From Vreelandella massiliensis (GTDB lineage Bacteria > Pseudomonadota > Gammaproteobacteria > Pseudomonadales > Halomonadaceae): a DNA stretch of 64,000 nt. The number at the start of each line of letters is the position of its first letter. Within the stretch, counting starts at the first letter, position 1. Below the pieces are notes generated by a model. The model was given only the letters and a program-made list of their open reading frames with translations, was not told the origin of the DNA and made no database searches. Below are positions 1 through 64,000 of the stretch, one piece after another. A program made the translations under genes and the position numbers. The stretch is from assembly GCF_900155385.1 (NCBI RefSeq), contig NZ_LT699745.1, positions 1,767,561 through 1,831,560 of the forward strand, written 5' to 3'.

Positions 1-558
1 AATATGCTCATCGACGGCTTCACGAGCGCGAAAAATACGCGAGCGAACCGTTCCCACGGGGCACTGCATCACCTGCGCAATATCTTCATACGCGAGGCCG
101 TCGAACTCCCGAAGCGTAATCGCGGTGCGTAAATCCTCGGGCAATTTTTCAATGGCTTCGAACACGGCCGCTTCCAGTTGGTCCCTGGCGATGGACGCCT
201 CTGGCGACTCGCTATCCGCGAGCCGGCCACTCTGGTCGACAACCTCAGCATCGGCCACGTCCATATCGCTACCCGGCGGGCGCCGTCCCCGCGAAACAAG
301 GTGATTTTTTGCGGTATTAATAGCGATGCGGTACATCCAGGTATAAAACGCGCTTTCCGAGCGAAAGTTCGCCAGCGCACGGTAGGCTTTGATGAACGCC
401 TCCTGCGCCACATCCTGCACCTCGGCATGGTCATGCACATAGCGGCCAATCAGCCCCATGATTTTGTGCTGATATTTCTTCACCAGGAGGTCAAACGCTT
501 GGGTGTCACCTTTTTGGGCACGCTCAACAAGCTGTTGGTCGGTTTCACGAGTGCCCAT
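1..558 (-). CDS. rpoE: RNA polymerase sigma factor RpoE/AlgU (C-terminus cut by window edge)
   Basis: The minus strand reads 186 codons from ATG at 558 to the window edge. The protein begins MGTRETDQQLVERAQKG and carries sigma-2 (DVAQEAFIKAYRAL, YTWMYRIAINTAKN) and sigma-4 (LREFDGLAYEDIAQVMQCP, GTVRSRIFRARE) regions of the ECF sigma-E/AlgU family, which answers envelope stress. Only about ten C-terminal residues should be missing. GGAGG lies at a good distance before the ATG. The anti-sigma genes rseA/mucB would be expected beyond base 1 but cannot be seen. The 300 bases between this gene and aroG hold the two divergent promoters; I saw no clear sigma-E type promoter for rpoE itself. Confidence 0.93.
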   Translation of the reverse strand, partial: MGTRETDQQLVERAQKGDTQAFDLLVKKYQHKIMGLIGRYVHDHAEVQDVAQEAFIKAYRALANFRSESAFYTWMYRIAINTAKNHLVSRGRRPPGSDMDVADAEVVDQSGRLADSESPEASIARDQLEAAVFEAIEKLPEDLRTAITLREFDGLAYEDIAQVMQCPVGTVRSRIFRAREAVDEHI

Positions 559-787
559 TCACACGCCCCTCCTGCTCGCCTGGGAAAGCATACATTCAGA
601 TCGATTTTGTCCCCATTGCGGGTGGGCATTAACAGCAAGCAGCATAGCGTCCCTTGGGAGTTTGATAAGTCGAGTGAAACTAGTGTTACGCGTTCTGCAC
701 GAGGCATCAAGCGCTTAGCGCAATGAAAAAATCCATACAGGAAACCCTGGGGCCGACACGCTGCCTTATTCAATAGTTCCGTAACAA

Positions 788-817
788 TTGATTTTTACTG
801 CCTTGGCAAGCGATAGT
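788..817 (+). promoter_or_regulatory. Candidate sigma-70 promoter of aroG
   Basis: TTGATT (788-793) and GATAGT (812-817) are separated by 18 bases, 41 bases before the aroG start. The match to consensus is moderate. Nothing else that looks like a gene is present between rpoE and aroG. Confidence 0.35.
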
Positions 818-858
818 AGGCGCACCTTTTCGACCACCGCGTAAGCACAGGTAGCACG

Positions 859-1935
859 ATGTCTCAACAGCAGGTGAATAACCTTAATGTCCTCGCTCAG
901 GATGTTCTCATTACCCCTGATGCGCTAAAAAAAGCCGTCCCTCTAACGGAAAAAGCCGAACAATCAGTGATTGAAGGCCGTCAAACCATCCAGAACATTC
1001 TTGATGGTAAAGACCCGCGCCTGTTGGTGGTCGTGGGCCCATGCTCGATCCACGATGTGGATGCCGCCATGGATTACGCCCGCCGCCTGCGCGAACTTGC
1101 CGATAGCGTCAGCGATAGCCTGTATATTGTGATGCGTGTCTATTTTGAAAAGCCACGCACCACGGTGGGCTGGAAAGGCTTAATCAATGACCCGCACTTA
1201 AATGGCTCTTTCGAGATCGAGGAGGGCCTGCACATCGCGCGCAAGTTGCTGGTCGACCTCTCCGAACTCGGGTTGCCGCTTGCCACCGAAGCGCTGGACC
1301 CCATCTCCCCCCAATATATCCAAGACTGCATCAGCTGGTCAGCCGTGGGCGCACGCACCACCGAATCCCAAACCCACCGTGAAATGGCCTCGGGGCTCTC
1401 TGGGCCGGTGGGCTTTAAAAACGGCACCGATGGCAGCCTCGACGTTGCCATCAACGCGCTGCAGTCGGTCGCCAGCCCGCACAACTTCTTGGGTATCAAC
1501 CACGAAGGGCAAGTGGCGATCATTCGCACGCGGGGCAATGCCTACGGCCATGTGGTGCTGCGTGGTGGCAACGGCAAACCCAATTACGATAGCGTCAGCG
1601 TGGCCCTGGCTGAGCAGGAGCTGAAAAAAGCCGATCTCTCACCCAACATCATGATCGACTGCTCCCACGCCAACTCCAACAAAGACCCGGCGCTCCAACC
1701 GCTAGTGCTGGAGAACGTGACCAACCAGATACTGGAAGGCAACCGTTCGATTATCGGCTTAATGGTGGAGTCCAATATCGGCTGGGGCAACCAAAAAGTG
1801 CCGGACGATATCAGTCAGCTCAAGTACGGGGTGTCGATTACCGATGCCTGCATCGATTGGGAGACCACCGTCGCGTCGTTCACCCGCATGAACGAAAAAC
1901 TCGCCGATACCTTGGCCAAGCGCATCGCCCAGTAA
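859..1935 (+). CDS. aroG: 3-deoxy-7-phosphoheptulonate (DAHP) synthase, class I
   Basis: A 358-residue protein of full family length that condenses phosphoenolpyruvate with erythrose 4-phosphate, the first step of the shikimate pathway. Family signatures seen are VVVGPCSIHD, MRVYFEKPRTTVGWKG, GARTTESQTHREMASGLS, GFKNGTDG and IMIDCSHANSNKD. The N-terminal extension of about 50 residues is typical of the feedback-regulated AroFGH type; which amino acid inhibits it cannot be read with confidence, so the symbol is the generic choice. It stands alone, divergent from rpoE and convergent with dinG, whose stop is only 15 bases away. Confidence 0.95.
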   Translation: MSQQQVNNLNVLAQDVLITPDALKKAVPLTEKAEQSVIEGRQTIQNILDGKDPRLLVVVGPCSIHDVDAAMDYARRLRELADSVSDSLYIVMRVYFEKPRTTVGWKGLINDPHLNGSFEIEEGLHIARKLLVDLSELGLPLATEALDPISPQYIQDCISWSAVGARTTESQTHREMASGLSGPVGFKNGTDGSLDVAINALQSVASPHNFLGINHEGQVAIIRTRGNAYGHVVLRGGNGKPNYDSVSVALAEQELKKADLSPNIMIDCSHANSNKDPALQPLVLENVTNQILEGNRSIIGLMVESNIGWGNQKVPDDISQLKYGVSITDACIDWETTVASFTRMNEKLADTLAKRIAQ

Positions 1936-1950
1936 CCTCGTTAAGCGACG

Positions 1951-4077
1951 CTAAGCAATCTCGCGCCGAAACGGCGGCAAGGCATCGAGCAGTGCCTTGC
2001 CGTACCGACGCGTTAACACGCGACGATCGAGCAGCGTAATCCGTCCGCTGTCGCTCTCCTTGCGAATCAGACGGCCGCACGCCTGCACCAGTTTTATCGA
2101 GGCATCGGGCACGCTGATGCGCATAAAGGGGTTGCCCCCCTGGCTTTCAATCCACTCCGCCAGTGTCGCCCCCACCGGGTCATCCGGCACCGCAAACGGC
2201 AACCGGGTAATCACCACGTGGGTGAGATACTCCCCGGGTAGGTCGATACCTTCGGCAAAACTCGCCAGGCCAAAGATCACGCTCCCCTCGCCGCGGTCCA
2301 CCGCCGCCCGGTGGCGCTCCAGGAGCTCGCGCTTGGGCAGCGCGTCCTGCGCCAGCACGCGAGCCTTCACCTCAGCGGGCAAGGCTTTTTCTACCGCGCG
2401 CAGTTGCGCGCGGGATGAAAACAGCACCAAGGCCGCCTCGCGATCGGTAAGCGCCGTGACAAAATCTATAATCGCTTGCTCGTGGGCCTCGCGATCGCTT
2501 GGGTCGGTGGCTGCCTGGGGCACGCTAAGCACGGCATTGGCGTAGTCAAAAGGGCTTGGCAGCGCTTGATAGCGGTAGCGACCGGCCAGTCCCGCTCGCT
2601 CCTGCAGGCGCTCGAAACGTCCCAATGCGGTGAGCGTGGCAGAGGTCACCACCGCCCCATGGCAGCGGCCCCACAGGTGTTTGGCCAGGGTGTGCGCGGC
2701 CGATACCGGGCTTGCCGAGAACTCCACTTCCGGCTCTCCACCGACACGGCTCAAGGTAACCCAGCGCGCGCAAGGCGGCGCATCGTTTGGGTCCACCGCG
2801 CTGATCGCCTCCCACAGCGCATGCGCTTCCAGCGCCCGCCCGTGCAGCAACGCCACCAATGGCAACCAACTTTCCGCTTGCTCGCGATCTAAACCGGTTT
2901 GTTTATCCGGATCGAGACTTTCGCGCAGAATATCGCCGATCGTTTCAAGGCTGCGCGATAGCTCGGCAAACAGGGTCGTCAGTTGAAGGGCCTGCTCGCG
3001 CAGGGCATCAGGCGCCTGCCCCTTGGCAAAGCGTGTCTGCTTAAACGCCTCCTCGTCGCCCAGCCCATTGGGCCGCTCAGCGAGCTGATGGCCTAGCGAA
3101 AACACCTCCTGCAGCGCCGGCTCCAGCGCCTGAAGCATATCGGGGAGCTTGGCGAGCAGTTGACGAACCGTCGACTGTTGGGCTAGCGCCTGATGCAGCT
3201 CGGTCAAACTACTCTTTAGCGTTTTCAGCCAACGCAAACAGCCATGCACGGCAAAGCGGTGGGCAAAGTGAGAGAGCGCTTTGTCCGGCAGGTGATGGCC
3301 TTCATCGAAGACAAAAATACAGTCGGCGGGGTCCGGCAGTATCGCCCCACCGCCCAGGGCTAGATCGGCCAACACCAGATCGTGATTGGCCACGATCACA
3401 TCGGCGTCTTCCAACTCGCGGCGCGAGCGAAAAAACGCGCAGGCGCCAAAATGACCACAACGCCTTCCCGTGCACTGCCGGTGATCGACCGTCAAGCGCC
3501 GCCAGGTGGGGTCGTCGATGGATTCATGCCAGCTATCGCGATCGCCCTCCCACTCCCCTTGGCCATAGGCCTTGGCCATGTCTTGGGTAAGCTGAGAAAA
3601 GTCACTACTGGTCGCGATCAACTCTTGCTGGAAAAGCGACATCGTCGGGTTGGGCTCACTGCCTTCCAGCGCTTGATCCAGACGCGCCACACAGACATAA
3701 CGCCCGCGCCCTTTTGCCAGCGCGTAACGAAAGGCAATGCCGCTGTGCTGCGCCAAGGAGGGCAGGTCGTGGCCCAGGACCTGCTCCTGCAGCGCGATGG
3801 TCGCGGTGGAGATCACCAAGCGCTTGCCTTGGGCTTTGGCGACCGGCAAGGCAGCTAGCAAATAGGCCAGGGTTTTCCCGGTGCCCGTTCCGGCTTCCAG
3901 CACGCAGACGTGGGTATCGTTTTGGCGCTTGCCCTCGTCATCCATGTCAATACCGCCAAGCGTGCGAGCGATCTCGGCAATCATTAGCCGCTGGCCGTAA
4001 CGCGGCGTTAGCCCGAGACGCTCCACGACCTGGCGGTAGGCGTCCTGAATTTCACCTTTCAGCGCATCTTCGAGCAT
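1951..4077 (-). CDS. dinG: ATP-dependent DNA helicase DinG
   Basis: A 708-residue XPD-like superfamily 2 helicase. The Walker A motif EAGTGTGKT is at residues 61-69. Four cysteines in the Fe-S cluster arrangement lie near residues 129, 202, 207 and 213 (RYVCVARLD, QCTGRRCGHFGAC). The DEAH-type box DEGHH is at about 258-262. E. coli DinG is of similar length and resolves R-loops and D-loops with 5'-3' polarity. The start is five bases after the stop of the upstream RhlB-like helicase, so the two are probably co-transcribed. Confidence 0.93.
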   Translation of the reverse strand: MLEDALKGEIQDAYRQVVERLGLTPRYGQRLMIAEIARTLGGIDMDDEGKRQNDTHVCVLEAGTGTGKTLAYLLAALPVAKAQGKRLVISTATIALQEQVLGHDLPSLAQHSGIAFRYALAKGRGRYVCVARLDQALEGSEPNPTMSLFQQELIATSSDFSQLTQDMAKAYGQGEWEGDRDSWHESIDDPTWRRLTVDHRQCTGRRCGHFGACAFFRSRRELEDADVIVANHDLVLADLALGGGAILPDPADCIFVFDEGHHLPDKALSHFAHRFAVHGCLRWLKTLKSSLTELHQALAQQSTVRQLLAKLPDMLQALEPALQEVFSLGHQLAERPNGLGDEEAFKQTRFAKGQAPDALREQALQLTTLFAELSRSLETIGDILRESLDPDKQTGLDREQAESWLPLVALLHGRALEAHALWEAISAVDPNDAPPCARWVTLSRVGGEPEVEFSASPVSAAHTLAKHLWGRCHGAVVTSATLTALGRFERLQERAGLAGRYRYQALPSPFDYANAVLSVPQAATDPSDREAHEQAIIDFVTALTDREAALVLFSSRAQLRAVEKALPAEVKARVLAQDALPKRELLERHRAAVDRGEGSVIFGLASFAEGIDLPGEYLTHVVITRLPFAVPDDPVGATLAEWIESQGGNPFMRISVPDASIKLVQACGRLIRKESDSGRITLLDRRVLTRRYGKALLDALPPFRREIA

Positions 4078-4082
4078 AGCGC

Positions 4083-5357
4083 TTAAAGCAAGCCTTCCGG
4101 TGGGTGCTCACACGGCAACTTGTCGCCAATATAGCGCTCGATCTCCGGCAGCGAGAAGGCGTCCTCTTCGCCGACAAAGCTGATCGAGACGCCCTTGGCC
4201 CCGGCGCGCCCGGTACGCCCGATGCGGTGGACGTAATCCTCGGGGTCTTCCGGCAGGGTATAGTTGATCACGTGGCTCACGTCATCGATGTGAATCCCGC
4301 GCCCGGCGACATCGGTCGCCACCAGCACTTGGATCTCCCCTTCACGGAAGCGCTCTAGCGTTTTGATACGCTGCGCCTGGGGCACATCGCCCGAGAGCAT
4401 CGCCGCGCTGATACCGGCTTTTTTGAGCACGTTATCCAGTTTGCGCACCAGATCGCGGCGATTGCCAAAGACCATCACGCGCTCAAAGCTCTCTTGCTCC
4501 AATAGCCTCACCAGCAAGCGCTCTTTGTCATCGTCGGCTACCAGGTAGACGCGCTGATCGATATCCGCCTGGTTCTCAACGGTGGCCTCGATCTCGACAT
4601 GGGCCGGGTCAAGGGTCCATTGGCTGGCGAGGTTGAGAATGTCCTCGGTAAAGGTGGCCGAAAACAGAAACGTTTGGCGCTCCTCTTTCTTTGGCGTGTA
4701 GCGAATAATGCGTTTCACATCGGGGATAAACCCCATAGAGAGCATGCGATCGGCTTCATCGAGCACCAGCACTTCCACTTCGTTCAGGTCGATATCGCGT
4801 TTCTGATGAAAGTCGAGCAGTCGCCCTGGGGTAGCGACCAGGATATCGACCTTTTTGCCTAGGCTGTCGCGCTGCTTCTGGTAATCCATACCCCCGACGA
4901 CGCTTGCCACATTAAGTTTGGTGAAGCGCGCAAGGGCCTTGGCATCCTTCTCAATCTGCAGGGCAAGCTCCCGCGTTGGGGCGATAATTAGCGCGCGTGG
5001 CGCGCCCTGCTTCTGGCCATCGGGTGCGGGCTCTTCGAGGAAGTACGCCAGCACCGAGATCAAAAATGCCGCGGTTTTGCCCGTGCCGGTCTGCGCCTTA
5101 CCCACAATATCGCCACCGAGTAGCGTGTGGCGCAGCGCTTCTGCCTGAATCGGCGTGCAGTACTCAAAGCCCTGGGCATGAATGGCACGCATTAGCGGCA
5201 GCGGCAGATCGAAATCGTGGAAGCGCCACTTGCCCGCGACCGCGGGAACTTGAAACTGGCGCAAATCCCAGCTCGATTGGCGGCGACGCGGCTTGCGCCG
5301 GCGGCGTTTAGGTTTGCGGTTCTGGGCCGATGCGGGGGTCTGTTCCGGCTCGCTCAT
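4083..5357 (-). CDS. rhlB: DEAD-box ATP-dependent RNA helicase, RhlB-like
   Basis: A 424-residue protein with a highly basic N-terminal tail (residues 13-28, almost all Lys/Arg) before the helicase core. Motifs seen: Q motif ([13 protein letters not shown]), AQTGTGKT (residues 88-95), [26 protein letters not shown], and [10 protein letters not shown] near the end. The closest family by these features is RhlB, the degradosome helicase. No RNase E-binding segment can be judged from sequence alone. It appears to lead a two-gene unit with dinG. The 218 bases upstream, before the divergent small gene, hold no other gene. Confidence 0.88.
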
Positions 5358-5575
5358 AGGCTATGTATTCGTCCGTTACGGTGAATGTTTTGCTTAACAA
5401 AGGTGCTATTGTACCAGGGCTTCGCGCTAAGGGCGCCCTTCCTGCTCTCTTCCCTATGGCAACGCCCACGCGCCGATTCCTAAGTACAAACGCCTATGTA
5501 CCAATTCCCATGTGCCAGAGAGAGGAGACTGGTAGAATGGGCAGCTACATTAACGCACTGTATTAGGAGCGCGAC

Positions 5576-5815
5576 ATGACGCGTAGAAAAAAGACTCGCT
5601 CGCTAGCGGATAAAGTCACCATCCGCACCGGTCGGCGCAAGGATTACAAAAAGTGGCGCCATGATAACCCTGACCAAGTGGCTCCCTCACGCCGCTTCGT
5701 GGCGAAAAAACAGCAGCAGCGCAAACTTCAAGCCGCGCGAAAAATGGCACGCCAAGAGAGCGGTCAACCGATTGCCATCCACCCTGAAAAGCAGGATAAG
5801 AAAGAGGATTCATAA
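5576..5815 (+). CDS. Small very basic protein of unknown function
   Basis: A 79-residue protein rich in Lys, Arg and Gln, with no membrane segment or signal peptide, beginning [20 protein letters not shown] do not recognise the family. A good Shine-Dalgarno (AGGAG) stands eight bases before the ATG. The stop codon overlaps the xthA start by one base (TAATG), so it is translationally coupled to exonuclease III. The charge pattern suggests nucleic-acid contact; this is inference only. Confidence 0.75.
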
Positions 5816-6654
5816 TGCGGTTGGTCTCGTTCAATATCAATGGCATTCGCGCCCGTCTGCATCAACTGCAGGCGCTGATCGATCAGCATCAGCCGGATGT
5901 CATTGGTTTGCAGGAAACCAAGGTCCAGGATAGCGAGTTTCCCCTCGCCGCGGTGGAAGCCATGGGCTACCACGTATTTTACTACGGCCAGAAAGGCCAC
6001 TACGGTGTCGCCCTGCTTTGTCGCCAACCGCCGGAAGCGGTGTTTTACGGCTTTCCCGACGATGAGGAAAACGCTCAGCGCCGCATGATCGGCGTGCGGC
6101 TTCGCGCGGAGAGTGGAGAGGCGGTCACGGTGTGGAACGGCTATTTCCCTCAAGGCGAAAACATCACCCACCCCATCAAGTTTCCGCACAAAGAGCGCTT
6201 CTACGGTCAACTCTCGCGCCTTCTCGAAGAGCGGCATCGCCCCGATGAACTCGTCGCCGTGATGGGCGATTTCAATATCTCGCCGGAAGACCGGGATATC
6301 GGTATTGGTGAGGCGAACCGCAAACGCTGGCTGCGCGAGGGCAAAACCAGCTTCCAACCCGTCGAGCGCGAATGGCTCGCGGGCATTAAAGACTGGGGAA
6401 TGCAAGACAGCTACCGCGTGTGTCACCCCACGCGCGATGACCGTTTCAGCTGGTTTGATTACCGTTCAAAAGGCTTTGATCGGGACCCCAAGCGTGGGCT
6501 TCGAATCGACTATATTTTGGTCACTGAACCACTGGCACGCCTAACCCTCGACGCCGACGTGGACTATGAACTACGGGCCATGGAGCGACCCTCCGACCAC
6601 GCGCCGACATGGAGCACGTTTGACCTTACCCTGACGGCGGCAGATGCAAACTAG
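5815..6654 (+). CDS. xthA: Exodeoxyribonuclease III
   Basis: A 279-residue AP endonuclease and 3'-5' exonuclease of the EEP fold, acting in base-excision repair. It starts [14 protein letters not shown]. The metal-binding Glu is E34 (GLQETKV); the active-site stretches [25 protein letters not shown] and RPSDHAPTW are intact. Length and sequence match E. coli XthA closely. It overlaps the preceding small gene by one base, and its 3' end overlaps the convergent TPR gene by 29 bases. Confidence 0.96.
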
Positions 6655-7717
6655 CGAGCCACTGCTGCGCCTGTTCATCGCCTAATGCCACGGCGTGTTC
6701 AAAAGCCGTTGCCGCGATCGCATTGCGCCCCCATGCATACGCGTGTTGGCCGAGCAGACGCCACTCGTCGGCATCACGCGTCATTTGTGCTAAGGCGCGT
6801 TGGCTAGCAAGGGCCTGCGCGACATCGCGCGCCTGTAGCCAGCTCTGTGCCAGTAGGCGCAGGGTTATCTCGCTACGCACCACCCGGCCATTAGCGAGCG
6901 CGGCTTCTAGATATTCCGCCGCGCGGGCGGGCGTGCCGGCCAGCCGGTGCAGCGCGATAAGCTGCCAGAAATCGTCCGAGTCGGTGAAAATATCCAGCCG
7001 CCAGGCGGTATCCCAAATCGCCGCCGCTATCGGGATCGCACCGGCACCCTGGGCCAACCGCGCTGCTTGCCGCCACTGGGCCGGTTCTGTCGTTTCGTTA
7101 AGCGTGGATAAGAGCCCTTCAAGCGCGCGCTCTGGCTGACCGGCATTAAGGTACACCGCCAACGCCAGCTCGCGCCGCGCTTGACTGCGCTTTGGCTCAC
7201 TTATCGCGGCGAGCCGATCGGCAGCGACTTGCCACTGTTTGTCTTGCGCCAGCCAGCGCACGAGCCGCCACTGCTCTTCTACTGCGGATCCTGCTTTATC
7301 GTGTTCGTCCAGCCAACGGGAGAGCTGCTCGACCGCCTGCTGGCGCTGACCCGCTGCGCGGCGCAGACCGGCCTCTTGCAAACGCCAGCGCTTGGCCGTC
7401 TCAGCATCCTCCATGCCCGCACGCGCCGTCGCTAACTGGTCGGCGGCGTCAGCATAACGCCCAACGCTGGATAACGCGCTCGCCGCTAGTTGCCGATACA
7501 GCGCACTGGCAAAGCGATCCGCTGCGTTGCCCCCCGCAAAACGCTGCGCTTGCACCATCGCACGCTCAATGACCGCGCCATATTGGCGCGCCTCCAAACG
7601 CGCTTCGATGGCGTTGAGATCATTGATCACATCGCGCGGCAGCGCCGGGGCTGCCCAGGCGGGCACGCTAAACAGCACGAAAATAGCGATTAAACCGACA
7701 CACACTCGGTTTTTCAT
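6626..7717 (-). CDS. Exported TPR-repeat protein of the Ton operon
   Basis: A 363-residue protein. The start chosen is the ATG at 7717 because it follows GAGGT and gives a signal peptide ([17 protein letters not shown], cleavage after AWA). The mature part is Ala/Leu-rich alpha-helical with tetratricopeptide-like repeats, for example near [14 protein letters not shown] and [19 protein letters not shown]. It is the last gene of the DUF3450-TtpC-ExbB-ExbD-TonB series. A TPR gene in this place is usual for this class of Ton system, where it is thought to support the periplasmic part of the complex. The 3' end overlaps xthA. Confidence 0.8.
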
Positions 7718-7722
7718 GAGTA

Positions 7723-8481
7723 TTACCTCAGCTGAAACTCGATGCGCTGAGTGGCAAGCCTGCGCTGACCGCTGGGCGCAAATTGCCACTGCGCAATGGC
7801 CTCGCGGGCAGCACGCTCGAATACGCCGCGCGGCCGGGCCTGGGTGACGTCGATCGAGGATGCCTCCACGCTACCATCGCGGCGAATAATGAAGCGCATC
7901 TCGACAAAACCCTCTAAACCGCGCCGCTGCGCTCGCGAGGGGTACTCTGGATTAACGCGATTGGCGGGCGAAACTTCGCCTACGCTTACTGGCTCGTTGG
8001 ATGTACTGTCGCTCGCGACTTCTTGGCTCGCGCTCTCCCCTTGAGCCGACTCCTGCGTCACAGCACGCTCTTCGCTCACTGACTCACGGGGTGCGGGTTC
8101 AGGCGCGGGCTCCGGTTGCGGCCTGGGCTCGGGTTCCGGTTCGGGCTCCGGCTCGGGCGCCACATCCAACTCAGGCAAACGGCGATCGAGTTCAACGGGC
8201 GGCTCAGGCGTATCGGGCACCTCCATCTCGGGTATCTCGATCTGGCTTTCAGCCACCGGCGAAGGGGACGGCGCCGGAGGAGGCGGTGTTTCGACCGCTG
8301 GCGTCTTAGGCTGCGGCGTCTGGGATTGCACTGGGGGCGGGGGCGGCTCCACCAGCGTCATGGCCATCTCCTGCACGGGTTCTGGATCCGCTTCCGGGGG
8401 CGCCACCAGCAGCGCCAGCAGCCATAGAAGCCCCAGCGCCAGAAACAGCCCCGAGAGCAACGACACGCCGCTACGAATCAT
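7723..8481 (-). CDS. tonB: TonB-like energy transducer
   Basis: A 252-residue protein: one N-terminal membrane helix (residues 7-27), a long Pro/Glu-rich spacer (residues 28-140, with repeated PEPEPEP) that spans the periplasm, and a C-terminal TonB domain beginning near NRVNPEYPSRAQRRGLEG and ending FAPSGQRRLATQRIEFQLR. It carries proton-motive energy from ExbBD to outer-membrane receptors. It overlaps exbD by four bases (ATGA) and is followed after five bases by the TPR gene. Confidence 0.9.
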   Translation of the reverse strand: MIRSGVSLLSGLFLALGLLWLLALLVAPPEADPEPVQEMAMTLVEPPPPPVQSQTPQPKTPAVETPPPPAPSPSPVAESQIEIPEMEVPDTPEPPVELDRRLPELDVAPEPEPEPEPEPRPQPEPAPEPAPRESVSEERAVTQESAQGESASQEVASDSTSNEPVSVGEVSPANRVNPEYPSRAQRRGLEGFVEMRFIIRRDGSVEASSIDVTQARPRGVFERAAREAIAQWQFAPSGQRRLATQRIEFQLR

Positions 8482-8885
8482 CGCTCGCCCCGGCTGGCCG
8501 CCACCGCCACCTGCTCAACACCGGCGCTCCGCAGACGGTCCATGACTTCGATCAACACCCCGGTGGTCGCATCGCGATCGGCCTGAATGACAACCGAGCC
8601 CTCATCGGTGACCATATCGGCCACCGTCTGCCCGACGCGATGCAGGTCGACCGGCTTGCCATCAACCCATACCGCCCCTTCCGGGGTGACCGCCACCAGT
8701 ACCTGGGCATCGGGCCGGGGGGTCGCGGCGCTCGACTCGGGGCGTTCAATTTCCACGCCGCTCTCTTTGATGAAGCTGGTGGTGACAATAAAGAAAATCA
8801 GCATGATGAACACCACATCCAGCATCGGCGTGAGGTTCACCTCAGTGCTTTCAGCGGTGGACTCCATGGAACGGCGTCTACGCAT
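8478..8885 (-). CDS. exbD: ExbD biopolymer transport protein
   Basis: A 135-residue protein with a short cytoplasmic N-terminus, one membrane helix with the conserved Asp (VNLTPMLDVVFIMLIFFIV) and a periplasmic domain containing GSVVIQADRDATTG. This Asp lies in the proton path of ExbD/TolR/MotB proteins. It overlaps exbB by eight bases upstream and tonB by four bases downstream. Confidence 0.93.
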   Translation of the reverse strand: MRRRRSMESTAESTEVNLTPMLDVVFIMLIFFIVTTSFIKESGVEIERPESSAATPRPDAQVLVAVTPEGAVWVDGKPVDLHRVGQTVADMVTDEGSVVIQADRDATTGVLIEVMDRLRSAGVEQVAVAASRGER

Positions 8886-9435
8886 GATCCTCCTCCAACG
8901 CTTGGGCTAAACGGTCGTGCAGGCGCTGATCCTCGCGGCGTATCACATGCTCAAGTCGGCTGATGAACAAAAGCCCAACAACTGCTATCGCCATACCGGT
9001 GAGCGTTGGCAGCGTGGCCCGCGCCACGCCATCGGCCATTGCACGCGCCTGATGCGTATCGCTCAGCGCTAAACTATCAAAGACGGTGATCATACCGGTG
9101 ACGGTGCCCAAAAGCCCCAGCAGCGGACACAGTGCCACGAGAAGCTTGAGCCACGGCAAGGGGCGGCGCAGGCGCGCCACAAGCTCCTGCGCCCAGACAT
9201 CGCGCAGCGTGTGAGCGCTCCAGCTGCGATGGTCCCGACGCGCGGCCCAGCGGCGCACCAGCCGCCGGCGCGCGATTTTCCACGTAATACGGTAGAACCA
9301 CCAACGCTCAATGGCGAGCGCAAACACCACCACCGCGACGACGCCAAGCAGCACCAGTACCGGGCCGCCGGCCTCTATCAGCCGCTCAACCGGCTCGGGT
9401 TGAAGGGCCTCAAGCCTGGGAGGCAGAGCGAGCAT
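8878..9435 (-). CDS. exbB: ExbB proton-channel protein (second, short copy)
   Basis: A MotA/TolQ/ExbB protein. The ATG at 9435 is preferred to upstream alternatives because GGAGG lies six bases before it, giving 185 residues. The first helix is PVLVLLGVVAVVVFALAIERW; the channel-forming segment LKLLVALCPLLGLLGTVTGM is intact. It overlaps the TtpC-like gene by 26 bases. A short ExbB following a long one is typical of Vibrio TonB2-type systems. Confidence 0.9.
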   Translation of the reverse strand: MLALPPRLEALQPEPVERLIEAGGPVLVLLGVVAVVVFALAIERWWFYRITWKIARRRLVRRWAARRDHRSWSAHTLRDVWAQELVARLRRPLPWLKLLVALCPLLGLLGTVTGMITVFDSLALSDTHQARAMADGVARATLPTLTGMAIAVVGLLFISRLEHVIRREDQRLHDRLAQALEEDHA

Positions 9436-10843
9436 CGTCGGCCTCCGTGCTTGTCGGGGTGGCATGGGAATCGAGATGATCAGCCAAGGCAGCACTGGCC
9501 TGCCCTTCGATCACCTGTGTCAGCGTTCGGCTTCGGCTCGATAGCGCCGTTTGTGCAAACAGCAGCGGCACCACCGTGACCAACCCCAAGACCGTTGTAA
9601 CCAGCGCCTGGCTGATCCCACCCGCCATCAGTTGCGGGTCACCGGTGCCAAACACGGTGATCGACTGAAATGTCACGATCATACCGGTGACGGTACCCAA
9701 GAGCCCTAGTAGTGGTGCAATCGCAGCCAATAGCTTGACCAGCGGCTGGCCTCGCTCGATGCGCGGAAGCTCCGCCAGTACCGCTTCGTCAAGGCGCGCC
9801 TCCAGGGCCTCGGGCGGCAAGTGCTTATCGAGCCCCGCGAAGCGTAGCAACACGCGGCCAAGGGGGTTGTCCGCCGCCAGTGTGTCGGGCTGGCGACGTT
9901 GGCGGCGTACTTTTATACTCACCGCGACCAGGTAAAGATACTGTATGAGCGCCACCAGCAGCCCTACCGCACCCAGGGCCACGACGACGTAACCCACATA
10001 CCCCCCTTGGTGGAAACGCTCGATCAGCGTGGGCCGCTGCTGCAGTGCAGCGAATACGCTTCCCTGAGTGGGATCAATGGCCATGGTGCGGCTCTCGCCC
10101 GCCGCGAAGGGCGAAAGCCACGATTGCACTTCCGCGGGCGTATCCGACAGGAGCGCCAGGTGCTCCTTGTCATTACCGGGGCGCAGTAGCGCTTGCGGAG
10201 TGAACGCCGCGAAATCTCCTAAGCGAATAACCTCCCGCTCGGCCACCTCGCCGCTGGTATCCGCCACCGGCAACGACAATTTCTCTGCTCGACCAGTGGC
10301 CGCCGTCAGAGAGGCCAGGCTGTCCACCACGACTTCAACGTGCTGGCGCTCCAGCACATCAGCTTCTTCCAGACGCGGCGGCAATAAGGTCTCGCCCAGC
10401 GTCAGCCAGCTGTCGTCTCCCAGCGCATTGCGGACTTCGCTGGCGTGGCGTTTGAGCTCATCCAACAGCCCCGCCATGGTGTCATCCTGCTCGCTCTGGC
10501 GGGCGGACAAGTGCGCCTCGACCACGGCCTGCGCGCCCTCTTGCATTCTTAGCAACTGCTGTTTGCGTTCGGCTTCCTGGTGCGCTTCACGCGCCTGTTC
10601 CAGCTCGAGCGCCAGCGCCTCCTCGTTCTCCAGCAGGCGCATCAGGCGTTGCTGGTCGCGAAGTTCTGCAGCTTCACGGGCCTCGCGCAGCGAAACCACC
10701 TCATCGCTGTCGATTTGTGCCTGGCTCGGCTCTTGAGGCTGTGCCCCGTCCTGCGCCTGGGCAGTAACGGCCGTGCCGATTGAAAGCCCCAGCAGCAGTG
10801 CCATCACCAGGGTTGTTACACGGGATGATCTCTTCACGCTCAC
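9410..10843 (-). CDS. TtpC-like ExbB with long periplasmic coiled-coil domain
   Basis: A 477-residue protein starting at GTG 10843, which overlaps the upstream stop (GTGA). A signal peptide (residues 1-30) is followed by a long Glu/Gln/Arg-rich coiled coil (about residues 45-115), a periplasmic region, and a C-terminal MotA/TolQ/ExbB domain (from about residue 280) with LVKLLAAIAPLLGLLGTVTG. This layout matches TtpC, the extra ExbB-like subunit needed by TonB2-type systems in Vibrio. Confidence 0.87.
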   Translation of the reverse strand: MSVKRSSRVTTLVMALLLGLSIGTAVTAQAQDGAQPQEPSQAQIDSDEVVSLREAREAAELRDQQRLMRLLENEEALALELEQAREAHQEAERKQQLLRMQEGAQAVVEAHLSARQSEQDDTMAGLLDELKRHASEVRNALGDDSWLTLGETLLPPRLEEADVLERQHVEVVVDSLASLTAATGRAEKLSLPVADTSGEVAEREVIRLGDFAAFTPQALLRPGNDKEHLALLSDTPAEVQSWLSPFAAGESRTMAIDPTQGSVFAALQQRPTLIERFHQGGYVGYVVVALGAVGLLVALIQYLYLVAVSIKVRRQRRQPDTLAADNPLGRVLLRFAGLDKHLPPEALEARLDEAVLAELPRIERGQPLVKLLAAIAPLLGLLGTVTGMIVTFQSITVFGTGDPQLMAGGISQALVTTVLGLVTVVPLLFAQTALSSRSRTLTQVIEGQASAALADHLDSHATPTSTEADDARSASQA

Positions 10844-11640
10844 TGCTCACCCCCTGATTCACGTTCAGCCGCTAACGCGCTGTCGGATGGCTCAGACACG
10901 GCAACAGAGAGCGGTAGGGTCAAGAGTGCCGGGGCGCGTTGATCATTGGCGATACGCATGCCATTGCGGACTTCGCGCCGACCTTGTTCCTCTAGTGGCT
11001 GCCAGCGCGCCTCTTCGGCGAGCCAAAGGCCCCCCTCTCGGCCATCGGGGCTCAGATAGTAGAAACCGATACGCCCGATACGGAGAAAATCCACCTCGCG
11101 CTCGCCGCTTTCGATCGTCAGGCGACCGCGCCAGGTATCCACCTCACGCCCATAGACGAGCTCCTGACGCCACACGCTCAGCAGTTCGCCGATACGCTCA
11201 ACGCTCTCAAGCCCCTGACTTTCGGCTGATTCGACGCGCGCCATTCGCTCCTCTTGCAAAAACGGCAGATCTCGCTCGATCCACTGGGTCAACTGACGTG
11301 CCATGTCGGCTTCTATTTGCGGTAGTGCCGCCCGTGTTTCTTCCAGCGTATCGAGCGCGTCTGACATACGCTGCTGACGGCTCGCCTGGGCATTCAAACG
11401 CTCGGAAAGCGCGCTATTTTCCCGCGTCAACAGCCGCGTTTCGCGCTCGAGCTGGCGCAACTCTTCCAAGGTAGCGCGGGTCTGTTCGTCCGCTGCATCG
11501 ATCTGCGCCTGCAGCGCCGCTTGCACTTGTTGTGCTTCCACACCCTCAAGGACAATGTCCTCGCTCGCCATTAGAGGTGCGCTGAGTACGCTACAGGCGA
11601 TAGCCGTGCCCGATAGCGCTACGCAAAGCCTGCTGATCAC
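10840..11640 (-). CDS. DUF3450 periplasmic coiled-coil protein
   Basis: First gene of the Ton operon. I place the start at GTG 11640: GGAGA stands six bases before it and it gives a clean signal peptide (MISRLCVALSGTAIACSVLS, cleavage near LMA). A TTG start at 11664 is possible but less good. The mature protein has a coiled coil (about residues 35-105) and a C-terminal domain with IGRIGFYYLSPDGREGGLW, a hallmark of DUF3450. The family is regularly found at the head of TtpC-type Ton operons; its exact job is not known to me. Confidence 0.87.
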   Translation of the reverse strand: MISRLCVALSGTAIACSVLSAPLMASEDIVLEGVEAQQVQAALQAQIDAADEQTRATLEELRQLERETRLLTRENSALSERLNAQASRQQRMSDALDTLEETRAALPQIEADMARQLTQWIERDLPFLQEERMARVESAESQGLESVERIGELLSVWRQELVYGREVDTWRGRLTIESGEREVDFLRIGRIGFYYLSPDGREGGLWLAEEARWQPLEEQGRREVRNGMRIANDQRAPALLTLPLSVAVSEPSDSALAAERESGGEQ

Positions 11641-11687
11641 GTTCACTCTCCGCCCCGATATCAAAGTAAAGAAGATGGCAAAGGCGT

Positions 11688-11713
11688 GCCGGCGACTAAT
11701 ATTAGTCGCCGGC
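11688..11713. repeat. Perfect 26-bp palindrome in the Ton operon leader
   Basis: Thirteen bases (GCCGGCGACTAAT) are followed directly by their exact reverse complement with no spacer. It lies between the promoter region and the DUF3450 start, so it would be part of the 5' untranslated RNA. No T-run follows, so it is not a standard terminator. It could be an operator or a leader hairpin. Confidence 0.6.
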
Positions 11714-11749
11714 CATATAATAACGCCTTAGATTCAGTAACGATTTTCG

Positions 11750-11799
11750 TTTATCGCTACAGAGTACCATTTTCTCAATAAATGACAATATTTATCATT
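11750..11799 (-). promoter_or_regulatory. Fur-box-like operator and promoter of the Ton operon
   Basis: On the minus strand 11799-11781 reads AATGATAAATATTGTCATT, which matches 12 of 15 positions of the Fur core TGATAATCATTATCA. Directly downstream, TTGAGA (11778-11773) and GATAAA (11755-11750) are 17 bases apart. The order and closeness fit iron-repressed transcription of the operon, as expected for TonB genes. Regulation by Fur is inferred from motif and context. Confidence 0.55.
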
Positions 11800-11833
11800 A
11801 GCGTCGGTTTGTCATTACTACCCCAAGTGCCCA

Positions 11834-12823
<990 letters not shown>

Positions 12824-14932
12824 TTACAAACTGCACGACACGCAGCCTTCGACTTCGGTACCGTCCAGCGCACTCTGGCGCAGGCGGATGTAGTAGAGCG
12901 TCTTGATGCCCTTCTTCCAGGCGTAAATCTGCGCCTTGTTGATGTCCCGGGTGGTGGCGGTATCGGGGAAGAACAGCGTCAGCGAGAGACCTTGGTCGAC
13001 ATGCTGCGTGGCCGCGGCGTAGGTGTCGATGATCTTCTCGGGGCCGATCTCGTAGGCGTCCTTGAAGAACTCGGCGTTCTCGTCGTTAAGGAACGGTGCC
13101 GGGTAATAAACGCGACCGAGCTTGCCCTCCTTGCGGACCTCAATCTTGGCAGCAACCGGGTGGATACTGGCCGTGGCGTTGTTGATGTAGCTGATCGAGC
13201 CGGTGGGCGGCACGGCCTGGAGGTAGCGGTTGTAGAGTCCGTAGGCCATGACGTCACTCTTCAACACTTCCCAATCACGCTTCGTTGGCAGTGTGACGCC
13301 GCAATTCTCTAGTAGATTCCGCACTTGCTTTGTCCTGGGCATCCACGTCCAATCAATGTACTTGTCGAAGTAGCTACCATCGGCGTAGGCCGAGGTCTCA
13401 AACCCCTCAAAGGGCTTACCCCTCTCCCTAGCGAGGTTTTTAGATGCCACCAGCGCCCAGAACGTGATGCAGTAGAAATACATATTAGTGAAGTCGATGC
13501 CTTCCTCACTGCCGTACTCGATGTGCTCGCGGGCCAAAAAGCCGTGCAGGTTCATCTGCCCCAGGCCGATGGCGTGCGCCTTGTCGTTGCCGTGGACGAT
13601 GGACGGGACGCTTTCCAGGCGGCTCATCTCGGACACGGCGGTTAGGCCGCGCACCGCGGTATCCACTACGCCGCTGATATCGCCGCTATCCATCACGTTG
13701 GCGATGTTCAGGCTGCCCAGGTTGCAGGAGATGTCCTCGCCGATCTCGTCGACGCTGAGGTCGGGGTGGTAGGTCGTCGGCTTGTTGACCTGCAGGATTT
13801 CGGTGCAGAGGTTACTCATGTTGATCCGGCCCTCGATGGGGTTGGCCCGGTTAACGGTGTCCTCGAACATCACATACGGGTAGCCCGACTCGAACTGCAG
13901 CTCGGCCACGGTCTGGAAGAATGCCCGGGCGTTGGTCTTCGTCTTGCGGATGCGCGGGTCATCGACCATCTCGTGGTACCTTTCAGTGACCGAGATGTCG
14001 CTGAAAGGTACACCGTAGACGCGCTCGACGTCGTAAGGCGAGAACAGATACATATCGTCGTTGTTGCGGGCCAGCTCGAAGGTGATATCGGGAATGGTCA
14101 CGCCCAGCGACAGCGTCTTGATGCGGATTTTCTCGTCCGCGTTTTCCCGCTTAGTGTCGAGGAAGCGCATGATGTCGGGGTGGTGGGCGTTGAGGTAAAC
14201 CGCGCCGGCCCCCTGGCGGGCACCCAACTGATTAGCGTAGGAGAAGGAATCCTCCAGCAGCTTCATAATCGGTACGATGCCCGAGGACTGGTTCTCGATC
14301 TGCTTGATCGGGGCGCCCACCTCGCGGATGTTTGAGAGCACGAAGGCCACCCCGCCGCCGCGCTTGGAGAGCTGTAGCGCCGAGTTGATCGAGCGACCGA
14401 TGGACTCCATGTTGTCCTCGATCCGCAGCAGGAAGCAGGAGACGTGCTCGCCGCGCTGCTTCTTGCCGCAGTTGAGGAAGGTGGGCGTGGCCGGCTGGAA
14501 GCGGCCGGTGAGCATTTCGTTCACCAGTCTCATGGCCAGTAGTTCGTCGCCCTGTGCCAACGTGAGCGCCACCATGCAAACGCGGTCCTCGAAGCGCTCC
14601 AGGTAGCGCCGGCCGTCGAAGGTCTTGAGCGTGTAGCTGGTGTAATACTTGAAGGCGCCGAGGAAGGTCGGGAAGCGGAACTTGTAGGCATACGCCTGCT
14701 TGAACAACGCCTTGATAAAGGTGAAGTCGTACTGATCAAGGACGCTTTGCTCGTAGTAACCCTCGGTTACCAAGTAGTCGAGTTTTTCTGCCAGCGAGTG
14801 GAAGAACACGGTGTTTTGGTTAACGTGCTGCAGGAAGTATTGGCGGGCAGCTTCCTTGTCCTTGTGCAGTTGCAGCTTACCCTCGTCATCGTAGAGGTTC
14901 AGCATGGCGTTAAGAGAGTGGTAGTCGGACAC
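12824..14932 (-). CDS. nrdE: Class Ib ribonucleotide reductase, alpha subunit
   Basis: A 702-residue catalytic subunit that reduces ribonucleoside diphosphates. Seen: the active-site region [11 protein letters not shown], the LCTEILQ and SCNLGSLN stretches (with active-site N and C), and the C-terminal redox pair CVSC. The start is GTG 14932, preceded by AGGAGATAGATC. It lacks the extended N-terminal ATP cone of class Ia. It overlaps nrdI by 23 bases. Confidence 0.95.
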
Positions 14933-15314
14933 GATCTATCTCCTGTTGAAGGGTGGCGACGTCTTCTGGCGTCCCGAGCAGTTCAAAGCAGTGGAGGAGC
15001 GGCACCTGACACTTACGCGCCACGATGTGGGCGCCCAGGCAGTAGGCGGTGCCAAAGTTGGTATTGCCGGCCCCGACCACGCCGCGCAGCAGGCGGCGGT
15101 TACGCTCGTCGTTGAGGAAGTGGATCACCGGCTTGGGTACCGCACCCTTCACCTCGCCCCCGCCGTAGGTGGGGAAGATCAGGATGTAGGGGCGGGTAGC
15201 GACCGGAGTGGGCTCCCCAGACTCAAACGGGATGCGCTGGGCATCCCGTTGGAGCTTCTCGACCAAGCGCCGGGTGTTACCGGACTTCGTTGAGAAGTAG
15301 ATGACCTGGGTCAT
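14910..15314 (-). CDS. nrdI: NrdI flavoprotein
   Basis: A 134-residue flavodoxin-like protein that supplies oxidant to build the Mn2-tyrosyl radical in NrdF. The start at 15314 overlaps the nrdH stop (ATGA). FMN-binding segments seen are [24 protein letters not shown] and [11 protein letters not shown]. Confidence 0.93.
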
Positions 15315-15529
15315 AGGGCTTTGATGCGGTCGGGTTGAAAACCTGACCAATGTTGGTCGCCGGCCACGACAACGGGGAGTTGGCGGTGGCCGAGCTTTTT
15401 TAGCTCCTCCCTAGCTGATAGTGTTTCATCCACATTGATAACGGTATAAGAAATATTTTGTTGCTCTAACGCTCGATAGGTCGCTTTGCACTGCACACAA
15501 GAAGACGCGCTGTAGACGGTAATAGACAT
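15311..15529 (-). CDS. nrdH: NrdH glutaredoxin-like electron donor
   Basis: A 72-residue thioredoxin-fold protein with the redox motif CVQC (residues 10-13) and the cis-Pro segment RQLPVVV. It reduces NrdE. The start at 15529 is chosen because GGGGAG lies just upstream and the protein then has the usual NrdH length. First gene of the nrdHIEF operon. Confidence 0.93.
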   Translation of the reverse strand: MSITVYSASSCVQCKATYRALEQQNISYTVINVDETLSAREELKKLGHRQLPVVVAGDQHWSGFQPDRIKAL

Positions 15530-15606
15530 GACTCTCCCCTTGCTTAACGCCACTATTTAAGTGTCGCCAAGGCACAACATGTAGTATTAGACTGAGGTTC
15601 AAAACG

Positions 15607-15661
15607 CTACATACCATATATGTAGTGCTTTAAATTTTCAACAGGTACACTATGTTGTAGG
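15607..15661 (-). promoter_or_regulatory. nrdH promoter with two NrdR-box-like sites
   Basis: The promoter reads TTGAAA (15641-15636), 17 bases, TATGGT (15618-15613) on the minus strand. One near-palindrome, CTACATATATGGTATGTAG (15625-15607), covers the -10. A second related site, CTACAACATAGTGTA (15660-15646), lies just upstream of the -35. Paired boxes about three helical turns apart are the known layout for NrdR repression, and nrdR is encoded at 46 kb. The rest of 15530-15831 holds only a terminator. Confidence 0.55.
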
Positions 15662-15741
15662 GGATTAATTTTTCTCATCATTCCTGAGAGATGCTTTCAA
15701 GCCGGGCCGTGCTGTTTCGAAAAGCAGGAGAAGGTTAGGTA

Positions 15742-15778
15742 AAAAAAAAGCCGCCTGCATTGGCAGACGGCTTTTTTA
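15742..15778 (-). terminator. Rho-independent terminator after sodA (bidirectional form)
   Basis: The stem GCCGCCTGC / GCAGACGGC (15751-15759 with 15764-15772) has a four-base loop and is bordered by nine A on one side and six T on the other, so it can act on both strands. It is placed to end sodA. Confidence 0.85.
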
Positions 15779-15831
15779 CCTGGCCATTACGTGTCGTAAG
15801 GGCCGTTGTGATTTAAATCACAAGGGAGGGG

Positions 15832-16443
15832 TTACGCCTTGGCAGCCTGATAGCGACGCTCAACGTCGTCCCAGTCGATCACGTTGAAAAAGGCTTCAAC
15901 GTAGTCCGGGCGCTTGTTCTGGTACTTCAGGTAGTAGGCATGCTCCCAGACGTCGAGGCCCAGAATCGGCGTGTTGCCGTGCATGATCGGGCTATCTTGG
16001 TTAAGCGTGTTCTCAACCACTAGCTTATTTTCAGGGGTGACGGAGAGCCAAGCCCAGCCGCTGCCAAAACGACCCAGCGCTGCTTTCTTGAACGCATCCT
16101 TGAACGCATCAAAGCCGCCTAGCTCATCATCAATGGCTTTTGCCACATCGCCATGCGGCTGACCGCCACCCTTGGGCGACATCATCTGCCAGAACATGGA
16201 GTGGTTGGCGTGACCGCCTCCGTTATTGATCACGGCTTGACGCTTCTCTTCCGGGACGCGATCCAGGTTCGCAATCAGCTCTTCAACGGGAACGTCTTCA
16301 AGCCCTGTGCCTTCCAGTGCGGCGTTCAGGTTGTTGACGTAGGTGTTGTGGTGCTTGGAGTGGTGGATTTCCATTGTCGTCGCATCGATATGCGGCTCAA
16401 GTGCATCGTAAGCGTACGGAAGTTCGGGAAGAGTATGTGCCAT
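15832..16443 (-). CDS. sodA: Superoxide dismutase, Mn-type signature
   Basis: A 203-residue Fe/Mn-family enzyme. The ATG at 16443 is used: AGGAG is nine bases upstream, whereas the ATG at 16452 is too close to it. Metal ligands are His in EIHHSKHH, His in NHSMFWQMM, and Asp/His in [13 protein letters not shown]. The NQDSP motif is more usual for Mn enzymes than for Fe enzymes (NAATP), but metal choice cannot be proved from sequence. Single gene flanked by terminators. Confidence 0.9.
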
Positions 16444-16592
16444 GTTGATCATCTCCTTGAGTGGCTTATGTTGCGTTTATGCGATCTTGCTACTGTTTTT
16501 GCTGCGATCTTATGTCCTCTGCGATCTCTATCGCTAGTGAGTAAGTGCGGTCGCCGCAGCGAGATTTCAACTACCCCGATGAGTTCTCACCG

Positions 16593-16618
16593 TTTATCCG
16601 GGTATTTTAGTCAACTAT
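16593..16618 (-). promoter_or_regulatory. IscR-type-1-like site upstream of sodA
   Basis: The minus strand from 16618 reads ATAGTTGACTAAAATACCC then GGATAAA. The left half fits the IscR type 1 consensus (ATA-S-YY-GACT-RWWW) closely; the right half is weaker. If real, it would tie sodA to Fe-S status. No other gene lies in 16444-16701. Confidence 0.3.
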
Positions 16619-16644
16619 TGGTACTTTATCGAATTTGTCGCGCA

Positions 16645-16677
16645 GAAAAAAGCCGGCTTTAGGAGCAAGCCGGCTTT
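16645..16677 (-). terminator. Rho-independent terminator after etfA
   Basis: AAGCCGGCTT (16650-16659) pairs with the copy at 16667-16676 through a seven-base loop, followed on the minus strand by a T-run. Confidence 0.85.
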
Positions 16678-16701
16678 GAAGAGGTTGAATAATTCAATCA
16701 G

Positions 16702-17628
16702 TTACAGCTTGCTTTCAAGCTCGGGCAGCGCCTCGAACAGGTCCGCCACCAAGCCGTAATCCGCGACCTGGAAGATCGGGGCCTCTTCGTCTTTGTTGAT
16801 CGCCACGATCACCTTGGCGTCTTTCATGCCCGCCAGGTGCTGAATGGCGCCCGAGATGCCCACCGCGATGTAGAGATCGGGGGCCACGATCTTGCCCGTC
16901 TGGCCCACCTGCATGTCGTTGGGCACAAAGCCGGCGTCCACCGCCGCGCGCGAGGCGCCAATGGCGGCCCCTAGCTTATCGGCGATGCCGTCGAGCAGCT
17001 TGAAGTTTTCGCCGTTGCCCATGCCGCGGCCACCCGAGATCACGACCTTGGCGCCGCCGAGTTCGGGGCGGTCGGATTTGGCCAGCTCTTCGCTGACAAA
17101 CGTCGACTGAGTATTCTCGACCACCACGTCGACCGCTTCGATGGGCGCACTGCCGCCGCTTTCAACGCCGTCAAAGGCGCTGGGGCGCACGGTGATGACT
17201 TTCAGCGTGTCGTCGCTTTTGACCGTGGCGATGGCGTTGCCGGCGTAGATCGGGCGGGCGAAGGTGTCGGCGCTCTCCACGGCAATGATGTCGGAGATCT
17301 GGGCGACGTCCTTGAGCGCGGCCAAGCGCGGCATCACGTTCTTGCCCGTGGTGGAGGCCGCCGCCAGCACGTGGGTGTAGTCGCCGGCAAGCTCGGCCAG
17401 CAGTTTGCCCAGGGGTTCGGCGAGCTGGTGGGCGTAGACGGCGTTATCGGCCACGCGCACTTTAGTGACGCCGTCGAGGGTTGCCGCGGCGTCGGCGGCG
17501 GCTTGGACGTTCTCACCGGCCACGAGGACGTCGATATCCCCGCCGATTGCCTGGGCTGCGGCGATGACATGGGCGGTAGCGCCCGCGAGTTGGCCTTCGT
17601 GAAGATCAGCCAGTACCAGAATGCTCAT
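16702..17628 (-). CDS. etfA: Electron transfer flavoprotein, alpha subunit
   Basis: A 308-residue FAD-binding subunit. The C-terminal FAD domain shows [38 protein letters not shown] and [12 protein letters not shown]. It passes electrons from acyl-CoA dehydrogenases to ETF-ubiquinone oxidoreductase. It follows etfB after 27 bases and sits next to gcdH, which needs such an acceptor. Confidence 0.95.
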
Positions 17629-17655
17629 GCGTTACGCTCCTCTCAACGCCCCGTG

Positions 17656-18405
17656 TTACAGGACTTTGGCTTCGTTTTTGAGTTTGTCGATCAGCTCATC
17701 CACGGAGCTCACTTTGATGCCGCCTTTGCGCTCGGCGGGCGGCTCGACCTTGACCAGGCTGACGTGGCTTGCAAAGGAGACACCGAGGTCGTCGGGGGTT
17801 TTGACGTCCAGCGGCTTTTTCTTGGCCTTCATGATGTCGGGGAGCTTGGCGTAGCGCGGCTCGTTCAGGCGCAGGTCGGTGGTGATGATGGCAGGCAGCG
17901 AGAGCTCAAGGGTCTGAAGACCGCCGTCGATTTCCCGGGTGACGGTGACTTTTTCGCCCTCTACCTTCACCTCGGAGGCGAAGGTGCCCTGCGGCAGGTC
18001 GGTGAGCGCGGCGAGCATCTGACCGGTCTGGTTGTTGTCGCTGTCGATCGCCTGTTTGCCCAGGATCACCAGGCCCGGCTGCTCGTCTTCCACCAGTTTG
18101 GCGAAGGCCTTGGCCGCGCCCAGCGAGTCGACGCGCTCGTCGGTCTGAACGTGAACGGCGCGATCGGCGCCCAGGGCAAGCGCGGTGCGCAGCTGCTCTT
18201 GGGCTTGTTTGGGGCCGATGGTGACCGCCACGATCTCGGTCGCCACGCCCTGTTCTTTCAGGCGGACAGCCTCTTCCACGGCGATTTCGCAGAAGGGGTT
18301 CATGGCCATTTTGACGTTGGTGAGATCAACGTCGCTGTTATCCGGCTTGACGCGGATTTTGACGTTGTAGTCGATGACGCGTTTCACCGCGACGAGAATT
18401 TTCAT
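17656..18405 (-). CDS. etfB: Electron transfer flavoprotein, beta subunit
   Basis: A 249-residue AMP-binding subunit starting [19 protein letters not shown]. Family segments include [25 protein letters not shown] and [24 protein letters not shown] lies before the start. Operon with etfA. Confidence 0.95.
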
Positions 18406-18471
18406 CAGCCACCTCTTGCATACGGGTTGTGGGATGGAGCCTGGTTGGGGAGCCTACTTTTGCGACGGGCG

Positions 18472-19695
18472 CTACACCACGCCTTTTTTCTTGAGCGCTT
18501 CGACCTCACTCGCCGACTTTTTCAGCACGCGCTCAAGCACGACAGCCGTATCTTCGCCCAACGTGGGAGGCGCTTTGCGGTATTCGAGCGCCGTTTTTGA
18601 ATACTTAATCGGGTTGGCCACGCCCTTCACCGGCCCATGAGCGGAATCAAGCGTTACCTGCATGCCGCGCGCCTGTACCTGCGGGTCGTCAAAGACCTGG
18701 CCGATATCCTGAATGGGGCCGCAGGGCACGCCAATGTCGTTGAGTAGTACCGTCCACTCTTTGAGTGTACGTGTTTTGGTCACACTCACTAACCGCTCAA
18801 TCAACGCTACCCGGTGTTTAACCCGGTCAGAATTGGTCGCAAAGCGCGCGTCGTCGGCAAGCTCCCCGTGACCGATGGCCGCGCAGAAACGCTGAAACTG
18901 GCCGTTATTGCCAATGGCAATAATGATCTGTTCACCATCGGCGGTGGGAAACGGCTGATACGGCACGAGGTTAGGGTGATAATCGCCGGTGCGCGTCGGC
19001 GGTTTGCCGCTGCAAAAGTAGTTCTGCGCTTGATTGGCGAGCCAACTCACTTGGACATCGAGCAGCGCCATATCAATGTGCTGCCCTTCGCCGGTCTGGG
19101 TGCGGTGATAAAGGGCACCGAGAATGGCAATGGTCGCGTTCATGCCGGTGGTGAGATCCGCCACCGCCACGCCCACGCGTTTCGGGCCGGCGCCCGGCTC
19201 GCCGTCCGCCGCGCCGGTAATGCTCATCAACCCGCCCTGAGCTTGAATAAGATAGTCGTAACCCGCCATTTCGGCCATCGGCCCGGTGTGGCCAAAGCCC
19301 GTGATCGAGCAGTAGATCAAGCCGGGATTGAGCGCCGAGAGCGTAGCGTAGTCAAGGCCCTTTTTTTTCAGGCCGCCGCTTTTGAAGTTCTCGACCAGAA
19401 TATCGCATTGAGTGGCGATCTCGCGGATAAGCGCCTGCCCTTCCGGTTGACTGATGTCCACCGTCAGTGAGTGCTTACCGCGGTTAGCAGCGAGGTAATA
19501 CGCGGACTCTCGTGTCTCGCTGCCATCATCGGTCTGGAACCAAGGCGGCCCCCATTGGCGCGTATCATCGCCGCTGCCGGGCCGCTCAATCTTGATTACC
19601 TCAGCCCCCATATCCGCCAGAATCTGGGTACTCCAGGGCCCCGCCAACACGCGGCTAAGGTCAAGTACGCGCAACCCTTGTAAAGGACCTGCCAT
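18472..19695 (-). CDS. Class III (CaiB/BaiF) CoA-transferase, probably for glutarate
   Basis: A 407-residue family III CoA-transferase. The N-terminus MAGPLQGLRVLDLSRVLAGP and the catalytic Asp in GEGQHIDMALLDV are typical. Its place directly after gcdH suggests it activates glutarate with succinyl-CoA or another donor for GcdH; this substrate is inferred from neighbours. Separated by 42 bases from gcdH and by 66 from etfB, so one transcript is plausible. Confidence 0.85.
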   Translation of the reverse strand: MAGPLQGLRVLDLSRVLAGPWSTQILADMGAEVIKIERPGSGDDTRQWGPPWFQTDDGSETRESAYYLAANRGKHSLTVDISQPEGQALIREIATQCDILVENFKSGGLKKKGLDYATLSALNPGLIYCSITGFGHTGPMAEMAGYDYLIQAQGGLMSITGAADGEPGAGPKRVGVAVADLTTGMNATIAILGALYHRTQTGEGQHIDMALLDVQVSWLANQAQNYFCSGKPPTRTGDYHPNLVPYQPFPTADGEQIIIAIGNNGQFQRFCAAIGHGELADDARFATNSDRVKHRVALIERLVSVTKTRTLKEWTVLLNDIGVPCGPIQDIGQVFDDPQVQARGMQVTLDSAHGPVKGVANPIKYSKTALEYRKAPPTLGEDTAVVLERVLKKSASEVEALKKKGVV

Positions 19696-19737
19696 GCTTC
19701 ACTCCTGCGCTGAGAACGTAACAAAAAGGTGAAAGAA

Positions 19738-20916
19738 TCAGAAAAAGGCTTGGAGACCGGTTTGCGCCCGCCCCAGAATCAGCGCATGAATATCGTGCGT
19801 GCCTTCGTAAGTATTCACCGACTCCAAATTCACCATGTGGCGGATCACACCATACTCATCCGACACGCCGTTGCCGCCGTGCATATCGCGTGAAACACGG
19901 GCGATATCCAGCGCCTTACCGCAGTTATTACGCTTGATCAGTGAAATCATTTCCGGCGCCCAGTTGCCGCCATCGAGCAGTCGCCCTACCTGAAGCGCGC
20001 TCTGCAGCCCCAAGGTGATTTCGGTCTGCATGTCGGCGAGCTTTTTCTGGATTAGCTGGTTCGCGGCGAGCGGTCGACCGAACTGCTTACGATCCAGCGT
20101 GTATTGACGCGCGGCGTGCCAGCAGTACTCCGCGGCGCCCATCGCGCCCCAGGCGATGCCGTAGCGCGCTTTGTTCAAGCAGCCAAATGGACCCTTGAGA
20201 CCACTAACATTGGGCAAGAGGTTCTCTTCGGGCACGAAGGCATTATCCAGCACGATTTCACCGGTGATCGACGCGCGCAAAGAGACCTTGCCGTCGATTT
20301 TCGGCGCGCTGAAGCCCTCGGTGCCGCGCTCTACAATAAAGCCTTTGATCTGATTACCGTGGGCGGCGGACTTGGCCCATACCACCGCGAGGTCGGCGAT
20401 CGGGCTGTTGGTGATCCAGATCTTGGCGCCGGTGAGGCGATAGCCCCCGTCCACTTTATCGGCACGCGTGACCATCGAGCCAGGATCCGACCCGTGGTCG
20501 GGTTCGGTGAGGCCGAAGCAGCCGACCCACTCACCGCTGGCAAGCTTGGGCAAGTACTTCTGCTTCTGCTCTTCGGAGCCATAGGCTTCGATGGGGTACA
20601 TCACCAGCGACGACTGTACGCTCATGGCCGAGCGATAGCCGGAGTCAACCCGCTCAACCTCACGCGCAATCAGGCCGTAGGCCACGTGATTAACGCCCGC
20701 ACCGCCGTACTCCGGCGACACCGTCGCCCCCAACAGGCCGAGTTCGCCCATTTCCGACATGATCTCCCGGTCGAAGCGCTCTTCACGAAACGCTGACAAG
20801 ACCCGCGGCTGCAGGTTTTCTTGGCAGTAATCAAAGGCGGCGTCACGAATCTGACGCTCTTCGTCGGTCAACTGCTGCTCCAGCAGTAGCGGGTCATCCC
20901 AATTAAAACGGCTCAT
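19738..20916 (-). CDS. gcdH: Glutaryl-CoA dehydrogenase
   Basis: A 392-residue acyl-CoA dehydrogenase that oxidises and decarboxylates glutaryl-CoA to crotonyl-CoA in lysine/tryptophan breakdown. The ATG at 20916 has GAGGAG upstream. Seen: [33 protein letters not shown] (FAD/substrate), the Arg-containing [10 protein letters not shown], and the catalytic Glu in [17 protein letters not shown]. These match GcdH rather than short-chain enzymes. Electrons would go to EtfAB next door. Confidence 0.94.
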
Positions 20917-20965
20917 CTTAGTAGCTCCTCGGCTGATAGCGGCGATAGGTAGTGCGCCAAGCACC

Positions 20966-21000
20966 TATGTAGAAAATATCTACATTTTTACAAATCGTCA
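20966..21000 (-). promoter_or_regulatory. gcdH promoter with palindromic operator over the -10
   Basis: TTGACG (21000-20995) and TATTTT (20977-20972) are 17 bases apart on the minus strand. ATGTAGATATTTTCTACAT (20984-20966), a perfect 7-bp inverted repeat with a 5-bp spacer, covers the -10. This is a usual position for a repressor operator; the regulator is not encoded beside it and I do not know which family binds it. Confidence 0.55.
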
Positions 21001-21028
21001 AAATATTTTTGCGCATCGCCAATAGACA

Positions 21029-21055
21029 CGGCCCCTGCACACGAAGTGCAGGGGC
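21029..21055 (-). terminator. Strong hairpin after dsbB, likely terminator
   Basis: An 11-bp perfect stem (GGCCCCTGCAC with GTGCAGGGGCC) with a five-base loop, 45 bases after the dsbB stop. The T-run on the minus strand is poor (TGTCTATT), so it may act as an RNA-stabilising hairpin instead. Confidence 0.55.
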
Positions 21056-21099
21056 CGGGCGTAGAGGTTTAACCGATGGTGAAAAAATATAAAAGCGAG

Positions 21100-21603
21100 T
21101 TAAGCGCGCGCCTTGATGGCAAGCCACAGTAGACGCAGCGGCGCCAAGGCCAGGAGTAAAAAGCCGACAAGAGTCCAGGCAGGAAGGGAGAGCCCTAACA
21201 GGGTGAAGTCGATCTCGGCGCACTCACCGGAGCCGGTGAGCACCATCGCAACGACGTCTTGTAGCGGCAGCATGTCCATCATGTAGTCAAGGTTGGGGCC
21301 GCAGCTGGGGACTTCATCGGCGGGCAGTGACTGCAGCCACACATGCCGCCCGGCAACAAAGGCACCGCCCGCCACGGTGATCAAGCTCAACACCCCATAA
21401 AAAGCCCGGCCAATGCGTCCAGACGGGTTATGCAGCGCCGCCACCGCCAGCACAATGGCGGTGGCGATCACCCCCACCCGCTGAAAAATACACAGCGGGC
21501 AAGGGGCAAGCCCCCCAATATGTTCAAGCGCGAGCGCCACCGCCATCATCAGCACACAAAACGCAAACCCCGCCAGTGCCACGGCGCGTGTGGAAGCGAG
21601 CAT
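21100..21603 (-). CDS. dsbB: DsbB, disulfide bond formation membrane protein
   Basis: A 167-residue inner-membrane protein with four hydrophobic helices, the quinone-linked CPLC pair (in GLAPCPLCIFQRVGV) and the periplasmic pair C101/C127 (VPSCGPN, GSGECAEI). It reoxidises DsbA. The start overlaps the gshA stop (ATGA). Confidence 0.93.
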   Translation of the reverse strand: MLASTRAVALAGFAFCVLMMAVALALEHIGGLAPCPLCIFQRVGVIATAIVLAVAALHNPSGRIGRAFYGVLSLITVAGGAFVAGRHVWLQSLPADEVPSCGPNLDYMMDMLPLQDVVAMVLTGSGECAEIDFTLLGLSLPAWTLVGFLLLALAPLRLLWLAIKARA

Positions 21604-23255
21604 CAGGAAGACGCCTCGTTGTGCAATGATGTGAGCGCGCGGTTCTCTCGCGCACTGGCAAAGTAGTCCGCCAAAAAGTCACTAAAGCGCTCTTGATCGG
21701 CGACTTCAATATCACGCTGCTGTTGGTGCGAGGTTTCCACCAGCTGGTCCAGAAGCGCCTCACGGGCCCGCAGCATGGGCTGATGGCGTAGCTGCTCACC
21801 CTGCTCTTTGGCCAAGGTCAGCATCAACTCGCTGAATGAGACCTCGTTTTGCTCAAGGCGCGCCAGGATTTGGGCCGAGGGCGTCAGTGCCGGGTCTTGC
21901 AAGCTCGGCGCGAGCGCGGCAATCGCTTCAGCGTGAGGAGCGCCCTCTTCCGTGGCGTCCAGAAGCGTGGCCACTTCGTTCATCTCGGCAAAAATTTGCT
22001 CACCCCAAGCCCCCACGCTGGTGGCTTCCCCATCGCGAGTCAGCGTAAGCCTTGGGTCGCGGCCCCGCTCGACGACCAAGCGGCGATTATCGTCCAGGCG
22101 ATCGCACTCCTCATCGGAGATCCAGGGGCTTTCGCTGAGCAAGCACCACATCAGGAAGGCGTCGATAAAACGAATCTGCGTCTCGGTCACGCCGAGCGGA
22201 TCGAAGGGATTCAGATCCAGACAGCGTACCTCGATGTACTCCACGCCGCGCGCTTCCAGCGCTTGGCTAGGTGTTTCGTTGTGCTTTGTGACCCGCTTGG
22301 GGCGAATATCGCTGTAGTACTCGTTCTCGATCTGCAGAATGTTAGCGTTGAGCTGACGCCAATCGCCGTCGACGTTCACGCCCATCTTTTCGTAATCGGG
22401 CCACGGCGAGGAGATCGCATGGCGCAAGGTGTTCACGTAGTTGGACAGCGAATTGAAACAGATCTTCAGCTGCTCCTGCACCTTGTTCTGATAGCCCAGG
22501 TCCGACATGCGCAGCGTGGTGGCATAAGGCGCGTAATAGGTTTCGTCATCCAGGGGCTTCAGTTTCTCGGGTACCGTCTCCGGCGCATCACCGCGGGGCA
22601 AAAAGCTCTTATCGATGGCCGGCGAGGCGCCGAAAAGATAGAGCAAAAGCCAGCTGTGGCGACGGAAATTGCGAATCAAGCCAAAGTAACGCGTCGAGCG
22701 GTAGTCGTTCAGCGATACGCGCTCCTGCCCTTCCAATGTCTGCAGCACCTGCCACATTGAATCCGGCAGCGAGACGTTGTAATGCACGCCGGCAATCGCC
22801 TGCATGATACGTCCATAACGCACGTCCAACCCCTTGCGGTAGACGTGCTTCATGGTGCCAATGTTAGAGGTGCCGTAGTCAGCAATCGGCACGCTGTCGT
22901 TGCCGCTCAAACGTGCGGGCATACTCGCCGGCCAGATCCACTCATCCTCAAGATAGCGATAGCTGAACGCCTGCAGATCACCCAAAAAAGCCAGCGCTTC
23001 ACGCGGCTGCGAGTAAACCGGCGTGATGTACTCCAACAGCGCCTCGGAGTAATCGGTGGTGATATGCGGATGGGTCAGCTTGGAGCCGAGCGTTTTCGGG
23101 TGCGGGGTTTGGGCGATATGACCTTCTGTATCGACGCGCAACCCCTCTTTCTCAATCCCACGACGCAAACGCCCCAAGCGCCCCTCACGGGCGATGGGGA
23201 GCAGGCGCGCCACGTTAGCGGCTAAAAATGGCGGTACAGTGAGAGGTTCAGACAA
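21603..23255 (-). CDS. gshA: Glutamate-cysteine ligase, class I
   Basis: A 550-residue protein when started at TTG 23255, which has AAGGAG eight bases upstream and gives the N-terminus (M)SEPLTVPPFLAAN. No ATG fits as well. Strong likeness to E. coli GshA throughout: RRGIEKEGLRVD, ITTDYSEALLEYITP, YGTSNIGTMKHVYRKGL, GVHYNVSLP, RPKRVTKHNETPSQAL, IEVRCLDLNPFDPLGV. It makes gamma-glutamylcysteine, the first step of glutathione synthesis. A second, unrelated-class ligase lies at 56-58 kb. Confidence 0.94.
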   Translation of the reverse strand: MSEPLTVPPFLAANVARLLPIAREGRLGRLRRGIEKEGLRVDTEGHIAQTPHPKTLGSKLTHPHITTDYSEALLEYITPVYSQPREALAFLGDLQAFSYRYLEDEWIWPASMPARLSGNDSVPIADYGTSNIGTMKHVYRKGLDVRYGRIMQAIAGVHYNVSLPDSMWQVLQTLEGQERVSLNDYRSTRYFGLIRNFRRHSWLLLYLFGASPAIDKSFLPRGDAPETVPEKLKPLDDETYYAPYATTLRMSDLGYQNKVQEQLKICFNSLSNYVNTLRHAISSPWPDYEKMGVNVDGDWRQLNANILQIENEYYSDIRPKRVTKHNETPSQALEARGVEYIEVRCLDLNPFDPLGVTETQIRFIDAFLMWCLLSESPWISDEECDRLDDNRRLVVERGRDPRLTLTRDGEATSVGAWGEQIFAEMNEVATLLDATEEGAPHAEAIAALAPSLQDPALTPSAQILARLEQNEVSFSELMLTLAKEQGEQLRHQPMLRAREALLDQLVETSHQQQRDIEVADQERFSDFLADYFASARENRALTSLHNEASS

Positions 23256-23400
23256 GGTGAACACTCCTTGTGGAAAAGCCCGCAACAGCGGGCTGGGTGA
23301 ACTCAGCGATTGTCGCCACGGCGACGCATAAAGCGCAGGATATGGCGCCATTAACGCAACAATCAAGGTAACAGGCTAATCAATTCACGCTATTACGTGC

Positions 23401-25791
23401 TCACGACTTGCCCTGCCGCGCTTTGAGCAGTGCCGCGCCGAGGGCGCCCACAGGGGCACTATCTTGCGCCGGTTGGGTAGTTTTACGCTTACCGCGACGC
23501 GTGTTTTCTTGACCTGATTTCCCCTGACCGGCCTTGCCGTGCCCGGCGTCAGCGCGGGTGTTAGCGCTACCGTTTTGCTGGGCGGATGCTTCGGCATCCG
23601 GCTGATCGTCTAAGCGCATGGAGAGCCCCACACGCTTACGCGGGATATCCACGCTCATCACCTTCACGGTGACGATATCCCCGGCTTTGACCACGCTGCG
23701 TGGGTCTTCGACAAAGCGATCAGACAGCGCGGAGATATGCACCAAGCCATCCTGATGCACGCCGATATCCACGAAAGCACCGAAATGGGTCACGTTCGTC
23801 ACGGTGCCTTCGAGCACCATCCCCAGTTTCAGGTCGTTGAGGGTTTCCACTCCCTCGCGGAACTCGGCGGCCTTAAACTCAGGGCGCGGGTCGCGGCCGG
23901 GCTTATCCAGCTCGGCGATGATATCGGTCACGGTCGGCACGCCGAAACGCTCGTCGGCAAAATCGGCCGGCTTGAGCGCTTTCAACGCGGCGCTATCGCC
24001 AATCAGGCTACGCAGCTCACGCCCGCTCTGTTTGGCAATGCGCTCGGCCAAGGGGTAGGCTTCCGGGTGAACGGCGCTGGCATCCAGCGGATTCTCCGCC
24101 TGGGGGATGCGCAAAAAGCCGGCGCACTGCTCGAAGGTTTTCGGCCCCAGCCGGCTGACGTCCAAAAGCGCTTTACGGCTGGCAAAAGCGCCCTTGGCGT
24201 TGCGTTGGGCGACGATATTCTCGGCAAGCGTGGTCGAGAGCCCGGCCACCCTCGAAAGCAGCGCGCTAGAGGCGGTGTTCAAATCCACCCCCACGGCGTT
24301 CACACAGTCTTCGATCACCGCTTCGAGCGATTTCGATAGCTGCACCTGGGAGACATCGTGCTGGTACTGGCCCACGCCGATCGATTTCGGCTCGATCTTC
24401 ACCAGCTCCGCGAGTGGGTCCTGCAAACGCCGAGCGATCGATACCGCGCCGCGCACGGTGACATCAAGATCGGGCAGTTCGCGGGAGGCGTACTCGGACG
24501 CTGAGTAGACCGATGCCCCGGCCTCCGACACCATGACCTTACTCAGCCGCTGCTCGGGCGCCATGGCTTTCACCAGCTCAGCGGCGAGCTTATCAGTCTC
24601 GCGGCTGGCGGTACCGTTACCTACCGCAATCAGCTCGACGTTGTGCTTTTTCACCAAGCGCGCAAGCTCACTGAGTGACTCATCCCAGCGTTTTTGCGGC
24701 GCATGGGGGTAAATCGTGGCTTGGTCGACAAACTGACCCGTGGCATCCACCACCGCCACTTTGCAGCCGGTACGCAGTCCCGGGTCGATCGCCAGCGTGA
24801 CTTTCTGTCCAGCGGGCGCCGCCAACAGCAGGTCTTTCAGGTTCGCGGCAAACACCTCAATGGCGGTGAGTTCGGCCTTTTCACGCAGCTGCCCCAGCAG
24901 CTCGGTTTCAAGCGCGGTGTAGAGCTTAACCCGCCATGTCCAGCGCACGACCTCAGAGAGCCATTTATCCGCCGCGCGGCCTTCGTCACGCACCCCCACG
25001 TGCCTGGCAATCGCGACCTGGGCGGGATGCACATCGGCTTCATCTTCACCAGGCAAACGAATGGCGAGGCTCAACACGCCCTCGTTGCGGCCGCGAAACA
25101 TCGCCAGCGCGCGGTGTGAGGGGACTTTGGAGAGTGTCTCGTCGTGCTCGAAGTAGTCAGAGAACTTGGCGCCCTCCTGCGCCTTTCCATCCAGCACGCG
25201 AGACGAAAGCTCCCCTTCTTGCCACAGGCGTTCGCGTAGCAGGCCCACCAGCTCCGGGTCTTCGGCGAAACGCTCCATGAGAATCTGCTTGGCGCCATCG
25301 AGCGCGGCTTTGGCGTCCTCAATAGCGGGTGTCTCCCCCTCGGCCGGGCGCAGGTAGTTCGCCGCCTCGTTTTCGGGTTCGAGCGTGGGGTCGGCAAGCA
25401 GCGCATCCGCCAGCGGCTCCAAGCCGGCTTCACGGGCCATTTGCGCTTTGGTGCGACGTTTTTTCTTAAACGGAAGGTAGAGATCTTCCAGGCGCTGCTT
25501 GGTATCTGCCGCGTCGATCTTGCGCGCAAGCTCCGGGCTGAGTTTGCCCTGCTCTTCAATGGCGGCAAGCACCGCACCGCGGCGCTCTTCAAGCTCGCGC
25601 AGATAGCGCAAGCGTTCATCAAGTTGGCGCAGTTGTGTGTCATCCAGCGCACCGGTGACTTCTTTACGGTAGCGGGCAATAAAAGGCACCGTAGCACCTT
25701 CATCCAGCAACGCCACCGTTGCCGATACCTGTTGCGGGCGAACGCTTAGCTCATCGGCCAAACGGGAGAGAATACGCTGATTGACATCCAT
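23401..25791 (-). CDS. tex: Tex, S1-domain RNA-binding transcription accessory protein
   Basis: A 796-residue protein from ATG 25791. In order: N-terminal Tex helical region ([27 protein letters not shown]), YqgF/RuvC-like domain ([19 protein letters not shown]), helix-hairpin-helix region ([19 protein letters not shown]), and S1 domain ([33 protein letters not shown]). The last 60 residues are low-complexity and basic. No clear Shine-Dalgarno stands before the ATG. Confidence 0.94.
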
Positions 25792-25896
25792 ATATCGCAA
25801 CTAACTCATAAAGTCTTTAGTAGAAGCGACAAGGTACCATAATCGCCGCAGGGTCGCTTTACCCAAGAGTGAAAAGCAATATCAGCTCAACGAGCA

Positions 25897-26247
25897 TTAG
25901 CGATCGCTCGCTATCCAGGCGCCAAAGCGTTGGCGCAGCTGATGAAGGCGCTCATCGGAAATAGCACCTAACTTACCAATCATCAGTGAGCCATCCAACA
26001 CGGCAAGCCGGGAAAGTCGAAAGGCACTGGAGACTTTGAGCCCAGAAGCCGAAAAATCTTCCTCGTCAGCCTTCAGCACCCAATCCAAGTGCGGATTAGC
26101 CTGGCGCACTTGCGAAGAGACCATGCAAACCAACCAGTCATCCCATGTGTCGTTAAGCTGGCGAAGCAAGAGCACCGGCCGCTTCTTGCTTTGTGCCAGA
26201 TTGGTGTAGGGAAACGGCCTTAATGCAATCTGCCCAGCCCGCTTCAT
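25897..26247 (-). CDS. PemK/MazF-type toxin-like protein
   Basis: A 116-residue protein with PemK/MazF-family features: IALRPFPYTNLAQSKKRPVLLLRQ near the start, then CMVSSQ and SAFRLSRLAVLDGSLMIGKLGAIS. Members are sequence-specific endoribonucleases controlled by a partner antitoxin. The start overlaps the upstream antitoxin gene by four bases (ATGA), which supports the pairing. Function inferred from family and layout. Confidence 0.8.
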   Translation of the reverse strand: MKRAGQIALRPFPYTNLAQSKKRPVLLLRQLNDTWDDWLVCMVSSQVRQANPHLDWVLKADEEDFSASGLKVSSAFRLSRLAVLDGSLMIGKLGAISDERLHQLRQRFGAWIASDR

Positions 26248-26480
26248 TGCCAGCGTTCCTGCACGTCGTCGTCAGTATAAAGATCCGGCTCGTTTTCCAG
26301 CCCACGCATCGCCTGATCGAGGCTCATCGTTTGAAACTGTTGCTCTGACCAATCAGCGGGTATTTTTCCCGGTGCATTTTCACCATCGCGCTGCTCTAGA
26401 AACGTGACAAAGTCCATCACCTCTTGCTGACGAAACGCTGGAAGCCGGCTCACTTTCGCCATTAACTCGTCTAAACGCAT
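26244..26480 (-). CDS. DUF2281-like antitoxin
   Basis: A 78-residue acidic protein beginning MRLDELMAKVSRLPAFRQQ, with VMDFVTFLEQRD, resembling small DUF2281 antitoxins that pair with PemK/MazF-like toxins. It precedes and overlaps the toxin gene by four bases. A tail rich in Asp/Glu (LENEPDLYTDDDVQERW) would suit toxin wrapping. Confidence 0.7.
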   Translation of the reverse strand: MRLDELMAKVSRLPAFRQQEVMDFVTFLEQRDGENAPGKIPADWSEQQFQTMSLDQAMRGLENEPDLYTDDDVQERWQ

Positions 26481-26582
26481 AAATTACCTCGTCTCGAAAA
26501 GGCTTAATAAACGTCAAGATAGCATAGCTGAGAGTAAAATCTGTCTGACGACTAGGGCGGTAAAAAGCAACCTGGCAATGCG

Positions 26583-27080
26583 CTATGCCGGAACAAAACG
26601 AAGCGCGACACCATTGTTACACCAGCGCAACCCAGTGGGTTCGGGGCCATCACCGAACACATGGCCTTGATGGCCACCACAGCGCGCGCAGTGGTACTCG
26701 ATTCGCGGCCAGATCATACTGAAGTCAAACTGACTGAGTAAGTGGCCCTCGATATGGGCAAAGAAACTTGGCCAGCCGGTGCCGGAGTCATACTTGGTAT
26801 CACTGTTAAATAACGGCAAGTCACATCCCGCGCAGCGGTATTCGCCCTTACGCTGCTCATCATTGAGGGGGCTGGAGAACGCCGCCTCGGTGCCGTGCTG
26901 ACGCAGCACGTAGTACTCTTTTTGCGAGAGCCGTTCGCGCCACTCCTCGTCGCTTAGCGTTATACGCTCTAGCCCCGCAGCCGCTTCGAGCTTAATGCGG
27001 GGAAACCCCATGGATACACCTGGCAGCAAAGCCGTTAAACCGGTTAAACCCGACAACCCCAAAAAATGGCGTCGTTTCAT
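26583..27080 (-). CDS. msrB: Peptide-methionine (R)-S-oxide reductase MsrB, exported
   Basis: A 165-residue MsrB with an N-terminal twin-arginine-like signal (MKRRHFLGLSGLTG followed by a hydrophobic run), so probably periplasmic. The zinc cysteines are in CAGC and CARC; the catalytic cysteine is in RWCNNGVALRF. Most MsrB proteins are cytosolic; an exported copy would repair oxidised periplasmic proteins. The 249 bases upstream hold the pckA terminator and no gene. Confidence 0.9.
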   Translation of the reverse strand: MKRRHFLGLSGLTGLTALLPGVSMGFPRIKLEAAAGLERITLSDEEWRERLSQKEYYVLRQHGTEAAFSSPLNDEQRKGEYRCAGCDLPLFNSDTKYDSGTGWPSFFAHIEGHLLSQFDFSMIWPRIEYHCARCGGHQGHVFGDGPEPTGLRWCNNGVALRFVPA

Positions 27081-27262
27081 CTAAAGCACCTCTAGCACCA
27101 AATCGTGAAACTGGCTGGCAATATCAAAACATTCCCTATACAAAAAATGGCCAGCGTATAAAAAACTGCCACATTGGGACTACCATAAGAGCCTTAAGTT
27201 CGCATCCAAGACGCACTGTCGAGCTTTGGAAAAATCCACTACTACCTCTTCGGGTCACGTCC

Positions 27263-27302
27263 AAAAACAAGCGGGGGCAGTGCAATGCACTGCCCCCGCT
27301 TG
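27263..27302 (-). terminator. Rho-independent terminator after pckA
   Basis: A nearly loopless 17-bp inverted repeat (CAAGCGGGGGCAGTGCA, 27268-27284, and its complement 27286-27302) is followed on the minus strand by five T. It starts 28 bases after the pckA stop. Confidence 0.88.
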
Positions 27303-27329
27303 GGCATAACAACATGCGATACGACGTGA

Positions 27330-28886
27330 TCAGGTCAGGCTGGGGCCAGCCTTGATGATGGCATCCGATACACCTTCAAACTTCTTGAAGTTGTCCACGA
27401 ACTTAGTGGTCAGTTCGCGCAGGTTGCGATCATAAGCGTCCTGGTCTTCCCACGTTTCGCGCGGGTTAAGCAGGCTGGAGTCCACACCGGGTACCGCAGT
27501 AGGCACCTGCAGGTTCAACCCGTCAATTTGCTGAGTTTCCACGTCGCGCAATACACCGGACTGAATCGCGCTGATAATTGCGCGGGTCGTCGGGATAGAG
27601 AAGCGTGAGCCGCCTTCACCGTAGGAACCACCGGTCCAGCCGGTGTTGACCAGATAGACCTGAGCGTCTTTCTGCTCGACGCGCTTGATCAGCAGATCCG
27701 CGTACTCGCGCGCCGGGCGTGGGAAGAACGGCGCCCCAAAGCAGGTAGAGAAGGTGGCGGCTAATCCGTCGGAGGAACCCATTTCCGTTGAGCCGACCTT
27801 GGCGGTATAACCAGAAAGGAAGTGATACGCCGCGGCTTCTTTGGAAAGCACTGATACCGGAGGCAGAACGCCTGACATATCGCAGGTCAAAAAGACGATC
27901 GCATTCGGCTCGCCGGCGCGGTTTTCCGGCACACGCTTGTCGATGTGCTCAAGCGGGTAAGCGGCGCGCGAGTTCTGGGTCAGGCTGTCGTCGGCATAGT
28001 CCGGCTCGCGGCGATCGTCGAGCACGACGTTTTCTAGCACAGTGCCAAACTTGATGGCGTTCCAGATAACCGGCTCGTTTTTCTCGGAGAGGTCAATGCA
28101 CTTGGCGTAGCAGCCGCCTTCCATGTTGAAAACGGTATCGTCACCCCAACCGTGCTCGTCGTCACCAATCAGGTAGCGTGCAGGGTCAGCGGAAAGCGTG
28201 GTTTTACCGGTACCGGAGAGGCCGAAGAAGAGGCACGTTTCACCGTCTTCGCCGACGTTGGCCGAGCAGTGCATCGGCAGTACGTCGGATTCCGGAAGCA
28301 GATAGTTCTGCACCGAGAACATGGCTTTTTTCATTTCACCGGCGTAGCGCATGCCGGCAATCAGCACTCTCTTTTCGGCGAAGTTAATGATGACGCACCC
28401 TTCAGAGTTGGTGCCATCACGGTTAGGTTCGCACTCAAAATGCGGCGCATTGAGAATTTGCCACGCCTCTTTGGTGCTCGGGTTATACACCTCCGGGCGG
28501 ACAAACATGGTACGGCCAAACAGATTGTGCCATGCAGTTTCGGTGGTGACCCGTACCGGCAAATAGTGAACTGGGTCGCTGCCTACGTGCAGCTCAGAGA
28601 CAAAGTTGTCACCACTTTCCAAGTAATCGCTAACGCGCGCCCAGAGTGCGCCGAACTTTTCGGCATCAAACGGACGATTCACACTACCCCAATCGATGCT
28701 ATCGCGGGTCGACGGCTCGTCGACGATGAAGCGATCTTTCGGTGAGCGGCCGGTGCGCTCGCCGGTGTTCACCACCAGAGCACCGTTGGCCGACAGACGG
28801 CCTTCACCACGGGCCACGGCGCGCTCAATCAATTCGGCGCTGGTCAGGTTCACGTGGGCTTGTGGGGCAGCTTGAGTCGTGGTCAT
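27330..28886 (-). CDS. pckA: Phosphoenolpyruvate carboxykinase (ATP)
   Basis: A 518-residue gluconeogenic enzyme converting oxaloacetate and ATP to PEP, CO2 and ADP. Seen: [18 protein letters not shown], the kinase-1a loop [27 protein letters not shown] (kinase-2) and [15 protein letters not shown]. It stands alone between two terminators, with a HexR-like operator upstream. Confidence 0.96.
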
Positions 28887-29003
28887 GTCGATTCCTGGGC
28901 CTTTTGGCCAATTATCTCATTTACCCGGCGTCACCGACGCCTGAAAAAATCATCCCTGCCGCACGGTTGGGCGGTCAGGCGCGCTAAAAACGGGCGCATT
29001 ATG

Positions 29004-29036
29004 ACAAAAAGAAAGCCCCCGGGAAATGGGGGCTTA
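29004..29036 (-). terminator. Terminator upstream of pckA
   Basis: The stem AAGCCCCC / GGGGGCTT (29013-29020 with 29028-29035) is followed on the minus strand by TTCTTTTTG. It lies between hslO and pckA and would stop transcripts entering pckA. Confidence 0.7.
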
Positions 29037-29047
29037 AGGCAAATATT

Positions 29048-29064
29048 TTGTAGTTAAACTACAA
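29048..29064. promoter_or_regulatory. HexR-like operator upstream of pckA
   Basis: TTGTAGTTAAACTACAA is a perfect 17-bp palindrome about 160 bases before pckA. It fits the Shewanella-type HexR motif TGTARTNNNAYTACA; HexR is known to control pckA and other central-carbon genes in several gammaproteobacteria. The terminator at 29004-29036 lies between this site and pckA, so the exact promoter is unclear; CATAAT near 29000 is a possible -10. The rest of 28887-29200 holds no gene. Confidence 0.45.
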
Positions 29065-29161
29065 CAGAACCACTACATTTTGTGTTGCACTGCAGAACAA
29101 CCATAAAACGGTCGTTCATTCGTGACATGAATCTTATTGATTCTTCGGCTTCTTATGTTAA

Positions 29162-29179
29162 GCAGGGTATATACCCTGC
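29162..29179. repeat. 18-bp palindrome after hslO
   Basis: GCAGGGTATATACCCTGC is a perfect palindrome 22 bases beyond the hslO stop. It lacks a T-run on the minus strand, so it could be a weak terminator or a binding site. Confidence 0.3.
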
Positions 29180-29200
29180 GTTTTGACGCAGACTACAACA

Positions 29201-30076
29201 TCAGTGAATCGTCGGCGCAGCGGCATCCGGGTCCACCAAAAGTGTTTCTATTTCTGCCGCCGTGTAGTGGTATTCGGAGTGGCAAAAATGGCACTGGGTT
29301 TCAATACTGCCCTGCTCGGCGAGGATATCGCGTAGCTCCTCGGCGCCTAAGGTTAAAAGGGCCTTGCTCATCCGCTCGCGTGAGCAGGTGCAGCCAAACG
29401 CGAGCGCTTTGGGTTCGAAAACGCGCACTGTCTCTTCGTGATAGAGCCGATAGAGCACATCGCGCTGCTCCAAACCCAGAAGCTCTTCTTGCTTAATGGT
29501 GTCGGCCAGCTGAACGCTTCGCTCCCAGGCATCAACATCTTGGTTTTGCGCCTCATGGGGCAGGCGTTGAAGCAATAGCCCTCCGGCGCGTTTGCCATCG
29601 GCCGCGAGCCACAGCCGCGTGGGCAGCTGTTCCGACTGACCGAAGTAGGCTTCTAAACAGCCTGCCAGCGAGTCATGATCCAGCGCCACAATACCCTGAT
29701 AACGGTGCCCCTCTTTGGGGTCGAGCGTGATCACGATCTGACCGTCACCCACTAGCTCGCGAAAACCGGCGGCATCACTCGGCAGGGCGGCATCTTCAGC
29801 CACACGCGCAATCGCCCGCAGTTCACCGCCGGGGTTGGATTCCGCCATCAACAGCGAGAGCGCCCCCTGGCCGCGCACCTCAATGCTTAGCGTGCCATCG
29901 AGCTTAACGGTATCGGTCAACAGCGCCACGGCAGCCAATAATTCACCCAGCAGCGCGTTTACCGCAGGCGGGTAAGCGTGACGCTCCAGTACTTCTTGAT
30001 AGGCGCGTTCAAGCGTTACGATCTCACCGCGCACATTGGTTTGGTCAAACAAAAATCGTTGAATCTGATCGGTCAT
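29201..30076 (-). CDS. hslO: Redox-regulated chaperone Hsp33
   Basis: A 291-residue holdase activated by oxidation. The C-terminal zinc centre shows the expected cysteine pairs: CTC ([10 protein letters not shown]) and CHFC ([10 protein letters not shown]). The N-terminal substrate domain is complete. It is the last gene of yrfG-hslR-hslO, the same order as in E. coli. Confidence 0.95.
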
Positions 30077-30098
30077 TGCTGTCTCGCTTAATGTACGC

Positions 30099-30488
30099 TT
30101 ACTCGCCTTGGTTGCGTTGGAAGCGCTGAATTTCGCGGCGCTGCTTTTTATCCGGACGCTTTAGCGGGTGCTGCATCACTTGATTGGTCAACCGACGTGC
30201 TTCAGCTTCACGCTCACGGCGCTCGCGGCTCTCTTCGGTTTCAGCGTAAAGCGTACGCGCTTCCGGGGCGCCGCGACGCTGATCGGAAAGGCGCGTCACC
30301 TCGACGTCATAAACATCCCAGCCCTGAGGTACGCGGATAATCGCGCCTACCTCGACGTTTTTGCTGGTTTTAACCCGAGCACCGTCATAGTGGACTTTGC
30401 CGCCTTCAATCGCCTTTTTCGCCAGCGCCCGGGTCTTGAAAAAACGCGCGGCCCAAAGCCATTTATCTAACCGTACAGTGTCACTCAT
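30099..30488 (-). CDS. hslR: Hsp15, S4-domain ribosome-associated heat-shock protein
   Basis: A 129-residue protein with an N-terminal S4 RNA-binding domain ([28 protein letters not shown]) and a basic tail. Hsp15 rescues 50S subunits carrying stalled nascent chains. It overlaps yrfG by four bases and is followed by hslO. Confidence 0.94.
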
Positions 30489-31159
30489 CTAGGCGTCTCC
30501 AGGGGCATATCGCTGGGCATAAGCTGGGCAAAACGGTCCAAAGCGATAAAAGCCTGCAGCTCTTTCTCCGGTCGCTGGCTATCGGGTTGCTTAATGCCCA
30601 GCAGATGCTTAATGCCAAACTCACGAGCACTCTCCAGCACACGCGAATTATCGTCAATAAACAGGGTACGCGCCGGGTCAAAGGGCTCGATCTCCTGTAA
30701 CGCGAACCAAAAAGCCTGCTCCTCTTTTGCCGCCCCTACGTCTTCCGACGAGACGATGGCATCGAGATACGCTTCCAGCCCCGTAAGTGGCAGCTTAAGC
30801 TCCAGGCTCGCGCGATCCGCGTTAGTCGCCAGCACCACGCGCGGGTGGGCGGTTTTCAGCCAGGTAAGAAAGTCGAGCGCATCGCCGCGCAGACCAATAA
30901 GGTGCTGCACCTCTCGCTTGAGGGCGACGATATCCACGCCCAGCTCGCGGCTCCAGTACGCCAAGCTGTACCAGTTGAGCGTCCCTTGTTCACCGATGAT
31001 GCGGGCTTTCAGCGCTTCTTGCGATGCCTCATCAAGCTGGTGCAGTTCGACGTAGCGACGCGGCAAATGTTCCAACCAGAAGTGGCTATCGAAGTGTAAA
31101 TCCAATAGCGTGCCGTCCATATCCAACAGCACGGTATCGATGCTTTGCCAGTCGATCAT
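30485..31159 (-). CDS. yrfG: HAD-family GMP/IMP nucleotidase YrfG
   Basis: A 224-residue HAD phosphatase with DMDGTLLDLHFD (nucleophile and general acid), VLATNAD (motif II), and FIDDNSRVLESA (motif IV). The HADxFxD order and synteny with hslR/hslO and nudE match E. coli YrfG, which removes phosphate from purine nucleotides. First gene of its operon. Confidence 0.9.
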   Translation of the reverse strand: MIDWQSIDTVLLDMDGTLLDLHFDSHFWLEHLPRRYVELHQLDEASQEALKARIIGEQGTLNWYSLAYWSRELGVDIVALKREVQHLIGLRGDALDFLTWLKTAHPRVVLATNADRASLELKLPLTGLEAYLDAIVSSEDVGAAKEEQAFWFALQEIEPFDPARTLFIDDNSRVLESAREFGIKHLLGIKQPDSQRPEKELQAFIALDRFAQLMPSDMPLETPR

Positions 31160-31258
31160 GCGCCACTCCAGTCAGTCGGGGAAAGCGTGCTATTGTAGCG
31201 CAATCGCCTTTCTTCAGCACGCTTACACACCCTGACCGACTTGGCCACGGAGGCATCG

Positions 31259-31867
31259 ATGTCATCGTCTGACACCTCATTCCATAACGCGACAACGCAT
31301 CTACAAAAACCCCAGATTTTAACGCGAGAAAGTGTGGCGAAAAGCCGTCTGTTTCAGGTTGAATCGCTGGATTTACGTTTCTCCAACGGCGAAGAGCGCA
31401 CCTTTGAACGCCTGACCGGAAGCGACCGCGGTGCCGTGATGATTGTCGCCATGCCGGACCCCGAACACGTGCTACTGATTCGCGAGTACGCCGCTGGGTT
31501 TGAAGATTATGTACTGACCCTGCCTAAGGGCTTGGTGGACCCTGGCGAAGATGTCGTTACCGCCGCGAACCGCGAACTCATGGAGGAGTGTGGCTTTGGC
31601 GCTCACCGAATTGAGCCGCTGGTCGAGCTTTCGCTTGCGCCCAACTACATGCGCCATCGCATGCAGGTGCTGATGGCCACCGACCTCTACCCTAAACGCT
31701 TACCCGGCGACGAACCTGAACCGTTGATCGTTGAGACCCATTCTCTTGAAGAACTCCCCATGCTACTAATGCGCGAAGATTTTCATGAAGCACGCGCGAT
31801 CGCCGCGCTCTACATCGCGCGTGACAAGCTGCGCACCGAACGCGAGAAAGAGAGCGGATTTATTTGA
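31259..31867 (+). CDS. nudE: ADP compounds hydrolase NudE
   Basis: A 202-residue Nudix hydrolase; the ATG at 31259 has GGAGG just upstream. The Nudix box GLVDPGEDVVTAANRELMEE is complete. NudE cleaves ADP-ribose, NADH and Ap3A. Divergent from yrfG, as in E. coli. Confidence 0.92.
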   Translation: MSSSDTSFHNATTHLQKPQILTRESVAKSRLFQVESLDLRFSNGEERTFERLTGSDRGAVMIVAMPDPEHVLLIREYAAGFEDYVLTLPKGLVDPGEDVVTAANRELMEECGFGAHRIEPLVELSLAPNYMRHRMQVLMATDLYPKRLPGDEPEPLIVETHSLEELPMLLMREDFHEARAIAALYIARDKLRTEREKESGFI

Positions 31868-31895
31868 GCGCAAGGGGAGCAGTCAAAACACAACG

Positions 31896-31924
31896 GGGCC
31901 AGCAGTTGACTGCTGGCCCTTTTG
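31896..31924 (+). terminator. Terminator after nudE; copy 1 of a repeated hairpin
   Basis: GGGCCAGCAG (31896-31905) pairs with CTGCTGGCCC (31910-31919) around TTGA and is followed by four T. The core CCAGCAGTTGAC recurs at 32.67 kb and 32.96 kb, flanking the toxin-antitoxin module. Confidence 0.85.
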
Positions 31925-32008
31925 TCAATAAAAGCTAATTACTTCTGAACGCTTGCCTGCCCAATGGTACAAAAGCTCAGAATAGGCACACCTGATAGCA
32001 GCCGCTTG

Positions 32009-32308
32009 TTAACCGCTGAGGCCCAAGTCTTCCCGAATAACCTCTGGATGACGGAAAGCAATCTCGATGAGCGCTTTTGCAGGTCCAGAAGGTTTGCGAC
32101 GACCCTGCTCCCACTCTTGCAAAGTCCGTGGTGAAATATGCAGCACTTCCGCAAATTCCCTTTGTGTCAGGCCAGTTTTACCGCGTGCCTTTGCCACCTC
32201 ATTAGGTTCCACCCGAGTGACTCGTGCGGCCTGGCCCGCTTTCATTTCTTTGACTGATTGGAGCAGCTTGTTACCAAGCTCCTCGGCGCTAAGGGTGTCT
32301 TCACTCAT
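32009..32308 (-). CDS. NadS/HigA-type antitoxin, XRE family
   Basis: A 99-residue protein from ATG 32308 with a C-terminal helix-turn-helix (TGLTQREFAEVLHISPRTLQEWEQGRRKPSGPAKAL). It follows and overlaps the toxin by eight bases; toxin-first order is typical of higBA-like modules, and the antitoxin normally represses its own operon. Confidence 0.85.
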   Translation of the reverse strand: MSEDTLSAEELGNKLLQSVKEMKAGQAARVTRVEPNEVAKARGKTGLTQREFAEVLHISPRTLQEWEQGRRKPSGPAKALIEIAFRHPEVIREDLGLSG

Positions 32309-32615
32309 TTGCCAAAACCTCACGAACTGACTTAAGGATATGCGCAGGTATGTTGTCCTTGACGGCTTTTTTGTAGATCACCAACAACCAGATCTCACCA
32401 TTTGCCAGTCTAGTGAAGTAGATGACTCTCACTCCACCACGCTTCCCTGAGCCTGCTATCGACCAACGAACTTTTCTGCATCCGCCACTACCTGGAATGG
32501 GATCACCAATTTCCGGATTGGCTGCCAGCCAGGCAAAGAAAGCGCTTCGCTCTTCCTCAGCCCAAATCTTTCTGGCATCGGCTTCAAAGGTAGGGGTTTC
32601 GATGATGGTCAACAT
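32301..32615 (-). CDS. RelE/HigB-type toxin
   Basis: A 104-residue protein of the RelE fold from ATG 32615: TPTFEADARKIWAEEE, GGCRKVRWSIAGSGKRGGVRVIYF, and IWLLVIYKKAVKDNIPAHIL are typical of the NadS-partner toxins. Such toxins cleave mRNA on the ribosome. Function inferred from family and pairing. Confidence 0.85.
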   Translation of the reverse strand: MLTIIETPTFEADARKIWAEEERSAFFAWLAANPEIGDPIPGSGGCRKVRWSIAGSGKRGGVRVIYFTRLANGEIWLLVIYKKAVKDNIPAHILKSVREVLANE

Positions 32616-32671
32616 GACAATCAATATACGTCAATGACGGATCATTGCAAGCTAAAAATCAATCCCAAAAA

Positions 32672-32700
32672 AACAGCCCGGCGGTCAACTGCTGGCACCG
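32672..32700 (-). repeat. Copy 2 of the CCAGCAGTTGAC hairpin, diverged
   Basis: The minus strand reads GGTGCCAGCAGTTGACCGCC and then GGGC, followed by seven T. It is an imperfect relative of the hairpins at 31896-31919 and 32958-32993 and stands directly upstream of the RelE/NadS module. Confidence 0.6.
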
Positions 32701-32753
32701 TCTCCATGAATAGTGGCGATGGATAACAGAGTCAATTAGGTATCTCGACACGA

Positions 32754-32936
32754 TTAACCTGTCGCCCGCGGCGAAGTGGAGCGAGACCTCACCGGCCGAA
32801 CATTTTCCCTCTCTTTTTCGTACGCGCTATGGCGCACATCCCAAAGCTCCACCGCGTGTTGTGTGTTAAGCCAAAACTCGGGCGTGTTGCCCAGTGCTGT
32901 CGCTAGCATCAAGTCACTTCCATCTGAAGAACAGGC
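32754..32936 (-). pseudogene. HigA-family antitoxin remnant (C-terminal part)
   Basis: In one frame the minus strand reads LATALGNTPEFWLNTQHAVE and then LWDVRHS, which is the typical C-terminal half of HigA addiction antidotes. The helix-turn-helix half is missing and an in-frame stop lies just upstream of 32936; the tail after VRHS drifts to low complexity and stops at 32754. The fragment lies between two copies of the repeated hairpin, next to an intact toxin-antitoxin pair. The rest of 32616-33016 holds only the repeats. Confidence 0.6.
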
Positions 32937-32957
32937 AAATGAGCATCCACCTTAAAT

Positions 32958-32993
32958 GACAACGGGCCAGCAGTTGACTGCCGGCCCGTTGTC
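32958..32993 (-). terminator. Terminator after ilvD; copy 3 of the repeated hairpin
   Basis: GACAACGGGCC (32958-32968) pairs with GGCCCGTTGTC (32983-32993); an inner GCAG/CTGC stem surrounds TTGA. It lies 24 bases after the ilvD stop. Confidence 0.7.
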
Positions 32994-33016
32994 GCTTTGC
33001 GACTCTCTTTAGGTCG

Positions 33017-34861
33017 TTAATCCAGCTTGGAGAGATCGCGCACGGCGCCTTTATCAGCGGAGGTTGCCAGCAGCGCGTAGGCTTTGAGTGCGGGCGTGAC
33101 ATGACGCGGGCGATGTTCCACGGGCTTCCAGGCATCCTTACCCTTGGCGTTCATCGCCTCACGGCGTGCAGCGAGCTCCGTATCCGAGAGTTTGACGTTA
33201 ATCGCGCGGTTGGGGATATCGATCAAAATCGTGTCACCGCTCTCCACCAGTCCAATGGCACCGCCAGCAGCGGCTTCCGGCGACACATGGCCGATCGATA
33301 GCCCCGATGTACCGCCGGAAAAGCGCCCATCGGTCAGTAGCGCGCAGGCTTTACCCAAACCTTTCGATTTAAGATAAGAGGTTGGGTAGAGCATTTCCTG
33401 CATCCCCGGCCCGCCTTTAGGGCCTTCATAACGGATGACCACCACATCGCCCTCTTTGACCTTACCTTCCAGCACGTTGGCCACCGCTTGGTCTTGAGAC
33501 TCGACCACGTGGGCCTTGCCTTCAAAGACCAGAATCGAGTCATCGACACCGGCGGTTTTCACCACGCAACCATCCTGGGCGATATTGCCGTAAAGCACGG
33601 CAAGCCCACCCTCAAGAGAGAAGGCGTTTTCGAGACTGCGGATACAGCCATTGGCGCGGTCGCCATCCAGGCTCGGCCAGCGCGCGCTTTGCGAAAACGC
33701 GGTCTGAGTGGGCACACCGCCAGGTCCCGCCTTGTAGAACTCCACCACGGCGGGCGTGGGCGAGCGCATGATATCCCACTCCTCCAGGGCTGCTTTGAGG
33801 CTATCGCCGTAAACCGTGGGCACCGAGGTATCCAGCACGTGTGCGCGGTCCAGTTCACCGAGAATCGCCATGATGCCGCCGGCGCGGTGGCAATCTTCAA
33901 TGTGGTACTGCTGGGTATTGGGCGCGAGCTTGCAAAGCTGCGGCACTTCACGCGAGAGGCGATCAATATCCGCCATGCCAAAGTCGATCTCGGCTTCTTG
34001 TGCGGCGGCGAGCAGGTGCAAAATCGTATTGGTCGAGCCGCCCATGGCGATATCCAGCGTCATGGCGTTTTTAAACGCTGCCAAGGAGCCGATCGCGCGC
34101 GGCAATAAGTGCGCTTCGTTGCCTTCGTAATAGCGCTTGGCCAGCTCGACGATGCGGCTTCCTGCCGTCTCAAACAGCCGGCGACGGTCGGCGTGAGTGG
34201 CGAGCATGGTGCCGTTGCCAGGCAACGCCAGCCCCAGCGCTTCCATTAAGCAGTTCATCGAGTTGGCGGTGAACATGCCCGAACAGCTGCCGCAGGTGGG
34301 GCAAGCACTGCGCTCTACTTCCGCCAGCGTTTCGTCATCAACGCTGTCATCCGCGGCCATGACCATGGCATCGACCAGGTCGAGGCCGTGATCCAATAAC
34401 TTGGTCTTGCCCGCTTCCATCGGCCCGCCGGAAACAAAAATCACCGGAATGTTCAGGCGCATCGCCGCCATCAGCATTCCCGGGGTGATCTTGTCGCAGT
34501 TGGAGATACACACCAGCGCATCCGCGCAGTGGGCGTTACACATGTACTCGACGCTATCGGCGATGATGTCGCGGCTGGGCAGCGAATAGAGCATACCGTC
34601 GTGGCCCATGGCGATGCCGTCATCCACCGCAATGGTGTTGAACTCCTTGGCCACGCCACCTGCTTTCTCTATCTCCCGCGCCACTAGCTGTCCCATGTCC
34701 TTCAAATGGACATGGCCGGGCACGAACTGGGTAAAGGAGTTAGCCACGGCGATGATCGGCTTGTGAAAGTCCTCGTCTTTCATGCCGGTGGCGCGCCATA
34801 AAGCGCGGGCGCCGGCCATGTTGCGGCCAGCGGTAGTGGTACGGGAGCGATACTCGGGCAT
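33017..34861 (-). CDS. ilvD: Dihydroxy-acid dehydratase
   Basis: A 614-residue Fe-S dehydratase of branched-chain amino acid synthesis. Cluster and active-site segments seen: [66 protein letters not shown]. Full family length. It stands alone with its own terminator. Confidence 0.96.
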
Positions 34862-34991
34862 GGTGTCCTCTTATGTCTGCGCTAACGCCACCACAGGCGG
34901 CAGCGGGCTCGTTGAATCCAGCGGCAATGATTGTAGCAACAATTCATCGCCGCGGGATGGCGAAACGCGCCCGCGCGCAGCTCACAAAAGG

Positions 34992-37091
34992 TTAAAAGGT
35001 ATGCTCGAGTCTAGGCGTTGCGCCGTGAGCCGTACTCTCCAGGCGCGCGAGGGCTTCCTTGACGCTCTCCTCACGCCCGCCTTCAAGGCGGAACGCCGCC
35101 ACAACGTTGGCCAGTTCGTGCGCTTCATGGGTCAGCTGATTGGCCGCTTCGGCGATCGACTGCACCCGGCTGGCGTTCTGCTGTGTCACTTGGTCCATCT
35201 CGGAAACAGCGGAGTTGATCTGCGCGATGCCACTGCTCTGCTCTTCCGAGGCGTGGGTGATCTCCTCCATCAGGTCGCTCACCTTCATTACCTGTGCTAC
35301 GACGTCTTCAATGGAGGTTTCCGCTGCCTTGGCCTCGCGACGCCCTCCCTGAATTTCGCTATCGGAGGCATCGATAAGCTCGCGGATCTCCTGGGCAGCG
35401 TTGGCACTGCGCCCGGCTAACTGGCGCACTTCACTGGCCACCACGGCAAAACCACGCCCTGCTTCCCCGGCTCGGGCGGCCTCGACCGAGGCGTTCAGGG
35501 CCAGAATATTGGTCTGGAAGGCGATGCCGTCAATCACACTGATGATATCGGTCATCTTCGAGGAGCGCTCAGAGATGCGCTCCATGCGCTCCACCAGCTT
35601 CTGCATTTGCTCGCCCGTCTCACGGGTGGCTTGGGCATTCTTCATGGCGAGTTGGTTCGCTTGGCGCGCGTTGTCCGTATTCTGCTGCACGGTCGCGGTC
35701 ATTTGATCCATGCTGGAAGCCGTTTGCTGCAGCGACGACGCTTGCTGCTCGGTGCGCGAGGCCAGATCCTCGTTTTCGTGAGCAATGCGCTGCGCGGCGG
35801 GGTTCACCACCTGCACTCGTTCATCGACCTCACCCACGATACTCGACAGCGACGCGCGCATGGTGCGAATGGAGTTCAACAAGTCGCCAAGCTCATCCTG
35901 GCGCTGCTTGCTCACTCGGGTCGCCAGGTTGCCGGCCGCGATCTGAAAGGTAACGCGCCGGGCATCGTTTAACGAACTGACCAGCGATTTCAGAATCAGC
36001 ACGCTTAGCACCACCATGATGGCGATCCCGATGATCAGCACCCCCGCCTGGGCGGCCAGCATCTGCGTTTGCCCCGCCTCGGCATCGGCCATTAATTCCG
36101 CCGCCAAAGCCCGCTCGCTCTCGACCAGCGCATCGGCGGTGGCTTGCAGGGTGGCGAGCGTCGGCTCTACCTCATCGTTAAAAGCCTCAAACGCCTGGAA
36201 CCCTTGGCCATCGCCCAAGGCGGCATAGGTCGCGCTGATACCGTCCTGAATCGCTTGTAACTGAGTGCGAAACTCAGCGACATCCTGACGATCGGTCTGT
36301 TCCGCATTGCTGTACTGCGTCCAGCGCTCATTCATGCGCGCTACGCTCTCTTCCCAGCCGGCGATCAGCGCCGACAGGTCCACGCCACGCGGGTTGCGCA
36401 CCGCCGGCGCTAGTGCATTAACTTCTTGATTCAGAAGCCGCTCAATGGCCTGAAGGCTGGCCACATCCTCAAGGCCGGCTTGATTCAAACGCGCCAGCCG
36501 CTCTCCCGACACCATTAGCCCGTATACCCCCAGGCCACCGGCAACGGCGAGCAAGAGCACCGCCGCGAGCACCATGCCCATGAGCTTGGCCTGCATGCTG
36601 CTGAAACTAAAACGCCCCACCCAACCCGCAAGGCCCGTGCGCTTGATCGCCCCACGCTGGAGCTTGTAACCACGTAGGCTGCCTTTCTGCCGGATGGCCG
36701 TGTAGCTGCGCTCGGCGCGCTGAACGGCTTTACGTGTGGCACGCCGCTGCACGGAGGTATACCCCACCACCGTCTCGCCATCGCGCAGCGCCGCGATGGT
36801 GGCCTGCACCCAGTAGTAATCGCCGTTTTTACAGCGGTTTTTCAGCGTTCCCTGCCAGGTATGGCCGGCTTTCAGCGTATTCCAAAGATCGTTGAATACC
36901 TGCGGCGGCATATCGGGGTGGCGAAAAAGGTTATGCGACGACCCAATCAACTCTGTTTGAGCGTAACCACTCACCCTGACGACGTCGGGATTGGCATAGG
37001 TGATGTTACCGTCCAAATCAGAGCGCGAGATCAACACCTCGTCATCTTCTAACGTGTATTCCCTGTCATTAATGGTCTGGTTTTCTCGCAT
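34992..37091 (-). CDS. Methyl-accepting chemotaxis protein with N-terminal PAS domain (Aer-like)
   Basis: A 699-residue protein. A PAS domain is at residues 10-115 ([34 protein letters not shown] as in Aer), then a membrane helix (about 170-195), a periplasmic helical region, a second helix (about 345-370), a HAMP domain (about 370-420) and the signalling tip ([22 protein letters not shown]). Aer PAS domains bind FAD and sense redox state; whether this one binds FAD or haem cannot be told. The additional periplasmic sensor region distinguishes it from E. coli Aer. It ends without a pentapeptide tether. Confidence 0.9.
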
Positions 37092-37179
37092 GCGGGCCTC
37101 TCCTACGTACCTTTTAACATCATTCGAAAAGGTTAAACGTATAGAGGCTAGCGTTGAGAGACAACGACTTTAGTATCAT

Positions 37180-37213
37180 AAAATCAACGCCGCGCTCGTA
37201 GGCGCGGCGTTGA
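37180..37213 (-). terminator. Terminator after lon
   Basis: CAACGCCGCGC (37185-37195) pairs with GCGCGGCGTTG (37202-37212) and is followed by ATTTTA on the minus strand, 24 bases beyond the lon stop. Confidence 0.8.
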
Positions 37214-37236
37214 CAGGAGCGAAGAGACGGTTTCGG

Positions 37237-39738
37237 TTAGTCGAACACCACGCGCGCCACATCCCGGTAGCGATTAGCGAAGTGAACCGTCATGCCCTCT
37301 TTAAGAAAATCAGGCAGCTCGTCGTAATCGCGGCGATTGGCTTCGGGCAGAATCACCTCGAAGATATCGCTACGCCGCGCGGCGATCACTTTTTCGCGAA
37401 TACCGCCGACAGGTAGCACCTGCCCGGTTAGCGTCAGCTCACCGGTCATGGCCAGCGGGCGGGGGATCGCCTGGTGTTTTGCCAACGACAGCAGCGCCGT
37501 GGTCATGGAGATCCCCGCCGATGGCCCATCTTTAGGCGTGGCACCTTCGGGCACATGCAGATGCACGAACGCAGAATCAAAGAAGTCCACATCCGCCCCG
37601 TACTCTTTTAAGTGGCCTAAGGTGTAGCTATAAGCGATGTTGGCGGACTCCTGCATCACATCACCCAGCTTACCGGTCAGCTTAAAGCCTCGATCCAGGG
37701 CATGCACCTTAGTCGCCTCAATCGGCAGCGTGGCGCCGCCCATGGACGTCCAGGCAAGCCCGGTAACGACACCTTCGCCCTTAAGCACTTTCTCCTTACG
37801 GAAGATTGGCGCGCCTAGGAACTCTTCCAGGTTCTTCACCGAAACCTTGACCGTTTCTTGGTCATTTTCCAGTAGTTTCACCGCGGCTTTACGCACGATG
37901 CGGTGCAGCTGCTTCTCCAGCTGGCGCACACCCGCTTCACGCGCATACCCTTCGATCACCTGTCTAAGTGCTGCATCCGTCAAGTTGATGCGTTTTTTGC
38001 TTAGGTTGTCGCGTTTAAGCAGTTTCGGCCACAGGTGGTGCTTAGCAATCGCCATTTTCTCCTCGGCGATATACCCCGAGAGGCGAATCTGCTCCATGCG
38101 ATCCAAGAGCGGCGCGGGAATGGAGTCCAAGGTGTTGGCCGTGCAGACAAACAGCACCTTGGAGAGATCCATGCGCACGTCGAGATAGTGATCCAAAAAG
38201 TCGACGTTCTGCTCAGGGTCGAGCACTTCCAACAGCGCCGACGCCGGATCGCCCTGGAACGACTGCCCGAGCTTGTCGATTTCATCGAGCATGATGACCG
38301 GGTTTTGAACCTCGACATCCTTGAAGGCCTGCACCATCTTGCCCGGCATGGCGCCGATATAGGTGCGGCGGTGGCCTTTGATCTCCGCCTCGTCGCGCAT
38401 ACCGCCCACCGAGAAGCGGTAAAACTTGCGCCCTAGCGCCTCGGCGATCGAACGTCCGACCGAGGTTTTACCCACCCCGGGCGGGCCGATCAGCAGCAAA
38501 ATCGAGCCGCCCACGTCGCCTTTAAATTTGCCCTCGGCGAGAAATTCGATGATGCGCTCTTTGACGTCCTTCAAGCCGTCGTGATCGCGATCCAGCACCT
38601 CACGGGCGTGGGGCAAATCCAGATTGTCGTCGCTGGTCACGCCCCACGGCAGGCAGGTCAGCCAATCCAAATAGCCGCGCGTCGTGCCGTACTCCGGCGA
38701 GCCCGTCTCCAGCACGCTGAGTTTATGCAGCTCTTCGTCAATGCGCTCCTGCACCCGCTCGGGCACGGTCAAGTTTTCCAGCCGCGCGCGGAAGGTATCG
38801 ACGTCGTTTTCGCGGTCGTCCTTGGAAATCCCCAGTTCACGCTGAATGACTTTCAGCTGCTCGCGAAGGAAAAACTCGCGCTGACGCTCCTGCATCTGCG
38901 CGTTGACCTGTTCGCTGATCTCACTTTGCAGCTGCGCCACATCGATCTCTTTACGCAGCAGCGGCAGCACCTTCTGCATGCGCTCCGCCACGGGCAGCGT
39001 GGAGAGCACCTCCTGCAGCGCCGGGCCCTTGGCCGAGGTGATCGCCGCGGCAAAGTCGGTCAGCGGCCCCGGCTGATTAGGGCTGAAGCGGTTTAAGTAG
39101 TGCTTGAGCTCTTCGCCATACAGCGGATTGATCGGCAAGAGTTCCTTGATGCCGTTGATGATCGCCATGGCGTAGGCGCGCGTCTCTTCGTTCTCAGCAT
39201 CCACCGGCTCTTTGGGGTAGCTGACTTCCACCAAGTAGGGCGGCTCTTTGGAGAGCCAGCGCTGAATTTTAAAACGCTGCAGGCCCTGGGCGATAAACTG
39301 AATTTGCTGATCTTCGCCCTTGAGCTTATGCACCTTGACGGCGGTGCCGATCTCGGGAAAATCATCGGCGCTAAGCGAATCCACGCCCGTTTCACCGACA
39401 AAGGCGACCCCGATGGTGTGATGGGGCGTGTTGCCCACCCGGCGCATGGTCTCTTCCCAGCGTTCGCGGTTGATAACCAGCGGCTGTACCTGGGCGGGAA
39501 AGAAGGGGCGGTTATGAATCGGCAACAGATAAATGCGCTCTGGCAACATTTCACTTGCCGGCACGATGGAGTGAACCTGCTCACCATCGGAGCGGTACTC
39601 CTTTTCATCGCTGTAGGCGTCGTTGTCGTCATTATTATCATCGTGGCCGCGCTCTTGCTCGTACGCCGACGTCTCTTCTTCGGCGACCCACTGTGGCGCG
39701 TCTTTATCAAACTCATTATCAAAATCTTGGTCGCTCAT
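37237..39738 (-). CDS. lon: ATP-dependent Lon protease with acidic N-terminal extension
   Basis: An 833-residue protein from ATG 39738 (GGAGG upstream). The first 55 residues form a Asp/Glu/Asn-rich tail (EERGHDDNNDDND region) that is not typical of E. coli Lon. Then come the LON substrate domain (LPERIYLLPIHNRPFFP), AAA module (LLLIGPPGVGKTSVGRS, VIMLDEIDKLG) and the S16 protease domain with the catalytic Ser in KDGPSAGISM and Lys further on (GGIREKVIAA). It could be a second Lon in the genome. Confidence 0.93.
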   Translation of the reverse strand: MSDQDFDNEFDKDAPQWVAEEETSAYEQERGHDDNNDDNDAYSDEKEYRSDGEQVHSIVPASEMLPERIYLLPIHNRPFFPAQVQPLVINRERWEETMRRVGNTPHHTIGVAFVGETGVDSLSADDFPEIGTAVKVHKLKGEDQQIQFIAQGLQRFKIQRWLSKEPPYLVEVSYPKEPVDAENEETRAYAMAIINGIKELLPINPLYGEELKHYLNRFSPNQPGPLTDFAAAITSAKGPALQEVLSTLPVAERMQKVLPLLRKEIDVAQLQSEISEQVNAQMQERQREFFLREQLKVIQRELGISKDDRENDVDTFRARLENLTVPERVQERIDEELHKLSVLETGSPEYGTTRGYLDWLTCLPWGVTSDDNLDLPHAREVLDRDHDGLKDVKERIIEFLAEGKFKGDVGGSILLLIGPPGVGKTSVGRSIAEALGRKFYRFSVGGMRDEAEIKGHRRTYIGAMPGKMVQAFKDVEVQNPVIMLDEIDKLGQSFQGDPASALLEVLDPEQNVDFLDHYLDVRMDLSKVLFVCTANTLDSIPAPLLDRMEQIRLSGYIAEEKMAIAKHHLWPKLLKRDNLSKKRINLTDAALRQVIEGYAREAGVRQLEKQLHRIVRKAAVKLLENDQETVKVSVKNLEEFLGAPIFRKEKVLKGEGVVTGLAWTSMGGATLPIEATKVHALDRGFKLTGKLGDVMQESANIAYSYTLGHLKEYGADVDFFDSAFVHLHVPEGATPKDGPSAGISMTTALLSLAKHQAIPRPLAMTGELTLTGQVLPVGGIREKVIAARRSDIFEVILPEANRRDYDELPDFLKEGMTVHFANRYRDVARVVFD

Positions 39739-39789
39739 GCGCCCTCCCAATAATCAAAAACGGCATACGCCGTCAAGCTCTGACTAGGG

Positions 39790-39817
39790 AATGCGGGCAG
39801 TCGCCCAAAACTTCAAG
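39790..39817 (-). promoter_or_regulatory. Heat-shock (sigma-32-like) promoter of lon
   Basis: CTTGAAG (39817-39811), 13 bases, then CCCGCATT (39797-39790) on the minus strand resemble the sigma-32 consensus CTTGAAA-N13-CCCCATNT, 52 bases before the lon start. Confidence 0.5.
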
Positions 39818-39837
39818 GCGACACAAGCGCAAAGCGG

Positions 39838-41088
39838 CTAGAAATCGGGCAGCGGACGCCCGTTAACTCGCCACTGCCCTTGGATAAGATCAAACGTGAG
39901 TGAGCGCGTACTCAGCGGCAGCCCTAGCCATAGCGCCGCGACGGGCGGTGCATTGTGCCAGGTAATATCGCCTTCAAAGCGTGAGCGCCAACGCGAGGCC
40001 ATCGGCTCGCTTGTCGCCGCGGTGAAACTGAGCTGATCTAAACCGCGAGAGTCAAAAAACAGCACGCCATCGGCGTCAATCTCAAGTCCCAAAAGCGGAC
40101 TCTGCATATCGATGGCGTGAATATCCAAGCGCGGCGACGCTTTAAGCATTTGCAATAGGTTGGGCTCAAGCCGGGTTAACAGCCCCTCTTCCACCGGCAT
40201 CTCCACGCTTCCCCATGCTGCCTCCTGACGCAGTTGCGCAATCACCTGACGCACGGCATCGGCGTCGATACGCGAAAGCTCAGCCGCTAGACGCCCATTG
40301 AGTATCGGTGCCTCCGGCGCTTCATCGGCCAACACGGCATCGCCAAGGATCAGCTCGCTTGCAACGCGCAGCTCCTGCTCATCGAGCACCATATGGCTGG
40401 TCAACTCAAGCGGCGTCACTGTCAGGTTGAGCTCGGGGTGTTCAAGGGAGAGCGACGCAATGCGCAGCTGGTCACGCTGGTTAAAGTGGTAGGCATCCTC
40501 TGTGTAGGTGTAGCGGCTCTCCAACTCACTAGGCCCAATCGCCAGGCGTGCATCGCGGTCTTTAAGCACCAACTCGTCTAATAGGCCGTGTAAACGCCAA
40601 TCGCCAAACACCCCTTCCAACCGCACACGAGCGCCGCGTACTTCCAATTGGCGGCCCGCTTGCTCGATCACAAACGGCGCCAAGGCCAGGCGTAACTCGG
40701 TGCGCCCGCTGACGGTGTGGTAACGCCCCTGCCAGCGGGGCTCCGACGGCGCCGATACGTCCCCCACAGCGCGCTGCAGTGCGGTGTCTAAGCGAGGCAC
40801 CACGCGGCCTTCGATCTCGGTATTCAAAACGCCGTGGCGAGCACGGTAGGAGACTTCTAGCCGCCAAGGACGGCCGAGCAGAGGGGAAAGGAGAATCTTG
40901 CCATGCGAGGTAAGCCAGCCGGGATCGCTTTCGGTGCGCTGTACGCGCCACTCGCCGCGCGCCTTCAAGTCTTCCAGTGCTTGGCGCATACTGCGCTCAA
41001 ACAAGACACTCGACAGCAGCTGAGCGGCCATCCATATCACGGCCACCGTCGCGATGATCGGGACAATCAGTCGTTCCTTGCGCATCAT
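39838..41088 (-). CDS. DUF945 (YdgA-like) protein
   Basis: A 416-residue protein with one N-terminal membrane anchor (residues 8-26) and a long periplasmic beta-rich region. The family pattern of repeated short strands and LTSHGKILLSP-like starts fits DUF945/YdgA. Function is not known to me. AAGGAG lies before two adjacent ATG codons (41088 and 41085); either may be used. It stands 100 bases upstream of lon. Confidence 0.75.
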   Translation of the reverse strand: MMRKERLIVPIIATVAVIWMAAQLLSSVLFERSMRQALEDLKARGEWRVQRTESDPGWLTSHGKILLSPLLGRPWRLEVSYRARHGVLNTEIEGRVVPRLDTALQRAVGDVSAPSEPRWQGRYHTVSGRTELRLALAPFVIEQAGRQLEVRGARVRLEGVFGDWRLHGLLDELVLKDRDARLAIGPSELESRYTYTEDAYHFNQRDQLRIASLSLEHPELNLTVTPLELTSHMVLDEQELRVASELILGDAVLADEAPEAPILNGRLAAELSRIDADAVRQVIAQLRQEAAWGSVEMPVEEGLLTRLEPNLLQMLKASPRLDIHAIDMQSPLLGLEIDADGVLFFDSRGLDQLSFTAATSEPMASRWRSRFEGDITWHNAPPVAALWLGLPLSTRSLTFDLIQGQWRVNGRPLPDF

Positions 41089-41136
41089 GTCACTCCTTGA
41101 AGCACGCCCCTACCTACAGCCGATTCGGAAGAGGTA

Positions 41137-41610
41137 TCAATGCAGCCAAAACCAAAGGTGCATCGTACTCCAAGCGTATAACCCCGCCATGACATCATCA
41201 ATCATAATACCAAAGCCACCGGCCACGCGGCGGTCCGCCCAACGAATCGGCCAGGGCTTAAACACATCGAACACGCGGAAAACCACAAAGCCCCAGAGCG
41301 CCGCTTCCCAGGAGAACGGCACCGCCGCCATGGTGATCCAGTAACCGACAAACTCATCCCAGACGATACCCGAGTGGTCATGCACGCCCAGATCGTGTGA
41401 GGTTTTATCGCACAGCCATACGCCCACCACGAAGGCCGCCAAGACAATCCCCAGGTACCAACTCAGTGGCAGATCCGCCATGAGCCAAAAAAAAGGAATC
41501 GCCGCCAAGGTACCAAAGGTACCCGGCGCGAAGGGTACCGTGCCGCTACCCAGCCCAAAGGCAAAAAAGTGAGTAGGGCGTCGCCAAACGCTAGCCGGCG
41601 CTTTATTCAT
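41137..41610 (-). CDS. pgpA: Phosphatidylglycerophosphatase A
   Basis: A 157-residue membrane enzyme that removes phosphate from phosphatidylglycerophosphate. The start at 41610 has GGAGA upstream and overlaps thiL by eight bases. Seen: FGLGSGTVPFAPGTFGTLA, DHSGIVWDEFVGYWI, and FRVFDVFKPWPIRWADRR. The thiL-pgpA pair behind nusB is a common arrangement. Confidence 0.93.
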   Translation of the reverse strand: MNKAPASVWRRPTHFFAFGLGSGTVPFAPGTFGTLAAIPFFWLMADLPLSWYLGIVLAAFVVGVWLCDKTSHDLGVHDHSGIVWDEFVGYWITMAAVPFSWEAALWGFVVFRVFDVFKPWPIRWADRRVAGGFGIMIDDVMAGLYAWSTMHLWFWLH

Positions 41611-42616
41611 GGCGCTTCTCCCTGCGTCGACTCGGCGACGGCGTGTCTGACGAGACGTGTTCGACAAAGTGTTGCCACCCGGTTTTCACCTCGGCGGGCA
41701 CGCCACTTACGCCGGGGGCTTCCACACAGTGGCCGATCGCGGTTAACGCAACGCCCAAGGGCTCAAGCGCCGCCTGCGCTTGCCTCCAGCGAGCAGGCGG
41801 AAGGGTGACCAGCAGTTCATAATCATCGCCGCCCGAAAGGGCCGCCTTTAGCGCTTTCTCCGAGCCCAGAGCTTCTTTCAGTCCCTCGGCGAGCGGGAGT
41901 GATTCGGTGTCAAGCGCGGCACCGACGCCCGATGCCTCACGAATATGCCCCAAATCGGCGAGCAAGCCATCGGAAATATCCAGCGCGCTAGAGGCGATCC
42001 CACGCAGCGCCCGCCCTGCGGCAAGGCGCGGAGTCGGCAGCAGGTAGCGCGCCAGCAATGGATGCGAAAGATCGCGCTCGCCCTGCTGCCAAAGCGCCAA
42101 GCCCCCTCCCCCGCCGCCGAGTGCGCCGGTGACGGCGATGATATCGCCCACCGTTGCACCGCTGCGCGTGAGCGCCTCGCCGCTCGGCACTTCTCCCATC
42201 ACGGTCACGCCGATCGATAAAGTACCCGAGGTGACATCGCCGCCGGCCAAGGCCGTCTCGTGCTGCTCGCACAGGGTCAGAAACCCTTGCGCATACGCTT
42301 GCAACCACGCATTAGCGGTCGCGTCATCGCCCAGGCGTGACTGGTCGAGCGTTAACGCCATAAAGCACCACCTTGCGTCAGCACCCATCGCGGCAAGGTC
42401 CGACAGCGCCACCGCCAGCGCGCGATGGCCGATCGCCCTCGCCGGCGCTTGTGCAGGAAAGTGAACGTCGACAACGGAGGTATCGACGCTGACGACCAAC
42501 TGCTGCCCCGCCACTGGTGTCAGCAACGCCGCATCGTCCCCCACGCCCAATGCCACACGCTGGCCTGGGGTATGGGGGGTGAAGTAGCGGTGGATTAGGT
42601 CAAATTCGGCAAGCAC
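41603..42616 (-). CDS. thiL: Thiamine-monophosphate kinase
   Basis: A 337-residue PurM-like kinase making thiamine pyrophosphate. It starts at GTG 42616 after AAGGGG. Seen: FDLIHRYFTPHTPG, GVGDDAALLTP, VVSVDTSVVDVHF, LALSDLAAMGA-like ALSDLAAMGADARW, and SALDISDGLLADLGHI. A Gly run (GALGGGGGGLAL) replaces the usual GxxGxxxAGL. The C-terminal 15 residues are basic. Confidence 0.93.
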   Translation of the reverse strand: MLAEFDLIHRYFTPHTPGQRVALGVGDDAALLTPVAGQQLVVSVDTSVVDVHFPAQAPARAIGHRALAVALSDLAAMGADARWCFMALTLDQSRLGDDATANAWLQAYAQGFLTLCEQHETALAGGDVTSGTLSIGVTVMGEVPSGEALTRSGATVGDIIAVTGALGGGGGGLALWQQGERDLSHPLLARYLLPTPRLAAGRALRGIASSALDISDGLLADLGHIREASGVGAALDTESLPLAEGLKEALGSEKALKAALSGGDDYELLVTLPPARWRQAQAALEPLGVALTAIGHCVEAPGVSGVPAEVKTGWQHFVEHVSSDTPSPSRRREKRHE

Positions 42617-42656
42617 GTAGACCCCTTAACGCCATAAGTCGCCATCACGAGCGCCC

Positions 42657-43154
42657 TTACTGGCGTCGCGCGACAACCTCAGCACTGCGCAAGCGGTTTG
42701 CCAGCTTGTCCAAAATGCCGTTGACGTATTTGTGCCCGTCGGTGGCGCCAAATGACTTGGCCAGCTCCACGCCCTCGTTGATCACCACGCGATACGGCAC
42801 TTCCAGGCGGTGCGCGAGCTCATAGGCGCCCAAGCGCAAAATCGCCAGCTCCACGGCATCCAGGTCTTCCAAGCGGCGATCGAGCAGCGGCGCGATTTCG
42901 CGATCTAGCTCATCCTTGCAACGCGCGACGTTGTGCAACAGCTCATGGAACAGCGCTTTATCGGCGATCTCCATCACCTTGGCCCAGTTCTCATGCTCTT
43001 CCAGGTCATCATCGGGCTTTTGGCTACGGAACTCCGCTTCAATGGTGGTCATTGACTTGTGGGTCATCTGCCACTGATAAAGCCCCTGCACCGCCAATTC
43101 GCGCGCTGCGTGGCGGCCTTCTTGTGCCCGCGAAGGCTTACGCTGCTGGCTCAT
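42657..43154 (-). CDS. nusB: Transcription antitermination factor NusB
   Basis: A 165-residue helical protein: [16 protein letters not shown] at the start and [46 protein letters not shown] near the end. It joins NusE to bind boxA RNA. Overlaps ribH by four bases. Confidence 0.95.
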
Positions 43155-43639
43155 TGCCCTGCCTCCGGAGAGAGCGCGCGCAACAGGGATACCATCTCCA
43201 TGGCCGCCATGGCCGCCTCGGTGCCTTTATTACCGGCTTTGGTGCCCGCACGCTCGATGGCTTGCTCGATCGACTCGACCGTCAGCACGCCGTTAGCGAC
43301 CGGCGTATCAAACTCAAGCTGAAGGTTATTCATCGCGGCATTACAGCCGCCGGCCACGTATTCAAAGTGCGGCGTACCGCCACGGATCACGGCACCGAGG
43401 GCAATCACCGCATCGGGCTGGCTGACTTTCAGCACTCTCTTCACCGCCAGCGGTAGCTCCCAAGCCCCGGGAACGTGCACGATTTGAATCTGCTCTGAAT
43501 CTACGCCGTGGCGTACCAGGCTATCCACCGCGCCTTCCACGAGGCTATCCACCACGTGATGGTTAAAGCGGCCCACCACGAGAACATAGCGGCCGTTTAC
43601 GTCGAAAAAGTTGCCTTCCACTTGAGAGAGGGGTTCCAT
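43151..43639 (-). CDS. ribH: 6,7-dimethyl-8-ribityllumazine synthase
   Basis: A 162-residue enzyme from ATG 43639, overlapping the upstream stop (ATGA). Seen: [54 protein letters not shown], and [20 protein letters not shown]. It makes the lumazine precursor of riboflavin. Confidence 0.95.
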
Positions 43640-44841
43640 CAATCTGTTCCTGCTGAAATAGAGTTCTGTGGTGAAGGGTTCTGCTGTGAAATGGGCGCCT
43701 CGGGCGTATCCGTTGGGCTTAACCGCTCGACGACTTCCAGGTCAAACCCGGAGAGCGCGGAGAATTTCCACGGCGAGCTTAAAAGGCGCATTTTCCCCAC
43801 GCCCAGGTGGCGAAGAATCTGCGAGCCCGTGCCGATGGTTAAATAGTTGCCCGCGCCATCGGAGTCACTGGTACGCGGCTGACGCACCCTGTCCAAGAAA
43901 ATATCCAACTGATCTTTCAAATCTTGATGCGGACGCGAATCGTCAATCAAGACAAACACACCGGGTTCGGCACGGGCGATTTCCGCCAAGGCACGCTGCG
44001 CGTCCCAGCGATGTTTCCCCTCTTTTAACAGCCCCATGACATCGTGCAGCGTATCCGCTAGGTGCACGCGCACGGTGGTGGGCTGATCCGCGCGCGGCTG
44101 ACCGTTGACCAACGCTAAATGGTGCGCGCCCTGAATACGGTCGCGGAACACGTGCAGCATCATCTCGCCATGGGCGGTGCTCTGCGGCAGCGCTTCGATA
44201 TGATCCACGGTCTGCTCGTTAACGATGCGATAATGAATCAGATCGGCAATGGTCCCCATCTTGATACCGTGCGCTTCGGCAAACGCCTCAAGCTCCGGAC
44301 GACGTGCCATGCTGCCATCATCGTTCATGATCTCGCAGATCACACCGCTAGGGTCACAGCCGGCGAGCGCGGCCAGGTCACACGCCGCTTCGGTATGGCC
44401 CGCGCGTCGCAGCACCCCGCCCGGCTCGGCCATGAGCGGAAAAATATGCCCCGGCTGCACGATATCCTCGGGCTTGGCGTTAGCCGCCACCGCCGCTTGC
44501 ACCGTGCGGGCGCGGTCGGCCGCGGAAATACCGGTGGTGACACCCGTGGTCGCTTCAATCGACAGTGTGAACTTGGTGCCAAACCCTGAGCCGTTGTCGC
44601 GCACCATGAGCGGCAAATTAAGCTGCTCACAACGCTGGCGCGTCATCGGCAAGCAGATAAGCCCACGCGCATGACGCGCCATGAAGTTGATATGCTCGGC
44701 CTGGACTTTCTCCGCGGCCATGATGATATCGCCTTCGTTTTCTCGATCCTCATCGTCCATGAGGATGACCATTTTGCCTTGGCGGATATCGTCTACCAAG
44801 TCAGCGATGGGGGCCAACCCCCCGGAGGTGGAGTGCGCCAT
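43639..44841 (-). CDS. ribB: 3,4-dihydroxy-2-butanone-4-phosphate synthase fused to degenerate GTP cyclohydrolase II (RibBX-type)
   Basis: A 400-residue protein from ATG 44841 (GGAGA upstream). The RibB half is complete: [51 protein letters not shown]. The second half has the GTP cyclohydrolase II outline but lacks the three zinc cysteines: where they are expected it reads [18 protein letters not shown]. It therefore probably cannot act as a cyclohydrolase and fits the RibBX class, in which the domain supports RibB. A separate ribA should exist elsewhere. Confidence 0.9.
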
Positions 44842-44910
44842 GGAATCTCCAAGTCTGTGTCGCAAGCGTGCGATTTCGCGCGTCAGGGTACCTTGCTATC
44901 GCTGACGGCG

Positions 44911-46044
44911 CTAGTCACGAACCGGGGCGGCGATAATTCGCCAGTCATGCCCCACCGCGCGAATATCGTGAATGGTCAGCCGACGCTGGTCGGCCATTTT
45001 ACTTAAGCCCGGCAGCGCAAAAAGCGGCCGTGCGTCACCGCCTAAGAGAGTAGGTGCGACAAAAAGCTGCATTTCGTCTACCACCTCGGCGGCCAGCATC
45101 GCCCCCGCAAGCGTCGCCCCCGTCTCCACCAGCAGTTCATTGACCTGCTCGTTTTCGGCCAACCAGGTCAGCAGCGCACGCAGATCGATTCGCCCTCCTT
45201 CGGCAGCGGGAAGAACGCGCACCTCGGCGCCGGCTTGCTCTAGCTTGTCGCGCTTGTCGGGCGAATGGGCCGCCGTGGTGAGAATCAGCGTGCGCCCCGG
45301 GGCGGCCAAGCAGGCAGCAGCGAGCGGCATGCGCAAGCGCGTATCCAACACCACCCGTAACGGTTGGCGCTGCACGATGGTTTCGGCATCGGGCAGTTGC
45401 AGCTGCTCGGCGCGTAGCGTTAAACGCGAATCGTCCATGATGATCGATTCGACCCCGGTGAGCACCGCGCTTGCGCGCGCGCGTAGCCGCTGAACGTGGC
45501 AGCGCGCTTCGGGACCGGTGATCCACTGGGACTCGCCCGACCCCATCGCCGTGCGCCCGTCTAGGCTCATCGCCATTTTCAGCCGCACAAAGGGGCGCCG
45601 ATGCGCCATGCGCGCGATAAACCCGGGATTAAGCTGCCGTGCATCCTCTTCCAGCAACCCCACGTCCACTTGGATAGCGGCGTCTTTTAACAGGCGGATA
45701 CCGCGCCCGCTCACCTGCGGATTGGGGTCCACTATGGCCACGACCACCCGGGCGACCCCGGCCTTCACCAACGCCAGCGCACAGGGGCCGGTGCGCCCGG
45801 TATGCGAACACGGCTCAAGCGTGACGTAAGCAGTGGCGCCGCGGGCGTTATCCCCGGCATCGGCAAGCGCGTGAATCTCCGCATGCGGCTCACCGGCGCG
45901 CAGATGAAAGCCCTCTCCGACAATCTGATCGTCGCGCACGATCACGCAGCCCACCCGTGGGTTGGGGTCGGTCGTGTAGAGGCCACGCTCGGCTAAATGC
46001 AGCGCACGCGCCATATAATGGTGATCATCGGGGGTAAAGGGCAT
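44911..46044 (-). CDS. ribD: Riboflavin biosynthesis deaminase/reductase RibD
   Basis: A 377-residue bifunctional enzyme. Deaminase zinc site: GEPHAEIHAL and TLEPCSHTGRTGPCALAL. Reductase domain: VRLKMAMSLDGRTAMGSGESQWITG and LLVETGATLAGAML. First gene of the rib-nusB-thiL-pgpA run, 18 bases after nrdR. No FMN riboswitch was seen before it. Confidence 0.95.
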   Translation of the reverse strand: MPFTPDDHHYMARALHLAERGLYTTDPNPRVGCVIVRDDQIVGEGFHLRAGEPHAEIHALADAGDNARGATAYVTLEPCSHTGRTGPCALALVKAGVARVVVAIVDPNPQVSGRGIRLLKDAAIQVDVGLLEEDARQLNPGFIARMAHRRPFVRLKMAMSLDGRTAMGSGESQWITGPEARCHVQRLRARASAVLTGVESIIMDDSRLTLRAEQLQLPDAETIVQRQPLRVVLDTRLRMPLAAACLAAPGRTLILTTAAHSPDKRDKLEQAGAEVRVLPAAEGGRIDLRALLTWLAENEQVNELLVETGATLAGAMLAAEVVDEMQLFVAPTLLGGDARPLFALPGLSKMADQRRLTIHDIRAVGHDWRIIAAPVRD

Positions 46045-46062
46045 CGGTGAGCGACCTTTGGG

Positions 46063-46518
46063 TCAGGGTTCTTGCGACAGGCGGTCGATTTCAGCGCGAA
46101 ACTCGTCCAGGTCCTGAAACTTGCGGTATACCGAGGCAAAGCGGATATAGGCCACTTGATCCAGCTGCTTGAGGGCCTGCATCACCGACTCGCCGATTTC
46201 ACGGGCGTTGATCTCGCGATCCCCTCTCGCGCGCAGCGTTTGGCGAATACGCTCGATAGCGGTTTCGATCGCTTCCGTGCTGACCGGACGCTTCTCTAGC
46301 GCCCGCAGCATGCCCGCGCGCAGTTTCTGCTCGTCAAAGGACTCGCGCGAACCGTCAGATTTTACCACGCGCGGCATAATCAGCTCGGCCGTTTCATAGG
46401 TGGTAAAACGCTCATGGCATCCCGCACACTGGCGGCGACGGCGAACTTGGTCGCCCTCCGCGACCAGACGGGAGTCGGTGACTCGGGTATCGTTGGCACC
46501 ACAAAAGGGGCAATGCAT
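46063..46518 (-). CDS. nrdR: Transcriptional repressor NrdR
   Basis: A 151-residue protein: zinc ribbon [17 protein letters not shown] with [16 protein letters not shown], then an ATP cone ([20 protein letters not shown]). It represses ribonucleotide reductase operons when dATP is high; probable targets are the boxes before nrdH in this window. NrdR-ribD synteny is common. Confidence 0.96.
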
Positions 46519-46735
46519 TGCGTCGACCTGTTATCAGGCGTGTTAAAAAAGCATACGTTCAGGTTTAGTCTAGTACGCATTGTAACGACTTAAGCGCTCG
46601 GATTCATGCAAACTGGCCCAAACGGTTGTCTGCCATGCCACCTCGATAATAATCAGCGCATAATCTTGACCTGCGACAATCGATCGATTTTCCCACTCCC
46701 CACGCCTGACAAGCGCCAACGCCCACGAGGACACC

Positions 46736-47530
46736 ATGTTTCGATCGCCGCTACGTTTACCGCCTTTTATACTGCTGTCTTCTGCCCTTTTGACCAGCTT
46801 CAGCACCCACGCCATGGCGCAGGAAACGCTGCCTGCCCCTATCCAAGCTCTGGAGGAACAAGGCATTGACATCCACGGGCAATTCAGCGCACCCAGTGGG
46901 TTACGCGGTTTCGGGGCAAGCGTACAGGGCCGCGAAATGGCGATCTATCTCACCCCCGATGGCGAGCATGCGATTGTGGGTACGCTGATGGATCGCGAGG
47001 GGAATGACCTCACCGAACCACAGCTTGACGAGCACGTTCGCGCACCGCTTGAGGCGCAAACCTGGGCACTGCTAGAAGAGAGCCACTGGATTCAGGACGG
47101 CGATCGCGACGCCCCGCGTGTGATTTACACCTTCACCGACCCTAACTGCCCCTACTGCCAACAACTTTGGGAGGCCACGCGCCCCTGGGTAGAAGCCGGC
47201 CGCGTTCAACTGCGCCATATCATGGTCGGCATTCTTGCCGCCGACAGCCCCGGAAAAGCCGCCGCGCTGCTGGGCGCAGACAATCCCGAGGCCGCCTTAC
47301 AAGCGCATAAACGTGGCGATCGTATTGAGGCCAGCGCACAGCCACGCGACATTGAAGAGCAAGTGTATGCCAATAACCAGCTCTTTGAAGCTCTCGGGCT
47401 CTACGCAACCCCCACCAGCGCCTTCCAACGCGAAACCGAAAACGGCAGCGTGCGTATTGAGCGTATACAAGGCATGCCCAGCGAAGAGCGCCTCATCGAA
47501 ATGATGGGTAGCGAAGCGCCTTCGTCGTAA
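46736..47530 (+). CDS. dsbG: DsbC/DsbG-like periplasmic thiol-disulfide protein
   Basis: A 264-residue protein with a signal peptide (residues 1-28, cleavage near AMA), a dimerisation domain and a thioredoxin-like domain with CPYC (FTDPNCPYCQQLW) and the cis-Pro segment ATPTSAF. The overall shape fits DsbG; isomerase or sulfenate-reducing roles are both possible. GAGGA stands before the ATG. It is monocistronic; a weak hairpin TATCCG/CGGATA follows at 47536-47553. Confidence 0.85.
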   Translation: MFRSPLRLPPFILLSSALLTSFSTHAMAQETLPAPIQALEEQGIDIHGQFSAPSGLRGFGASVQGREMAIYLTPDGEHAIVGTLMDREGNDLTEPQLDEHVRAPLEAQTWALLEESHWIQDGDRDAPRVIYTFTDPNCPYCQQLWEATRPWVEAGRVQLRHIMVGILAADSPGKAAALLGADNPEAALQAHKRGDRIEASAQPRDIEEQVYANNQLFEALGLYATPTSAFQRETENGSVRIERIQGMPSEERLIEMMGSEAPSS

Positions 47531-47661
47531 TATCTTATCCGTTATAGCGGATATTTAGTTATTTATACCCTGTAGGGGATAAATGACGATTGTCCTGCGT
47601 AGCGAGTAAAGTCAGCGTATCGTGCTTCTATTGTCAGTATGCTATGTGTGGGGGTAAGACA

Positions 47662-47886
47662 TCAGAAACCGGCTTCTTTCTGGTGACGGATGGCCAATAC
47701 CACCACATTGTCCACATCAAGACGATATCGCGCGACGTAACCACTATCGCCAAAATCGATCAGCCAATCACGATACACCTCAGGTAGATCGTCAATCGGG
47801 CGACCTATATGGGGATATTTTCTAAGCTCCTGAATGCCGTGAAGAATCTCCCTAGCGGCTCTTTCGGCTGCTGCTGGATTCTTAGC
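47662..47886 (-). pseudogene. ParE-type toxin, C-terminal fragment (gene cut by TnpB element)
   Basis: Seventy-four codons encode AKNPAAAERAAREILHGIQE through IGRPIDDLPEVYRDWLIDFG to HQKEAGF, the C-terminal three quarters of a ParE/RelE toxin. The beginning lies 1.36 kb away at 49250-49315. Removing 47887-49249 joins the codons CGA and GCT in frame and gives a 96-residue ParE of normal length (...LREFLR + AKNPAAAERAA...). Confidence 0.9.
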
Positions 47887-48018
47887 AAACATCCGCGAGA
47901 ACCCTCGCCCGATTCAGGGCGGGGAGGAAAGCGGGCAGCGCGTTAGCGCTGCTGGGGTTGATCTTCGCCCCTTATCGACTATTATGTATATACATACAGA
48001 TTAACAAGCCGCGATGCC

Positions 48019-49194
48019 ATGCTGAAAGCCACCAAAGTTCGCATTTATCCAACCCCTGAGCAGGCGGCGTTTTTGAACGCCCAGTTCGGTGCGGTGCGGT
48101 TTGTGTACAACAAGGCGCTGCATATCATCCGATCGCAGTACAAACGGCATGGCACCAAACTCCGCGCGAAAAAAGATCTCAAGCCGTTGCTGGCGGTGGC
48201 CAAAAAGTCGCGCAAGTACCACTGGCTTAAAGACTATGACTCTATCGCGTTGCAACAAGCGTGCATTAACCTGGATCGGGCTTTCCAGAACTTCTTTGAC
48301 CCCAAATTACCTGCCCGCTACCCCAGGTTCAAACGCAAGCACGGCAAGCAATCGAGCTATCACTGTACCGGCATCAAGGTCGGTGAGGGTGAGATCAAGA
48401 TACCCAAACTCGGGCCGGTCAAGGCGCGCCTTCACCGTGAAATAACCGGCACACTGAAAAGCATCACGTTAACCCGCACCACCACCACCGGCAAATACTA
48501 CGCCTCGGTGCTGGTCGATGACGGTGCGGAAGCCCCGGCGCCGCTTCAAACCGTGCAGTCGGTCATCGGCGTGGACATGGGGCTGACACACCTCGCCATC
48601 GACTCCAGTGGCCGTAAGGTCGCCAACCCCCGCTTTCTCAAGCGCGCGCGTGCCAACCTACGCCGCAAACAGAAAGCACTCTCCCGCTGCCAAAAAGGCA
48701 GCAAGGGCCGTGCGAAAGCACGGCTGAAGCTGGCCAAGGCGCACGAGCGCCTGGCGAATGCCCGTGCTGACTTCCAGCACAAGCTGTCTCGACAACTCAT
48801 TGACGACAACCAAGCGGTGATTGTCGAGACCCTGAAAGTCAAAAACCTGCTGAAAAACCGCAAGCTGGCAAAACATATTGCCGATGCGAGTTGGTTCAGC
48901 CTGATCCAAAAACTGGACTATAAAGCCAGGGAGCAAGGCAAGCATCTGGTCAAAATCGACCAGTGGTTCGCCAGTTCCAAAACCTGTGCTGGCTGCGGCC
49001 ATAAGGTTGCGGACATGCCGCTATCGGTACGCCGCTGGGATTGCGAGCACTGCGGCACGAAGGACATTGACCGCGATATCAACGCCGCAATCAACATCCG
49101 CCAGCAAGGCATCTTGCAACTCAAGGCCGAAGGACTGTCGGTCTCTGCCCACGGAGGCCTGCGTAAGCCCGGTCACGCACCGGCAGCGGCCTGA
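48019..49194 (+). CDS. tnpB: RNA-guided nuclease TnpB (OrfB)
   Basis: A 391-residue TnpB. N-terminal wedge region (KVRIYPTPEQAAFLNAQFGA), then RuvC-I with D186 (VIGVDMGLTHLAID), RuvC-II with E270 (QAVIVETLKVKNL), a zinc finger CAGC/CEHC (about residues 323-345) and RuvC-III DRDINAAINI (D353). All catalytic residues are present, so the nuclease should be active. In related proteins the right end of the element is transcribed as a guide RNA and the target is the empty donor site. Confidence 0.93.
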   Translation: MLKATKVRIYPTPEQAAFLNAQFGAVRFVYNKALHIIRSQYKRHGTKLRAKKDLKPLLAVAKKSRKYHWLKDYDSIALQQACINLDRAFQNFFDPKLPARYPRFKRKHGKQSSYHCTGIKVGEGEIKIPKLGPVKARLHREITGTLKSITLTRTTTTGKYYASVLVDDGAEAPAPLQTVQSVIGVDMGLTHLAIDSSGRKVANPRFLKRARANLRRKQKALSRCQKGSKGRAKARLKLAKAHERLANARADFQHKLSRQLIDDNQAVIVETLKVKNLLKNRKLAKHIADASWFSLIQKLDYKAREQGKHLVKIDQWFASSKTCAGCGHKVADMPLSVRRWDCEHCGTKDIDRDINAAINIRQQGILQLKAEGLSVSAHGGLRKPGHAPAAA

Positions 49195-49249
49195 GAAGTG
49201 GGAAGCCTCGCCCGTGGCGCGTCAGCGCTTAGGGCGGGGAGCAGTCACG
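49080..49249 (+). ncRNA. Predicted omega (reRNA) scaffold of TnpB
   Basis: By analogy with characterised TnpB systems, the RNA overlaps the tnpB 3' end and the right-end hairpin (49206-49239), with the guide formed by the flanking bases from 49250 (TCGTAGGAACTCACGCAA), here part of parE. The 5' limit is a guess. Confidence 0.45.
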
Positions 49250-49315
49250 TCGTAGGAACTCACGCAATCGTTCAAGATCCCGGACTGCTGCCGGGGCAAG
49301 GATCACCTGTGGCAT
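49250..49315 (-). pseudogene. ParE-type toxin, N-terminal fragment
   Basis: ATG 49315 overlaps the antitoxin's end and opens MPQVILAPAAVRDLERLREF-LR, a typical ParE start. After 22 codons it runs into the TnpB element, where six foreign codons lead to a stop. The continuation is at 47886. Confidence 0.88.
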
Positions 49316-49581
49316 GTGGGAGCCGACACCTCATCGTCCTTCCCCCAACTGACCAGCCACTGCTCCACTTCGTCAGCAGTGACATGCAAACCAGTTGCTT
49401 GGTATTCCTCCCAAGCTTTGAGAGTATCCTGCTTAAAAGCCTCGCGTCTTTCCTCACGTTCTATGTACTGCTCAATAGCATCACGCATAAGCCAGTGTGC
49501 CGATCGCTGTCGGGCTTCAGCCAGATGCTGCACTCTTTCTTTCAGCGCATCGTCGAGTTTGATGGATGTTGGTTTTGCCAT
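49303..49581 (-). CDS. CopG/ParD-type antitoxin (toxin partner disrupted)
   Basis: A 92-residue ribbon-helix-helix protein (TSIKLDDALKERVQHLAEA, RSAHWLMRDAIEQYIEREE) with a C-terminal toxin-binding arm. GGAGAT precedes the ATG. Its last 13 bases overlap the toxin start, the usual coupling for parDE. The antitoxin itself is intact. Confidence 0.88.
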   Translation of the reverse strand: MAKPTSIKLDDALKERVQHLAEARQRSAHWLMRDAIEQYIEREERREAFKQDTLKAWEEYQATGLHVTADEVEQWLVSWGKDDEVSAPTCHR

Positions 49582-49694
49582 GCCGATCTCCGCAGCAAAA
49601 GGTAATACCTATAACTACTTTAGGCTGTTTCAGCTACGCTGTCGACGGCCACGCAGAAGCAAAAATCCCTTTATGTTTCCCTGCCATTGACGAG

Positions 49695-49737
49695 GCAATG
49701 CGATTGCATTACCTTAAGTGCATTACTTCTGCATTGC
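49695..49737 (+). promoter_or_regulatory. Repeated GCATTAC sites before prlF
   Basis: GCATTAC at 49706-49712 and 49720-49726 and GCATTGC at 49731-49737 are direct repeats; GCAATGC at 49695-49701 is the inverted form. Their position 18-60 bases before prlF suggests an autoregulatory operator for the PrlF-YhaV complex. The remainder of 49582-49754 is the intergenic region between two divergent toxin-antitoxin operons. Confidence 0.4.
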
Positions 49738-49754
49738 CACTGTACGGGCCAATC

Positions 49755-50087
49755 ATGAACACGACCATTGAGGATGACTCCACCCTGACGGATCGCTACC
49801 AGACGACCATTCCGGCATCGGTTCGTCGTGTGCTGAAGCTGAAACGTCGCGATCGGATTCACTACGTGATTCGCCCCAATGGGGAAGTGGTGCTCACTCG
49901 CGCCCGCGATGAGCACAGCCAAGATCCCGTGATGACCAGCTTCCTGGCCTTCCTAGAGCGCGATCTGCAGGAGCACCCGGAAAATATTCGTCCTGTCACT
50001 GCAAGCACCTTTGCCGAGGCCGAACGCCTGACGGCAGGCATTGAGGTCGATCTCGATGAGGAACTGCCAGAAGACGACGACACATGA
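49755..50087 (+). CDS. prlF: PrlF (SohA) antitoxin, AbrB fold
   Basis: A 110-residue protein from ATG 49755, with a swapped-hairpin AbrB domain (STLTDRYQTTIPASVRRVLKL, DRIHYVIRPNGEVVLTRA) and an acidic tail (DLDEELPEDDDT). It neutralises YhaV and represses the operon in E. coli. It overlaps yhaV by four bases (ATGA). Confidence 0.92.
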   Translation: MNTTIEDDSTLTDRYQTTIPASVRRVLKLKRRDRIHYVIRPNGEVVLTRARDEHSQDPVMTSFLAFLERDLQEHPENIRPVTASTFAEAERLTAGIEVDLDEELPEDDDT

Positions 50088-50581
50088 GTCCACTGGAGAT
50101 AAACGGATGGACGATCTACGCACATCCGCTATTCCTTGAGCAGGTCGATGCGCTCACCAATAAGGTAAAGCAACTCCAGGAAAAGGATCCACTCGGATAT
50201 CACAGCAAACCGGCCACCAAGCGTCTGGCGGCGATTGTGAAGCTGGCCAAGAACGACATTCCACAGGATCCGGCAGGCCCTCAGTATCGCCAAGGAAACA
50301 CCCTCGGGTCTGAGCACACCCATTGGTGCCGGGCAAAGTTCTATCAGCAGTACCGGCTATTCTTTCGCTACGACCTTGCGAGCAAGATCCTCATCTACGC
50401 CTGGGTCAACGACGAATCCACCAAGCGAGCCTATGACAGCAAACAAGATGCTTACACTATCTTCCGCAAGATGCTCAAGAACGGTAATCCACCGGATAGC
50501 TGGAATGATCTGTGGAGAGCGGCCATCAGTGATGGCGAAAATATCAAAGCGCTTCTGGGGGCAGAGGATGATGAGCCTTAA
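50084..50581 (+). CDS. yhaV: YhaV ribosome-dependent RNase toxin
   Basis: A 165-residue protein matching YhaV: INGWTIYAHPLFLEQVDAL, FYQQYRLFFRYDLASKILIY, WVNDESTKRAYDSKQDAY, MLKNGNPPDSWNDLW. Toxin of the PrlF-YhaV module. Complete. Confidence 0.93.
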   Translation: MSPLEINGWTIYAHPLFLEQVDALTNKVKQLQEKDPLGYHSKPATKRLAAIVKLAKNDIPQDPAGPQYRQGNTLGSEHTHWCRAKFYQQYRLFFRYDLASKILIYAWVNDESTKRAYDSKQDAYTIFRKMLKNGNPPDSWNDLWRAAISDGENIKALLGAEDDEP

Positions 50582-50693
50582 TTTCGACATGCTGGGATTG
50601 GCACCTCGTAATCGTCCCCATTAGCCGGCCACGTCATCAGCGGTCACGTGCAAGCCGGTTACTGGTCTAGCGAGCGGTTATGCGGATTTTCGC

Positions 50694-50726
50694 TAAAACC
50701 CCGCCCAGCGATATAGCCGGGCGAGG
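50694..50726 (-). terminator. Terminator after tsdA
   Basis: CCCCGCCCAGC (50699-50709) pairs with GCCGGGCGAGG (50716-50726) allowing two wobble pairs and is followed by four T on the minus strand. Confidence 0.65.
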
Positions 50727-50760
50727 CTGGAGCTACAAAGCGCCTTTTTAACTGTACGGC

Positions 50761-51813
50761 TCACTCTTCTAGGTCTTCAAAACGCGGCACGCCGACGTTC
50801 CAGGGTTTGATCTCATCGCCTTTTTCACCCCAGTTGGCATGATCGCCGAGGCGGTGGCCATCGTGCTCGCGCACTTGGCCGTAGCTTGAGTTTTTGTGGA
50901 AGGTCGGGCCGAACTTCTCCAGCACCTCATCGACGCTGCCGTCGTAGCGCGGATCCTGTGGGCGCTCTTGCTGGGTCATGTAGAGCGCTACATCCCACGC
51001 TTCTTGGTCGGATAGCGAGAGCGGCTGCCCCAGTGGCATGTTGTTCTTGATAAACCCGGCCGCGGTGTGCGTGCGCACAATACCGGCACCCCAGTTATTC
51101 GAGCCGTCGCCCCAGAGGGCCGGAAAGACATACTCGCCATCCTCGTAGTGACCCGAGCCATCTTCCTGGTGGCAAATCGCGCACTGCTCCTGATAAACCG
51201 CTTCCCCGCGGGCATAGCTGAGTTCCGCCGGGCGCTCCGGAGCGGGGAAGCCACGGCCGTAAATCGGCTGATCGGGGTAGACCGGTGCGCCAGTGGCCAG
51301 CCAGCGGTGATACGCCGAGAGTGCCAACATATCATCGCTGCCATACTCAGGCGGGGTGCCGTTCATCGAGTAAGCAAAACAGCCGGCGATGCGCTCTTCC
51401 AGGTTGTTGACGTGCTGGTTTTTGCCGCGGAAGTTCGGCAAGGTCACCGCCGCGGGCCATACCGGCGCGCTAAACGGCTGGCGGCCTTCACCCAGGTGAC
51501 AGCTTGAACAGTTCATGTCATTGAAGACGTTTTCACCTCGAAGCTGCTGGGTATCGGTGAAAAGCGCATAGCCGCGCCGAATGACGTTTTTGAGTTCGGG
51601 GTGAAGGTCGGAGGCTTCCAGATCCGCCATGGTCGGGGGCACATGCACCAGCTCACCCTCCTTGGGTGCCGGGTAGCCCAACTCGACCAAATTTTGATAA
51701 GGCATCGCTTGGCTCTGCGCGTTGTCACTCTGCGCCTGGGCGGTGACGACGCCCACACCGACGATAGAGGCGCTAACGACCGCCAGCGCAAGGCTTTTTT
51801 TACCCATTACCAT
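50761..51813 (-). CDS. tsdA: Thiosulfate dehydrogenase TsdA, dihaem cytochrome c
   Basis: A 350-residue exported protein with a signal peptide (to about residue 28). Haem sites: CSSCH (about 102-106) and CAICH (about 211-215). The unusual axial Cys of TsdA is present in EERIAGCFAYSMNG. GRGFPAPERPAEL, YVFPALWGDGSNNWGAGI and FIKNNMPLGQP also match. TsdA joins two thiosulfates to tetrathionate, or runs in reverse. Start at ATG 51813 after GGAGG; three bases after the tsdB stop. Confidence 0.9.
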   Translation of the reverse strand: MVMGKKSLALAVVSASIVGVGVVTAQAQSDNAQSQAMPYQNLVELGYPAPKEGELVHVPPTMADLEASDLHPELKNVIRRGYALFTDTQQLRGENVFNDMNCSSCHLGEGRQPFSAPVWPAAVTLPNFRGKNQHVNNLEERIAGCFAYSMNGTPPEYGSDDMLALSAYHRWLATGAPVYPDQPIYGRGFPAPERPAELSYARGEAVYQEQCAICHQEDGSGHYEDGEYVFPALWGDGSNNWGAGIVRTHTAAGFIKNNMPLGQPLSLSDQEAWDVALYMTQQERPQDPRYDGSVDEVLEKFGPTFHKNSSYGQVREHDGHRLGDHANWGEKGDEIKPWNVGVPRFEDLEE

Positions 51814-51815
51814 GA

Positions 51816-52478
51816 TCACTCCTCCCCTTCTGCGCTAACGGTTTGGCTGGCGTACCAGGCCGCGACCGCTTCGATATCGTCGTCGCTCATGCGCTTGGCA
51901 ATGGCCCCCATCAAGTTCTGCGGGTCGTTGGAACGCTCGTCATTCTTCCAAGCATGCAGCTGGGTGCGAATATACCCCGCGTGTTGACTCGCTATCCCCG
52001 GGAAGTCGCTACCGACCCCTGTGCCGCCAGGACCGTGGCAGCTTTTGCACGACACAATGTACTGATCCCAGTCGCCCCGGTTGGCAAGCTGCTCACCACG
52101 CGTGAGCTCTGCCTCTGACGCGCTCTCACCTCCGCCAGCGGGAGTCACCGGCATCTGGCTGTAGTACGCGGCCACATCGGCAATTTGTTGCTCATTGAGC
52201 ATGTTGGCGAAGGGCATCATGCTGGCGTTTTGACGGCGTCCGGCTTTAAAGTCATGCAGCTGCTTTTCAATATAGCCGGCATCCAGGCCGGCCAAGCGCG
52301 GCCACGACTCACCCTTGGGCACGTTCATGCCGCTGCCGTTGGCTTGGTGACAGGCGGTGCAGGTGGCCGCAGCCGCCTGCCCGCGCTCTGGGTCGCCTGG
52401 CTCAACGGCGAGCGCGTTGCCAGCGTATAAACCGGCGCCAAGTAGCAGGCCTAGCCCGCCTAATATCCTCTTGCTCAT
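51816..52478 (-). CDS. tsdB: TsdB, c4-type dihaem cytochrome partner of TsdA
   Basis: A 220-residue exported dihaem cytochrome c4 (CTACH near residue 40 and CKSCH near 143, each with a distal Met). It follows the histidine kinase after 30 bases and precedes tsdA, the usual tsdBA order; it accepts electrons from TsdA and passes them to a terminal oxidase. Confidence 0.87.
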   Translation of the reverse strand: MSKRILGGLGLLLGAGLYAGNALAVEPGDPERGQAAAATCTACHQANGSGMNVPKGESWPRLAGLDAGYIEKQLHDFKAGRRQNASMMPFANMLNEQQIADVAAYYSQMPVTPAGGGESASEAELTRGEQLANRGDWDQYIVSCKSCHGPGGTGVGSDFPGIASQHAGYIRTQLHAWKNDERSNDPQNLMGAIAKRMSDDDIEAVAAWYASQTVSAEGEE

Positions 52479-52508
52479 CACGGATTCCCCTTTATGTTGT
52501 CGTTATCC

Positions 52509-53879
52509 TTAAGCCGTTTTTAACCGCTTAAGGTCGTTGGCCAGCGCCGGCTCACGTGAAGCCTTAGCGCTCGCTGGCACAATGAATTCCACCGTCAGGC
52601 CTGCCCCCTCCTGGCTTTCAAGCACCAGGCGAGCGCCAAAGCGCTCGGCAATGGCGGCCACAATGGCGAGCCCGAGCCCGCTGCCTTGCTGCTTGCTCGC
52701 ACGCCAAAAACGCTCAGTTAGTTGGTCGAGCATATCCTGTGAGATGCCCGGTCCTTGGTCGCTTACGCAAAAAGCCACGGCTTGCTCGGCCTCGACCCAT
52801 CGGGCACTCACGGTGACGGGTTGGTCCTGCGGGCCGTGGCGCAAGGCGTTATCGAGCACATTACGCAGGGCGGTAATCGCCAATTCACGCGGCATCTGCA
52901 GCACCGCTTGCGGCCAGCGCTCGGGCAATAAAAACCGCTGTATTGGGTCGGCATTGGTGTCGGCAATCGCGCAGGTGACGATATCGGCCACATCGCTGAC
53001 CTCACCGTCATCAAAGCGCAAACGCCCTTCCACGCGCGCCAGGGTCAAAAGCTGGTCGAGGGTGCGGCTTAAACGGACAACTCCCTCTTCCGCCTGGGTT
53101 ATGGCGTCAATCGCCGCGGCCCCTTCGACCCTGCGGGCCACTTGCAGGTGGGTTTTAATCGCGGTCAGCGGGGTGCGCAGCTCGTGGGCGGCGTCGTTGG
53201 TAAAGCGCTGCTCGCGTATGATGGCCTGCTGTACCCGTGCCAAAAGGCCGTTTAGCGTCTCAATCAAAGGACGGATTTCAGCCGGCATGGCGTATGTCGT
53301 TACCGGTGCAAGGGCATCCGGGTGGCGGCGTGATAGCGATTCGCGCAGACGCGTCAGGGGAGCCAACCCGCGCCAAAGCACCAGCCAAACCACTGTTAGA
53401 CTCCCGACCAGTGCCACAACAAAAGGCACCACCGCCACCTGGATCACGTCCGACAGCAGCATGTCGCGCTCATCCATGCGGTCAGCGGTGGTGATGGTGA
53501 GACCACCGCGCTCATAGGTAAACACACGCCAGGTCATACCGCCCTCTCGGCGATAGGCATGACCACGCTCCCCCGGCATGAGCACCTGCTCCATGTCGGT
53601 ATGGGTGCGCGCCACGATTTCACCGCGCGGCGAATGCACCTGGCACGCAAGCCCTTCAATCGGGGGAATTGATAGGGCGCGCTGATCGGCTTGCGCCCAC
53701 ACGTCGGTCGGCAGCTGCAGCATTAAGCCTGCGACCATGCGCGCTGACTGGGCTAAACGCTGATCCAGCGTTTCCACCACCTTGTTTTCCAAATCCTGCA
53801 TCAACCACGCCGCCGCACTGCCCCAAAGAAGCGAAAGGGTTAATCCAAGCGTCAACAGCAGGCGCGCGCGCAAACTCAT
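52509..53879 (-). CDS. Sensor histidine kinase, QseC-like
   Basis: A 456-residue kinase: two membrane helices (about 7-27 and 147-170), a periplasmic sensor of about 120 residues, a HAMP-like linker, HELRTPLTAIKTHL with the phospho-accepting H232, and ATP-binding boxes (NVLDNALRHG, VSDQGPGIS, GSGLGLAIV). It overlaps its response regulator by four bases and is followed by tsdBA. Confidence 0.9.
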   Translation of the reverse strand: MSLRARLLLTLGLTLSLLWGSAAAWLMQDLENKVVETLDQRLAQSARMVAGLMLQLPTDVWAQADQRALSIPPIEGLACQVHSPRGEIVARTHTDMEQVLMPGERGHAYRREGGMTWRVFTYERGGLTITTADRMDERDMLLSDVIQVAVVPFVVALVGSLTVVWLVLWRGLAPLTRLRESLSRRHPDALAPVTTYAMPAEIRPLIETLNGLLARVQQAIIREQRFTNDAAHELRTPLTAIKTHLQVARRVEGAAAIDAITQAEEGVVRLSRTLDQLLTLARVEGRLRFDDGEVSDVADIVTCAIADTNADPIQRFLLPERWPQAVLQMPRELAITALRNVLDNALRHGPQDQPVTVSARWVEAEQAVAFCVSDQGPGISQDMLDQLTERFWRASKQQGSGLGLAIVAAIAERFGARLVLESQEGAGLTVEFIVPASAKASREPALANDLKRLKTA

Positions 53880-54577
53880 GACGACGGCGTCCTTCTATTT
53901 TCTGAATTCCCCACCTCATCGGGCTTACCCAGCCGGTAACCCAAGCCACGCACGGTCTCGATAACACCGCTCCCGAGCTTGCGCCGCAGATGGTGGATAT
54001 GCACGTTAAGGGCATTGCTTTCGACATCGTCGTTCATGCCGTAGAGGCTGTCTTTCAGCTGATCGGCGGTTAATACGCTGCGCGGGGCGTATAAAAAGGC
54101 TTCCAGCAACACCAGCTCACGACGAGAAAGCGCGACCACCTCCCCTTCCACGCTGACTTGTCTTGACGCCGGATCCAGCGACAGCGCGCCGTGAGTCATC
54201 ACTCCGCTGCTACGCCCCGCCGCACGCCTAAGCAGGGCGTAAAGCCGTGCGACCAGTTCATCCAGGTCGAACGGCTTTACCAGATAATCGTCCGCCCCGC
54301 CCTGCAAGCCATCCACACGATCTCGCACGGCATCGCGTGCAGTGAGAATCAGCACCGGCGTTTCCACACCGCAGCGACGCCACTCTGCCAAGAGCTGGAG
54401 TCCGTCACCCTCGGGCATACCACGATCAAGAATCACAGCGTCAGTGGTCACGGATTCCAAGGCCTGGCGCGCTGCTTGCAGGGTTGACACGTGATCCACG
54501 ACAAAGTCGTAGGTCATTAACCCGGCCCGAATCCCCGAAGCCACCAGCGCATCATCTTCCACCAGCAATATATGCAT
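53876..54577 (-). CDS. OmpR-family response regulator, QseB/PmrA-like
   Basis: A 233-residue regulator from ATG 54577 (AGGAA upstream). Receiver domain: MHILLVEDDALV, phospho-acceptor D51 (VILDRGMPEGDG), Lys in YLVKPFDLDEL. Winged-helix DNA-binding domain: LSRRELVLLEAFL, NALNVHIHHLRRKL, VIETVRGLGYRL. First gene of a likely four-gene operon ending in tsdA. Confidence 0.92.
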   Translation of the reverse strand: MHILLVEDDALVASGIRAGLMTYDFVVDHVSTLQAARQALESVTTDAVILDRGMPEGDGLQLLAEWRRCGVETPVLILTARDAVRDRVDGLQGGADDYLVKPFDLDELVARLYALLRRAAGRSSGVMTHGALSLDPASRQVSVEGEVVALSRRELVLLEAFLYAPRSVLTADQLKDSLYGMNDDVESNALNVHIHHLRRKLGSGVIETVRGLGYRLGKPDEVGNSENRRTPSS

Positions 54578-54617
54578 AACGGTTCCTTTGCTATAACGTT
54601 CAGCATGACAAGGCCGC

Positions 54618-54634
54618 ATTAACCGAATGTTAAA
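54618..54634 (-). promoter_or_regulatory. PmrA/QseB-type tandem half-sites
   Basis: The minus strand reads TTTAAC-ATTCG-GTTAAT, two half-sites with a five-base gap like the PmrA/QseB box YTTAAK-N5-YTTAAK, 41 bases before the response regulator. It suggests autoregulation. Confidence 0.45.
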
Positions 54635-54661
54635 AACGCCCGCGCAGTGAACGATAAGGAC

Positions 54662-54696
54662 AAAAAAACCCCTTGCCAGCGCCGCCGACAAGGGGA
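54662..54696 (-). terminator. Terminator of the sulfur operon
   Basis: CCCCTTG (54669-54675) pairs with CAAGGGG (54689-54695) and is followed by seven T on the minus strand, 23 bases beyond the DUF6691 stop. It separates the sulfur operon from the two-component/tsdBA operon. Confidence 0.85.
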
Positions 54697-54718
54697 AAGT
54701 AAAACGAACGTCTAGGCG

Positions 54719-55126
54719 TTAGCGCGTGAGAGCCCGCGCGCCAAACCAGCCCACCACCATCGCGATTAACATGGCGGCAAGCGGTAGTGTCAGACCCGCC
54801 ACCGAGGCGATGGCCGGACCTGGGCAGTACCCCGACAACCCCCAGCCGATGCCAAACAGCGCCGCCCCACCGAGGAGCTTGATGTCCAGGTCTTGCTTGG
54901 TCGGCAGTTGGAAGCGTTCGCCAAGCAAAGGGGCCGAGCGCTTAAACACCAGGCGATAACCGATAAAGCTGGTCACCACGGCCCCGCCAAGGACAAACAT
55001 CAGCGTGGGATCCCACGCCCCGGCAATGTCCAAAAACCCCAGCACCCGAGCCGGGTCGGTCATCCCCGAAACGGCGAGCCCGAGCCCAAACAGTAAGCCG
55101 GCGATATAGCCCATTACGCTTTTCAT
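54719..55126 (-). CDS. YeeE/YedE-like membrane protein (DUF6691)
   Basis: A 135-residue protein with four helices and the conserved GWGLSGYCPGPAIAS motif with Cys, typical of the short partner in split YeeE/YedE sulfur-transport pairs. The other half may be the gene at 58296-58754. YeeE/YedE proteins import thiosulfate or related sulfur species in characterised cases. Confidence 0.85.
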   Translation of the reverse strand: MKSVMGYIAGLLFGLGLAVSGMTDPARVLGFLDIAGAWDPTLMFVLGGAVVTSFIGYRLVFKRSAPLLGERFQLPTKQDLDIKLLGGAALFGIGWGLSGYCPGPAIASVAGLTLPLAAMLIAMVVGWFGARALTR

Positions 55127-55196
55127 TTTCCCTACTCCTTCGCTGCTTTCTCTTTCAGTGCGTTTTGAATGCCTTTTGGCGTTCGTTTATGTGTTC

Positions 55197-56243
55197 TCAA
55201 CCGCCGTTCACCGCGTTGACTAACAGCAACACGACCCCAAAAAAGTAGAGCACGGTGATGGCGACACTCTCCGCGCCGATGCGCCCAAGCCCCCGCTCCT
55301 GGCGCCGGATGAGCCCCATCATCAAAATGCTCGACATCACCAACGTCAGCGTTAACCACAGCGTCACTTCCGCGGTCATGGTGTGGTAGATCGAGCCCGG
55401 GCGGTAAGCAATATCCGAGGCGGCGGTGAAGAGCGTATCAAAGGCGTTGCCGCCGATAATGCCGCCCACGGCCAGGGTAAGCGCCCCACGGCGCACCGCC
55501 GCCACCGAGGTCACAAGCTCGGGGATCGACGTGCTGACGGCGGTCAACAGCACGCCCACCGCCGTTTGCGACAACCCCGTTTTGAGCGCGATATTGCTGG
55601 CCGCGGGCTCCAGCAGCCAGCCGGCAACCCCAAGTCCGCCCATCAACAATAAAAAGGTCACGGCAAGTCTTGGCAGCGATGGCATGGCGCTGGTGTCATC
55701 GGGAGTATCTTCCCGCGTCTCCATGGTCATCAACGGGCGCCACATGGGCGCCGAACGCGCTCCTCTGACCATATAGATGCCATAGACATACAGCGCAAAC
55801 AGCAAGGGCGTGACCGGGTGAACGCCCCACATCGTGATATCGGGCAGCGTCGGAGTGAGCAGGATAATGCCGAGCAGCGTGATCAACAGGGCATTCTGCA
55901 GCATATTGGGCACCGACGCGGCGGCGTGCTCCAAGTTGGCGCGCCGATAGGCGAGATCGGCCACCACCAGAAAGAGCGTCTGCACGGCAATCCCGCCGAG
56001 GGCATTGCTCACGGCAAGCTCCGGATGGTTGTTCCAGGCGGCGGTGACCGACAGCACGGAGCCGGCAAGCGACGTCGAGGCCCCGAGCAGCAAGGCGCCC
56101 GCCACCGCTTCGCCAATGCCGGTGCGATCCGCCAGCTGATCCACCACCCGCGTGATCCATGTGCCCAAGACGGCGATGGCCAGCGCACACCCGGCAAAGA
56201 CCAGAATGCTGTCGAATAGCGACCAGCTATTAGGGTCAAGCAT
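55197..56243 (-). CDS. Ca2+/Na+ exchanger-superfamily membrane protein
   Basis: A 348-residue protein with about ten helices and the two inverted alpha-repeats of the family ([14 protein letters not shown] and [19 protein letters not shown] and GGNAFDTLF). The glutamate of the first repeat is replaced by Leu-Ala (STSLAGS rather than xTSxPE), so ion selectivity may differ. It sits in the sulfur operon; a link is unknown. Confidence 0.8.
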
Positions 56244-56297
56244 GGCCAATATGCCCTTTTAACTCACTCAAACACGACGATAACGGCAACGCCATAC

Positions 56298-57659
56298 TCA
56301 AAAACCGGCCGCGTTAAGAAGCGGCGAAAGGTCGAGCCGCCCAAAGCGCCGACACTGCGCTTGCCACTGCTCGGCCGGGCTTTGTCTTTCTTCGACAAGG
56401 TGCTCAAGAGGCTTAAGATAGACCGTCTCGTCGGTGTGATGCGCATTGCCTTTACGGCGCCGTTCAAGCCCTGCTCGTGCCAGGGTGAGCGTGTACTCAA
56501 GCGCCTCGCCCAGCGAATCGGCACGGTACATACCCCTTACCGGTACCGCCGAGCTCTCACTCATCGTCATGCTTGGGAGACGGTGGCGCAGTTCATTGAA
56601 CACGGCGGCTTCGCCACCCTCGATGAAGGCAAGGGCCGCATCAAGCGAGCTTTCGTCATAAAGAATACCGGTCCAGAAGGCGGCCAGGGCCATGCTCTGC
56701 TCAAGGGGGAGGGTATCGTTGCCCCGCAGCTCAATGCGCTCTTTTAAGCGCACCTCAAACATCAAGGTATTGAGGTGGGCTCGCCAATCCGAAAGCGTCG
56801 GCCTTTCGCCAGCAAGCTCGGGTAGGCGCCCGTTGAGCATGTCGGCAAAAAAATGTCCAGCAAGGTCCACATGAGCGTCGTCGCGCTTCACTGAGTACAT
56901 CGGCACCTCAACGGCTCTGCGCACGTAGCGGGCAAAGCTGAGCTCCGGTGACAACGCCAGGGGCAGCACGCCGCAGCGGGCCGAGTCGGTATGCAGCCAA
57001 ACGTAGTTACGATAGGACGAAAAGCCGCTATCCCGCCCATCAGCAAAGGGCGAGTTCGCCATGGCCAGCATGACCAAGGGTTGCAACGCCGTCGCCACGC
57101 GCACCTTGGCCGCCATGTCCGCTTCGCTTTGGTAATCAAAATTCAGCTGAAAAGCGCAGCAGCGGCGCATCATATCAAGACCATGCACTCCGACACGCGG
57201 CATATAGCGGCGCATAATGTGGTAGCGGTCATGGGGCATCCACTCCCCTGCGTCCCGGGACCACTGCGGCGCGAACCCCAGCGCCATGACGCCAAGATCC
57301 ATGTCCGCGCTCAGCTTGGCGAGGCGCTGACGATGCGCGCGCATTTCGTCGTACACGCCGTGCAGATCCGGCCATGGGCTTCCGGAAAGCTCTAGCTGGC
57401 CGGCAGGCTCCAAAGTGATGGCCGCCTTATCGCGCTTAAGACCTACCAGTGCCTCACGCTGATAGACCCCTTCCCAGCCCTGGCGCTGAAGGCTGGATAA
57501 AAGCGCGTGGATGCTGCACTCACCGTCGTAGGGGAGCGGTGCTTGAGTTTGGCGCGAGAAGATAAACGCCTCGTGCTCGACACCAATCAGGCAGTGGTCA
57601 TGAGGCTTGCACTGCGCTGCCAAATCCTCAACCAGCGCCTCCTCATCTTTTACCTGCAT
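56298..57659 (-). CDS. Glutamate-cysteine ligase, plant/alphaproteobacterial type
   Basis: A 453-residue GCS2-type ligase. Seen: GVEHEAFIFS, VTLEPAGQLELSGSP-like ITLEPAGQLELSGSP, RYHIMRRYMPRVGVHGLDMM, QLNFDYQSEADM, LANSPF-like MANSPFADG. These are hallmarks of class III enzymes, unrelated in sequence to the class I GshA at 21.6-23.3 kb. In the sulfur operon it would supply glutathione for persulfide handling; inferred from context. Confidence 0.88.
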   Translation of the reverse strand: MQVKDEEALVEDLAAQCKPHDHCLIGVEHEAFIFSRQTQAPLPYDGECSIHALLSSLQRQGWEGVYQREALVGLKRDKAAITLEPAGQLELSGSPWPDLHGVYDEMRAHRQRLAKLSADMDLGVMALGFAPQWSRDAGEWMPHDRYHIMRRYMPRVGVHGLDMMRRCCAFQLNFDYQSEADMAAKVRVATALQPLVMLAMANSPFADGRDSGFSSYRNYVWLHTDSARCGVLPLALSPELSFARYVRRAVEVPMYSVKRDDAHVDLAGHFFADMLNGRLPELAGERPTLSDWRAHLNTLMFEVRLKERIELRGNDTLPLEQSMALAAFWTGILYDESSLDAALAFIEGGEAAVFNELRHRLPSMTMSESSAVPVRGMYRADSLGEALEYTLTLARAGLERRRKGNAHHTDETVYLKPLEHLVEERQSPAEQWQAQCRRFGRLDLSPLLNAAGF

Positions 57660-57688
57660 TTAACACCGCCCCCATTGATGGCCTCCAT

Positions 57689-58138
57689 TTACGACGCTCG
57701 CCATAGACGCTCAATATCCGGCGGCAACTGGCTGGCCACGTCTTCCACCTCGCCGTCACTGATTTGGCTTCGCAACGTGGCGAATACCCGTTGTGCGATG
57801 GATTCCGCTTCCGTTGGCGTGGTCTCTAGCGCCTCGGCCACCCGCGCGATAAAGGTATCCTTGCCGAAACGCTCCGGCGCTCGCGCCTTGCCGCCCTGGC
57901 AGTGATCCAAAAGCGTTTGAAGCTTATCGGGAAGCTGCGCTTCCAGAGTCTTCGACGCGGCGGGTTGGATGCGCTCTTCCAGGGTGCGAAGCACGGCCAC
58001 GGTGGCGCACTCGGCCTCGCCCCGGCTCATATCCCCGGGCGCGCAGAGCTCACTGATGAACGTGTAATAGGTGGTTTCGGCATGGCCACTGAGCGACGCT
58101 TGCGTGGCACTTTCGTGGGGATGATGTGGCGTCGTCAT
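57689..58138 (-). CDS. DUF2267 protein
   Basis: A 149-residue soluble helical protein. RGEAECATVAVLRTLEERI, LPDKLQTLLDHC and GEVEDVASQLPPDIERLW are the repeated-helix features of DUF2267. Function unknown. Twenty-nine bases before the ligase gene. Its start is 157 bases after yeeE, a region with no gene. Confidence 0.78.
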   Translation of the reverse strand: MTTPHHPHESATQASLSGHAETTYYTFISELCAPGDMSRGEAECATVAVLRTLEERIQPAASKTLEAQLPDKLQTLLDHCQGGKARAPERFGKDTFIARVAEALETTPTEAESIAQRVFATLRSQISDGEVEDVASQLPPDIERLWRAS

Positions 58139-58295
58139 AAGCTAACCTCCTTCTCGGTTGGTGTTCCGACATGGTCGTTAATGACTCCGTCGGCAATCGA
58201 TCCAAAGTCGCCTTTTTCAGTGTGGACGAAATCTCGCCAGAGGCAAAACGCGGGCCTGTGACACCCCGCGGCTGAGACGATGCAATCAACAAAGG

Positions 58296-58754
58296 CTAGG
58301 CAATCGACAGCACATGGCGCACCACGTAGACGGTGATAATCGCCATGACCAAGAACACCAGCGTGGCGGCCAAGGAGCGTGGTGAGAGGCGCGCTAACCC
58401 GCAAACGCCGTGCCCGCTGGTACAGCCGCTACCGATCCCGGTGCCCAAGCCAACGAGCAGCCCCGCGAGCAGCATCAACCCAACACCACCAGCGGGGTCG
58501 CCGACAACCGCATTTGGGGTATCGGCCACATTCCCCCACTCTCCGCCCAACACCATGAGCAGCAGAGGGCCGCTGATCAAGCCCAGCACAAACGTCACCC
58601 GCCAGGCGCTATCACCCTTGGGGCGCTGAGTCACCAAGTTCCCCACGATGCCGCTAATCCCCGCGATACGTCCCAGGGTGCCCATCAGCCAGATCGCTGA
58701 GAGCCCGATCAGTACGCCACCCACAAGGCCTTGTAGACTTGCCGTCCAATCCAC
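58296..58754 (-). CDS. YeeE/YedE family sulfur transport protein
   Basis: A 152-residue protein with four helices and GTGIGSGCTSGHGVCGLARL, the family motif with two Cys. It starts at GTG 58754, preceded by AGGAG. Paired halves of YeeE/YedE next to a persulfide dioxygenase and SulP are a recurring sulfur cluster. Confidence 0.88.
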   Translation of the reverse strand: MDWTASLQGLVGGVLIGLSAIWLMGTLGRIAGISGIVGNLVTQRPKGDSAWRVTFVLGLISGPLLLMVLGGEWGNVADTPNAVVGDPAGGVGLMLLAGLLVGLGTGIGSGCTSGHGVCGLARLSPRSLAATLVFLVMAIITVYVVRHVLSIA

Positions 58755-58808
58755 GTTGATCTCCTTTTTTGCAGCGCCGATTCGCTATCGGCGCTATGGA
58801 CTCTTGGC

Positions 58809-59003
58809 TTACGGATTCTTCGTCTTGCAGGTGCTGATGCCTAGCAGTGAGTAGGCCGGACAGGTATTGAACAGGCCTGTCGCTAGCGGTAACACGCCGA
58901 TCCAGCCCCACACGCCAATGGTGCCGGTCACAGCCAGCAAAATGAGTAGTGCGCCCACGACAATGCGAGCTATTTTATCGAATCCACCGACGTTCTTTTT
59001 CAT
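58809..59003 (-). CDS. DUF2892 (YgaP-like) small membrane protein
   Basis: A 64-residue protein beginning MKKNVGGFDKIARIVVGALL with two helices and the NTCPAYSLLGISTC motif (two Cys). The family is the membrane part of YgaP rhodaneses and recurs in H2S-responsive operons. Confidence 0.87.
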   Translation of the reverse strand: MKKNVGGFDKIARIVVGALLILLAVTGTIGVWGWIGVLPLATGLFNTCPAYSLLGISTCKTKNP

Positions 59004-59035
59004 GGTTGCTCTCCTTAAACCCGTGACTAGGTTGA

Positions 59036-60856
59036 CTATTGCAAAGGGGAAGCGGCGGCCATCGTGGGCGCCGCCTCATGGGTGCCGTTTGCCCACGGCA
59101 AGGTTGACGCATTAGGACAAGAGGCGTGCTCGGGATAGCGCGCGTTGGTTGGCTGCGTCAGGGCCACCCAAGCGTGATAGGTGCTTAAATGAACAAAGCC
59201 GGTCAATGCCTGGCAGAACGCCGTGTTCTGTAAACGATCCATCACCGGGCCTTTCACCTCGGCCAAATGCAGGCTGACGCCGGCATCACTCAACCGCTGG
59301 TTAATCGTCTCCAGACTTTCCAGCGCGGAGGCATCGATGACATTGACCGCCTGGCACGCCAGCACCACGTGTTTTACGTCAGGTTGACGGCTTACCTCGT
59401 CCATCACCGTATCTTCAAGATAGCGCGCGTTGGCGAAATAGAGGCTTTCATCGACGCGCAAAATACACAGGTGCGGCACCGTTTCGACCTGATGACGCTC
59501 AATGTTGCGAAAATGCTCACTCCCCGGCACCCGGCCAATCACCGCGCTATGCGGGCGGCTCGTGCGATAGAGATGCAGCGCTAAAGAAAGGCCCACCCCA
59601 GCGAGAATGCCGCTTTCGACGCCACTGACCAGCGTGACAACAATGGTCGCTAGCATGGCGGCGAAATCACTGCGCGAGTAGCGCCATGTCCGCACGATGG
59701 CGGGGAAATCCACCAGGCTCAGCACCGCGATAATGATCGTCGCGGCGAGGGTCGCAACGGGCAAATAGGCAATCAACGGTGTCAAGACCAGTGCTGCGAC
59801 GCCAATCCCCACGGCGGTAAAAGCCCCGGCCGCCGGTGTTTGGGCGCCGGCATCGAAATTGACCACCGAGCGGGAGAAACCGCCGGTAACCGGCATCCCG
59901 CCGGAAAAGGAAGCCGCTAAGTTGGCACCGCCCAAACCAATCAGCTCCTGATTGGGGTCGATGCGCTGGCGGCGTTTCGCCGCTAAAGTTTGCCCGACCG
60001 ACACCGATTCGACAAAGCCGACAATGCTGATTAAAAGCGCCGCCATCAGTAAGTCACCCCAAAGCCCCGGCTCGAAGCCGGGCAGCGTGATGGGCGGCAG
60101 CCCAGCAGGAATATCGCCGACAACATCGACCCCCTGCTTATCCAGACCCAATTGCCACGTCAGTAGCGTGGTCACGGCCACCGCGACAATGGGCGCGGCT
60201 TTCGTGAGCATGTCCGCCGTGGCGACCGATACACCCATGGCCGTCAGCGAACCTTTCAGCCAGCGCCGTACCGCATAAAGAAAGAGCAGGCTGCCCCCAC
60301 CGAGTAGTAAGGTCGCCCCATGGATACTCCCCGCCTGCTCAACCAGCCCGCTGAGCAGGGTGACCATGTTGTGGCCGCTCGCTTCCACCCCGATTAGGTG
60401 GCGCAACTGACCTGCCGCAATAATCAAGCCTGAGGCGGTAATAAACCCCGAGATGACCGGGTGACTGAGAAAATTGGCCAAAAACCCCAGTCGCGCCACG
60501 CCCATTAACGTCAATATCAGCCCGGAGAGCAGGGCCAGCACCAGCGCGGCCCCCACGTATTCAGGGCTTCCCGGCGTGGCCAAATTGCCCAACGCCGCGG
60601 CAGTCATCAGCGACACCACCGCCACCGGCCCCACGGCCAGTGTGCGGCTGGTGCCGAATACCGCATAGGCCACCAGGGGCAAGACGCTGGCATAAAGCCC
60701 CACTTCCGCCGGTAACCCTGCCAGCATGGCGTACGCTAGCGACTGCGGGATCAGCATGATGGTCACAATCACCGCGGCTAGCAGGTCGCGCGTCAGGGTT
60801 TCCCGGCGATAGTGCGGCAACCACTGGAAAATAGGCAGGTAGCGTTTAGGATTCAC
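59036..60856 (-). CDS. SulP-family anion transporter with STAS domain
   Basis: A 606-residue protein starting at GTG 60856. Many helices of the SLC26/SulP fold (LLAAVIVTIMLIPQSLAYAM, ELIGLGGANLAASFSGGMPV) are followed by a STAS domain (about 440-555, with VDESLYFANARYLED and VIDASALESLETIN). The last 45 residues are unusual. In this setting the likely cargo is sulfate or sulfite leaving or entering the cell. Twenty-seven bases after the dioxygenase gene. Confidence 0.9.
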   Translation of the reverse strand: MNPKRYLPIFQWLPHYRRETLTRDLLAAVIVTIMLIPQSLAYAMLAGLPAEVGLYASVLPLVAYAVFGTSRTLAVGPVAVVSLMTAAALGNLATPGSPEYVGAALVLALLSGLILTLMGVARLGFLANFLSHPVISGFITASGLIIAAGQLRHLIGVEASGHNMVTLLSGLVEQAGSIHGATLLLGGGSLLFLYAVRRWLKGSLTAMGVSVATADMLTKAAPIVAVAVTTLLTWQLGLDKQGVDVVGDIPAGLPPITLPGFEPGLWGDLLMAALLISIVGFVESVSVGQTLAAKRRQRIDPNQELIGLGGANLAASFSGGMPVTGGFSRSVVNFDAGAQTPAAGAFTAVGIGVAALVLTPLIAYLPVATLAATIIIAVLSLVDFPAIVRTWRYSRSDFAAMLATIVVTLVSGVESGILAGVGLSLALHLYRTSRPHSAVIGRVPGSEHFRNIERHQVETVPHLCILRVDESLYFANARYLEDTVMDEVSRQPDVKHVVLACQAVNVIDASALESLETINQRLSDAGVSLHLAEVKGPVMDRLQNTAFCQALTGFVHLSTYHAWVALTQPTNARYPEHASCPNASTLPWANGTHEAAPTMAAASPLQ

Positions 60857-60883
60857 TGCATTGCCTCACTGTGTCCACGCTTC

Positions 60884-61750
60884 TTAAAACGCATTAATCG
60901 GCACTTTAAGGTACACCTGACCGTTGTCATCGGCAGGCGGCATTTCACCGGCGCGCATATTGACCTGCACCGAGGGAATAATCAGCCGCGGCATGCCCAG
61001 GGTGGCATCACGCTCAGCGCGCATTTTGACGAACGCTTCTTCGCTAATACCGTCGCGCACATGAACGTTTTGCGCCCGCTGCTCGGCCACCGTGGTTTCG
61101 TGCTGATAAGCATCACGACCGGGGGCTTTGTAGTCGTGGCACATAAACAGTCGCGTGTGACCGGGCAAGGCGAGCACTTTTTGGATCGAGCGATAAAGCG
61201 CCCGCGCGTCGCCTCCGGGGAAGTCACAGCGCGCGGTACCAAAATCCGGCATAAAGAGCGTATCGCCCACAAAGGCGGCATCGCCGATCACATAGGTTAA
61301 GCAAGCGGGCGTATGCCCCGGGGTGTGCAGCACGCGTCCTTCCAACCCCCCGATGTGAAAGGTGTCGCCCTCTTCAAACAGGGCATCGAACTGGCTGCCA
61401 TCGCGGGCAAACTCGGTACCGGCGTTAAACGCCTTACCAAAGACATCCTGCACCACGGTGATGTTGGCGCCGATACCCGTCTTGCCGCCCAACTGCTCAT
61501 GCAGATAAGGCGCAGCCGAGAGGTGATCGGCGTGCACGTGGGTTTCCAATATCCACTCCACGTTAAGATGGTGCTCACGTACAAAGGCAATAATCTCATC
61601 AGCGGAGCGAACGTCGGTGCGCCCAGCGGCGTAGTCGAAATCGAGCACCGAATCCAAGATCGCGCACGCTTGACTATTCGGGTCCTGCACGACGTAGCTA
61701 AAGGTGTTGGTGGGCTCGTCAAAAAAGGGAGTGACCAAAGGCGTTGTCAT
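60884..61750 (-). CDS. MBL-fold persulfide dioxygenase-like protein (Blh/ETHE1 type)
   Basis: A 288-residue metallo-beta-lactamase-fold protein: metal ligands in THVHADHLSAA, HTPGHTPACLTY, FVGDTLFMPDFGTARCDF and MCHDY. These match the Blh/persulfide dioxygenase group that oxidises glutathione persulfide to sulfite. First gene of the operon. Its own Shine-Dalgarno is absent: the bases before the ATG (CGCGCAAAATCTG) belong to or border the IscB element. Confidence 0.9.
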   Translation of the reverse strand: MTTPLVTPFFDEPTNTFSYVVQDPNSQACAILDSVLDFDYAAGRTDVRSADEIIAFVREHHLNVEWILETHVHADHLSAAPYLHEQLGGKTGIGANITVVQDVFGKAFNAGTEFARDGSQFDALFEEGDTFHIGGLEGRVLHTPGHTPACLTYVIGDAAFVGDTLFMPDFGTARCDFPGGDARALYRSIQKVLALPGHTRLFMCHDYKAPGRDAYQHETTVAEQRAQNVHVRDGISEEAFVKMRAERDATLGMPRLIIPSVQVNMRAGEMPPADDNGQVYLKVPINAF

Positions 61751-61821
61751 CAGATTTTGCGCGGGATACCCGGTACGTCTAGTGCCGGGAGGAATAGCGC
61801 GTCGCTCGCAGAGCGACTGGG

Positions 61822-63210
61822 TTACGCCACCGCTTGCCCCGCTCCTCCTTTCAGTTGGTGAATAGTCGGGGTGAGGTGATAGCCGTAGCCATCACCGCGT
61901 TGGATCACGGTGCAGTGTTTGTGCAAAATGCCTTGGACGGCACCGTGGTCGGTCTGGATATTGAAGCTGCCGGTTTTGCGCACCGCAACACGGCCCGTAT
62001 GCGTGCCCGCTTTCTTGCCGGTCGGCACAATGGCCTTGACCATGTCGCCGGTCTGGAAGCCGTGTACCTGCTTCTGGCGCATCAGGTAGCCGCGTGAAAA
62101 ACCGTGTTTCGTTAAGCGGGTACGCTGGTAGCTGCCGCGTCCGGTGCATTTGATGGTGAGGGTTGGCACTCTCCAGTCGTGCAGCATGTCAAAAGCGCCG
62201 ACGCAGGCCGCGTCCAAGGAGTGAGTCTTGGGAATGTCGAGCCTCTCACGGTTGAATTTGGTGCGACCACCCGTACCCACTGCCACCGGCAGGCCGGTGG
62301 CGTTGAGCGCATTAAACAGCGCCCAACGGGTGGCGTTGACCGCACTGGCATCCCGTAGCGGGCGCTTGAGTTCACGCTGCACGCGCTCCAGCCGCGCGTC
62401 CGCTGACAGGCCGTTAGCCTTGAGGCGCTTTTTCAGGCCTTTGTCGGAGGCGAAAAAAGTCGCCAAGGGCAGTGAGTCCTTGGCCTGATTGCAGTCGTGG
62501 CAGGCTATCGTCAAGTTGCTGACCCGGTCAGAGCCGCCGCTTGAACTCGGCACCACATGCTCAATCTCAAGATGCGTCTCGGTCGCCCCGCAATAGGCAC
62601 ATTCTCGTCCCCACTTCTCCAGCAGGTACTCGCGCACCTCGTAGCCTAGCAGCGTGCCCTGTTGGTACTCGACGCCGCTGATTTCGGGGTTTTCCATCCT
62701 TTGGGTATCAAAGCGCACCAACTCCTGGCTGATCGCGGTGATCGGCGCCAGCCGTGACAGCCGCTCCATCCACGCCATCACCGTATCCACCCGGTGCTGC
62801 AAGCTGGGTGGCAGCCAACCGGCTTTGCGCGTCCGGTTGTCAAAGCGCGGGGCGCGGTAGCGCAGGTTCTTTGACCGGCGACGACGCCGAAAACCACGGC
62901 GCTGTTCCAAGGCTTTCCTGATCTGAAAGCCGCGATGCACCAGATCGAACAGACACAGCACATGCCGCTGTTGGTCGTCTGGTTCGGCACCGTCTGCCTC
63001 GCGCATCAGCGCCAGCCCGGTCGTCTTGCTGCCGGGGTCAATACTCAACCGTAGCGGCTGGGTATCGCCACCCACCCGATCTTTCAGCCGAAGGGTGAAC
63101 GGATAGCGCTTATGCACCACGGCACGCCCGCGCTCCAGCAGCAGCCGAGCGCGCTTTTCGCTGCACGGCATTAACGGCTGCTTCTGTTTATCCAATACGA
63201 AAACCGCCAT
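61822..63210 (-). CDS. iscB: IscB, RNA-guided HNH/RuvC nuclease
   Basis: A 462-residue IscB from ATG 63210, which has AGGAGG at ideal distance. PLMP motif at residues 12-15; RuvC-I D58 (LSIDPGSKTTGLAL); arginine-rich bridge helix (RRGFRRRRRSKNLRYRAPRF); RuvC-II E163 (ISQELVRFD); HNH with C204/C207, H218 and C237/C240 (CAYCGATETHLEIEHVV, CHDCNQAK); RuvC-III H330/D333 (KTHSLDAACVGAF). All catalytic positions are present. IscB is the ancestor group of Cas9 and uses an omega RNA encoded just upstream. Confidence 0.95.
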   Translation of the reverse strand: MAVFVLDKQKQPLMPCSEKRARLLLERGRAVVHKRYPFTLRLKDRVGGDTQPLRLSIDPGSKTTGLALMREADGAEPDDQQRHVLCLFDLVHRGFQIRKALEQRRGFRRRRRSKNLRYRAPRFDNRTRKAGWLPPSLQHRVDTVMAWMERLSRLAPITAISQELVRFDTQRMENPEISGVEYQQGTLLGYEVREYLLEKWGRECAYCGATETHLEIEHVVPSSSGGSDRVSNLTIACHDCNQAKDSLPLATFFASDKGLKKRLKANGLSADARLERVQRELKRPLRDASAVNATRWALFNALNATGLPVAVGTGGRTKFNRERLDIPKTHSLDAACVGAFDMLHDWRVPTLTIKCTGRGSYQRTRLTKHGFSRGYLMRQKQVHGFQTGDMVKAIVPTGKKAGTHTGRVAVRKTGSFNIQTDHGAVQGILHKHCTVIQRGDGYGYHLTPTIHQLKGGAGQAVA

Positions 63211-63508
63211 GCGATTTCCTCCTAAAATAGAACCCTTACGGGTCTGGTATCGCGGGGCTTGCGCCCAGTCTCCCCTCGGGAATGTCGATAACCGGCTCCT
63301 GCCAACGATACTGCTATCGGCAGCGATCAAGACCTTCGGCGTTTTACCTTGCGCCAGCATGATCCTGACCTTTCAGTGCCCACCGCTGAGGAAGAACGGT
63401 GGGGTGAGTCTTGGCGACCTGTTATCAACGTAGCGGGCTGGTTACTGCTCTCCCTGGTCAACCCGGCTTGCTTTCACAAGCCTCTGCCTTCAGGCAGAGG
63501 TAGTTGAC
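63211..63508 (-). ncRNA. Omega RNA of IscB
   Basis: The minus-strand leader of iscB begins GTCAAC (63508-63503), which pairs with GTTGAC about 45 bases on. Inside are two clean hairpins, CCTCTGCC-TGAA-GGCAGAGG and GCTTG-TGAAAG-CAAGC, forming a three-way fold. Further stems follow, for example CCACCG-TTCTTCCTCAG-CGGTGG and TGCCGATAGCA/GTATCGTTGGCA, before the iscB Shine-Dalgarno. This layout matches known omega RNAs. The RNA end is not defined. Confidence 0.75.
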
Positions 63509-63524
63509 AGAAAGCCTCCTGAAG
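63509..63524 (-). other. Predicted IscB guide, equal to the displaced ribosome-binding site
   Basis: The 16 bases 5' of the omega RNA read CTTCAGGAGGCTTTCT on the minus strand. IscB guides of known systems are about this long and come from the flanking host DNA. AGGAGG here would sit six or seven bases before the dioxygenase ATG if the element were removed. Confidence 0.55.
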
Positions 63525-63557
63525 AGGGGAAAAACCGGCAACCAATGAATTGGTACC

Positions 63558-63586
63558 AGTATAACGCAAATAATGTTATATATTTA
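63558..63586 (-). promoter_or_regulatory. Promoter with inverted-repeat operator ahead of the sulfur operon
   Basis: TATAAC (63560-63565) and GTTATA (63575-63580) form an inverted repeat that fills the gap between a possible -35 (TAAATA, 63586-63581) and -10 (TATACT, 63563-63558) on the minus strand. AT-rich repeats like this are bound by ArsR-type persulfide sensors (BigR/SqrR) before similar operons. It would now drive the omega RNA, iscB and, by read-through, the sulfur genes. The rest of 63525-63679 holds no gene. Confidence 0.4.
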
Positions 63587-63679
63587 TACTTTTTTTGACT
63601 ATAAAGCTAGCTGCATAAAACAACACCGCCCAGCCAGGGCTGAGCGGTGTCGATTTTTGGTAGCAATGCGGGAAATGGC

Positions 63680-64000
63680 TTAAAAGCTAAAGACCGGAAT
63701 CGCCGGGTCGCGCATCATTTCCGCCATCGGGCCTGGCGTGGCAACGCCGACGCCTTCTAGTAGATCATCCTCTGCGTAATCGGAATTCGGTAGGTAGATC
63801 GCACACACATCGACCTCAACGCCTTTACCCATAAGCATTTGCAGTAACCCTTCGGGTTTAATCTGCTCCATGGGGTGTCCAGGCGGTGTGTTGACCGCTT
63901 CCTCGCTCGCGTAGCCGTCGACGGCCAAATCACCGGCTTCGTCGCAAAGTAGGATGTGCAGATCCGTGCCCTGCTCCTGCATGGCATTGCTTAAAATCAT
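63680..64000 (-). CDS. DsrE-family sulfur-relay-like protein (N-terminus cut by window edge)
   Basis: The 106 visible residues, ILSNAMQEQGTDLHILLCDE to PGPMAEMMRDPAIPVFSF, fit a DsrE/DsrF-like fold missing its first strand. A Cys occurs in HILLCDEAGD and another in VDVCAIYLPN. It sits just upstream of the sulfur operon. An ATG at 64000 is likely internal; the true start is beyond the window. Confidence 0.75.
   Translation of the reverse strand: MILSNAMQEQGTDLHILLCDEAGDLAVDGYASEEAVNTPPGHPMEQIKPEGLLQMLMGKGVEVDVCAIYLPNSDYAEDDLLEGVGVATPGPMAEMMRDPAIPVFSF

Follow-up and report, generated by a model that had tools for sequence, protein, structure and literature searches.

In Vreelandella massiliensis, a persulfide-dioxygenase-like gene (PDO) was found to have a 1758-bp IscB element between its Shine-Dalgarno (SD) sequence and its start codon, in the 64,000-nucleotide stretch analysed here (the window). 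It cleanly illustrates a habit of inserting at start codons that was seen for IscB/HEARO elements in halomonads, Acidithiobacillus, Sulfobacillus and cyanobacteria. The insertion had been described in an initial annotation as one that should reduce or rewire translation of the first gene of a sulfur operon; the observation was confirmed, whereas the interpretation was found to be half right and too narrow. IscB is a relative of Cas9, and its guide position lies in the host DNA that adjoins the 5′ end of the omega RNA. The account favoured here combines ATGA-directed landing, accumulation at start codons, a borrowed host promoter and continued translation of the host gene, and is considered fairly probable as a whole.

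The IscB element at the PDO locus

On the minus strand, the element was found to contain the HEARO/omega RNA, iscB and a tail, in this order (Table 1), the RF02033 match being located immediately 5′ of iscB in the same orientation. The IscB protein was found to contain PF14239 at 247.6 bits, and the HNH families were over their cut-offs in the Pfam scan. The left host flank directly before the first base of the element was AGGAGGCTTTCT, and the junctions were read as ...CCCCTCTTCAGGAGGCTTTCT / GTCAACTACC ... CGCGCAAAATCTG / ATGACAACG, the slashes marking the element ends; the last base of the element adjoins the A of the PDO ATG with 0 nt between them. The name PDO comes from the earlier reading and the sulfur-related neighbours, as Pfam gave only the metallo-beta-lactamase superfamily.

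Table 1. Features of the PDO locus and its neighbourhood (positions of the window)
Feature	Position	Strand	Basis
Sulfur-transport (YeeE/YedE-like) protein, weak match	58296..58754	-	22.1 bits, below curated cut-off 27
YgaP-like membrane protein	58809..59003	-	Pfam
SulP-type sulfate permease, next gene downstream of PDO	59036..60856	-	Pfam
Persulfide-dioxygenase-like metallo-beta-lactamase gene (PDO), ATG touching the element	60884..61750	-	ORF list, Pfam
IscB element, 1758 bp	61751..63508	-	Sequence, RF02033, other copies in genome
Right-end tail, 71 nt, iscB stop to host ATG, with CCCGG..CCGGG hairpin and without SD core	61751..61821	-	Sequence
iscB, 462 aa, RRXRR and HNH	61822..63210	-	Pfam matches
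iscB Shine-Dalgarno AGGAGG	63218..63223	-	Sequence
HEARO / omega RNA	63264..63508	-	RF02033, 97 bits against cut-off 83, model 1-211
Host leader of 16 nt at the putative IscB guide position, CTTCAGGAGGCTTTCT	63509..63524	-	Directly 5′ of HEARO model start
Stranded PDO Shine-Dalgarno AGGAGG	63515..63520	-	Sequence, relatives
Promoter-side A+T-rich stretch, 7-nt inverted repeat AGTATAA...TTATACT	63558..63590	-	Sequence, relatives
Terminator-like hairpin after the preceding ORF	63621..63652	-	14-pair stem, then T-run

The genome of the window was found to contain six full-length iscB copies together with a broken seventh copy (L007) and a remnant (L008). The copies begin with GTCAACTACC beside differing host DNA, and the seven mapped right ends were found to read CAAAATCTG, except for that of L007 (CAAAATCTA), followed by unrelated host DNA. 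Because the copies share their ends beside different host DNA, both ends of the element are fixed save for one boundary G, which is assignable to the element or to the host, so that the ancestral spacing between SD and ATG is 6 or 7 nt. A start-like ATG was found at 5 of 7 copies, and 2 of 7 were found in a leader just upstream of a retained SD; the start-like ORFs of two of those five (L003 and L004) gave no Pfam match. The element at PDO was found to be 89.7% identical to the nearest copy in the genome, and the insertion is therefore not necessarily recent.

A PDO search over 82 same-genus genomes gave matches in 81, and the best 29 loci outside the genome of the window were inspected. All of these 29 loci were found to be element-free, to have the two flanks adjacent and to contain GGAGG or GGAG 4-7 nt before a start, which together with the sequence of the window bears out the insertion between SD and start codon. 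The pair of SD and ATG (5 nt apart) was taken by eye from the sequence in L014, where the script chose a later start codon, and GGAG in L022 is located 7 nt before the upstream ATG chosen by the script. The window flanks, when joined without the element, were found to read AGGAGG followed by 6 nt and ATGACA, in agreement with the annotated spacing of six or seven bases. The present ATG was preceded by GTATCCCGCGCAAAATCTG, without an SD core, as the initial annotation had stated. Its proposal that the guide would be the old ribosome-binding site also held for the position, since the stranded SD was found within the 16-nt host leader, a presumptive guide, that directly precedes the omega RNA.

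The PDO start tetramer in the 29 relatives was found to be ATGA in 5 (L010-L014), ATGC in 23 and ATGT in 1 (L022). Most relatives would therefore be unable to serve as targets if ATGA is required, since their PDO starts with ATGC or ATGT. The flank ATGACA at the PDO locus was found to fit the broad NWRRN given for non-canonical TAMs of OrufIscB, and not the main NTAAA of OrufIscB or the NWRGNA of engineered OgeuIscB; the motifs belong to other IscBs. Similar A+T-rich stretches were found before PDO in relatives, that of the window resembling those of L010 and L011, and its inverted repeat is a possible operator. A sigma-70 consensus scan of positions 61600-63720 gave no match, so that no candidate promoter was seen in the element tail, but neither was the one expected on the promoter side of the host.

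Placement of the elements at start codons

The right ends of 81 IscB/HEARO insertions were mapped in halomonads, Acidithiobacillus, Sulfobacillus and cyanobacteria. HEARO matches were used in 119 of 140 cases, weak or partial ones being left out, and 19 further halomonad loci gave 138; from these, 2 spurious loci (L169 and L267) were removed, as were 55 in which the patterns located no right end, owing to a contig edge or to another type of element. G038 and G260 contributed 17 and 15 of the 81 insertions, respectively. The tetramer following the right end was found to be ATGA in 70, ATGG in 6 and GTGA in 5 insertions, a count that is partly by construction because the right-end patterns require [AG]TG[AG]. 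The gamma right ends were also sought without this requirement, and the right-end core was found to be followed by ATGA in 51 of 53 gamma elements except for L118 and L203, the core being absent from 21 further rows. The 51 elements consist of 45 as scored and 6 whose scored match was a spurious inner one, with the true end before ATGA.

An insertion was counted as gene-start-like when the ORF contained at least 80 codons (or at least 30 if open at the contig end) and when, with the flanks joined, an in-frame stop was present no more than 60 codons upstream. This was found for 55 of the 81 insertions, namely 37 of 52 in the gamma group, 5 of 8 in Sulfobacillus and 13 of 21 in cyanobacteria. 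Among control ATGA sites of the same flanks, 10.2% of 832 (gamma), 11.4% of 88 (Sulfobacillus) and 7.0% of 272 (cyanobacteria) passed the test, these controls being ATGA sites only whereas 11 insertions have ATGG or GTGA. Some of the counted starts are probably leader insertions (L180 and L193). The class 'other' (12 of 52 gamma insertions) was found to include genuine starts failing the thresholds (L133, L124 and L187, by Pfam matches) as well as non-starts.

A stranded SD was found to the left of the element in 26 of 52 gamma insertions against 3.2% of 778 controls, and an SD core was present within the last 22 nt of the left flank in 30 of 52, most commonly 6-8 nt from the junction. The 52 gamma left flanks were enriched in purines 12 to 6 nt before the junction, a position which matches that of an SD if the junction were the start codon. 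Among the start-like insertions, the SD core was located mainly at -17 to -3 of the left flank in the gamma group and Sulfobacillus (Table 2).

Table 2. SD cores in start-like insertions
Group	-17 to -3	-40 to -26	-60 to -46	Element right end
Gamma	26/37	3/37	5/37	0/37
Sulfobacillus	4/5	2/5	0/5	0/5
Cyanobacteria	1/13	4/13	2/13	5/13

The placement may also be produced by survivorship alone, in which the transposase takes any ATGA, the insertions inside genes are lost and the starts are the commonest harmless ATGA. In the window, 338 of 408 ATGA sites were found inside called genes, where insertions should be selected against, and bacterial coding sequences carry an excess of A at their fourth position (PMC5850271), so that the start-codon bias is partly target-driven. 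The start test was passed by 18 of 18 window ATGA sites at called starts, 6 of 49 intergenic sites and 41 of 336 in-gene sites; with an SD core also required, the numbers were 15 of 18, 1 of 49 and 4 of 336, respectively. Thus 24 of the 67 window sites that break no gene already pass the same classifier, compared with 37 of the 52 insertions in the gamma group (Fisher p 2e-4), and with the SD 16 of 67 compared with 26 of 52 (p 0.004), the yardstick being one 64-kb window set against insertions from 14 genomes. Gene avoidance therefore explains much of the placement and leaves a roughly twofold excess. A cruder comparison with called starts (27%) gave a binomial p of 5e-11, which overstates the excess because the start calls differ between the two sides. 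Survivorship alone is given appreciable weight, although short of an even chance.

In the favoured account, the IscB/HEARO element would probably be moved in trans by a Y1 transposase of the IS200/IS605 type. Two Y1 transposase genes were found in the genome of the window, neither of them inside the element. The element would then have inserted before the ATGA of the PDO start codon without target duplication, as the empty sites show. Three reasons are proposed for the accumulation of elements at start codons: ATGA and GTGA, the target words, are typical of such codons, a landing there leaves the coding sequence whole, and the host promoter then lies upstream and reads in the same direction. 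IscB would need such a promoter because its guide, apparently the host sequence that precedes the omega RNA, would have to be transcribed from outside the element. The element may survive or work best where a host promoter reads in from the left, an orientation that start-codon landing would ensure. Transcription of the host gene would continue across the element, and its translation would still begin at its own ATG, without the old SD. Different lineages may return translation in different ways, through an iscB stop within the host ATGA, through an SD at the right end or, in halomonads, through an open A-rich end without SD.

A wider claim is put forward tentatively, at somewhat less than even weight: that IscB/HEARO elements are start-codon-specific passengers which borrow the host promoter for their guide RNA and have evolved translation-restoring right ends (ATGA stop or portable SD), so that essential genes can be homes. 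If true, this would explain how the guide of an element comes to be transcribed although it lies beyond the element itself, how IscB persists in genes that must not be broken and how a transposon remakes the translation start of a host gene; for annotation, it would indicate where the exact element ends should be sought.

Host genes behind the element and their translation

Apart from PDO, 40 of 66 right-flank ORFs of at least 30 codons (hand-picked) were scanned, and 36 of the 40 were found to contain a Pfam family match, in many cases from residue 1-9. The matches started at residue 1 in PurD, 5 in alanyl-tRNA synthetase, 6 in arginyl-tRNA synthetase, 2 in cyclophilin, and 7 in YicC and CoxG. 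SecG matched from residue 5, in an ORF of insufficient length for the start test. Further right-flank homes by Pfam were genes for TrkA, LptA/LptD-type and polyprenyl synthetase. Related elements in several bacterial groups sit likewise at the starts of many other genes, some of them probably essential.

Such insertions were found at argS (G019) and alaS (G044), each with one match in its own genome. The alaS flanks joined as ACGGATACCCT / ATGAAAAGC were identical in 6 of the 9 element-free relatives shown, and the argS junction joined as CCGGATACCCA(G/C) / ATGAAAGA resembled that of eight same-genus relatives. Both genes are normally essential, and an IscB element at a start codon is therefore compatible with enough translation of the gene behind it.

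PDO was found to be intact. Its dN/dS was 0.037 in comparison with G039 and G022, whereas these two gave 0.069 with each other; the measure is a gene-wide average at a high dS of about 1.2, for an insertion of uncertain age. PDO looks still constrained on this measure. Its expression has likely been rewired, since it is now located 1.76 kb behind the promoter side, after the omega RNA and iscB, and a reduced translation is plausible from the missing SD. The stronger statement that translation must fall is unsupported as it stands, given the same arrangement at argS and alaS and the dN/dS of PDO.

A plain knock-down, in which the SD-less PDO is hardly translated and a second gene covers its function, would agree with the ATG without SD. 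A second PDO-like gene, 51% identical, was found elsewhere in the genome of the window (G000:C2:1342146-1342991), and the locus could therefore also be a tolerated knock-down. Against this reading stand the intact ORF and its low dN/dS although the element is diverged from its nearest copy, together with the argS and alaS insertions, and it is judged unlikely.

The iscB gene was found to lack a stop of its own and to end at the TGA of the host ATGA in Sulfobacillus L207, L208 and truncated L209 and in Acidithiobacillus L202, that is in 3 of 8 and 1 of 2 of the mapped right ends, respectively. The 4-nt ATGA overlap is a known coupling junction, at which 13 of the 14 pairs tested showed strict coupling (PMC6728339). 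These four insertions, in which the two codons overlap, favour a restart, at the host ATG, of ribosomes that have finished iscB; PDO shows neither such an overlap nor a gap of up to about 20 nt. The distance from the iscB stop to the ATG in halomonads was mostly 64-92 nt, with 115 nt at argS in L114 and 71 nt at PDO, whereas in six tested pairs hardly any coupling was left at a distance of about 20 nt (PMC10666635). Reinitiation in halomonads is unlikely because the gap is too long by this distance dependence, and for PDO it is regarded as quite improbable.

The Crocosphaera-type right end was found to contain CTGGAGGTATAAAG or a close variant, with an SD directly before the host ATGG, in six distinct insertions (L217=L067, L220=L068, L221=L073, L222=L071 with GGAG only, L069 and L072). 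The halomonad right ends, including that of the PDO locus, showed no SD and no visible ribosome-recruiting feature. Continued translation in halomonads would then depend, as a guess, on SD-independent initiation at the open A-rich end, which the predicted structure permits. Occlusion of the start by folding was considered and rejected, as the occupied start was predicted to be slightly less structured (mean unpaired 0.70 against 0.59 in the empty site). A PDO start located elsewhere with its own SD is scarcely credible: the ATG frame is open for 47 codons upstream, but the listed ORF, which opens at the first ATG/GTG/TTG to follow a stop codon, begins at 61750, and the relatives contain an SD before the corresponding ATG.

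In most halomonad copies no stop interrupts the ATG frame within the tail, with exceptions that include L043, L110, L127, L189 and L190. Since the copies share one tail sequence, which amounts to a single observation, this is uninformative on an IscB-PDO fusion by frameshift or read-through, on which nothing was concluded.

Relation to known systems and distribution

The element agrees with the IscB/OMEGA (HEARO) system in the RRXRR-HNH protein, in the HEARO RNA 5′ of the gene and, putatively, in the guide position in the 5′ host DNA with the target-side motif at the other flank. There was no difference in kind; the start-codon placement and the right-end designs were not found in the literature searched. 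It resembles IS200/IS605 elements in the lack of target duplication (empty sites at PDO, argS and alaS), in the hairpin near the right end and in a constant tetranucleotide at one of its ends, which reads TCAT/TCAC on the other strand, whereas it has no room for tnpA and its target coincides with a start codon instead of an arbitrary short word. The iscB of L202, L207, L208 and truncated L209, which stops within the host ATGA, is similar to overlapping operon genes (ATGA, TGATG), but the overlap here was made by the landing of a mobile element, and the halomonad element contains no overlap. IStrons are likewise mobile elements with a built-in means of softening the effect on the host gene (PMC4227781); they splice out of the RNA, whereas the IscB element, located at the start codon, should remain part of the transcript.

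IscB elements are known, and ATGA/GTGA sites are reportedly described in Weinberg 2009. A start-codon rule for IscB and translation-restoring right ends were not found in the literature searched, which was the open-licence literature, with Weinberg 2009 and Kapitonov 2016 outside its scope. The available text of PMC13180657 and PMC9755519 was found to contain one mention of 'start codon', on the start of IscB itself, and that of PMC9755519 no mention of 'Shine-Dalgarno'.

An RRXRR match was found in 30 of 299 Bacillota genomes. The Bacillota sample beyond Sulfobacillus (20 loci, 13 of them with HEARO) gave no clear start-codon rule; as most of its right ends were not clear enough to be placed, these loci were excluded from the counts. 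Among Pseudomonadota at large, IscB was rare, with matches in 3 of 398 genomes, two of them over the cut-off; both of these belong to the genus of the window, and one is the window's own genome.

Short HEARO elements at start-like codons

The insertion of IscB/HEARO elements directly before gene start codons was found not to require the element's own iscB, since start-like ATGs were also occupied by short HEARO elements lacking a full iscB. These were found at loci L179, L180 and L189 of genome G038, L204 of G263 (Acidithiobacillus) and L214 of G262 (Sulfobacillus), as well as L248, L251, L259 and L260 of G260. They were about 380-730 bp in size, with L260 at 356 bp. The start test (an ORF of at least 80 codons, or at least 30 if open at the contig end, with an in-frame stop at most 60 codons upstream in the joined flanks) was failed by the similar-sized short elements L185, L191 and L243. 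Genome G038, assigned to Vreelandella rituensis, was found to contain 33 HEARO matches (L169-L195 and others), several of them at contig edges.

Right ends and copies in the own genome

In L207, L208 and L209 (G262) and L202 (G263), the host ATGA supplied the end of iscB, which contained no stop codon of its own; L209 was truncated. The Crocosphaera-type elements (L217, L220, L221, L222, L069 and L072) closed with CTGGAGGTATAAAG or a close variant, which places a Shine-Dalgarno before the host ATGG.

In Vreelandella massiliensis itself, L005 and L006 were inserted in gene leaders and not at the start codon, with the Shine-Dalgarno and start retained just downstream. At L007, the ATG of a polyprenyl-synthetase gene was still adjoined by a decayed iscB copy, whose frame was interrupted by an internal stop.

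Atypical junctions

An apparent second element end was found near the right end of L118, which is possibly a nested or rearranged copy. At the empty site of L278, a Bacillota element, an extended Shine-Dalgarno would, as read from the joined flanks, include the target GTGA.

Loci with atypical junctions
Locus	Genome	Coordinates	Junction
L118	G033	C1:82500-87000	TCTGATCA instead of ATGA after the right end
L278	G321		joined flanks would read GAGAGGAG, then GTGATG
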